Notes under the pieces: model-generated
Database searches by the model: none
Told to the model about the DNA's origin: nothing
Seen by the model: only the letters and a program-made list of their open reading frames with translations
Program-made: the position numbers and the translations under genes
Assembly (NCBI GenBank): GCA_013335175.1
Contig: JAAXWC010000014.1
Span: forward strand, 1-35,171
Origin: Candidatus Roizmanbacteria bacterium
GTDB taxonomy: Bacteria; Patescibacteriota; Microgenomatia; UBA1406; GWC2-37-13
Direction of reading: 5' to 3'
DNA: 35,171 nt
In this document: positions 1 to 35,171 of the stretch, piece by piece
Numbering within the stretch: the first letter of the stretch is position 1
How the letters are laid out: every line of letters starts with the position of its first letter

Positions 1-388
1 ACCGCTTGAAGTTGCCCAAATTATTCTCCCAAAATACTACAATTTCCTTACGTATTTGCGAACAAATCTACATCTCTCGTATCAACACAAATCTTCCTAA
101 AAAAGTCACATTTTCAATACCAGCGCCGGTTTTTTCTAAAAAATCTGTTCCAAAACTCAGATGTCCCTGCGCCTTTGCATCTTGCATAGACGGAGCGGCA
201 AAACAATGCTTGCATTTAAGAGCACAGTCCCACGTTGGCACAAGCCATAAAATTTTTGAAGATATAACCGTGCCTGCTTTGATTAATTGCTCAGAAGTAA
301 CTGTCTGGTCACTCGGTTCCACGCCGTTTGGCATGGGTGAATTCCAGCCACGTTTCCAGTTATTACTTTCCGTCTCTTTAAAGGGCAT
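1..388 (-). pseudogene. Decayed radical SAM protein, N-terminal part
   Basis: The reading frame that starts at 388 carries a radical SAM [4Fe-4S] signature, C-A-L-K-C-K-H-C, inside WDCALKCKHCFA. This is the CxxxCxxC motif that binds the cluster and S-adenosylmethionine. About 35 residues later it reaches GIENVTFLG, where this family normally continues with the Gly-Gly-Glu-Pro motif. Here the sequence reads GRFVLIREM and then hits a TAG at 68-70. The same frame continues past the stop with ICSQIRKEIVVFW, which still resembles the next radical SAM strand. I infer loss of a few codons plus a nonsense mutation, so the gene is broken and runs off the left edge of the window. The substrate cannot be inferred. 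A good promoter lies just upstream on this strand, so decay may be recent. A sequencing error is the alternative. Confidence 0.55.
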
Positions 389-396
389 AACGGAAG

Positions 397-425
397 ATTT
401 TACAGCATTTAGGCTTTTTTATCAA
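397..425 (-). promoter_or_regulatory. Promoter of the radical SAM fragment
   Basis: On the minus strand there is TTGATA (420-425), a 17-base spacer and TAAAAT (397-402). Only 8 bases separate the -10 box from the ATG at 388, so the transcript should start at or within two bases of the start codon. Confidence 0.5.
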
Positions 426-438
426 GCTAATTCATTGC

Positions 439-589
439 AATTATTCAGAATAAAACAAAATCGTTAGTGGTCTCGGGTTTCGCCGTCATTGCGAGCTGAT
501 GCCTGTCATCCCGGACGGAATGAAAGTGAGGATAACAACGACTCCCGGCAAGCGGGAGTGACGTTGCTACTCCTTAGCGTGCCATCCTT
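439..589 (+). repeat. Dispersed repeat copy A, inverted partner at 23010-23160
   Basis: This 151-base stretch is present as the reverse complement at 23010-23160 with three substitutions by my alignment (148/151). It includes short GC-rich dyads such as ACTCCCGGCAAGCGGGAGT and the word CGTCATTGCGAG. It has no open frame of its own that looks like a protein. It lies between the radical SAM remnant and the zwf-gnd gene. Confidence 0.85.
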
Positions 590-770
590 ATTTTGAGAGA
601 CTTGGGATCGCCCGCAGGGAGGGAACCCACCGGGTCTCGAAAAAAATGGGTGGCGCGCGATGAACGGATGTCGAGCATGTGCGGGGGAAAGACGAGTGGC
701 AGGCCGCCATTCTTTTTGAACGGTGAGATTGCTTCGTCATTTCACTCCTTGCAATGACCACTATGTCAGG
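590..770 (+). repeat. Outer part of composite intergenic repeat
   Basis: No gene is visible between 470 and 992. After the 151-base block this segment carries a GC-rich insert, and it ends with CGTCATTTCACTCCTTGCAATGACC near 735-760. The far copy has an equivalent end directly after its own 151-base block, GGTCATTGCGAGG at 22979-22992, without the insert. The section about 670-715 resembles 10165-10220: both contain TCGAGCATG, then GGAAAG, then a CAGGCC block followed by TTCTTTTTGA. The element is therefore modular. Confidence 0.5.
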
Positions 771-938
771 CTGCCATTCCTTTGGAAACTTCTGAATAAT
801 TACAATTCATTCATTCATATTCGCCGATGCTCGTTGCTCATTCATAGAAACTCATATTTTATTATTAAAACTACGCAATCTTTACACTCATTGGAAAGTG
901 AGCTTCATACTTTGAACTTAACTATTTTATTATCCCCT

Positions 939-965
939 TTGAAACAAGAAGAACTCCTATATAAT
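939..965 (+). promoter_or_regulatory. Possible promoter of zwf-gnd
   Basis: TATAAT at 960-965 is preceded by TTGAAA at 939-944 with a short 15-base spacer. Transcription would start near 972, about 20 bases before the ATG at 993. The -10 box is perfect but the spacer is shorter than usual. Confidence 0.35.
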
Positions 966-992
966 GGTATATCTAAGTTTATTATCCATTCT

Positions 993-3359
993 ATGATTCA
1001 AAAACGCCCCAATATTCCAACCGTTTTAGTAATCCTCGGAGCAACTGGCGATCTTATCTCTCGAAAAATTGTTCCGGCACTTTTTCATTTGTACAAAAAA
1101 AATCAACTACCGAAAATGCTCCATGTCATCGGATTTTCTCGGAGGGACCTTCAGGACTTCGAATTTCAGGCAATGATTCGAGACATGATCGGAGAACATC
1201 CAGACATGACCATTGAACAAATAGATCAATTTACCCGTCTTTTTACCTATCAAAAAGGAAATTTTGACAATAAAGCCGACTACGTAGCACTCGGGAAAAT
1301 TTTAGGAGCAATTGATGGCAAGTGGCGCACGTGTTCGAACAAATTGTTTTATCTCGCAGTGCCTCCGCAGTACTACGATGGTATTTTCCGCAATTTATCT
1401 GAAACCGGATTAACCGATCCCTGCAGCCCGGAAGAAGGTTGGACGCGTGTTCTTGTAGAAAAGCCCTTTGGAAAAGATTTGAACACAAGCCAGAAACTCG
1501 ATGAACTGCTCGCCACGTTTTTTAAAGAAGAACAAATTTATCGAATCGATCATTATCTTGCAAAAGAAATGTTGCAGAACATTCTCAGTTTTCGCTTTGC
1601 AAACAGTATGTTTGAAGAGGGATGGAACAACAAATTTATTGAACGAATAGACATTAAACTCTGGGAAACACTCGGCGTCGAAAAAAGAGGTGCGTTTTAC
1701 GATGGGGTCGGGGCACTGCGAGACGTTGGACAAAATCACCTCCTTCAGATGCTTGCACTGGTTACGATGAACCATCCGAAAAACTTCGGATCAGATTCCA
1801 TCCGCAAAAGCCGCACTGCTCTTTTGAAAGCCGTGCAACCCCCCGCAGAGGATGAAATAAAACAAGAGACCTACCGGGCACAGTACGAAGGGTATCAAGC
1901 GATAGATGGCGTTTCTCCCCATTCACAGACAGAGACCTATTTTAAAGTGAACCTTCATCTCGAAAACGATCGTTGGGAAGGAGTCCCTGTCTCTATAGAA
2001 GGCGGAAAACGGATTGGAACAGTCCAAAAAGAAATCTGCATTACCTACAAGCACACCGCTCCCTGCCTCTGTCCAGAGGATCAGCCTCATTTACAAAATA
2101 AAATTATTTTCCGAATGGAGCCAGAAGAAAATATTACCCTTTCTTTTGTTTCTAAAAAACCGAAACTTGATTTTGAGGTAGAAGAGAAGGATTTTACCGT
2201 CTCACTTCGAGAGAAAATAAAAGGGAATCAGTATGTCGAAGAGTATGAAAAGCTTCTTCTTGATGCTATTCGGGGAGATCAAACCTTGTTTGTAAGCACA
2301 GAAGAAGTGAAGGAAATGTGGCGGGTAATTGATCCTATAATCTTGGCATGGCAAAATAACGCTGTCCCGCTCAGCACATACCGACCCGATACAACCGAAG
2401 CAGTACTTGAGGCAGCTCAAAAAATGAGCAAGCCGTTGACTACTTTAAAAAAAGAAATCGGCATTATCGGATTGGGAAAAATGGGAGGAAATCTGGCTCG
2501 ACGCCTCGTGAAAAAAGGCTGGACCGTGTATGGATACAATCGATCGCCGGAAGTTACGAAACAGCTTGAGACAGAAGGGGTACACGGAACATACTCGGTA
2601 AAGGAGTTGGTAGATTCACTTTCGGGGCCTAAATTAATCTGGCTTATGCTTCCTGCCGGAAAACCAACCGATGATATGCTCTTTGGTGAAGGGGGATTGG
2701 CCTCAGTTCTTCAGAAAGGCGACTTTATTGTAGAAGGGGCAAATTCATTTTTTGAAGATACTATTTCCCGATACAAAAAAATTGAGAAGTCTGGCATTCA
2801 TTTTATAGATGCAGGCGTTTCTGGAGGTCCAGGAGGGGCTCTCAATGGGGCTTCAATTATGGTAGGTGGGCAAAAGGAAGTATACAAAAAACTGCGTCCT
2901 TTGTTTGAAGACCTTTCGGTTGCAAACGGCGTGTCTTTCTTTGAAGGAGCTGGCGCGGGGCATTTCATTAAAATGGTACACAATGGCATAGAGTATGGCA
3001 TGATGCAAGCAATTGCTGAGGGATTTGCTGTTATGAAAAAATCTGATTACCAACTGGACCTGAAACAAATTGCCCACATTTACAACAATGGTACGGTTAT
3101 TGAATCTCGACTCATGCAGTGGTTGAAGCAAGCATTTGAAAGCCGCGGGTCACAGTTGGAGGGAGTCAGCGGAAAAGTGGCTCAAAACGGAGAAGGCGCC
3201 TGGACAGTCGAGGTTGCGAAGAAGTTAGGTGTTTCGGTACCGGTAATTGAAGACTCTGTTCAGTTTCGGATCGATTCTCAGGAAACCCCAAGTTTTACCG
3301 GCAAGATTTTGTCAGCTCTCCGGGAACAGTTCGGGGGCCACGCGGTCGGGGAAAAGTGA
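993..3359 (+). CDS. Fused glucose-6-phosphate dehydrogenase / 6-phosphogluconate dehydrogenase
   Basis: This single 788-residue polypeptide carries both NAD(P)-linked oxidation steps of the oxidative pentose phosphate pathway. Residues about 1-480 are a complete glucose-6-phosphate dehydrogenase: the dinucleotide motif GATGDLISRK is near the start, the active-site stretch is RIDHYLAKE (the family normally has Gly where this has Ala), and GALRDVGQNHLLQ follows. From about residue 487 a second Rossmann domain begins, IIGLGKMGGNLARRL. It continues with DAGVSGGPGGALNGA and KMVHNGIEYGMMQ, the 6-phosphogluconate dehydrogenase substrate motifs of the short, about 300-residue form, and ends with the typical QFGGHAV tail. 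There is no stop or start-like gap between them. I chose ATG 993 because the frame upstream translates repeat DNA. No 6-phosphogluconolactonase domain is present. The 3' end overlaps the convergent gene by 48 bases. Confidence 0.93.
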   Translation: MIQKRPNIPTVLVILGATGDLISRKIVPALFHLYKKNQLPKMLHVIGFSRRDLQDFEFQAMIRDMIGEHPDMTIEQIDQFTRLFTYQKGNFDNKADYVALGKILGAIDGKWRTCSNKLFYLAVPPQYYDGIFRNLSETGLTDPCSPEEGWTRVLVEKPFGKDLNTSQKLDELLATFFKEEQIYRIDHYLAKEMLQNILSFRFANSMFEEGWNNKFIERIDIKLWETLGVEKRGAFYDGVGALRDVGQNHLLQMLALVTMNHPKNFGSDSIRKSRTALLKAVQPPAEDEIKQETYRAQYEGYQAIDGVSPHSQTETYFKVNLHLENDRWEGVPVSIEGGKRIGTVQKEICITYKHTAPCLCPEDQPHLQNKIIFRMEPEENITLSFVSKKPKLDFEVEEKDFTVSLREKIKGNQYVEEYEKLLLDAIRGDQTLFVSTEEVKEMWRVIDPIILAWQNNAVPLSTYRPDTTEAVLEAAQKMSKPLTTLKKEIGIIGLGKMGGNLARRLVKKGWTVYGYNRSPEVTKQLETEGVHGTYSVKELVDSLSGPKLIWLMLPAGKPTDDMLFGEGGLASVLQKGDFIVEGANSFFEDTISRYKKIEKSGIHFIDAGVSGGPGGALNGASIMVGGQKEVYKKLRPLFEDLSVANGVSFFEGAGAGHFIKMVHNGIEYGMMQAIAEGFAVMKKSDYQLDLKQIAHIYNNGTVIESRLMQWLKQAFESRGSQLEGVSGKVAQNGEGAWTVEVAKKLGVSVPVIEDSVQFRIDSQETPSFTGKILSALREQFGGHAVGEK

Positions 3360-4096
3360 GCATAGCACTTCTTTCGCCAAACCAGGAATGTTTTCTACCG
3401 CATGCTGTTCTACTCCCTTTGCATAGTGATGAATTGCTTTAATTTTGGTCGGGGAGAGAAGTTTATTTTCCCGAACGGCGTAGGTAAATGCATAGGGATC
3501 TTTCTTCAATCTTTGCTGACAGATATAGTCGTAATACAACCACAACATTTTCGTAAAACCAACTTGTCTTTTGTTAAATGATTTAAAGCTCAGTACCTTT
3601 TCAGGATAAGCAGTTGTAAGTTTCTCCCACATAACTACTACACCATCAGGCCGGCGATTCAAAAAATTCCTTTCTGCCCGTATCAGCAATTGCCGCTGTA
3701 CCTGGCTAATGAATTCTGTATCGGCTATTGTAAGCCCACCCGAAACTGAGTTCATAACTCCAATTTTTCGCAGAAGTTCATAGGGATTTCCCCATTTAGA
3801 GTAAAAGATTTCAGCCCGACCTGTTTCAATCATGCGCTGAAACGACTCGCGATTCATAAGTAGTCGCGCCAACTGACTCGTAGCAACCGTCTTTCCAAAA
3901 CCCGAGCCTCCCCCAATCAGAATTCGCGCAACGCCTGGCGTTGTTTCAGTTTCCAGTTCAGCACTCTTTCTTTCAATAAAGTTTTGAAGCGGCGTAATAA
4001 TTTCATTTTCAATATGAAGTTCATCTAAAATTTCGCTTTCGCGAGGGGGATAAGTTCATCTTCCGGCGAGGGTTGCTGACGCGTTTCAAGTATCAT
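3312..4096 (-). pseudogene. P-loop ATPase/kinase-like protein, frameshifted in a C5 tract
   Basis: The gene appears to start with ATG at 4096, inside the 3' end of the histidine kinase gene (11-base overlap). It reads MILETRQQPSPEDELIP and leaves frame at a run of five C on the minus strand (4045-4049). Adding one C joins it to RESEILDELHIENEI, which runs open to 3312. The rejoined product is about 261 residues. It contains a Walker A loop, GGSGFGKT, near residue 68, followed by ATSQLARLL. The C-terminal part is rich in basic and aromatic residues. I do not recognise the family; nucleoside-kinase-like or AAA folds are possible. Whether this is a true mutation, a switchable tract or a base-calling error cannot be settled from one sequence. 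If the C5 tract is genuine, translation could only start at a downstream codon such as TTG 3872, after the P-loop. Confidence 0.6.
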
Positions 4097-5246
4097 ACAA
4101 AGGCAAAGAAATAGTAACCGTCGTTCCGAAATCTTTTTTAGAAGAAATAGATATCGTTCCGCCGTGTTTGGTAATAATATTGCGTGCTATATACAGACCA
4201 AGCCCCATGCCGGGTTTATGATTACCGGTAGCTTTATAAAATCCGTCAAATAAATGAGGAAGATCCGATTTATCAATCCCTGAACCACTGTCTTTTATCG
4301 CTATAACAATCATTTGTGACTTCTTTTTCAGAACAAAAGAAACCGGATTGCGATGTTGATTGTGTTTAATACCATTATCCAAAATATTAATCAGCACCTG
4401 CATTATTTTGTTTGCATCTGCATTTACAAGTGGCTCACGTTTTCCGAATAAATCGCTATATTCGACCGACACATCTGAGTACTTAAATTTGATATTCCGT
4501 AGGCTCCGCTTAATAATCTCCCGCATATTGCACAGCTCAAGTTTGTAGTGGAGTACCCCCTTTTTCATACTATCAACCTGCAATAATTCATCAATGAGCG
4601 TTTTGAGTCGTTCTGTTTCCAACAAAATCTCTTCAGACCATTTTTTAGCCGGAGTTGGAGTGCTCCATTTTTTTAGTTCTTTGATCATAAGCTGTGTATA
4701 GCCATAAATTGTTGCAATTGGTGTCCGTATTTCATGAGCAGCCATTGAGATAAATAGATCTCTGTTTTGAAGAACATTCTGAATTTCTTCGTGGATAAGA
4801 TTTTTTTCGATTGCTAAACTAGCAAAAGAACTTAACAGGTGTAAAAGCGGCATATTTTGTTTTGTTATTTCGACATTTTTCTTTGATAAAAGAATCAGAA
4901 CTCCGGTAGAATGTCCTTTATAATGAAGCGGAAGAAATATGGCAGTTTGAATACCATTAGAAATCAGATTCGGGTGAATTTTATGAACGGTTTTCCCATC
5001 CGTAATAATTATTTTTGCTTCTTTATAGCATTGATAGGTAAAACCTCTTGGACGGGGAGGATTTACAAAAGTATGAGTACTATACACACGGATAGGTTCG
5101 TCATTTTCGTAGAGATAAATCGTTCCCATTTCCGCGCCAGCCAAAGCAGTAGCTTCCCTAATCGTTTCCGCGTAAATATTTTGTGAATCCTGAAACTCCA
5201 AAAATTTTAGTGCGAGATGAGAGATTTTATTGATTTGGGTATTCAT
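4086..5246 (-). CDS. GAF-domain sensor histidine kinase (orphan)
   Basis: A 386-residue soluble sensor kinase with no transmembrane segment. Residues about 20-150 form a GAF-like sensory domain (GAEMGTIYLYENDEPIRVYS, then TAIFLPLHYKGHSTGVLILLS). It is followed by a HisKA dimerisation helix with the phospho-acceptor H171 in AAHEIRTP, and a HATPase domain with an N box (LINILDNGIKHN), a G1 box (DSGSGID) and a G2 box (GMGLGLYIARNI). All catalytic boxes are intact. I prefer ATG 5246 over the TTG at 5300 because the extra 18 residues add nothing to the GAF domain. No response regulator is encoded nearby, so its partner is elsewhere. The next gene overlaps its stop, which suggests translational coupling to the P-loop protein. 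The 290 bases upstream hold no gene that I can support. Confidence 0.88.
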   Translation of the reverse strand: MNTQINKISHLALKFLEFQDSQNIYAETIREATALAGAEMGTIYLYENDEPIRVYSTHTFVNPPRPRGFTYQCYKEAKIIITDGKTVHKIHPNLISNGIQTAIFLPLHYKGHSTGVLILLSKKNVEITKQNMPLLHLLSSFASLAIEKNLIHEEIQNVLQNRDLFISMAAHEIRTPIATIYGYTQLMIKELKKWSTPTPAKKWSEEILLETERLKTLIDELLQVDSMKKGVLHYKLELCNMREIIKRSLRNIKFKYSDVSVEYSDLFGKREPLVNADANKIMQVLINILDNGIKHNQHRNPVSFVLKKKSQMIVIAIKDSGSGIDKSDLPHLFDGFYKATGNHKPGMGLGLYIARNIITKHGGTISISSKKDFGTTVTISLPLYDT

Positions 5247-5535
5247 CCTGACTCGAGATCGATCCTGACCAATTATGTAATAAACGTATTTATTTCGCAA
5301 GCTTTGCTGTTTATTTAAATGTATAAATAAGTATCATTCACGTGCCAATCATCACCACATTTGGCTATTTTGGTATTTGTATTAGTTTGATCTTGTATGA
5401 TATTCTACAGTATGATTAAAATTCTGCAAGCGACTACATATATAGTAAATGGTAATTGTAAAAAATTCGTATGAATTGTGTGATAATTTACTTACGTTCC
5501 TGAATAGTTCAGATACAGAATCTGATCTATGGGTT

Positions 5536-7806
5536 TTAGTGAAGGTTAAAAAAGCGAAGTCGTAAGGAATTAAAGACAACGGAAACGCTACTTCCCGCCA
5601 TGGCGATTCCAGCAAAAATTGGGCTCAGTAAAATACCAGTAAATGGATACAGCAATCCAGCAGCAAGAGGAATGCCGATAAGATTGTAAATAAATGCCCA
5701 AAATAAATTTTGCTTTATTGTTCGAACGGTTGCTTTTGAAAGAATAATCGCCTGCACCGCTTTGTTTAAATCTCCGTGTAAAAGCACAACATCGGCAGAC
5801 TCTATTGCGACATCTGTCCCGGTAGCCATAGCAATGCCAACATCAGCCTGAGTGAGAGCAGGAGCATCATTAATCCCATCGCCAACCATTGCAACGGAAT
5901 TACCCAGAGCCTGCAATTCCTGTATTTTTTTTGCTTTATCCTGGGGGAGCACATCTGCAATAACAGAATCTACACCTGCTTGTTTCGCGATATACTGAGC
6001 AGCTTTTTCATTATCTCCGGTAAGCATGATAACTGATATATTTTGTTTCCGGAGTTTTGCAATTGCATTTTTTGACTCTGGTTTCAAGGTATCGCTGATC
6101 GCAAAAATTCCGACGAGTTTGTGATTTACTTCGACAACGATCACTGTTTTCCCTTCTGACTGAAATTTACTGATTTCAGCTATTTGCTCTCGGTCGGTCG
6201 GTTTATGAATCGAAACATGTTCATCTGCGATTGTACCTTCTACACCAATCCCTTCTGTTATTTTAAAATGGGAAACAGGAGAAAGTGCAAGGTTCTGCGC
6301 CTGAGCAGCTGCTACCAAAGCTTCTGATAAGGGATGTTCTGATTTTTTTTCAATACTTGCTGTTTTTTGCAAAAGTTCCTGTTTCGTAATCGTTTTATCT
6401 AAAATAAAACTATCCGTAAGAACTGGTTTGCCAATCGTTATCGTCCGGGTTTTATCCATCACGACGGTGGTTACTGCTTTTAGCCGCTCTAAACTTTCTG
6501 CATTTTTAATGAGAATACCGTTTTCCGCACCTTTCCCAACACCTACAATAATAGCGGTAGGAGTTGCTAAACCCAACGCACACGGACATGCGATTACCAA
6601 AATTCCCACAAAACAGGTTATCGCATACGAAAGCGCAGTTGTTGTACCTAAAAATAGAGATCCGACTACGAGCCATACAAGGAACGTGAGAATCGCGATT
6701 CCCAGTACAACAGGTACAAATACTGCCGACACCGAATCGGCGAGCCCTTGAATGGGTGCCTGAGAACCTTGTGCGTTTTCAACAAGACGGATTATTTGTG
6801 CAAGAACCGTTTCTGAGCCTACTTTAGTTGCTTTGAAAATAAAATGTCCCTGCTTATTTATGGTTGAACCAATTACCGTATCACCAATTTTTTTATCAAC
6901 CGGGAGAGATTCTCCACTCATCATTGATTCATCTATTGAGGATGCACCTTCTACAATTACGCCATCTACCGGAACTTTTGACCCCGGTTTTACAATAAGC
7001 AGATCACCAACCTGGACTTCCTCAAGAGGGACCTTTACCTCTGCGTTGCCCCGCCGTACTATAGCAGTCTTTACCTGAAGACTCAGCAGTTTTTCAATCG
7101 CTTCACCCGTTTTTAGCTTTGATCGCGATTCTAGATATTTCCCGAGTTTTACAAACGCTATTACCACAATCACAACATCAAAATAGGTGGAATCTGAGGT
7201 CTTGAAGAACGCATGTACCTGAGGAAAAAGAAAGATTAAGGCACTAAAAAGGTAGGCAGTTAGGGTCCCAATACCAATGAGAGTGTCCATGTTTGCAACC
7301 CGATATTTTACAAATTTCTCCACACCTTCTAAAAACGGCCTTCCGATCCAAAACAGCACAATGGAAGCAAGGATGAAGGAAAACGTGTTAAACAGTTGCA
7401 TGGAAATCGGAATAATACTATTCCAAATCATGGCAATAATGACAAGAACGGCAAATGACATAGCGACTACTACCGTTTGCTTTTCTCTCTGAAGCTCGTG
7501 CAGTTTTTCTTCCTTTGACTGACTCAATCCCAGATGTTCCAAATGATCAGCCTCAGGAAGATTTGTATGCTTAATTTTTTCGTGGACTTCAGATACGTTC
7601 GGTGCAATAGAGTAACCCAGTTTCTCCAGTTCCCGATTCATATTTTCAAGAGAAATCACAGAATCATCATAGGCAATTTTTGCCTTTTCTGTTGCATAAT
7701 TCACCTCGCAGCTTTCTACCCCACTTAATTTCGATAATCTTTTTTTTATAAGCTGGCTACAGCTTGCGCAGTGCATTCCCTTTACAATGAAGCTGTGTGT
7801 TTCCAT
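5536..7806 (-). CDS. copA: Copper-exporting P1B-type ATPase, CopA-like, with altered DKTGT motif
   Basis: A 756-residue heavy-metal ATPase of the inner membrane, predicted to pump Cu(I) out of the cytoplasm. It has one N-terminal HMA domain with C13 and C16 in GMHCASC, then eight membrane segments. The CPC metal site is at C407-P-C409, followed by the SEHPL motif, GDGINDAP, and a last helix pair with YNLIG and MAGSSVSVVFNSLRL, as in P1B-1 copper pumps. The phosphorylation loop reads D451-K-T-R454-T-I-T, whereas the family signature is D-K-T-G-T. The phosphorylated Asp is kept but the invariant Gly is Arg (codon CGG). ATG 7806 lies 7 bases after the stop of the upstream copper protein. A perfect TATAAT at 7813-7818 on this strand ends 6 bases before the ATG, so a private leaderless transcript is possible. 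Confidence 0.92.
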   Translation of the reverse strand: METHSFIVKGMHCASCSQLIKKRLSKLSGVESCEVNYATEKAKIAYDDSVISLENMNRELEKLGYSIAPNVSEVHEKIKHTNLPEADHLEHLGLSQSKEEKLHELQREKQTVVVAMSFAVLVIIAMIWNSIIPISMQLFNTFSFILASIVLFWIGRPFLEGVEKFVKYRVANMDTLIGIGTLTAYLFSALIFLFPQVHAFFKTSDSTYFDVVIVVIAFVKLGKYLESRSKLKTGEAIEKLLSLQVKTAIVRRGNAEVKVPLEEVQVGDLLIVKPGSKVPVDGVIVEGASSIDESMMSGESLPVDKKIGDTVIGSTINKQGHFIFKATKVGSETVLAQIIRLVENAQGSQAPIQGLADSVSAVFVPVVLGIAILTFLVWLVVGSLFLGTTTALSYAITCFVGILVIACPCALGLATPTAIIVGVGKGAENGILIKNAESLERLKAVTTVVMDKTRTITIGKPVLTDSFILDKTITKQELLQKTASIEKKSEHPLSEALVAAAQAQNLALSPVSHFKITEGIGVEGTIADEHVSIHKPTDREQIAEISKFQSEGKTVIVVEVNHKLVGIFAISDTLKPESKNAIAKLRKQNISVIMLTGDNEKAAQYIAKQAGVDSVIADVLPQDKAKKIQELQALGNSVAMVGDGINDAPALTQADVGIAMATGTDVAIESADVVLLHGDLNKAVQAIILSKATVRTIKQNLFWAFIYNLIGIPLAAGLLYPFTGILLSPIFAGIAMAGSSVSVVFNSLRLRFFNLH

Positions 7807-7813
7807 AGAGATA

Positions 7814-9169
7814 TTATAGTACGCTAATTGAGCCTCGTGGGACTCCCATCGCACAGGTAATATCGTATGTCCCTTTTTTTGAAGGAGTAAATTCATACAC
7901 GAGAGTTTTTCCTTTTTGAAGCATATCCACCTGTTTGGACAGGCCAGGAATGGTAAAACTTCCCATACATCCGGAGCCTTCATCGCGGACATCAACCTCC
8001 ATGCGAACAGGCTGCCCAACATGAACAGTAAAGGTATTTGGTTGAATATCTTTTGCATTCGTGAAGGTTGTTTTGAGAATTTGAGCATTCTTATGCTCTG
8101 CCCCTTGTGTGCTGTTCTGAGTGCGAGAGCTCACCATAAAGCCTTGTTTCAAACCAGTCAGATTGATCCCATTTGAAATATTAAAAATGGCAAGGAAAAC
8201 CACAACAACTCCCGAAAATTTAAAAAAGGTAGTAGCAAAAGAACCCTTCACAAAGGAGGTAAAACCAGCAATGCCAAGGAGTCCTGGTGTTGTTCCGAGA
8301 GCAAAGGTACCCATCGTAACTGCAGCTTGTACGGGATTTCCTGTGCTAATTGCATACAGTTGTACCATCTGAGTAAAACCACACGGAAGAAAAAAGGTCA
8401 GTGCGCCAAGAAGAAACGCGTTTTGATGACTATACTGTTTTGCACTTTGGTTTCGTAACCCGACCAAACGGGAAACGGAGGAGGGGAGTGAGATACTTAT
8501 CGTCGATAACCGTGGAAAAAGCTGCGTTAGCTGTGCGCCAAGCACAAGCATTACCAGACCCACAAGAATAGATAAGAATCCTGTTACCCCTAGCGTAATC
8601 TGAAAGGCCGACCCAATAAGCCCGACCACTGCACCAAACACAACAAACGAAAGGACTCTCCCGAGATTAAAAAATAAGTGAGGTACAAATTTTTGAACGG
8701 TACTCGCTTCTGGATGTTGTTTTGAGTATTTTGCAGAAGCTCCCAGAACCAGTCCTCCCACAAGTGCCGCACAGGTCGAGACCCCGGCAGTGAGTCCGAT
8801 TAAAAATACAACCGGAATACTGGCAAAATTATTTGAACCGACAGAAAAGAACGTGCCTACATTACTTTTTTGAAACAACAAATATCCGACCAAAAGGATA
8901 CAACCCATGAGTGCTATTTCTCCATACGAACGAATAGTTGTTACAAACCACGGCTTTACCTCTTCTGTTCCAAGAGAATATCCTGCGTTTTGAACAGCTT
9001 TTTTGATGGAGGTTTGATTGACAGAAGAAGTACAGAAAAGCTCTGCTGTGCCCGTAGATTGATCTACCGTTACTTCCTGCACCTGAGGAATAGCCAGCAG
9101 TTCATCACTTACCAAAATTTCACAGGCTTTGCAGTGCATACCTTTTATGTGTACGATTTTTTTTTGCAT
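7814..9169 (-). CDS. HMA - TauE/DsbD-like membrane domain - cupredoxin protein
   Basis: This 451-residue protein has three parts. Residues 1-65 are a heavy-metal-associated domain with C13 and C16 in GMHCKAC. Residues about 80-345 form a polytopic membrane domain of the TauE/SafE or DsbD-transmembrane type (LIGLTAGVSTCAALVGGLVLGAS and FLPCGFTQMVQLYA, each with a Cys in a helix). Residues about 365-451 form a cupredoxin-like beta domain with possible metal ligands in GSGCMGSFTIPG and DITCAMGVPRG. The domain order suggests metal capture, membrane passage or electron transfer, and an outward-facing metal-binding domain. Co-transcription with the copper ATPase, 7 bases apart, supports a role in copper handling. 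The transported species is not proven. The start at 9169 is the first ATG before the HMA domain. Confidence 0.88.
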   Translation of the reverse strand: MQKKIVHIKGMHCKACEILVSDELLAIPQVQEVTVDQSTGTAELFCTSSVNQTSIKKAVQNAGYSLGTEEVKPWFVTTIRSYGEIALMGCILLVGYLLFQKSNVGTFFSVGSNNFASIPVVFLIGLTAGVSTCAALVGGLVLGASAKYSKQHPEASTVQKFVPHLFFNLGRVLSFVVFGAVVGLIGSAFQITLGVTGFLSILVGLVMLVLGAQLTQLFPRLSTISISLPSSVSRLVGLRNQSAKQYSHQNAFLLGALTFFLPCGFTQMVQLYAISTGNPVQAAVTMGTFALGTTPGLLGIAGFTSFVKGSFATTFFKFSGVVVVFLAIFNISNGINLTGLKQGFMVSSRTQNSTQGAEHKNAQILKTTFTNAKDIQPNTFTVHVGQPVRMEVDVRDEGSGCMGSFTIPGLSKQVDMLQKGKTLVYEFTPSKKGTYDITCAMGVPRGSISVL

Positions 9170-9196
9170 ATGTTTTTGCGAATACGGGTACTCATT

Positions 9197-9215
9197 TTGT
9201 AATACCTACGTACAA
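9197..9215. promoter_or_regulatory. Dyad TTGTA-N9-TACAA upstream of the copper operon
   Basis: A short inverted repeat sits 28 bases before the first gene of the copper operon and about 14 bases past the stop of the upstream SDR gene. TACA/TGTA half-sites recall copper-repressor operators, but the spacing differs from the known CopY site. This is only a candidate operator, and no regulator gene is nearby. Confidence 0.25.
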
Positions 9216-9228
9216 TTGCATTTTATGT

Positions 9229-9906
9229 TCACTCGCTATACAGCATGCCTACATCTACAAACACCGTATGAGGAAGCGAAAGCATAAATGCCACAGTTTG
9301 TGCGACATTTTTTATATCAAGAGCATCTGCCATATCTTTATGAATGCCAGCCTTCTCAAACAACAGGGTATTCATTTTCCCTGGATAAATTCCAGAAACT
9401 CCAATTCCATAGGGAGCAAGTTCATTGTACAGTGTTTTGGTGAATCCGGTAATTGCCCATTTTGATGCGTTGTAGACTGCTTTTTCTGCTTTTGTATTCA
9501 CTCCTGCCTGAGAAATAACATTTAGAATGGTTCCGGATTGCTGCTGTTTCATGAAAGGGACAACCGCTTTTGTAAGATAAATCGTTCCTAACGTATTTAC
9601 ATCTAAGGTTTGTTTGATACGAGCAGGATCATTGGCTTCTAAAGGCCCTTCTATCCAAATGCCTGCGTTGTTAATGAGGACATCAATCCGTGAATGTTTA
9701 GTGATAATGTTCTGAATTGCCGTCGCTCCCTGTTCATAGTTGGTAACATCACAAACCTCGTAGTCAACACTCAGTTCTTGAGCGGTTTGTTCGAGTTTTT
9801 CTTGGTGAGGTGACAAAATAATTACAGTATTGTTTAAAGCTAATTCTTTAGCAATTTCCCGTCCCAACCCATCGGTCCCACCTGAAATGACAATAACTTT
9901 TTTCAT
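9229..9906 (-). CDS. Short-chain dehydrogenase/reductase (SDR)
   Basis: A 225-residue classical SDR oxidoreductase. The cofactor loop is SGGTDGLGRE near the N-terminus, NNAG lies near residue 80, and the active site is a Ser in VISQAG followed by Y-N-A-S-K, the YxxxK pair. The PGKMNT segment after the active site is typical of the family. It is soluble and predicted to use NAD(P)H; the substrate is unknown. ATG 9906 is preferred to 9930 because it starts directly before the first beta strand and sits just after a strong promoter. The gene points in the same direction as the copper operon but has its own promoter and may read into it. Confidence 0.88.
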   Translation of the reverse strand: MKKVIVISGGTDGLGREIAKELALNNTVIILSPHQEKLEQTAQELSVDYEVCDVTNYEQGATAIQNIITKHSRIDVLINNAGIWIEGPLEANDPARIKQTLDVNTLGTIYLTKAVVPFMKQQQSGTILNVISQAGVNTKAEKAVYNASKWAITGFTKTLYNELAPYGIGVSGIYPGKMNTLLFEKAGIHKDMADALDIKNVAQTVAFMLSLPHTVFVDVGMLYSE

Positions 9907-9916
9907 AATTTTACTC

Positions 9917-9945
9917 ATTATAAATGCCAAAAGGATTCAATACAA
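9917..9945 (-). promoter_or_regulatory. Promoter of the SDR gene
   Basis: On the minus strand: TTGTAT (9940-9945), a 17-base spacer and TATAAT (9917-9922). Ten bases separate the -10 box from ATG 9906, so the leader would be about 3 to 5 bases. Confidence 0.5.
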
Positions 9946-9984
9946 TGCTAAGTATGCTTACCATCGCAGGGAGGATAATTTATA

Positions 9985-10255
9985 CGTCATCCCGGGCCTG
10001 ATCGGGAATATATTTAATTTTCGCCGTCATCCTCGATCTAATCGAGGATCCATTCCTAACCCCCTGCCAGCGCCGCTGGCGCGGTCTCGCACTATGCGAC
10101 GTAGGATAAAAAGAACGGGTGTCTGAGTTCAGGGCTCCCATCCACGCGCAGATCTGGCACTATGCCAATCGAGCATGAATGGGAAAGAACGAATGACAGG
10201 CCTCCGTTCTTTTTGAGATTTATTGCAAAGGTCCTGATTGGGAATGACATGTCAT
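9985..10255 (+). repeat. Intergenic repeat cluster with hairpins
   Basis: The 380 bases between the SDR and Nudix genes hold no gene. They contain a chain of GC-rich dyads: CCCGGGCCTGATCGGG near 9993, the perfect inverted repeat ATCCTCGATCTAATCGAGGAT near 10030, and CAGCGCCGCTGGCG near 10070. The segment about 10165-10220 resembles part of the composite repeat at about 670-715. It ends in GGGAATGACATGTCATT. These look like non-autonomous repeat modules. Confidence 0.55.
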
Positions 10256-10287
10256 TTCGTTTTTACCAATTTGCTACTATATAGTAT

Positions 10288-10657
10288 ATGAATAAACAAA
10301 TAACCGTTATTGTCGGATGTCTCATCCATGAAGGGAAGGTGCTCTTGATTCAGCGGAACGAAAAAGAGTGCCCCGAAGCGCATTTAAAGTGGGAATTACC
10401 GGGAGGAAAAATTGATTTTGGTGAGACTCCAGAAGAAGCTCTCGTGCGAGAGTTTTTGGAAGAAACAGGAAGATTAGTCCGCGTTGTGAATCTCCTTCCC
10501 GAGGTACGAACTATTTATTGGGATTACGAGTGGGGGAGACAACAAACCTGAAAAACAAGATCATCATGTGGAACAAATCGCTTGGGTCCCTCTTGCAGAA
10601 TGCCAACATATTCCGATGCTCCCCGGGACCAAACGTTTTATCAACCTCGGGGGTTGA
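10288..10657 (+). pseudogene. Nudix hydrolase, frameshifted in a G5 tract
   Basis: The first frame (10288-10551) encodes 87 residues with a complete Nudix box: G-K-I-D-F-G-E-T-P-E-E-A-L-V-R-E-F-L-E-E-T-G, the GX5EX7REUXEEXGU pattern that binds metal and cleaves nucleoside diphosphate derivatives. It stops early in GRQQT. The missing C-terminus is one frame away: NKPEKQDHHVEQIAWVPL, ending FINLGG and a TGA at 10655. Removing one G from the run at 10532-10536 gives a continuous protein of about 122 residues, the usual size. The last codons fall inside a 17-base palindromic repeat. A TACTAT box at 10275-10280 lies 7 bases before the ATG. Either the gene is mutated or the run was miscalled. Confidence 0.75.
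10560..10624 (+). repeat. 65-base direct repeat, copy 1 (Nudix 3' part)
   Basis: This segment encodes HHVEQIAWVPLAECQHIPM and recurs at 12069-12133 with one substitution by my alignment. The two copies bracket the orphan gene at 10738-12030. Confidence 0.9.
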
Positions 10658-10658
10658 T
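10640..10658. repeat. Palindromic repeat copy 1
   Basis: The core TCAACCTCGGGGGTTGA (10641-10657) is an inverted repeat with 6- to 7-base arms. Its reverse complement is identical to the core at 25480-25496 and differs by one base from the core at 12223-12239. Here it forms the last codons and stop of the Nudix gene. It is not followed by a T run in this orientation. Confidence 0.8.
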
Positions 10659-10660
10659 TA

Positions 10661-10678
10661 TAGCCTTATAAAAGGCTA
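10661..10678. other. Small hairpin after the Nudix gene
   Basis: TAGCCTT and AAGGCTA form a perfect 7-base stem with the loop ATAA, three bases after the palindromic repeat. The following bases are A-rich, not T-rich, so it is a weak terminator candidate. Confidence 0.3.
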
Positions 10679-10702
10679 AAATTAAAAATAATCATGATTC
10701 TC

Positions 10703-10731
10703 TTCACAAAAGTCTATGAATAGACTATCAT
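10703..10731 (+). promoter_or_regulatory. Promoter with a dyad in the spacer, before the orphan anchored protein
   Basis: TTCACA (10703-10708), a 17-base spacer and TATCAT (10726-10731). The spacer is filled by the perfect inverted repeat AGTCTA-TGAA-TAGACT (10711-10726), a good position for a repressor. The predicted transcript starts at or next to the GTG at 10738. Confidence 0.4.
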
Positions 10732-10737
10732 GAATAC

Positions 10738-12030
10738 GTGAATATTTTTTCGCGAGAAATGAAATCTTTAGGAAATACTCCGGTTGATGTGTTGAAACGA
10801 TATCAAAAACTACTTTTTCTGCTCACAATAATAGTCCTACTCGTTGCAGTGATTATTATATCTTTGACTCTTCCCATGTATTTTTTTCATGCAAAACCAC
10901 AACCCTCTGGAATAACTCCAAGTCCCACACCGTATCAAAATCTAGTTATAAAAAAAGCAAGCCCCGCGGGCGATGAAGTTATATATTCACGAAACCTGGA
11001 AACAGAGCACCATATCATTTTATGGGGTCATTATCTTTTTTTTGATGCGTTTCAGCCTGGTCAGGAAATCGATACCGTGTATCGGTATAATCTTACTACG
11101 GGAAAAAAAGACGCTGTATATACCGTTGACTCGAACAAAACGCACCAACGGTCCGTAACCAATATGCAGCTTTTTGAAAATTCGCTTTTTTTCACCACCA
11201 GCGGGTATCTCGCCGGATCGGATATTTTTTGGCTTGCAACTCCCGAAGCCTCTATTCAGAAACTGAACTATTCCGAAAAATATGGCTTAGGAAAAATTAT
11301 CTATGATCAAATTCATAATCGCTACTGGCTCACGGGGGGAGAAGGGGATTCCTGTTGGGGGACCGAAAACTTTGCCCTGTTAGATATGAAATCAAAGCGC
11401 GTTACTCCAGTAATTACCACCTCTGAGGGATGCTCAAGTGGCGAAAGTTTTGTTGCACTCGATAATCAAGATCGAATGCTCGTTTCTTACCACCAAACAA
11501 AAGAAGGGGCGCTGTCACCGAACGAACAAGTGTTTCTGAGCCTTGTAGCAATTCCCATTGCTTCCCCTTCACACAAATACACACTCCTTGATAAAGTAAG
11601 CATGCCAAAGCAAACTTATGCGATAAAATACTCATCGGAAGGTGGTCAACTTGCACTGGCGGGTGAGACAGGGCTTTATATATATCATCTCGATTCAGGA
11701 CAATTGAACAAAATACTGGAGTTTACCGAGGATATGAAAAAGAATCTTATCGAATATGGCCTTTCACATTGGATTCAAAATACTATTTGTTTTTCCGGAT
11801 TTTTATCCTCAAATGGCGAAAAATATAATTACGAAATCAACCTCCAGAAAAAAACAATAAAAGAAGGTAACAGCTATTGCAATACAAACCAAGAGCATGA
11901 AATTCGCTCAATTTTTGAAGAAGACATGTATAGCGAACAAGAATTTTACAAAGAGAGAGACAATCTCATATCGAAACTGAAATCTACCCTTCCTTCGCTG
12001 TACCAAATAACTACGCAAAGCAGCCGCTAG
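10738..12030 (+). CDS. Membrane-anchored protein of unknown function
   Basis: I do not recognise this 430-residue protein. A basic N-terminus of about 24 residues is followed by one strong hydrophobic segment (residues about 25-52, LLFLLTIIVLLVAVIIISLTL). A Pro/Ser/Thr-rich linker (PQPSGITPSPTP) follows, then about 350 residues outside the membrane. The outer part has repeated strand-like blocks with aromatic and Gly-Asp turns (YRYNLTTGKKDAVYTVD, LLDMKSKRVTPVITT, GLYIYHLDSGQLNKILEF), which suggests a beta-propeller-like fold, but no repeat is clear enough to name. The topology predicts a cell-surface or periplasm-facing domain. GTG 10738 matches the predicted transcript start; ATG 10759 is the alternative. 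The gene lies between two copies of a Nudix 3' sequence, as if inserted or trapped in a duplication. Confidence 0.7.
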   Translation: MNIFSREMKSLGNTPVDVLKRYQKLLFLLTIIVLLVAVIIISLTLPMYFFHAKPQPSGITPSPTPYQNLVIKKASPAGDEVIYSRNLETEHHIILWGHYLFFDAFQPGQEIDTVYRYNLTTGKKDAVYTVDSNKTHQRSVTNMQLFENSLFFTTSGYLAGSDIFWLATPEASIQKLNYSEKYGLGKIIYDQIHNRYWLTGGEGDSCWGTENFALLDMKSKRVTPVITTSEGCSSGESFVALDNQDRMLVSYHQTKEGALSPNEQVFLSLVAIPIASPSHKYTLLDKVSMPKQTYAIKYSSEGGQLALAGETGLYIYHLDSGQLNKILEFTEDMKKNLIEYGLSHWIQNTICFSGFLSSNGEKYNYEINLQKKTIKEGNSYCNTNQEHEIRSIFEEDMYSEQEFYKERDNLISKLKSTLPSLYQITTQSSR

Positions 12031-12068
12031 TAGTATCAGTCTCGAAATCTGCTGCGAATTGACGCAAA

Positions 12069-12174
12069 ATCATCATGTGGAACAAATCGCTTGGGTCCCC
12101 CTTGCAGAATGCCAACATATTCCGATGCTCCCCTGAACTGGCCGTTTTAAAGAACTCGGACATTCCAAAAAATA
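12069..12174 (+). pseudogene. Remnant of a second Nudix gene, C-terminal part only
   Basis: The first 65 bases match the 3' part of the upstream Nudix gene. The translation is HHVEQIAWVPLAECQHIPMLP, then a TGA where the other copy has a Gly codon, then TGRFKELGHSKK and TAA. The part after the TGA still follows the Nudix pattern (TKRF against TGRF), so it is a diverged paralogous end and not a simple copy. No Nudix box is present upstream, so nothing functional is encoded. Confidence 0.7.
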
Positions 12175-12220
12175 AAACCGTTTTAAATATAAAATTAAAT
12201 TTGGACCTTTATGTCGAGAT

Positions 12221-12241
12221 AATCAACTCCCGAGGTTGATT
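12221..12241. repeat. Palindromic repeat copy 2
   Basis: AATCAAC and GTTGATT are paired around TCCCGAG. The core differs by one base from the copy at 25480 and from the reverse complement of the copy at 10641. It lies between the Nudix remnant and a convergent small frame. A TTTAATTT stretch follows on the plus strand, so it could act as a terminator here. Confidence 0.75.
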
Positions 12242-12519
12242 TAATTTAGCACTTTTAAAGTGAAAATCACTGAGTACGACGAAACAAAGCAATTATTAAT
12301 TTTCTTGATCAACATCATCTTCTTCGTATCTATCTTCATGATAGTTTGGACGAGACAACGAATAAGGGATAACAGGATCATGTATGTGCATATAGTGAGT
12401 GGATGAACTACTACATCAATTAATTTTTCTATAAATTGAACCTTCATTTCGCGCATTGTTGCTTCTAACAGTTTCCAGTCACTCGTTTTGAATGTGTTTA
12501 GTGCATCTTCTCCTCTCAT
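12241..12519 (-). CDS. Small hypothetical protein, possible membrane segment
   Basis: A 92-residue frame from ATG 12519. The first 30 residues are polar and helical (NTFKTSDWKLLEATMREMK), followed by a hydrophobic stretch VVVHPLTICTYMILLSLIRCL that could cross the membrane once, and a lysine-rich tail. A TATAAT on this strand (12544-12549) lies 24 bases before the ATG. No family is recognised. It is divergent from the orphan at 12630. It may be real, but the size and lack of homology leave doubt. Confidence 0.4.
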   Translation of the reverse strand: MRGEDALNTFKTSDWKLLEATMREMKVQFIEKLIDVVVHPLTICTYMILLSLIRCLVQTIMKIDTKKMMLIKKINNCFVSSYSVIFTLKVLN

Positions 12520-12629
12520 GGTAAAAACATGAGGATTAGCTTCATTATACTATAGGTAATATCATGGTTAGCATATACCCTATTTATTCATCAAACATAG
12601 GAAAATGTTATAATATAATATAGGATATT

Positions 12630-13823
12630 ATGTTGGAAGCTGATGATGCTTGGAAGAGAACACAATTCAATCGTAATAGAGTCCCGACAGGAGAGAATGG
12701 GGGTCGGGATAAGACCTATTCGGATGGATCAAATAAGAGATACTTCTATCCTGATGAAGCTTACTTATGTGGGGTGAAGGCTCATCCCAGCAGTAATATG
12801 AGTATATTCGCTCCACTGTGGCCAAGTACAAGTGGAGTCCGAAAAAATGAATTGAGTGTGAGTTGTAATAAAAATGATAGTGAAGTGATCGATCTCCGAT
12901 ATGATGGGCAGACGGGCAGACTTACATCAGGGATATTCGAGCTTGAAAGTTCACGGGTGAGTGAGTCGGACAAGTTATCGCCCTTAAATATAAAAAGAAA
13001 GTTTTCGAAATTGCTTGATCTCGTCGCCTCGGCACCAGTTTTGTTTGAAGACACAGATAGGGCTGTTGAGAGCACAAAGGAGGTGAGTGCAAGTACGTCA
13101 ACGAGCAGAATAAGCGCAGAGTATCTGGCCCCATTAGTAGTTGATGTATTACTCCAATTTTCGCCCGGAAGTGAGAAGAATCTGGATCAATTGAAAAAAA
13201 GACTGGGTCAAGTATATTTTTATGAGGAACTATCTCACTTGCTTCAGGGCACCGCAGCAAGCAAATTATTGTTGGCAGGATACCAAAATAGTGAGACGAT
13301 AGATGATCCTACAGAGTTGAAACTAAGAATAAGAAAATTATTGGAGGTCGACGGCGAAGATGCTTCTGCGGATGACACTCTCAGAGAGCGCGCGTATCAG
13401 CTGCATAATGCGATCAATAACGCGCTTCACACCGGTTTTAGCCGTGTCGATCCTGATCATGTTGATAAACACATGAAAAGTGGCCACTCATATGTCTCAC
13501 TAGAATTGTCTTGGCGTGATGATGGTGCGATCAAATATCGGCTAATCGAATCGGGAAACGAAGCAAGTGAAGAGAAAGCTAATCCATGGCACGATGTCGA
13601 GGGCGATAAGATCATTCTCAAAGCGGGTGAAACACATGCAAGCATATTTGCTCACGAAAATGCTTTAGGGGTGAGGGTTTTTACTACTGAAGATAGGATA
13701 TGTTATATAATGTTGTTTCCCTGTCAGATTGAGGTGAAAAATGTACTGCAAGATCTTGCCGATCCGCAGATACCCCCCTCTAAAATCAGCAACAAAACAG
13801 GATGGCATTTTATGTGGACATAG
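12630..13823 (+). CDS. Orphan soluble protein of unknown function
   Basis: I do not recognise this 397-residue frame. It has no signal peptide or membrane segment. The N-terminal 110 residues are polar and probably partly disordered. The middle (residues about 165-270) looks helical, with RISAEYLAPLVVDVLLQF and TELKLRIRKLLEVDGEDAS. The C-terminal third has alternating strands (YVSLELSWRDDGAIKYRLIES, HDVEGDKIILKAGETHASI). Codon choice leans to AGA/AGG arginine and GAT more than in the metabolic genes, which fits recent acquisition. Two overlapping TATAAT boxes lie at 12609-12614 and 12614-12619, the second 10 bases before the ATG. The neighbours are also orphans or broken genes. From 13824 to 14010 I see nothing. 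Confidence 0.65.
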   Translation: MLEADDAWKRTQFNRNRVPTGENGGRDKTYSDGSNKRYFYPDEAYLCGVKAHPSSNMSIFAPLWPSTSGVRKNELSVSCNKNDSEVIDLRYDGQTGRLTSGIFELESSRVSESDKLSPLNIKRKFSKLLDLVASAPVLFEDTDRAVESTKEVSASTSTSRISAEYLAPLVVDVLLQFSPGSEKNLDQLKKRLGQVYFYEELSHLLQGTAASKLLLAGYQNSETIDDPTELKLRIRKLLEVDGEDASADDTLRERAYQLHNAINNALHTGFSRVDPDHVDKHMKSGHSYVSLELSWRDDGAIKYRLIESGNEASEEKANPWHDVEGDKIILKAGETHASIFAHENALGVRVFTTEDRICYIMLFPCQIEVKNVLQDLADPQIPPSKISNKTGWHFMWT

Positions 13824-14010
13824 TTTCTCTTTCATATACCTGTTTTCTACTCACGGTGATGGTACTCTTGACTTTATGGAAAATGCCAAGCACCCAACCC
13901 CCCATAAATATGCTCTCTTGAGCGTGTATGATTAAACTGGTTAGGAGAGAACAAGATAAAAAACGAGTAAAAACTACATAAGAATTACTATGAAAATATA
14001 TGAGAGATAC

Positions 14011-14859
14011 CTAAAACGGGAGAAGTCTCCGAAACCAGGAACGCTCTCTTTTCTTTTGCGAAATAAGAGCTTTAATCTGCGGGATAAGTTCTTCTGTTAC
14101 TCGTTCGCCCTCCTGTATAAGATTCATAATTTTTTCCTTGCTGAAAAAATAATCCCAGCCTAAATATCCTACATAAGCCACTTGAGGTGCAATCACAACT
14201 CCCGCATTTTTACTCGATTTAAGGGCGAGTTGGTGGCGCAAAATATAAATTGCATGCATAGGAACGGAGGACAAAGAGGGGATTTCTCTCACCATCTCAT
14301 TCTCTAAATACACGGTGTCCAAATTAACTGCGATAACGATGTCTGCTCCCATTTTTTTTACCACCTCTACCGGTACCGGATTCGATAAACCGCCATCTGC
14401 AAGCACCCGTTCTCCATCTGCAACCGGTTGAAGAAAGGGAGGCACTGCAATACTTGCACGAATTGCTTTTACCAAATCTCCATCGTAAAAAACTACTTCT
14501 TCTGCGGTGTGGTAGTCGGTTGCTACTACGGCAAATGGAATTTTACTTGTCGAGAAGGAAACCTCTCCGAGCAGCTCTGAAATTTCCGCTTCAAGTTTAT
14601 TTCCCTTCATAAGACCACCCTTTAAGGTAAAATCTACAAAACTTATCATTTTTCGTTCACTAAATGAAAGCGCAATTTCTTGGAGGCGATTCCCGTTTAG
14701 ATCCTGTGCATACGAAGCGGCAACTACCGCACCAATACTCGAACCGGCAACAATATCAATAGGAATTTTGTACTTTTCTAGTGTTTTTATCACGCCAATA
14801 TGGGCAATCCCACGCGCTCCACCACTTCCGAGCGCAAGACCAATTTTTGGATACTTCAT
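14011..14859 (-). CDS. Patatin-like phospholipase family protein
   Basis: A 282-residue patatin-fold serine hydrolase of the bacterial RssA/NTE-like group. The oxyanion loop is GSGGARG (residues 11-17), the nucleophile is S41 in G-S-S-I-G (GXSXG), and the catalytic Asp is D155 in A-D-G-G-L-S-N-P-V-P. All dyad elements are present, so it should hydrolyse acyl esters, probably phospholipids, at the inner face of the membrane. The C-terminus ends in a basic stretch, KKRERSWFRRLLPF, which could bind membrane. ATG 14859 is chosen over 14868 because a TACGAT box lies 7 bases before it. The gene is divergent from the Nudix-like gene at 14952. Confidence 0.9.
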   Translation of the reverse strand: MKYPKIGLALGSGGARGIAHIGVIKTLEKYKIPIDIVAGSSIGAVVAASYAQDLNGNRLQEIALSFSERKMISFVDFTLKGGLMKGNKLEAEISELLGEVSFSTSKIPFAVVATDYHTAEEVVFYDGDLVKAIRASIAVPPFLQPVADGERVLADGGLSNPVPVEVVKKMGADIVIAVNLDTVYLENEMVREIPSLSSVPMHAIYILRHQLALKSSKNAGVVIAPQVAYVGYLGWDYFFSKEKIMNLIQEGERVTEELIPQIKALISQKKRERSWFRRLLPF

Positions 14860-14915
14860 GATAATCATTATCGTATTTTTAGCCTACCAATGCAATAGGA
14901 GATACTAAAATATTC

Positions 14916-14944
14916 TTAAAAAGTGCGAAACTCCATGGTATACT
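14916..14944 (+). promoter_or_regulatory. Promoter of the Nudix-like gene
   Basis: TTAAAA (14916-14921), a 17-base spacer and TATACT (14939-14944). Seven bases separate the -10 box from ATG 14952, so a leaderless mRNA is predicted. Confidence 0.5.
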
Positions 14945-14951
14945 ACACGCC

Positions 14952-15662
14952 ATGAAAGAAGCGCTACAAACTCTCGTCCAGCTAGAACAACAGCCCCCTT
15001 CGTATGAAGAATGGAGCCGCTTGTATCCTTTGCAACTTGCACCCGATAGTCCTCGAAATCTTAAACAACTTTACGAAGATATTTATAAGCTACAAGAGCT
15101 GAGATTGATTGCAGTTTATGGTGTTTTAAAACTTTGGGGAAAAGCCGTGATACTTGATGTTTATTATGAAGGGGAACGGAAATATAAACTCCATGAAACA
15201 CGACTGACTTTATTATCCGGAAAAACAATTGAAGACTATTTAAATGGTGATAAAACTGCTGTTACTCCCTCTGCACCACGACCAACCACTCATAGCCTTT
15301 CGGAACGGATGCGCCTTGAAGGGGAAGAGCCTCGGCAAGCAATGATACGAGGCATTCGTGAAGAACTGTTTACGTATGGGACAAAAGGCTGCTTGCCTGA
15401 CTCGTACCTTGAAACTGTTTTAGAAAATCAGCTTACTCATATTCAACATCATCACCTTGAACGAGGCCCTAACGCTGCCGGAAAAAGCTACGCAGGAATT
15501 CCTTCTGTCCACGATTGGTATTGTGCATCTATAACATTTACACCAGAAATGCGTTTACCTATCGATGAGATTGATGGAGTACCGCAGCCGCTCTATGAAT
15601 ATATTCCGGAACGAGGATATTTAAATGTATTTAAATGGGAAGAGCTTCCTGATCAAGGCTAA
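14952..15662 (+). CDS. Nudix-like protein with degenerate box
   Basis: A 236-residue soluble protein. Residues about 120-140 read L-E-G-E-E-P-R-Q-A-M-I-R-G-I-R-E-E-L, which resembles the second half of a Nudix box (RExxEE-like) but lacks the full spacing and the closing Glu-x-Gly. The region before it (YGVLKLWGKAVILDVYYEGERKYKLHETRLTLLSGKTIEDYL) is strand-rich. The C-terminus has many aromatic and Pro residues, with DWYCASITFTPEMRLP and YEYIPERGYLNVFKWEELP, the latter resembling a Nudix C-terminal strand-helix. I read it as a divergent Nudix-fold protein that may not hydrolyse the usual substrates. It precedes the complex operon but is separated from it by 124 bases and another promoter. Confidence 0.6.
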   Translation: MKEALQTLVQLEQQPPSYEEWSRLYPLQLAPDSPRNLKQLYEDIYKLQELRLIAVYGVLKLWGKAVILDVYYEGERKYKLHETRLTLLSGKTIEDYLNGDKTAVTPSAPRPTTHSLSERMRLEGEEPRQAMIRGIREELFTYGTKGCLPDSYLETVLENQLTHIQHHHLERGPNAAGKSYAGIPSVHDWYCASITFTPEMRLPIDEIDGVPQPLYEYIPERGYLNVFKWEELPDQG

Positions 15663-15680
15663 AACGAGAACACAATTCAC

Positions 15681-15708
15681 TTGTTTGTTGCATAATTTAT
15701 GCTACAAT
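15681..15708 (+). promoter_or_regulatory. Possible promoter of the complex I-like operon
   Basis: TTGTTT (15681-15686), a 16-base spacer and TACAAT (15703-15708). Transcription would start near 15715, giving a leader of about 70 AT-rich bases before ATG 15787. This is longer than at most other starts in the window. Confidence 0.35.
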
Positions 15709-15786
15709 AAATATTCAAAACTATTTTTTAATAATATACATTTAAACAGAGACTTATCGGAATTTAACCTTTTGCAGACTATATCT

Positions 15787-16314
15787 ATGTCACTTTATTC
15801 CAAAGTCCTTACCAACAAAAGAGTCCTCATTTCTCCCGATCTTATCTCCGCACAAAAGGATGATACTCTTGTTAAAAAAGAATTAAGTAAGAAAATTCAA
15901 AAACTATTTAAAGGTTCGCTGGCAATACGAGAGGTAGATGCCGGATCAACAAACGCAGAAGAGCAGGAACTCACCGCACTTACGAACTCCTATTACGATA
16001 TTGAACGATTTGGCATTCATTTTGTTGCATCACCTCGTCATGCAGATATGCTTATGGCAACCGGCCCCGTAACCCGAAATATGGCACGTGCCCTTAAGAA
16101 AACATACGACGCAATGCCCGATCCTAAAATAGTTGTTGCTGTCGGAAATGACGCAATAGATGGCGGAATTTTTAAAGGTTCATACAGTGTGTTGGACGGG
16201 GTACACACTGTTATTCCTGTTCATTTTCAAATACCAGGTGATCCACCTTCTCCCATGACAATTATCCGTTCGCTGTTACATATATTGGAAATTGTTGAGG
16301 AGAATAAAAAATAA
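15787..16314 (+). CDS. NuoB/HyfI-like small subunit with no cysteines
   Basis: A 175-residue homologue of the complex I NuoB / group 4 hydrogenase small subunit, the protein that normally holds the terminal [4Fe-4S] cluster (N2). The fold signature is clear: YYDIERFGIHFVASPRHAD, ATGPVTRNMARAL, PDPKIVVAVG, GGIFKGSYSVLDGVHTVIPVHFQIPG. The ligand positions are all changed. The expected C-x-x-C after VD-GS is T-N-A-E in DAGSTNAEEQEL, the expected GDCA reads GNDA, and the expected PGCPP reads PGDPP. The whole protein has no Cys, so it cannot carry the cluster in the known way. Conservation elsewhere argues that it is maintained as a structural subunit. ATG 15787 fits the family start. It is the first gene of the operon, 3 bases before the HyfB-like gene. 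Confidence 0.92.
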   Translation: MSLYSKVLTNKRVLISPDLISAQKDDTLVKKELSKKIQKLFKGSLAIREVDAGSTNAEEQELTALTNSYYDIERFGIHFVASPRHADMLMATGPVTRNMARALKKTYDAMPDPKIVVAVGNDAIDGGIFKGSYSVLDGVHTVIPVHFQIPGDPPSPMTIIRSLLHILEIVEENKK

Positions 16315-16317
16315 CGT

Positions 16318-18345
16318 ATGGAACTTCTCTTTCCCATTGCAATCGAGATTTTTTGTATCAGCGCGGTTTTATCTTTTATCCTTCAAAAAGTAAAAAGTGT
16401 GAGCCATTTTACCAGTAGCGGACTCTCTCTTATCGGCTCCGCGTTTATGCTTGTATTTGCGGGATATATCCTCCTTACTCATACCGTGATCAATGTTGTT
16501 TTACCAACATCATTTCCTTTATTCACCCTTAGCTTTCATGTAGATGGTCTTGCGGCATTTTTTATCTTTGTGATTGCGCTCATTGCGCTGCCTGCAACAC
16601 TGTACGGAATTAGTTATCTGAAACCTTACTATACCCAGTACAATACGGGGGTATTCGGATTTTTTTATAATCTTTTTTTACTGAGCCTATTTTTGGTTGT
16701 TACTTCCTACAATGGGCTGTACTTTTTATTTGTTTGGGAGTTGATGTCTCTCAGCTCTTTTTTCCTTGTTATTTTTGAACAGAACCATCCATCAACAATT
16801 AAAGCTGGATTTATTTATTTTGTAATGACGCACGTTGCAACCGGATGTATTTCCTTTGCTTTTATCTTGCTTTATCTTGCAACTGGCTCTTTTGATTTTT
16901 CCGTAATAAAATCTCACGCAGAATTGATTCCCATGACTATAAAAAGCATAGCGATCATTTGTTTCATTGTTGGGTTTGGCACGAAGGCAGGTATTATTCC
17001 GTTTCATATTTGGCTTCCAAAAGCCCACAGTGCCGCTCCTTCACACGTATCTGCGCTTATGTCGGGCGTTATGATTAAAATGGGTATTTTTATGTTTTTC
17101 CGTATGTTTTTGGATGTGTTAACCCCAACTCCGTGGCTTGGATTTACCATTCTTTTTTTGGGAGCTCTTTCTTCAATTCTCGGAGTTTTGTATGCATTGT
17201 CGGAGCACGATAGCAAGCGATTGCTTGCCTATCACAGTATTGAAAATATTGGAATTATCTTACTCGGACTCGGTGGGGGATTAGTATTTCTTACTCTCAA
17301 CTATCCTGCATTTGCCATCATTTCTATTATTGCAGGTCTCTATCACACCATTAACCATGCTATTTTTAAATCGCTTCTCTTTTTAAGTGCTGGTTCCGTT
17401 ATATCCCAGACGCATACCAGAAATATCGAAGAATATGGAGGACTAATAAAAAAAATGCCCTATACTGCTTTATTCTTTTTAATCGGTGCGATTGCCATTA
17501 CCGGATTACCTCCGTTTAACGGGTTTGTGAGCGAATGGCTCACCTTTCAAGGATTGTTTAAAGGAATTGCGTTCGAAGGAATGTTGATAAAAGCTGCCTT
17601 TATTTTTGCAGGGGTATGTCTTGCCTTCACCGGCGGCCTTGCCGCAGCTTGTTTTGTAAAAGCATTTGGCATAACCTTTCTTGCACGGCCAAGAAGTGTC
17701 GAAAGTCAGCATGCCAAGGAATCTTCATTCCCCATGGTTCTGAGTATGGGCTTTTTAGCCGCATTGTGTCTTGTGTTTAGTATTGGGGCACCCTATGTTA
17801 TAGCTCAATTGCGGGTTTTGGTTCAGGCCCTTGGCTCTTTTACCCGTCATACAAGTGCTATGGTGCCCGCTCATGAAAAACTCACCGATTTAGCCGCTTT
17901 GAATTTTAATACCATGGGCCTTTTGCTTGGCTTTACCATAAGTGCCGCTGTTGTGTATGCTCTTGTATACCTCGTAAGTCATCGGCAAAAGACGGTAATC
18001 GGATCTATTTGGGAGTGTGGATACACAGAGATTACGCCGCGAATGGAAATCACGGCAACGGGATTTTCCCGCACGCTGATACTTATTTTTAAGGGAATTT
18101 TCCGACCAACAAAACAGGTTCATGTAGAGTATGTCGATGCAGATATGCGGTATGCTCCAACAAAAACTGTTACCCTTGGTATTTCTGACATCTACGAAAA
18201 CAATATGTACTATCCACTCGTGAAGCTTTTCCATCGAATATCTATTCAGGTAAAGAAAATCCAGAGTGGAAATATCAACGCCTATTTGTTGTATATATTC
18301 TTAACCTTAATTGGATTGCTATTAGTTGCACGCTATTACCTATGA
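16318..18345 (+). CDS. hyfB: HyfB/HycC-like proton-translocating membrane subunit
   Basis: A 675-residue polytopic protein of the NuoL/Mrp-antiporter family, closest in layout to HyfB/HycC. The ion-path residues of the family are present: E141 in FVWELMSLSS, K223 in GFGTKAGIIPFH, H230, K235 in WLPKAHSAAPSHVSA, and K254 in GVMIKMG. The LLAYHSIENIGI segment is also intact. The C-terminal part is the hydrogenase-type extension, with WECGYTEITPRMEITATGFSR and a final helix after IQSGNINAYLLYIF. It should form the distal ion channel of the membrane arm. Its stop overlaps the next start in ATGA. Nothing is truncated. Confidence 0.95.
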   Translation: MELLFPIAIEIFCISAVLSFILQKVKSVSHFTSSGLSLIGSAFMLVFAGYILLTHTVINVVLPTSFPLFTLSFHVDGLAAFFIFVIALIALPATLYGISYLKPYYTQYNTGVFGFFYNLFLLSLFLVVTSYNGLYFLFVWELMSLSSFFLVIFEQNHPSTIKAGFIYFVMTHVATGCISFAFILLYLATGSFDFSVIKSHAELIPMTIKSIAIICFIVGFGTKAGIIPFHIWLPKAHSAAPSHVSALMSGVMIKMGIFMFFRMFLDVLTPTPWLGFTILFLGALSSILGVLYALSEHDSKRLLAYHSIENIGIILLGLGGGLVFLTLNYPAFAIISIIAGLYHTINHAIFKSLLFLSAGSVISQTHTRNIEEYGGLIKKMPYTALFFLIGAIAITGLPPFNGFVSEWLTFQGLFKGIAFEGMLIKAAFIFAGVCLAFTGGLAAACFVKAFGITFLARPRSVESQHAKESSFPMVLSMGFLAALCLVFSIGAPYVIAQLRVLVQALGSFTRHTSAMVPAHEKLTDLAALNFNTMGLLLGFTISAAVVYALVYLVSHRQKTVIGSIWECGYTEITPRMEITATGFSRTLILIFKGIFRPTKQVHVEYVDADMRYAPTKTVTLGISDIYENNMYYPLVKLFHRISIQVKKIQSGNINAYLLYIFLTLIGLLLVARYYL

Positions 18346-19265
18346 TTTTAATTCTTATCAAATTACTCATCCTTCCGCTTTTGTCACCCCTTTGTATTGG
18401 TATTATCCGGAAAATTGATGCATTTATGCAGAATCGGAGAGGGGCATCTGTAATTCAGCCGTATTTTGATTTATGGAAACTATTTCACAAAGATGAAGTG
18501 ATTTCGCCAGATGCCTCGTGGATATTTCGAGCAACACCCTACATTATCTTTGCGATCAGTCTTATGCTTCCTCTGGGAATTCCATTGCTATCTCAGGTTG
18601 AATCGTGGGGGTTTTTCAGTGATTTCTTGGTTGTTGTATATCTCCTTGCTCTGATGACCTTTTTTCTCGCCCTTGCAGGGATCGATACAGGGAGCATGTT
18701 CGGAGGATTTGGCGCAAGTCGAGAGATGACCCTAAGTGCGTTAACAGAGGCGGTATTGGTCTTTTCACTTCTGCCTATTGCAATTATTTCACAGACCTCC
18801 AATCTTATTTTGATGGCAACGACAACATCGAGTTTGCCACCCATAACCTACTTTCCTATTTTCATAGCATTTATCGGATTTTTTATTGCCCTTATGGCTG
18901 AAACGGGGAGAATCCCATTTGATAATCCCTCTACCCATTTGGAATTAACCATGATTCACGAGGCTATGATTATTGAATACTCTGGAAAACGGCTTGCGCT
19001 CATTGAATGGACTGCTGCAAATAAATTTTTGTTCTTTGTACTTTTGGGTGCAAATATATTTTTCCCCTATGGACTCAGCACAACAACGAATCTATTAGAC
19101 CTCCTTATTGCAGTAGGGGTTGTAGCTATGAAAGCACTACTGCTTATTGGGGCTATTGGAATTATTGAATCTAGCATTGCAAAATACCGACTATTTCGAC
19201 TTCCCGATTTGTTATTAACGGGGTTGATTCTTGGCATTATTTCACTCATTGCAACCAATATTTAA
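18342..19265 (+). CDS. hyfC: HyfC/HycD/NuoH-like membrane subunit
   Basis: A 307-residue membrane protein of the NuoH/HycD family, which links the hydrophilic arm to the ion-pumping subunits. Early it has RRGASVIQPYFDLWKLFHKDE, the amphipathic loop that normally contacts the electron-transfer arm. Later it has AETGRIPFDNPSTHLELTMIHEAMIIEYSGKRLA, the conserved acidic loop of the family. Eight or so hydrophobic segments are visible. It is of normal length, overlaps HyfB by four bases (ATGA), and is followed by HyfE after 10 bases. The conserved Glu residues of the central cavity are kept, so the coupling path appears intact although the redox partners are not. Confidence 0.95.
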   Translation: MILILIKLLILPLLSPLCIGIIRKIDAFMQNRRGASVIQPYFDLWKLFHKDEVISPDASWIFRATPYIIFAISLMLPLGIPLLSQVESWGFFSDFLVVVYLLALMTFFLALAGIDTGSMFGGFGASREMTLSALTEAVLVFSLLPIAIISQTSNLILMATTTSSLPPITYFPIFIAFIGFFIALMAETGRIPFDNPSTHLELTMIHEAMIIEYSGKRLALIEWTAANKFLFFVLLGANIFFPYGLSTTTNLLDLLIAVGVVAMKALLLIGAIGIIESSIAKYRLFRLPDLLLTGLILGIISLIATNI

Positions 19266-19275
19266 CTCGAAACCT

Positions 19276-19926
19276 ATGGACCATCTAAATTTACAGCTTA
19301 TATTTGCAGCCAGCATATTTTTATCTGCTGTTTTTATGAATGTAGTTCGTAAAAATACAATTCTTGCTTTTATCTATCTCTGTCAATCTACGATAATCGT
19401 GCTTATGCTTGGTTTTGAAGCATTGCAACAAAGTTCCTGGGAACTTTTTGGCATCGCATTCAGTATGTTTTTCGTTAAAGTGATCATTGCACCAAACATA
19501 TTTACAAAGTTCATCAAAACGAAACAATTAAATTTAACCGCCTCGACCTACCTGAATTTACCCATTACCCTCATTGTAATTGTACTGCTTACATTTTTTG
19601 CCCAATCAGATGTTTTTACTTCGATATCAATTGTGAATTCTGATATTGCTCCTTTTCGGGTGCTCTTGCTCGGGAGTATATTTTCTTCATTTTTTCTCGT
19701 CATAAACAGACGGGGAGTATTGTCGCAAATAATTGGCATTTTATCGCTCGAAAACTGTATCTTTGCCCTCGGAAAATTTCTTGCGGTAAAACAGACAGCA
19801 AGCTTGGAACTTGGGATGCTGTTTGATGTCTGTTTTTGGATCGTTATTTTATTTATTTTTGCCCAACTGATTCATACGCATTTTCGTTCAATGGATACCG
19901 TCGAAATTAATCATCTTAAGAAATAA
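19276..19926 (+). CDS. hyfE: HyfE-like membrane subunit
   Basis: A 216-residue membrane protein, the usual length for HyfE. It has five to six hydrophobic segments. The NuoK-like signature appears as NRRGVLSQIIGILSLENCIFALGKFL, with a conserved Glu in a helix. An ATG at 19276 preceded by ACCT is chosen; an in-frame extension reaches back into HyfC but adds nothing conserved. It follows HyfC by 10 bases and precedes HyfF by 12 bases in one operon. In hydrogenase-4 type complexes this subunit lies between the HyfC and HyfF modules. Confidence 0.9.
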   Translation: MDHLNLQLIFAASIFLSAVFMNVVRKNTILAFIYLCQSTIIVLMLGFEALQQSSWELFGIAFSMFFVKVIIAPNIFTKFIKTKQLNLTASTYLNLPITLIVIVLLTFFAQSDVFTSISIVNSDIAPFRVLLLGSIFSSFFLVINRRGVLSQIIGILSLENCIFALGKFLAVKQTASLELGMLFDVCFWIVILFIFAQLIHTHFRSMDTVEINHLKK

Positions 19927-19938
19927 TTAAAAATACCT

Positions 19939-21384
19939 ATGGCACTACTTATTTTACTCATTACCCCGTTATCTTCGATCATTTTCTATTTGCTATCCAA
20001 AAAGAGATTTCTGTATGAAATTATTGCCGCAGTATCAGCCGGTGTTGAATTTGTAACTGGAATGTTCATGGTTTCGCAAGTTGTCGTAAGTGGACACTAC
20101 GCCGTGGGTCCTTACTTTTCTCTGAATGCATTTGGAGCGCTTCTATTAGCAATATGCATCTTTATTGGGCTCATTACCACATTCCACTCTATTGGCTATC
20201 TACGGGCCGAACAACAAAAAGGAATGTTGGGATTAAAACGTATCCAAGTATATTATGTGTTAAAAAGTCTGTTCATGCTTTCCATGTTTGGAGCACTTAC
20301 CACAACCAATCCAATTGTTATGTGGATTTCGATTGAATCAACAACATTGTCATCGGTGTTTTTAGTCGCATTATTTAATCGAAACACAGATATTGAAGCC
20401 GCATGGAAATACCTTATTATTAACTCCGTTGGATTATTGCTCTGTCTTTTAGGGACACTCTTATTTTTGGGGCAAGCTTCTGGAAATGGCTTTGCAACGT
20501 GGAACGATTTAATGGCAAAAGCTGCTCATTTTAACCCCATTGTTAGTAAGGTTGCTTTTGTATTTGTGTTAATCGGGTTTGGGACAAAAATGGGATTGGT
20601 CCCTATGCATACATGGAAGCCCGATGCCTATAACAAGGCTCCACTGCCCATTGTAGCTCTCCTTTCGGGAGCGTTACTCAATGTCGCCTTTTTTGCTCTC
20701 CTTCGCTTTAAACTGATTGTTGATGCTGCCATTGGGCCCGCTTTTTCTCAAATACTATTTATTAGTTTTGGCATTATTTCTATCGCTCTTCCGGCGTTCA
20801 TTATCTTTACCCAGCTAAATTACAAGCGAATGCTTGCCTATTCAAGTATTGAACACGCAGGGATTATGTTGCTTGGATTCGGTTTTGGAGGAATCGGAAT
20901 ATATGGAAGTATTTTGCACATTCTCTACCATTCTTTTGCGAAATCGCTCCTTTTTTTGGTCTCAAGTAATATCGCGGTGCGATACAGTTCATCAAAGGTG
21001 AAAGATGTAACCGGAATGATCAAAATTTTGCCATACAGCAGCGTACTTCTGATCATTGGTTTTCTCACGATTACCGGTATCCCGCCGTTCGGGATCTTTT
21101 TTAGTGAGTTGTATATCTTTATCGCCGGATTTCATTACTCCATTGTTCTTACCTCAGTAACGATTGTTTTGCTCCTGCTCGTTTTTATCGGACTCTTTAA
21201 ACAATACACCGCAATGCTATTTGGTGAACCTCCGGCAGGAATGCATAAGGAAAAATATAATTTTTGGACCATTATTCCCTTAGTTTTTTTAGCTGTGGTT
21301 CTCGTAATCACTAGTATTTACTTGCCAGAACCATTACAAGTACTTTTGAAAGAAAGTAATAAGTTATTCGCCGGGACACTATGA
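19939..21384 (+). CDS. hyfF: HyfF-like second antiporter-type membrane subunit
   Basis: A 481-residue NuoN/NuoM-family protein. The expected ion-path residues are E133 in WISIESTTLSS, K217 in GFGTKMGLVPMHTW, H224 and K227. The position that carries a Lys in HyfB (MIKMG) is Asn here, in LLSGALLNVAFF. The segment LAYSSIEHAGIMLLG and the discontinuous helix region TITGIPPFGIFFSE are also present. Together with HyfB it gives the membrane arm two antiporter-like modules. The stop overlaps the start of the large-subunit gene in ATGA, so translation is probably coupled. Confidence 0.95.
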   Translation: MALLILLITPLSSIIFYLLSKKRFLYEIIAAVSAGVEFVTGMFMVSQVVVSGHYAVGPYFSLNAFGALLLAICIFIGLITTFHSIGYLRAEQQKGMLGLKRIQVYYVLKSLFMLSMFGALTTTNPIVMWISIESTTLSSVFLVALFNRNTDIEAAWKYLIINSVGLLLCLLGTLLFLGQASGNGFATWNDLMAKAAHFNPIVSKVAFVFVLIGFGTKMGLVPMHTWKPDAYNKAPLPIVALLSGALLNVAFFALLRFKLIVDAAIGPAFSQILFISFGIISIALPAFIIFTQLNYKRMLAYSSIEHAGIMLLGFGFGGIGIYGSILHILYHSFAKSLLFLVSSNIAVRYSSSKVKDVTGMIKILPYSSVLLIIGFLTITGIPPFGIFFSELYIFIAGFHYSIVLTSVTIVLLLLVFIGLFKQYTAMLFGEPPAGMHKEKYNFWTIIPLVFLAVVLVITSIYLPEPLQVLLKESNKLFAGTL

Positions 21385-22949
21385 CATACTCAGAAATCAT
21401 CAAACAGTTTCTTCCTCAATCGGTTTCGCCAGAATTAAGTACCAATTTGATACTATTTGCCGTCCCTCACGATCGGTTGACGGAGATTTGTACAACGCTC
21501 TATACCACGCATAGCCTTCCCCTCAAAACAATAAAAGCAGCAGATGAACGAGCAACCAATGGGGTATTCAAAATTATGTATATATTTGCTGTTCCACACG
21601 AAAAATATTTTCTTGTACCGTATGTAGCGGTAAAAGAAGGGCAATCATTTCCTTCTCTTGTAAAACACATCTATGAATCATTGCGATACGAACAGGAAAT
21701 TCACTCTATGTTTGGATTACTACCGGAAGGCAATGTATTCTTACAGCCGTTTATTCTTCATGAAAATTGGCCACAAACTTCATTTCCGCTCCGCAAAGAT
21801 TTTAAAGGAACGACCCGCCCGGCTATGATAGACGCAACCGGACCATTTCAAAAAATCGAAGGGGAAGGGATCTATGAAATTCCTGTAGGCCCCGTACATG
21901 CGGGGATTATCGAACCAGGACATTTCCGTTTTAGTGTAGCGGGAGAGGAAATTATTTCGCTTGAGCCAAAACTTGGGTATACCCACAAAGGTAGTGAAAA
22001 ATTGTTTGAGTCATTCACCATTCCTGAGATGATTAAACTATCAGAACGTATCTCTGGGGATACTTCTTTCACCCAAAGCCTTGCATTTTGCCAGGCAATT
22101 GAACAGCTCGGCGGCATAAAGGTACCAAAACGTGCCAGTTACCTCCGGGTTATCTATTCGGAACTGGAACGAATGGCAAATCATCTCAATGATGTTGGAT
22201 TTATATTGAATGATACCGCCTTCAGTTTTGGCGGCAGTTATGGTACGCGGCTTCGAGAGCAGATTATACAACTGTGCGAAGAACTAACGGGACATAGATT
22301 CCTTCGCGGAGTAAATACAATTGGAGGTGTAACAAAAGATATTTCTCCTGAAAAACAACAATCCATCGGAGCACTAGTACGCAGTTTAAAAAAGGATTTT
22401 GAAGAGCTTATTGAGATCGTTGAAAATAAAGAAACGGTGCTAAATCGTTTGAGAGGGACTGGTGTATTGGAAAAACAAACAGCGCACGATTATGGAGTGG
22501 TAGGTATTGCAGCACGAGCTTCTGATATACCAGTAGATGCACGAATTGATTACCCTTATGCGGCATATCCCGATATGAATGTTCAGGTTGCCAAACGAGA
22601 TTCAGGAGATGTTTATGCGCGATACAATGTACGAATTCAAGAGGTTATCAACGCAATTCATATAATACTTCACGCTTTGAATAATTTGCCTTCCGGGCAG
22701 ATTTCCCAACATACAACTTTAACATTAAAACCCAACTCGTACACCGTAAGTATTACCGAGGGGTGGCGTGGAGACATTGTGTATTTTGTAGCCACTGATA
22801 CAAACGGAAAGGTAAGTCGAGTTGGCATCCGAGACGCTTCGTTCCTCAACTGGCCGGCTGTTCCACAGGCTGTTGTGGGCAACATTGTTCCCGATTTTCC
22901 ATTGATCAACAAAAGCTTTAATTTATCCTATTCCGGGTTTGATCGATAA
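21381..22949 (+). CDS. HyfG-like fused NuoC-NuoD subunit lacking all four Ni-Fe ligands
   Basis: A 522-residue fusion of a NuoC-type domain (residues 1-140, with YEQEIHSMFGLLPEG and WPQTSFPLRKDF) and a NuoD / group 4 hydrogenase large-subunit domain. GPVHAGIIEPGHFRF, GYTHKGSEKLFE and YSELERMANHLNDVG are standard. In active enzymes R-x-C-G-x-C follows; here it is R223-I-S225-G-D-T228-SFTQSLAFCQAIE. The C-terminal D-P-C-x-x-C-x-D-R box is N514-L-S516-Y-S-G519-F-D-R at the very end. All four Ni-Fe cysteines are therefore Ser, Thr, Ser and Gly. It ends at the Arg, with no C-terminal peptide for a maturation protease. It cannot be a hydrogenase. Energy-converting hydrogenase-related (Ehr) complexes and complex I NuoD are the known relatives without Ni-Fe ligands. 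Confidence 0.94.
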   Translation: MTYSEIIKQFLPQSVSPELSTNLILFAVPHDRLTEICTTLYTTHSLPLKTIKAADERATNGVFKIMYIFAVPHEKYFLVPYVAVKEGQSFPSLVKHIYESLRYEQEIHSMFGLLPEGNVFLQPFILHENWPQTSFPLRKDFKGTTRPAMIDATGPFQKIEGEGIYEIPVGPVHAGIIEPGHFRFSVAGEEIISLEPKLGYTHKGSEKLFESFTIPEMIKLSERISGDTSFTQSLAFCQAIEQLGGIKVPKRASYLRVIYSELERMANHLNDVGFILNDTAFSFGGSYGTRLREQIIQLCEELTGHRFLRGVNTIGGVTKDISPEKQQSIGALVRSLKKDFEELIEIVENKETVLNRLRGTGVLEKQTAHDYGVVGIAARASDIPVDARIDYPYAAYPDMNVQVAKRDSGDVYARYNVRIQEVINAIHIILHALNNLPSGQISQHTTLTLKPNSYTVSITEGWRGDIVYFVATDTNGKVSRVGIRDASFLNWPAVPQAVVGNIVPDFPLINKSFNLSYSGFDR

Positions 22950-22978
22950 GGGGTAAAAAGTAAAGAGGAATAGTGCAT

Positions 22979-23160
22979 TGGTCATTGCGAGGAACGTTCA
23001 TGACGAAAAAAGGATGGCACGCTAAGGAGTAGCAACGTCACTCCCGCTTGCCGGGAGTCGTTGTTATCCTCACTCTCATTCCGTCCGGGATGACAGGCAT
23101 CAGCTCGCAATGACGGCGAAACTCGAGACCAATAACGATTTTGTTTTATTCTGAATAATT
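22979..23160 (-). repeat. Dispersed repeat copy B, inverted partner of 439-589
   Basis: Positions 23010-23160 are the reverse complement of 439-589 with three substitutions by my alignment. The outer end, GGTCATTGCGAGG at 22979-22992, matches the outer end of the composite repeat near 750-761. The 260 bases between the complex operon and the next gene contain this repeat and one promoter, and no gene. Confidence 0.85.
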
Positions 23161-23173
23161 ACCCCGAAAATTC

Positions 23174-23202
23174 TTGACAAATTCTTTTGAATGGCATAGA
23201 CT
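23174..23202 (+). promoter_or_regulatory. Promoter of the cupin glucose-6-phosphate isomerase gene
   Basis: A perfect TTGACA (23174-23179), a 17-base spacer and TAGACT (23197-23202). Eight bases separate the -10 box from ATG 23211, so transcription should start within about two bases of the start codon. The promoter lies just outside the repeat. Confidence 0.65.
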
Positions 23203-23210
23203 TGAATTCT

Positions 23211-23819
23211 ATGAATATCGATTTTAAAAACGTACCAAAACACTTTGCATCTCGCACGCATGAAAAAATGCAGGAAGTTCTTATGGATCCTCAGGGAGTA
23301 GGTCCCGCAATCCATTATTACATGATTCGCGGCGGACGCGATCAGCGCAATATTACCGTCTGGGAGCCCGGCACCGTCAGTGGTGAATACATCAAAACCT
23401 ACGGACATTACCATGTTGGAAATCTTGATGAAACCTATTGGTTTATTCAAGGAGAGGGGATTGCCCTTCTTCAGAAACTTGCGGTCGACGAGCAGGGGAA
23501 TATGATCGCAGATCAGGTTGAAGAATTCAAAGCTATTCCTGCAAAACCAGGAGAACGATTATTTATTCCTTCAAGTTATGGCCATCTGGTGGTAAACGTT
23601 GGCACAACTTATTTTGTTACAGCAGATGATAGCATTGTAGATTTTGAAGAGCGAGATCCCGTCAGTCTTCCTGGCCATGCCGACTATCAACTCGTGAAAC
23701 AAATGCAAGGATTTGCCTATTATGTAGTTGAGAATGAGGGAAAACCCGCTCTGAAAAAAAATCCTCGTTATAAAAGTATTCAAAAAGAAGAACTTAGCGG
23801 TCTTCCTGTTATTGCATAA
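23211..23819 (+). CDS. Glucose-6-phosphate isomerase, cupin (archaeal) type
   Basis: A 202-residue metal-dependent cupin of the archaeal phosphoglucose isomerase family, which interconverts glucose-6-phosphate and fructose-6-phosphate. The metal site is visible as H66-x-H68 in YGHYHVGNLDE, with E74, and H125 in SSYGHLVVNVG. Further conserved pieces are WEPGTVSGEYIKTYG before the site and ETYWFIQGEGIALLQ after it. It is unrelated in fold to the common bacterial isomerase. It supplies or drains the substrate of the zwf-gnd fusion at the other end of the window. ATG 23211 is chosen because it directly follows the promoter; an upstream ATG at 23187 lies inside the promoter. Two bases separate it from the next cupin gene. 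Confidence 0.9.
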   Translation: MNIDFKNVPKHFASRTHEKMQEVLMDPQGVGPAIHYYMIRGGRDQRNITVWEPGTVSGEYIKTYGHYHVGNLDETYWFIQGEGIALLQKLAVDEQGNMIADQVEEFKAIPAKPGERLFIPSSYGHLVVNVGTTYFVTADDSIVDFEERDPVSLPGHADYQLVKQMQGFAYYVVENEGKPALKKNPRYKSIQKEELSGLPVIA

Positions 23820-23821
23820 CT

Positions 23822-24256
23822 ATGGCAGACATACCCGTTTTTGATACATCAAACTTTACGGTAGGGGAGGAGTTTTTAAAAAAAGTGGAAAAGCCATGGG
23901 GCTACGAACTAATTTTTACCCCACCAAACATGCCGTTTACAGGAAAAATTCTCCATATAAACGCAGGAAAACGATTAAGTTTGCAGATTCACGACAAAAA
24001 AGAAGAGTGTTACTACCTTTTTAACGGACGCTGTAGCCTCGTTTTAGAGAATAATACGGGAGAACTCGAAAAAATTGAGCTGAAACCCGGCATCGGCTAC
24101 AAGGTTCTGGTGGGGCAGCGTCATCGCCACTGGGCAATAACCGACTGCGATGTATTTGAAGTTTCGACTCCAGAAATTGGCACTACCTACCGTTTAGAAG
24201 ATGATTATAAACGCCCCGACGAAACAGAACAGATGAGAAAAGAAGAGCGGAAATAA
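23822..24256 (+). CDS. Sugar-phosphate cupin, mannose-6-phosphate isomerase-like
   Basis: A 144-residue single-domain cupin. KPWGYELIF near residue 24 and the block GKRLSLQIHDKKEECYYLFNG, then GQRHRHWAITDCDVFEVSTPE, match the C-terminal isomerase domain of type II mannose-6-phosphate isomerases. The metal-ligand His and Glu positions (Q-I-H, K-E-E, H-R-H) are there. It probably isomerises or binds a hexose phosphate. Its placement two bases after the glucose-6-phosphate isomerase suggests co-translation and a joint role in fructose-6-phosphate use. The C-terminus is a short charged tail. The exact substrate is not certain. Confidence 0.82.
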   Translation: MADIPVFDTSNFTVGEEFLKKVEKPWGYELIFTPPNMPFTGKILHINAGKRLSLQIHDKKEECYYLFNGRCSLVLENNTGELEKIELKPGIGYKVLVGQRHRHWAITDCDVFEVSTPEIGTTYRLEDDYKRPDETEQMRKEERK

Positions 24257-24275
24257 TAAACTTGCAACTTTTTTA

Positions 24276-24304
24276 TTGACAAGCGTTTGGTGAACAACTA
24301 TACT
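24276..24304 (+). promoter_or_regulatory. Strong promoter of the attenuated DAHP synthase unit
   Basis: TTGACA (24276-24281), a 17-base spacer and TATACT (24299-24304). This is the best match to a sigma-70 consensus in the window. Transcription would start near 24311, about 6 bases before the leader peptide ATG. Confidence 0.8.
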
Positions 24305-24316
24305 ATGCATACTTTT

Positions 24317-24379
24317 ATGAAATCAACCGTTTTATTTTTTTACTTTTATTTTTTCCAACGCTTTGGCGGGAAGATGTAA
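24317..24379 (+). CDS. Aromatic leader peptide (attenuation)
   Basis: A 20-codon frame, ATG 24317 to TAA 24377-24379. The peptide is MKSTVLFFYFYFFQRFGGKM, with six Phe and two Tyr, seven of them in one run at codons 7-13. Such a run directly after a strong promoter and before a conditional terminator is the hallmark of leader peptides like those of phe and trp operons. The ribosome would stall in the run when charged tRNA-Phe or tRNA-Tyr is short. The Gly-Gly codons that follow (24365-24370) form one arm of the antiterminator, so ribosome position decides the fold. The frame is too short to be a conventional gene. Confidence 0.85.
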   Translation: MKSTVLFFYFYFFQRFGGKM

Positions 24380-24415
24380 GAGTGGAATAAAACACGAAGA
24401 CACACCCGCCGCAAG
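24361..24415 (+). promoter_or_regulatory. Antiterminator hairpin of the attenuator
   Basis: GGCGGG at 24365-24370 pairs perfectly with CCCGCC at 24405-24410. With a U-G pair and one bulged C the helix can extend to CUU (24361-24363) with AAG (24413-24415). It uses the 5' arm and loop of the terminator, so the two hairpins exclude each other. A ribosome halted in the Phe/Tyr run leaves this arm free; one that reaches the stop codon covers it. Confidence 0.75.
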
Positions 24416-24427
24416 GCGGTTTTTTTT
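24405..24427 (+). terminator. Attenuator terminator before DAHP synthase
   Basis: CCGCC (24406-24410), a GCAA tetraloop and GGCGG (24415-24419), followed by eight T (24420-24427). It is an intrinsic terminator located 30 bases before the DAHP synthase start and after the leader peptide. Confidence 0.88.
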
Positions 24428-24457
24428 GGTAAAAAATTATTAATTATTTATACAACA

Positions 24458-25444
24458 ATGATAGAACGAGGAGGAGAAGTAGAATTGATCGCCGGACCAT
24501 GCTCAATTACCAACGAGAATACGAATCAAATCTTGAGTATGGCACAGATAACCGTAAAAAATCTAAAAGGGAAATCACAGCTCGCCCTTTGGGGTACACG
24601 TGTTGTGGGACTCAAATCTCGTACCGGATTCAATAGCGAAGGAATAGGAATGGGAATTGATTTTGGGGCAGTGATGCAAAACATAATGATTTTGTCTCAA
24701 GGTAATAGAAACCAAGAATTGATCGTACCACCTAGTGTTGAAGTAGCGAAGACGATTGCACAACAAACTGGTCTCGCAATATGTACCGAAATCGTAGCCC
24801 CATATGCGCAAGTTAGCGTGCTTGAACGAGAAATGAAGAATAGAAAAATGTTACTTTGGAACCCCGCAGTTGAGCAATTAGGTTGGTCCCTAATCCCAAT
24901 AGCAGTTGCTGCACAAAGAAATAACTGGGATGTGGGCATAAAAAATGGAAAATGGCTTGGCTGTCATTTAGCCGATGCTCATAATCCTGAGTCTAACGAA
25001 CAAACAGACTTAGAAAAAACTTGGACTGGCTTAGCTTCCTATGTTCAAAACACAGGCGTTCCGCTTGAAAATATTGCATTTATCCATCGTGGAGTGACCG
25101 TACCAGATAGAGAAAACTTTCGGAATGCACCAGTTCACGAAGTGGCACGCCGGACAAAACGCACTACCCGAGGTGCAAAGCTCTACTTTGATCCATCACA
25201 TTCTTTCGGTCCAAACATGCGCGATCACATTTTACAAGGCACCATTAATGCTTTGTTAATGACAGATGGAAACGATTGGCTCTATAACGGAGCACTGATT
25301 GAAGCAGGTGACTCACCAACAGATACAAACCAGCATATTACTTTGGGTGAATTAGAATCACTCGCGCGTGAAATTTCTCGATACAGGAATCTTGTAACCC
25401 CCAAGCAATCAACAAACGTATTCTGTTATAATGCTCAAACTTGA
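24458..25444 (+). CDS. 3-deoxy-7-phosphoheptulonate (DAHP) synthase
   Basis: A 328-residue enzyme of the DAHP/KDO8P synthase family, predicted to join phosphoenolpyruvate and erythrose-4-phosphate as the first step of aromatic amino acid synthesis. Family motifs are ELIAGPCSITNEN at the N-terminus (metal ligand Cys15), GLAICTEIVAP, AFIHRGV, LYFDPSHSFGPNMRDHI (metal ligand His) and EAGDSPTDTNQHITLGELESL. The sequence alone would not fully separate DAHP from KDO8P synthase, but the Phe/Tyr attenuator upstream strongly favours an aromatic pathway role. It lacks an obvious extra regulatory domain. It is probably the only structural gene of its unit: a palindrome and a new promoter follow. The start ATG 24458 has no Shine-Dalgarno site. 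Confidence 0.85.
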   Translation: MIERGGEVELIAGPCSITNENTNQILSMAQITVKNLKGKSQLALWGTRVVGLKSRTGFNSEGIGMGIDFGAVMQNIMILSQGNRNQELIVPPSVEVAKTIAQQTGLAICTEIVAPYAQVSVLEREMKNRKMLLWNPAVEQLGWSLIPIAVAAQRNNWDVGIKNGKWLGCHLADAHNPESNEQTDLEKTWTGLASYVQNTGVPLENIAFIHRGVTVPDRENFRNAPVHEVARRTKRTTRGAKLYFDPSHSFGPNMRDHILQGTINALLMTDGNDWLYNGALIEAGDSPTDTNQHITLGELESLAREISRYRNLVTPKQSTNVFCYNAQT

Positions 25445-25477
25445 TAAATTTTCATATTTAGGCTGTCAAAACAACAT

Positions 25478-25498
25478 AATCAACCCCCGAGGTTGATT
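25478..25498. repeat. Palindromic repeat copy 3
   Basis: AATCAACC and GGTTGATT form a perfect 8-base stem around CCCGA. The core equals the reverse complement of the copy at 10641-10657. The right arm also supplies the -35 box of the next gene. It is not followed by a T run. Confidence 0.8.
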
Positions 25499-25522
25499 AA
25501 TAGAGGAGTTTTCCAGTACAAT
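25493..25522 (+). promoter_or_regulatory. Promoter of the DUF1003 gene
   Basis: TTGATT (25493-25498), an 18-base spacer and TACAAT (25517-25522). Six bases separate the -10 box from ATG 25529, so the mRNA should be leaderless. Confidence 0.45.
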
Positions 25523-25528
25523 GCATAT

Positions 25529-25927
25529 ATGGTTGAGAATGTTAACATAGTGCATAAGAGAAAGCTGAGCACGATGGATCAGGTTGCTTTATTTATCACG
25601 AATAAGGTCGGCACAATGGGATTTTTTCTCATTATTTTTTTCTGGACAGTTCTCTGGCTGGGCTGGAATATCGCAGCACCTCAAAACCTTAAATTTGATC
25701 CGTACCCCGCCTTTGTTCTTTGGCTCTTTATATCTAACCTCATTCAAATTCATCTCATGCCGCTCATTATGGTGGGTCAAAATTTACAGGGGAAACATGC
25801 AGAACTTCGAAGCGAATACGATTATCAGACCGATAAAAAAGCAGAAAAGCAAATTGAAGAAATTCGAGCACTTTTAGAAGAACAAAATAAGCTGCTTCAC
25901 GCTCTCTCCAAACAAATTTTGAAATAA
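25529..25927 (+). CDS. DUF1003-type membrane protein
   Basis: A 132-residue protein with two membrane helices, GFFLIIFFWTVLWLGWNI and FVLWLFISNLIQIHLMPLIMV, joined by a short loop with FDPYP. This spacing, with AELRSEYDYQTDKKAEKQIEEI after the second helix, is typical of the DUF1003 family. The C-terminal 45 residues are charged and likely form a coiled coil in the cytoplasm. The function of the family is not known to me. ATG 25529 is used because it fits the promoter and the family start; an upstream in-frame extension would run through the palindrome. Confidence 0.82.
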   Translation: MVENVNIVHKRKLSTMDQVALFITNKVGTMGFFLIIFFWTVLWLGWNIAAPQNLKFDPYPAFVLWLFISNLIQIHLMPLIMVGQNLQGKHAELRSEYDYQTDKKAEKQIEEIRALLEEQNKLLHALSKQILK

Positions 25928-26029
25928 AGTGACACTGGTGGTTTTCCGCTATAGTAATTTTTTATAAATGCATTTGACGAATTTGGAAATATATCATATC
26001 GTTATAATATTATAAATATCCATTCATTC

Positions 26030-26956
26030 ATGGACCCAAACCAAACTCCCCAAACACAACCGTTAGCAACACCTTCGTTTTCTCAACCACCAACTCAACC
26101 AGATCAAACTTGGAATACTGTACATCTCATAAATAGATCTTTTTCGCGTGTATTTTCAAGACTTATCCCACTCATCCTGCTCAATATAATTGGACTTATT
26201 TTAGGTGTTATTCTTTTCATTGCGAATGTATTTATAGGTCAGTCACTCACGCCGAATAATGTTGCAACAATGGAACCAACAGCCGTAATTTTATTCATTT
26301 TGCTTGGGTTGGTGTCCTTGGCCTCCTTTATCGCCCTTGCTACCTGGCTCGGACTTGCCTACGTTAGAATTCTTACTTCTCAAGTAAAAATGGGGCCAAT
26401 TCATGCTCTTAAAAGCACACTGCCATTGATCGCCTCTTACTTTTTAACAACAGTACAAGTATCTTTATTTACTATTGGCCTGGCTCCTGCATTTGGGATT
26501 AATTTTGTTTGGGGCGTGTGGAATTCGTTTACACTTTTTGCCTTCCTTGAACAGGGAGCAAAAGGTTTGAATGCATTATGGATAAGTAAAGAAATGGTAA
26601 GTCAAAAATTTTGGGGCATACTCTGGAGAACATCAGTTGTATGTGTTGCTCCGATTTTTATTTTAATTTTTTTAGATAGCATACTTTCGGACAATTTTTT
26701 GAAAATACTAATGCGAGTGGGCATTTTGTTTGTATTCATGATAGTGATTCCGTTTACGATAAGTTTCAATTATGAAATGTACCGGCTGATTGGCGTTCCT
26801 CAACAGATTGTAAAACCAAAAGATTGGATATTGGCTTCAAAAATTGGATGGATAATCGGAGGAATTTTGATTGTTGTGATACTCACACTTATAGTATCCG
26901 GCATATTCCTTGGACTCGGACTATACAATCGCATGGATACCTACAGACCGTATTAA
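26030..26956 (+). CDS. Multi-pass membrane protein of unknown function
   Basis: A 308-residue protein. The first 30 residues are Pro/Gln/Thr-rich and disordered (PNQTPQTQPLATPSFSQPPT). Six hydrophobic segments follow, among them LIPLILLNIIGLILGVILFIA, ILFILLGLVSLASFIALATW and GWIIGGILIVVILTLIVSGIF. The layout of a low-complexity N-terminus and about six helices recalls membrane proteins near the DUF975 or glycerophosphodiesterase membrane-domain groups, but I cannot assign a family with confidence. A TATAAT at 26003-26008 lies 21 bases before the ATG. It stands alone between the DUF1003 gene and the mevalonate operon. Confidence 0.75.
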   Translation: MDPNQTPQTQPLATPSFSQPPTQPDQTWNTVHLINRSFSRVFSRLIPLILLNIIGLILGVILFIANVFIGQSLTPNNVATMEPTAVILFILLGLVSLASFIALATWLGLAYVRILTSQVKMGPIHALKSTLPLIASYFLTTVQVSLFTIGLAPAFGINFVWGVWNSFTLFAFLEQGAKGLNALWISKEMVSQKFWGILWRTSVVCVAPIFILIFLDSILSDNFLKILMRVGILFVFMIVIPFTISFNYEMYRLIGVPQQIVKPKDWILASKIGWIIGGILIVVILTLIVSGIFLGLGLYNRMDTYRPY

Positions 26957-27075
26957 AATTTATATATCCTATAACCTGGTAAACTACATCTGCGGATTAT
27001 AGCGGTGTTGATTTGGTGCGCAATATGTTTTAATCGAATGATTTACTTCTTTATGTGGACTAATCTCATACATCT

Positions 27076-28224
27076 ATGGATTTAAGAAATTATACCGACG
27101 CAAAAAATCGCCGAACTGCGCTCGAGCAGGCACTAAAAATTACCTTACCCGCGATCGGGTCCTTCAGTTTATCAGAAGACTTTGCAAGCCATCACAACTG
27201 TGAAAATATGGTGGGCGCCGTACAAATTCCGCTTGGAATTGCTGGTCCGCTCGATTTTTCAGATGACAAAAAACATACTGTGTATATACCGCTTGCTACA
27301 ACAGAAGGAGCTCTTGTTGCTTCTGTAAATCGGGGAATAAAGGCAGTCACCTTGAGTGGTGGAGCTTCTGTAACAAGCCATCGGGCAGGAATTTCCCGCG
27401 CTCCTGTTTTTGTGGTAACAAATGGAAAAGCGGCAAACGTTTTTATAGATTGGATTGAAACGAATCAAAAATTATTAAATCAAATAGCACAGGAAACATC
27501 TACCCATTTGAAACTTATCTCGATAAAAACATGGCATAGCGGAAGAAATGTATTTGTCAGATGTTCCTATGATACTCAGGACGCAATGGGCATGAATATG
27601 GCTACTATAGCTACTGAAAAAATGGTATCGTTCATTACAAAAGAAACGGGAGTAGTCTGCGCTTCAGTATCCGGGAATATGTGTGGAGATAAAAAAGCGA
27701 ATATGCTCAATGTTATTGAAGGACGAGGAATTCAGACATGGGCAGATGTTGAATTAAGTCCAGAAATAATCAAAGACGTGTTGAAAACAACGGTTCCTCA
27801 ATTCGTGGAAACCGCGCATCGAAAACTTGATATCGGCTCCCGAATGTCCGGGACTATTGGTGCAAACGCACATGCTGCAAATGTTTTAGCCGCGATTTTT
27901 CTTGCAACAGGACAAGATATGGCTCATGTTGGAGAGGCATCAACGGTTATGACAGAGGTAGAACAGGGAAAAAATGGTGTTTATGTATCTGTGTATATCC
28001 CCGACCTGCCTGTGGGGACCGTGGGCGGGGGGACAGCCCTCGAGACACAACAGGAATGTTTAAAGATTATGGGAATTACCGGAGCAACGGAAGGGGAAAA
28101 TGTTAAGTTTTTTGCGCATTGTATCGCGGGTGTTGTCCTCGCCGGAGAAATATCTCTCCTAGCCGCACTTTCCGCCGGACATTTGTCTTCCGCTCATCAA
28201 AAGTTAGCACGAGGTACCTCCTAA
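27076..28224 (+). CDS. hmgA: HMG-CoA reductase, class I type
   Basis: A 382-residue soluble enzyme that reduces HMG-CoA to mevalonate with NADPH, the committed step of the mevalonate pathway. Motifs in order are ENMVGAVQIPLGIAGPL, TTEGALVASVNRGIKA (catalytic E77), DAMGMNM, SGNMCGDKKANMLNVIEGRG (catalytic Lys; the class usually has Pro-Ala where this has Ala-Asn), SRMSGTIGANAHAANVLAAIFLATGQDMAHV, and a C-terminal His in AGHLSSAHQKLARG. This set matches the class I enzymes of archaea and eukaryotes and not the class II enzymes of many bacteria. No membrane anchor is present. It opens a six-gene operon; the next gene starts 3 bases later. Confidence 0.95.
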   Translation: MDLRNYTDAKNRRTALEQALKITLPAIGSFSLSEDFASHHNCENMVGAVQIPLGIAGPLDFSDDKKHTVYIPLATTEGALVASVNRGIKAVTLSGGASVTSHRAGISRAPVFVVTNGKAANVFIDWIETNQKLLNQIAQETSTHLKLISIKTWHSGRNVFVRCSYDTQDAMGMNMATIATEKMVSFITKETGVVCASVSGNMCGDKKANMLNVIEGRGIQTWADVELSPEIIKDVLKTTVPQFVETAHRKLDIGSRMSGTIGANAHAANVLAAIFLATGQDMAHVGEASTVMTEVEQGKNGVYVSVYIPDLPVGTVGGGTALETQQECLKIMGITGATEGENVKFFAHCIAGVVLAGEISLLAALSAGHLSSAHQKLARGTS

Positions 28225-28227
28225 TCT

Positions 28228-29268
28228 ATGATAGGCATTATTGGATATGGGAACTATATCCCTCGATACCGCTTGCAACTGTCTTCTATTGCCAAAATGT
28301 GGGAAAAAGATACAATGGAAATTGTTGGTGGTTTAAAGGTTCAGGAAAAATCAGTTCCGTATTATGATGAAGATATTGTTTCGATGTCTATTGAAGCGGG
28401 AAGAGAGGCACTTTCTATGGCGCAGCTGCACCCTCATGAAATTGGAGCACTGTACATTGGCTCAGAAAGTCATCCGTATGCGGTAAATCCCTCATCTAGC
28501 ACAATTGGAGAGTACTTAGAAGTGGGAAATAGCTACTTAGCAGCCGATTTAGAATTTGCGTGTAAGGCGGGAACTGCCTCCATGCAGCTTATTTATTCAC
28601 TGATTAACAGTGGTCAAATAAAATATGGTTTGGCCTTTGGTGCAGATACCGCACAAGGTAAACCACATGACGCCCTTGAATATACTGCAGCTTCTGCAGC
28701 AGTTTGTTTTTTGTTGGGGGATGATTCCGCAAAACCAGTGGCACTGATCCAATCCACTTCTTCCTATACTTCAAATACACCAGATTTTTGGCGTCGAGAT
28801 GGTAAAAAATATCCATCTCATTTCGGTCGATTTACCGGAGAACCTGCATATTTTCAACACATTGTGGAAGAATCAAAACAGCTTCTCAGTCAGAGTGGTA
28901 CAAAGCCAGAAGATTATGACTACTGTGTGTTTCATATGCCAAACGGAAAATTTCCCCGCGTTGTAGCTAAAAAATTAGGATTCACCGATGCTCAACTTGC
29001 ACCTTCACTAACAGTTGATCACATCGGCAATCCCTATTCCGCGTCTTCACTGTTGGGGCTTGCGGCTGTATTAGATACGGCAAAACCAAATCAGAAAATA
29101 TTTATGGTTTCGTATGGGTCTGGTGCAGGAGCAGATGGATTTATTCTTCAGACCACAAAATTTTTACAAAAAAAACGTACAAACCATCGGACAGTTCAAG
29201 AATGTATAGACGATAAAATCATGATCTCTTACGAACAGTATTTACGATTTACCCATACCTTATCTTAA
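28228..29268 (+). CDS. Hydroxymethylglutaryl-CoA synthase, archaeal type
   Basis: A 346-residue thiolase-fold enzyme that condenses acetyl-CoA with acetoacetyl-CoA to HMG-CoA. The length and the layout IGIIGYGNYIPRYRL, ESHPYAVNPSSSTIGEYL and DLEFACKAGTASMQ (nucleophile C112) match archaeal HMG-CoA synthases. YCVFHMPNGKFPRV carries the catalytic His, and DHIGNPYSASSLLGLAAVL follows. It acts in the cytoplasm. In archaea it forms a complex with an acetoacetyl-CoA thiolase and a DUF35 protein. Here these are the next two genes, which strongly supports the same channelled arrangement. The start has CT at -2/-1 and no Shine-Dalgarno site. Confidence 0.94.
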   Translation: MIGIIGYGNYIPRYRLQLSSIAKMWEKDTMEIVGGLKVQEKSVPYYDEDIVSMSIEAGREALSMAQLHPHEIGALYIGSESHPYAVNPSSSTIGEYLEVGNSYLAADLEFACKAGTASMQLIYSLINSGQIKYGLAFGADTAQGKPHDALEYTAASAAVCFLLGDDSAKPVALIQSTSSYTSNTPDFWRRDGKKYPSHFGRFTGEPAYFQHIVEESKQLLSQSGTKPEDYDYCVFHMPNGKFPRVVAKKLGFTDAQLAPSLTVDHIGNPYSASSLLGLAAVLDTAKPNQKIFMVSYGSGAGADGFILQTTKFLQKKRTNHRTVQECIDDKIMISYEQYLRFTHTLS

Positions 29269-29278
29269 AAATCTTAAA

Positions 29279-30427
29279 ATGAATATTAGCATCATCGGAA
29301 CAGGAATGACACGTTTTGGAGAATTATGGAAGGTTTCTTTGCTCGATTTAGCACATGAAGCTATGGATCAGGCCTTAGAAAATTCGGAGTTACTACCAAA
29401 AGATATAGATGCACTCTTTGTAGGGAACATGCTCTCTGGTATTTTAAATAATCAGGCGAATTTAGGCTCTCTTCTGGCTGAGCATATAGGAACAGGAATC
29501 CCGGCATTTTACATGGAAGGAGCCTGCGCTTCAGGAGGGATAGCGCTTCATAACGCAATCCAAAGTGTTCTTTCGGGGCAAAACAAAACAGTGATGGTAG
29601 TTGGTGTAGAAAAAATGACGGATCATTCGGGCGATGACATTACCGCAGGGCTTATGGGCGCTGGATCTGAGGCCGAACGACAAGCCGGAGCGACCTTCCC
29701 TGGCATTTATGCATTTATGGCGCGGGCGTATATGGAACAGTACGGAGTTACCGAAGAAGATTTAGCTGCCATTTCTGTGAAAAACCATTTTCATGGATCA
29801 TTCAATAAAAAAGCACAGTTCCGTTTTACAATCACTATAAACGATGTTATGAAAAGTTCAAAAATTGCAGATCCTTTAAAACTCCTCGACTGTTCTCCTA
29901 TCACCGATGGGGCAGCGGCAATTATCATAACAAGTAAAAAAGTAAGTTCTAAAAAACGAATATCAATTACCGCAAGTGAGGTCGCCTCCGATACCGTTGG
30001 ATTATCTGGTAGATCAACGTTTACCAGTCTTTCCGCTGTAGTAAAAGCAGCTAAAAAGGCGTATCACAAAGCGAAAATAACGCCAAAGGATATTCAAATT
30101 GCGGAAGTTCATGATTGCTTTTCGATTGCAGAAGCCATCGCGCACGAAGATTTGGGTTTTTCATCCCCTGGTCAGGCAACCAAAGATATTATAGAAGGGA
30201 AACGAACCATTGGTACGGGAAATTTGATAGTAAATCCGTCAGGCGGTTTAAAAGCGTGCGGACATCCGGTAGGTGCAACTGGAATTAAACAAATTGTAGA
30301 GTTGACAGAACAGCTACGGGGCGACGCCGGGCCTCGTCAGGTTAATAATGCGAAGATTGGCCTCGCTCACAATGTAGGAGGAAGCGGTACGATAGCTGTC
30401 ATACATATTTTGCAAAATAATTTATGA
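29279..30427 (+). CDS. Acetyl-CoA C-acetyltransferase (acetoacetyl-CoA thiolase), archaeal type
   Basis: A 382-residue thiolase that makes acetoacetyl-CoA for the HMG-CoA synthase. The nucleophile is C83 in EGACASGGIAL. The second catalytic elements are EVHDCFSIAEAIAHEDLGF and the C-terminal Cys in KACGHPVGATG. The mid-region MEQYGVTEEDLAAISVKNH is typical of the archaeal branch that pairs with DUF35. It is of normal length with no missing residues. Its stop overlaps the DUF35 start in ATGA, consistent with tight co-expression of complex partners. Confidence 0.93.
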   Translation: MNISIIGTGMTRFGELWKVSLLDLAHEAMDQALENSELLPKDIDALFVGNMLSGILNNQANLGSLLAEHIGTGIPAFYMEGACASGGIALHNAIQSVLSGQNKTVMVVGVEKMTDHSGDDITAGLMGAGSEAERQAGATFPGIYAFMARAYMEQYGVTEEDLAAISVKNHFHGSFNKKAQFRFTITINDVMKSSKIADPLKLLDCSPITDGAAAIIITSKKVSSKKRISITASEVASDTVGLSGRSTFTSLSAVVKAAKKAYHKAKITPKDIQIAEVHDCFSIAEAIAHEDLGFSSPGQATKDIIEGKRTIGTGNLIVNPSGGLKACGHPVGATGIKQIVELTEQLRGDAGPRQVNNAKIGLAHNVGGSGTIAVIHILQNNL

Positions 30428-30726
30428 GAAATACACCGGTTACTGCTTGGAGAAAACAAAAAATAACTGCCCCGCATATTGGGAAGCAGGGGCGCATTTT
30501 GCTGTGGACATTGATTCGGGTACCTTCAGCGTTTTTTATAGATCAGGCTCCCTATCCCGTAGTCATTGCCGAAATGGAGGATGGAACTCGCGAAGTAGGA
30601 CAACTTGTAGACTGGAAACAGGAAGATTTAGTGAAAAATCGTATCGTACAAATGGTACTTCGAAAACTTCATAGCACTGATAAGGACGACATTATCCATT
30701 ATGTTATAAAATTTAGGCCGGTATGA
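30424..30726 (+). CDS. DUF35 OB-fold protein without zinc ribbon
   Basis: A 100-residue DUF35 protein, the bridging partner of thiolase and HMG-CoA synthase in archaea. Normal members are about 130 residues with an N-terminal zinc ribbon (two Cys pairs) and a C-terminal OB fold. Here the OB part is clear: WTLIRVPSAFFIDQAPYPVVIAEMEDGTREVGQLVD, then the terminal KFRPV. The zinc ribbon is missing: AWRKQKITAPHIGKQGRI goes straight into the OB fold, and the protein has no Cys. The loss could be real shortening, leaving only the acyl-CoA-contacting domain. Four-base ATGA overlaps join it to the thiolase gene before it and the kinase gene after it. Confidence 0.82.
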   Translation: MRNTPVTAWRKQKITAPHIGKQGRILLWTLIRVPSAFFIDQAPYPVVIAEMEDGTREVGQLVDWKQEDLVKNRIVQMVLRKLHSTDKDDIIHYVIKFRPV

Positions 30727-31787
30727 AAACCATTACTGCCTCTGCTCCTGGCAAACTCCACTTACTTGGGGAACATGTGGTGGTCTATGGAAATCATGCA
30801 CTTCTGACTGCCATATCGAAACGATGTACAACAACGGTATCTGAGGCAAATGAGGGAATAACTATTTCGTTTTTAGATACCCATAAGCACTGTCATTATT
30901 CTCTTGAATCCATATATCAAAAACTAAAAAGACAAAAGACAGCGCGAACTATGTATTCAGAAACCGGGGATACACACGTATTGAAAAACATGGTGAACAA
31001 TCCTTTTGATTATCTAATACTTATATTGGGAGAAATTATAACGAACATGAATAGAACAACGATTCCGTCGATTGCTATTTCAATTCATTCAGAAATTCCA
31101 GTGGGATCTGGAATGGGGTCTTCGGCAGCACTAGCCGTTTCCACGATAGGAGCCGTAACTGCATTTTTAGGAACCTCGTTCGAGAAATCCGCTATCAATG
31201 AAATCGCGCATCGGTGCGAACAATGGATTCATGGTACACCTTCAGGAGGAGACACTACCACATGTTGTGAAGGAGGGACAGTATATTTTCAGAAAAAAAA
31301 GAATGGCAAAATTGATATTGAATTGTTAGAATCGGATCATGCTTCTGAACATACTCCTGTGTGCTACATTCTTCAAACAGGTAAACCCCTGGAGTCAACG
31401 GGTGATATGGTTGCTTTGGTAAAAGCGTATAAAGAGCAACACCCAAACAAATTTGATACTATTTTACAAAGTCAAGAATCGCTCACTCAAGAACTTCGTT
31501 CTGCATTTATAGAACATGATGTAAAAAAAATGTATTACTGTATAAAAGAAGGAGAAATCAATTTAGAAAAACTTATGATTGTATCCGATAAAGCAAGAGA
31601 GTGCATACATGCAATAGAAGAATCGGGAGGATCTGCAAAAATTTCGGGGGCTGGAGGTATAAAAATAGGATCGGGGATTGTACTCGCATTTCATTCAGAT
31701 GACAATCGTATCCATACGATTGCAAGTAAATTTAAGTATCCCATTCAATCAATTATTCTTGGACAGAGAGGTTTGCATTATGAATAA
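30723..31787 (+). CDS. mvk: Mevalonate kinase
   Basis: A 354-residue GHMP-family kinase that phosphorylates mevalonate with ATP. The motifs are SAPGKLHLLGEHVVVYGN at the N-terminus, the ATP loop IPVGSGMGSSAALAVS, EQWIHGTPSGGDTTTC (the usual HGxPSGxD block with the catalytic Asp), and KISGAGGIKIGSG near the C-terminus. An insertion, about residues 55-95 (HYSLESIYQKLKRQKTARTM), is longer than in compact archaeal forms. It overlaps the DUF35 gene by four bases and the decarboxylase gene by eight, so the whole operon is tightly packed. Confidence 0.93.
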   Translation: MKTITASAPGKLHLLGEHVVVYGNHALLTAISKRCTTTVSEANEGITISFLDTHKHCHYSLESIYQKLKRQKTARTMYSETGDTHVLKNMVNNPFDYLILILGEIITNMNRTTIPSIAISIHSEIPVGSGMGSSAALAVSTIGAVTAFLGTSFEKSAINEIAHRCEQWIHGTPSGGDTTTCCEGGTVYFQKKKNGKIDIELLESDHASEHTPVCYILQTGKPLESTGDMVALVKAYKEQHPNKFDTILQSQESLTQELRSAFIEHDVKKMYYCIKEGEINLEKLMIVSDKARECIHAIEESGGSAKISGAGGIKIGSGIVLAFHSDDNRIHTIASKFKYPIQSIILGQRGLHYE

Positions 31788-32775
31788 AATTACCGTAGTA
31801 AGTCCGGCAAATATTGCATTTATCAAGTATTGGGGGATGAAAGACAAGGACTTGGTCCTTCCCAACAACGATAGTTATTCTATGAATCTTTCTCACTGTG
31901 TAACAGAAATTGTTATGGAACGGTATGAAAATCCTGAAATAAAGGAAGTATTTATTCAAGAATATACGTCAAATGATTATAAAAAAGACAACGGCCAGGC
32001 TACCGAAAAAGTTTGTGTTTTTTACAACAGAGTTAAAAATTTCTTAGGAATAAAGGATGATTATGGATTTCGTATCTATTCAAAAAATTCCTTTCCTAAA
32101 AAAGCGGGTATTGCATCTTCGGCTTCATTTTTTTCTGGATTAGCACTTACGTTTGTGACAGGGTTCGAAAAAAAACTTGATACAAAACAGCTATCTATAG
32201 TGGCTCGGTTGTCGGGTTCAGGGTCGGCAAGTCGATCTATTCCAGATGGATTTGTACATTGGCATAAAGGCACCGATTCCAATAGCTCTTTTTCAGAAAG
32301 TTGCGCTCCTCCCGAACATTGGGAACTTTGTGACGTTGTACTTATTGTAAGTCAAACCGAAAAAAAGGTTGGTTCTCAGGAAGGCCATGAAGGGGCATGG
32401 AGCAGCCCTCTATACGCCGAACGATTATCGGGAATAGAGGAAAGAGTGGAGTCAGTAAGAAAGGCGATCGAGACAAAAGACGTTGTACAATTAGGTACAA
32501 CTATTGAAGCGGATACCATATCAATGCATGCCGTGATGATGACACAGAAACATCCGTTATTTTATTGGTCGCATAAAACATTGTCTCTACTTAAAAAAAT
32601 TTGCGTACTTCGTCGGGAAGGATTGCCTTGCTATTACACAATTGATGCAGGAGAAAATGTCCATGTAATTGTTGAAAAAAAACAGGTAAAGGAGTTGGTA
32701 TCTTATTTTGCAAGGCAGGGAGAAGTGCTCGATATAATTTTAAACTCTCCCTGTGTCGGCGCACGTCAAATATAG
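31780..32775 (+). CDS. Diphosphomevalonate (or phosphomevalonate) decarboxylase
   Basis: A 331-residue GHMP-family decarboxylase that produces isopentenyl diphosphate or monophosphate. It has SPANIAFIKYWGMKDKD, LPNNDSYSMNLS, GIASSASFFSGLAL, RLSGSGSASRSIPDGFVHW, ADTISMHAVMM and the catalytic Asp in YTIDAGENVHVI. The usual YWGK is YWGM and the usual DAGPN is DAGEN, changes near the phosphate and Asp regions. They leave open whether the substrate is the mono- or diphosphate. No phosphomevalonate kinase, isopentenyl phosphate kinase or isomerase is encoded in the window, so the last steps cannot be completed from here. ATG 31780 is used; it overlaps the kinase stop by eight bases. Confidence 0.9.
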   Translation: MNKITVVSPANIAFIKYWGMKDKDLVLPNNDSYSMNLSHCVTEIVMERYENPEIKEVFIQEYTSNDYKKDNGQATEKVCVFYNRVKNFLGIKDDYGFRIYSKNSFPKKAGIASSASFFSGLALTFVTGFEKKLDTKQLSIVARLSGSGSASRSIPDGFVHWHKGTDSNSSFSESCAPPEHWELCDVVLIVSQTEKKVGSQEGHEGAWSSPLYAERLSGIEERVESVRKAIETKDVVQLGTTIEADTISMHAVMMTQKHPLFYWSHKTLSLLKKICVLRREGLPCYYTIDAGENVHVIVEKKQVKELVSYFARQGEVLDIILNSPCVGARQI

Positions 32776-32887
32776 TTTTAATATAATGCAAATGCTTGGT
32801 TAGGGTGGACTACCTTCCAAATCAACTATTTTTGCACACCATAAATTTTCACCTATTTCCTTATACAATCTCATTGTAATAGAGAAT

Positions 32888-33388
32888 TTACAAATTCGAC
32901 CATCTCATTAATAAATCTGCGGCCTGCTTACTATTTTTTAAAATAATTATCCGTTTATATTTCTTATAATAATTTAGTTTTTGATGAATTTGTTTTTTGT
33001 TATATGAAAGTATTGTTGCGATGAAATTACTGTTGATTGTTTCCCGTGTATTCTCTACTTTGCCTACCGGTTGATTGTTATTCAGTGCCCGTTTAAATGC
33101 TCTATAAATGCACAGTAGTTTGGGAAAGTCAAAAAATATTATCGTATCTGCTGCCTCAATTCGGATGTCAATTGTACTTTTATAATTGCCGTCTATAATC
33201 CACTGTTTTTCTTTTATGAGTTGTTTTTGATGCGCAATCCATTCTGCTTTTGTAAACCGTTTTTTCCAATGAGGTAGATAATACTCTTTATCCAAATGGG
33301 TTACTTTTCTATGGAGAATAATGCCCAGTTTGTGTGCGAACGTAGATTTCCCGGCTCCTTGTAATCCAATAATTGCAATTCTATCCAT
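32888..33388 (-). CDS. Small P-loop NTPase, topology-modulation / adenylate-kinase-like
   Basis: A 166-residue protein with a Walker A loop, GLQGAGKST, at residues 8-16. HLDKEYYLPHWKKRFTKAEWIAHQKQLI and QWIIDGNYKSTIDIRIEAADTIIFFDFP follow, the latter with the typical DGNY and Asp in the second strand of FlaR-like (topology modulation) kinases. The C-terminal half is basic. It probably phosphorylates a small molecule; the substrate is unknown. ATG 33388 is preferred to 33409 because the P-loop begins right after it and a TATACT (33396-33401) lies 7 bases before it. It runs convergent to the mevalonate operon, with 112 bases between them and no clear terminator. Confidence 0.82.
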   Translation of the reverse strand: MDRIAIIGLQGAGKSTFAHKLGIILHRKVTHLDKEYYLPHWKKRFTKAEWIAHQKQLIKEKQWIIDGNYKSTIDIRIEAADTIIFFDFPKLLCIYRAFKRALNNNQPVGKVENTRETINSNFIATILSYNKKQIHQKLNYYKKYKRIIILKNSKQAADLLMRWSNL

Positions 33389-33444
33389 ACGATTAAGTAT
33401 AACAAGCAATTGTATGCTGAAACTAAGCGCAGAAAAATGAAGAT

Positions 33445-33472
33445 ACCCCCAACAGGGACTCGAACCCCTTTT
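33445..33472 (-). other. tRNA 3'-end fragment (T arm and acceptor strand), possible att remnant
   Basis: The minus strand reads AGGGGTTCGAGTCCCTG followed by TTGGGGG. This is a T-arm with the TTCGA loop plus a 7-base acceptor 3' strand. No matching CCCCCAA 5' strand, D arm or anticodon arm is found in the next 100 bases. It is therefore a fragment and not a full tRNA. Such fragments are left by integration into tRNA 3' ends, and the neighbouring genes to the right are of the mobile type. Confidence 0.5.
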
Positions 33473-33534
33473 TAGCGAGCCTGATCTGTCTCAATGCAAA
33501 ACTGCAAGTGCTTAATTTGTATGGGTAGCAGTTA

Positions 33535-34161
33535 TCAAAGCATGACTTTAGTGGGAGTAATTATCACTCGAGATGCCACATTTTCTTGTGGACGAGCAAT
33601 ATTCAATCTGGCATACCATGTCTCCACAAAATCAAGTACGGCGTTAGTTTCAGCTCTTTGAGTTGGGTAAATGATTAATTGAGTTTGTCTATTGGTATGT
33701 CCCTTAAGGAGTATTCCTTCAAATTCTTTATTCAAAAACGAATTTGAAACTTTTGACTCCCTTACCACATTAACTAAAAAAGTATCATTCGGGCTGAATT
33801 GGTTAATACGTACACTTTGCCATGGTGTTGGATCACGTCGCAAGTCTACTAAGGTTCCGTCTGAACAAAATGTTATTGCACCTACATTAGATCCAACATT
33901 ACTAATATCGCTAGATTCACTAAAATCCCTAAGCATGCCTCGAAGTCGTACTTGTTCTGCGTCATAATAACCCACATAAAGATCAAAACCATTATCACCG
34001 ATTAAGTGTATATCTGCGGTACCTACTAGACCATTATCAGGTAGAACGACCAATGCTGATAATTGTTCCTTATCAGGGGCATGTTCCTTGATTAATCTAT
34101 GAATCAAGCCATTAACGATATTTGCTCTCGACTCTGGTATTTTTCCGTGTTCGATACTCAT
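33535..34161 (-). CDS. Orphan hypothetical protein
   Basis: A 208-residue soluble protein that I do not recognise. The first 30 residues look helical (ESRANIVNGLIHRLIKEHAPD). Strand-rich segments follow: LSALVVLPDNGLVGTADIHLIG, FDLYVGYYDAEQVRLRG, AITFCSDGTLVDLRRDP. A C-terminal helix, AVLDFVETWYARLN, precedes the end RVIITPTKVML. No signal peptide or membrane segment is present. A TATAAT (34171-34176 on this strand) lies 9 bases before the ATG, so a very short leader is predicted. It sits between a tRNA fragment and an IS200-type element, a typical place for acquired genes. Confidence 0.6.
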   Translation of the reverse strand: MSIEHGKIPESRANIVNGLIHRLIKEHAPDKEQLSALVVLPDNGLVGTADIHLIGDNGFDLYVGYYDAEQVRLRGMLRDFSESSDISNVGSNVGAITFCSDGTLVDLRRDPTPWQSVRINQFSPNDTFLVNVVRESKVSNSFLNKEFEGILLKGHTNRQTQLIIYPTQRAETNAVLDFVETWYARLNIARPQENVASRVIITPTKVML

Positions 34162-34249
34162 ACGAAATGAATTATATCACACTATAAGTCTTTATACTAG
34201 TCACCTTTTGAGCTTGCGTTCATATACTATATCGGAAAATATAAATAAA

Positions 34250-34757
34250 TCATCCCTGTGGCAGAGACCACAGGGTATTAACGGAGAAGAATTTATAACA
34301 ATCGCAACTGGACAGTTTCCGGCGTTGTTCCTTGGTTTTGTACGTACGCTTCCACAACCTTCCAGTTTCCGGCTTCTCCAACCGTCGCAACATAATATCC
34401 ATCGCTCCAAAACTCTCCACCCCACAGCTCTTTCTTAATGGTCGGAAATTGCTTAAATACTTTCTTTGCCGTGACACTTTTAAATACCCTTACTAGTGCT
34501 CCTGGTGCATACTTAGGATCTGCTCCACAGAGTAGATGGATGTGATTCGTGTCACAACCTATCTTCTCTAGTTCCATAAAATATCTGCTCTCTATCTCTT
34601 GCGCAATTTCCTTGATGTATTTCGTAACCTCTTCGTTCAACAACGCCTTGTGATACTTCACCGGAAACACTATGTGGTAGTGTATCGTATAGGCACAGTG
34701 GTATGCTTTTGATACTGTCATACCAAAAGCATACTTGAAAACCTATGGTTTTCAACC
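34250..34757 (-). mobile_element. IS200-type insertion sequence
   Basis: A transposase gene is bracketed by subterminal hairpins. On its 3' side there is CCCTGTGG-CAGAGA-CCACAGGG (34254-34275). On its 5' side there is TTGAAAACC-TAT-GGTTTTCAA (34735-34755), 13 bases before the transposase start. Hairpins at both ends and no terminal inverted repeats are what IS200/IS605 elements show. The exact borders are not visible and the limits given are approximate. Confidence 0.65.
34293..34721 (-). CDS. tnpA: IS200/IS605-family Y1 transposase TnpA
   Basis: A 142-residue single-strand transposase. The metal-binding HUH motif is H60-I-H62 in CDTNHIHLLCG, and the catalytic Tyr is Y126 in VEAYVQNQG. Other family features are HYHIVFPVKYHKALL near the start, SVTAKKVFKQFP, and WGGEFWSDGYYVATVGEAG. 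It cuts and joins single-stranded DNA at hairpin-marked ends. It is full length with all catalytic residues, so it may be active. No TnpB is encoded next to it. Its start lies just inside the left-end hairpin, which can also hide the start codon in the mRNA, as described for IS200. Confidence 0.92.
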   Translation of the reverse strand: MTVSKAYHCAYTIHYHIVFPVKYHKALLNEEVTKYIKEIAQEIESRYFMELEKIGCDTNHIHLLCGADPKYAPGALVRVFKSVTAKKVFKQFPTIKKELWGGEFWSDGYYVATVGEAGNWKVVEAYVQNQGTTPETVQLRLL

Positions 34758-34807
34758 TTTCCTACCAAGGTACCCCGTGGCGGAAATCTTCTCTATTATA
34801 AGGGTTT

Positions 34808-35116
34808 CTATGAGGTTGAGTACAGTGTTCTTTTCAGTGACCGCTTTAACTGCTCTCTCCCAAATCCGCTTTTTAAAAAAATTTCCCGCGCTTTTGCATC
34901 TTCTTCATTTACAAAGTATTCATAATGAATAAGTGTAAGTGGCCGACGATGTTTTGTTGATACTACTAACCCTCGCTGATGTTCTTTAAATCTTCGCTCA
35001 ATATCTTCAGTGTATCCGACATAAAAATGTGAATCTTTTTGACTGGAAATGCACCCCATTCTCTGTACCAGTAGTATCTCTAAATAGCTACGATGTAAAC
35101 GAGAAACGTGCTTCAC
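34808..35116 (-). CDS. GIY-YIG nuclease-domain protein with degenerate N-terminus
   Basis: The core HFYVGYTEDIERRFKEHQRG, then HRRPLTLIHYEYFVNEEDAKAREIFLKSGFGREQLKR, is a small GIY-YIG domain protein of the UPF0213/YhbQ-like kind, with the YIG half as YVG, the Arg of ERRF and the Glu of ARE. The usual start of this family, M-x-Y-V-Y-I-L, is missing. Instead the frame reads LVQRMGCISSQKD, so the GIY half is lost or a few codons have been deleted. Activity is doubtful. It lies at the right edge next to the IS element. The start could be 35116 or the ATG in QRMGC (35059). Confidence 0.7.
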   Translation of the reverse strand: MKHVSRLHRSYLEILLVQRMGCISSQKDSHFYVGYTEDIERRFKEHQRGLVVSTKHRRPLTLIHYEYFVNEEDAKAREIFLKSGFGREQLKRSLKRTLYSTS

Positions 35117-35171
35117 GAAATTGTTAATTCGTTTTTGCTTTTGAGTAATTCTTCACACTTTTCCAAAGGTG

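Follow-up and report, generated by a model that had tools for sequence, protein, structure and literature searches.

A candidate aromatic-leader attenuator of DAHP synthase in Roizmanbacteria and its relatives

The leader region and its DAHP synthase gene

The window examined here is the whole 35,171-nucleotide stretch of Candidatus Roizmanbacteria DNA, and it includes a predicted DAHP synthase gene (24458–25444, + strand, 328 amino acids) preceded on the same strand by a compact leader region. This region opens with a sigma-70-type promoter (24276–24304) made of TTGACA (24276–24281), a 17-nucleotide spacer and TATACT (24299–24304). It matches the consensus at 11 of 12 positions and is the top promoter-like site within 3 kb. 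Starting 12 nucleotides past the −10 box is a 20-codon open reading frame (24317–24379) that runs from an ATG at 24317 to a TAA at 24377–24379 and reads MKSTVLFFYFYFFQRFGGKM, with similar leaders present in relatives. The transcript is expected to carry a 5′ UTR of only about 5 nucleotides. Direct reading of the putative sensor codons (24335–24355), TTT TTT TAC TTT TAT TTT TTC, gives Phe-Phe-Tyr-Phe-Tyr-Phe-Phe.

The rest of the leader contains overlapping pairing partners. Segment 1 (24329–24364) overlaps the sensor codons and forms the 5′ side of a hairpin spanning 24329–24393 in the minimum free energy structure of the free leader RNA. By folding and pairing, segment 2 (24365–24393) comprises the 3′ side of this hairpin together with a putative antiterminator arm, GGCGGG (24365–24370), which coincides with the Gly-Gly codons. 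Segment 3, CCCGCC (24405–24410), can pair with this arm, an assignment examined with matched and swapped duplexes (see below). Its last five bases (24406–24410) double as the 5′ arm of an intrinsic terminator and would then pair with 24415–24419. That terminator (24406–24427), formed by segments 3 and 4, consists of a CCGCC-GCAA-GGCGG hairpin (24406–24419) followed by TTTTTTTT, a tract of eight T residues (24420–24427), and relatives have terminators in the same place. The original prediction had listed a near-consensus promoter, a 20-codon leader with an FFYFYFF run, an antiterminator arm made of the Gly-Gly codons and a GNRA-loop terminator with eight T residues; each part was found where it had been placed, and in the order given.

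When the window was scanned for an aromatic leader ORF followed by a terminator, a single element was returned; the reverse strand of the window and six shuffled windows gave none. A looser pattern uncovered no second attenuator in the same genome. No gene neighboring the DAHP synthase gene belongs to the same pathway. Elsewhere in the window, translations judged by eye resemble a mevalonate-pathway cluster (27076–32775), with look-alikes of HMG-CoA reductase, HMG-CoA synthase, a thiolase-like protein, mevalonate kinase and diphosphomevalonate decarboxylase. Membrane-protein genes at 16318–22949, judged in the same way, resemble a hydrogenase-4/complex I-type cluster.

The sequence evidence for the identity of the enzyme is modest, with a score of 28 bits against a cut-off of 25.5 for Pfam PF00793 and a PDB sequence match at E = 3e-4. 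The AlphaFold model (pLDDT 94.6) most resembles the DAHP synthases of T. maritima (1rzm, Z 27.3, superposing at 1.9 Å over 235 residues) and P. furiosus (4c1k, Z 26.9), with KDO8P synthases close behind at Z 25.8. Conserved residues Cys15, Lys53, Arg55, His248, Glu282 and Asp289 are present, with Lys53-Ser-Arg55 as the KxR motif. The modelled TIM barrel, the metal ligands and this motif place the protein among type I beta DAHP synthases. The predicted structure settles the superfamily, while the operons of relatives point to DAHP as the product in a way that falls short of proof. Because the structural match covers only the catalytic barrel (T. maritima residues 92–338), nothing in this protein corresponds to the N-terminal domain of the T. 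maritima enzyme, and regulation may fall to the attenuator instead.

Aromatic leaders in related genomes

The order to which this genome belongs comprises 83 genomes, and 20 others encode a full-length DAHP synthase of the same type, approximately 38–50% identical. An aromatic leader and terminator lie upstream of 18 of these 20 in the DNA initially fetched, and of 19 when longer upstream DNA (L109) is included. The elements are positioned either directly before the DAHP synthase gene or in front of an operon whose first gene is sugar-kinase-like (judged by translation) or encodes a transaldolase, and the promoter recurs at the same position relative to the leader.

A scan of genome contigs with the single protein gave no match; with a profile, 63 loci were recovered from named genomes, many of them in the same genomes as the 20 order relatives. 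These loci span Roizmanbacteria, Levybacteria, Woesebacteria, Dojkabacteria, other Patescibacteria and Elusimicrobia, and include one MAG labelled delta proteobacterium as well as Bacteroidetes and Rickettsiales MAGs. We found 34 elements at 33 of the 63 loci, compared with one on the reverse strands and none in shuffled sequences. None of the Bacteroidetes loci has a credible element, and the match at one of them (L149) was dropped as weak and probably due to chance, which leaves 32 named loci, mostly from Patescibacteria, that carry an FYFYF-type leader and a terminator. Two further elements (L101, L118) are evident by eye. The original prediction had staked itself on conservation, and this expectation was borne out strongly, with the aromatic run and the paired arms kept upstream of most orthologous DAHP synthases.

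Two Rickettsiales-labelled MAGs (L143, L148) have conserved leader-like peptides that contain AFYFYFYI and end in SANGAFYFYFYI before a stop codon, located from about 175 to 97 nucleotides upstream of DAHP synthase. These were left out of the count because the strong hairpin that comes next has no T-run; they may represent another kind of aromatic attenuator. Matches in a pattern scan of the whole phylum were about as numerous as those of a reversed-pattern control, indicating that FYFYF/GCGG/CCGC in its exact form is frequent only within this family. Other leader forms were found by inspecting the DNA upstream of DAHP synthases.

The aromatic run mostly holds five to nine aromatic residues, in which F and Y often alternate and W sometimes appears. 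Both Phe and Tyr are present in 33 of the 34 runs, and 11 also include Trp. In most leaders the in-frame ATG falls 6–12 nucleotides past the −10 box, and transcripts are therefore predicted to start on the initiation codon itself or no more than a few bases from it, making them nearly leaderless. On several occasions a tandem pair of aromatic attenuators precedes one gene (L006/L094, L027, L028 and, from the pattern-scan matches described below, L035), and the second copy in some cases has a Shine-Dalgarno-like sequence.

A pattern scan of the 83 order genomes made independently of DAHP synthase gave matches in 33 genomes, most of them clear aromatic leaders and some due to chance. Genes behind these leaders encode an ADH synthase (L035), tyrosyl-tRNA synthetase (TyrRS, L054), a HisC-like aminotransferase with tyrosyl-tRNA synthetase next in line (L036) and another aminotransferase (L047), and some (L038, L042, L045, L051) have no known function. 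The DAHP synthase gene of L005 stands ahead of genes for chorismate mutase, prephenate dehydrogenase and prephenate dehydratase, which carry the pathway on to Tyr and Phe. As judged from annotation of these sequences, the amino acids predicted to be sensed agree with the genes predicted to be regulated across relatives. The window element likewise resembles ribosome-mediated transcription attenuators in that its gene lies in the pathway of the sensed amino acids, given the fold and family of the DAHP synthase and the Phe/Tyr genes of relatives.

Leaders of the FFFFF or FYFYF kind, mostly accompanied by a terminator, occur at five loci (L051, L052, L038, L042, L045). The proteins behind three of these leaders (L051, L038, L042) gave no Pfam or NCBIfam match, and it is possible that all five loci represent aromatic-linked genes. 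Four loci in order relatives (L157, L158, L162, L163) have short Trp-bearing leaders, for example MKNKFTKSIWQSWHTLKQEDLL and MNIQQMEIAIWQSWQTLKEDLL, each ending at a stop codon, with a terminator just before trpE, an anthranilate-synthase-family gene. By their sequence and position, these are probably Trp attenuators in the same lineage.

The remainder of the aromatic pathway presents a puzzle. Family-by-family searches of the genome containing the window, that of an uncultured bacterium (1.45 Mb, rated 100% complete), detected no dehydroquinate synthase, shikimate dehydrogenase or chorismate synthase, and likewise no type II chorismate mutase, prephenate dehydratase or Chorismate_bind (anthranilate synthase) family member. 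The same models detect their targets in most or all control genomes. Within the order, matches were obtained for chorismate synthase in 23, dehydroquinate synthase in 27 and Chorismate_bind in 11 of the 83 genomes, and four other genomes with a DAHP synthase (G019, G033, G057, G068) similarly gave no match to chorismate synthase or dehydroquinate synthase. The attenuated DAHP synthase thus looks orphaned. The claim that the leader controls a DAHP synthase holds as far as sequence can carry it, but the benefit of inducing the enzyme here is unexplained because the rest of the pathway went undetected, and the physiological logic is to that extent incomplete. Missing contigs would account for this, or else the enzyme has another role. 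It is conceivable, if rather doubtful, that the steps leading from DAHP to Phe and Tyr are genuinely absent from this genome and that DAHP made during aromatic starvation enters an uncharacterised route, is processed by non-homologous enzymes or is exchanged with a partner cell.

Co-variation between the arms was assessed with matched versus swapped duplexes, since aligning entire elements with MAFFT yielded no consensus structure, the terminators being of differing length. Among the 34 elements, duplexes between segments 2 and 3 average −16.4 kcal/mol when matched and −12.0 kcal/mol when swapped, a difference equalled in 0 of 20,000 permutations. Keeping a single element for every different terminator arm (25 elements) gives −16.5 and −11.6 kcal/mol, again with 0 of 20,000 permutations. 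For example, the GGGAGG/CCTCCC pair is found in L127, L128 (where the arms read CGGGAGGTT and AACCTCCC) and L113; L106 pairs GCGGTT (CGCGGTTAG) with AACCGC, L144 pairs GGGGC with GCCCC, and L101 pairs GGATCGG with CCGATCC. The predicted antiterminator logic is retained across quite different arm sequences.

These data also bear on whether the terminator might merely serve the upstream gene (23822–24256), which ends only about 150 nucleotides away, with the aromatic ORF present by chance. We give this explanation next to no credence, as a near-consensus promoter lies between that gene and the terminator, the 34 elements observed far outnumber those in the shuffled (0) and reverse-strand (1) controls, the arms co-vary, and leader and arms are conserved in relatives.

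Predicted RNA states and the proposed mechanism

The leader RNA folds at −36.2 kcal/mol, compared with −22.0 kcal/mol for dinucleotide shuffles (z = −4.1), and is more stable than all 200 of the 200 shuffles. In this structure the aromatic codons and their flank, from 24329 onward, pair with 24365–24393 in a 1:2 hairpin that hides the antiterminator arm. The original prediction was right about the antiterminator and terminator and had overlooked this fourth segment; with the hairpin included, all four classical attenuator segments (1:2, 2:3 and 3:4) are present. Across the 34 elements the 1:2 hairpin is favored more weakly, with a mean z of −1.1 relative to shuffles; 82% of the elements fall below the mean of the shuffles.

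The effect of a ribosome was simulated by removing the RNA under an assumed footprint, whose edge was set 12 nucleotides past the first base of the A-site codon, and folding the remainder at equilibrium at 37°C, so that the values do not describe folding kinetics. The terminator of the window leader has a probability of 0.99 in the free RNA and also 0.99 with the ribosome at the stop codon. Placing the ribosome on an aromatic codon, whether the first, the middle or the last of the run, lowers this value to 0.00–0.01 and brings the antiterminator to 0.97–0.99. The switching between alternative structures that the earlier reading had anticipated from masking by a ribosome is therefore reproduced by these folds. 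Averaged over all 34 elements, the terminator forms with a probability of 0.97 when the ribosome is at the stop codon and of 0.24–0.49 when it is stalled; predicted termination is higher at the stop codon than at the middle aromatic codon in 29 elements, and not so in the other five.

Masked folding and arm co-variation indicate mutually exclusive terminator and antiterminator structures, as in ribosome-mediated transcription attenuators, and by sequence the element also begins like them, with a promoter and then a short ORF rich in end-product codons. The parts and their order, their conservation, the co-variation and the three predicted states can all be read from the DNA. The interpretation offered originally, ribosome-mediated attenuation, is supported by conservation, co-variation and masked folding, and we regard it as highly likely that the window element is an attenuator of the trp/phe type controlling the DAHP synthase. 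From these features we infer ribosome stalling, termination and a response to Phe and Tyr in the cell.

In the proposed mechanism, RNA polymerase would start about 5 nucleotides before the leader ATG with a ribosome close behind. When charged tRNA-Phe and tRNA-Tyr are both ample, the ribosome would reach the stop codon and mask segment 2, leaving segments 3 and 4 to pair and end transcription at the T8 tract. A shortage of either charged tRNA would stall the ribosome within FFYFYFF, where it would mask segment 1, and the freed segment 2 would bind segment 3, block the terminator and permit transcription of the DAHP synthase gene. Without translation, the 1:2 hairpin would form and termination would again result. 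By this scheme, DAHP synthase is very probably made only when charged Phe or Tyr tRNA is scarce.

Nascent peptides can stall ribosomes via the exit tunnel, as TnaC does, and the leader peptide itself might arrest the ribosome in response to a free aromatic amino acid. A few relatives do share the residues TA.GGVG after the run. However, the shared GGVG corresponds to the codons of the segment 2 antiterminator arm, and other arms encode other residues. Moreover, F, Y and W can replace one another in the run and interruptions of it occur, no residue outside it was seen to be conserved across the set, and a stall within the run favors expression, which suits starvation rather than excess. Peptide-dependent arrest is accordingly very improbable.

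T-boxes often control amino-acid genes in other bacteria, which invites the alternative that the leader RNA binds a ligand or tRNA, as a riboswitch or T-box, and that the peptide is incidental. Yet neither the window nor any of ten relatives has a match to an Rfam family, T-box included, at or above the gathering threshold, the best sub-threshold leader match is to Phe_leader, itself a ribosome-mediated attenuator, and the leader ORF and terminator occupy nearly all of the transcript ahead of the gene. We judge a binding leader of this kind to be very improbable and favor ribosome-mediated attenuation.

Relation to known attenuators

The mechanism is classical and already known from pheL and from C. 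glutamicum aroR. The nearest described system is the aroR leader preceding the DAHP synthase gene aroF in Corynebacterium glutamicum, which contains Phe-Tyr-Phe and is reported to act by ribosome-mediated attenuation (PMC4046766; Neshat et al. 2014, cited in PMC11802643). According to these accounts it responds to limitation for Phe and not for Tyr (PMC4046766; PMC11802643), and the leader peptide of C. glutamicum ilvBNC is described as being made without a ribosome binding site (reference 42 in PMC4046766). The likeness to aroR, drawn from its published description rather than its sequence, lies in the short Phe/Tyr leader before a DAHP synthase. The elements found here differ in belonging to another phylum, in having runs of mostly 5–9 aromatic residues, in also preceding aminotransferase and TyrRS genes and in occurring as tandem copies.

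The window leader also shares topology and order with the enterobacterial pheL-pheA leader (Rfam RF01859, Phe_leader). It aligns to the full-length model (1–125) at 29.7 bits (E = 0.0019), below the gathering score of 55 that defines membership, and ten relatives also score below threshold. In contrast to pheL-pheA, the window element would regulate DAHP synthase rather than pheA, and it includes Tyr codons and has almost no 5′ UTR. The Escherichia coli trpL-trp operon attenuator shares the four-segment 1:2, 2:3 and 3:4 logic but differs in the sensor amino acid and genes, with a match to the Rfam Trp_leader model of only 13.4 bits.

These elements indicate that candidate-phyla bacteria with reduced genomes sense Phe, Tyr and sometimes Trp at the codon level over a small aromatic regulon, through nearly leaderless genes for peptides of about 20 residues that escape gene callers. 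They also raise the question of why some DAHP synthases keep an aromatic switch where the remaining pathway goes undetected. Being compact and readily identified, the family can help to annotate aromatic genes in uncultured lineages. Among the papers searched for attenuation by leader peptides in Patescibacteria or other candidate phyla, no report turned up, and one may exist elsewhere. Compared with aroR by description only, the aromatic-leader attenuators of these DAHP synthases appear to be an undescribed, new family of a known mechanism.
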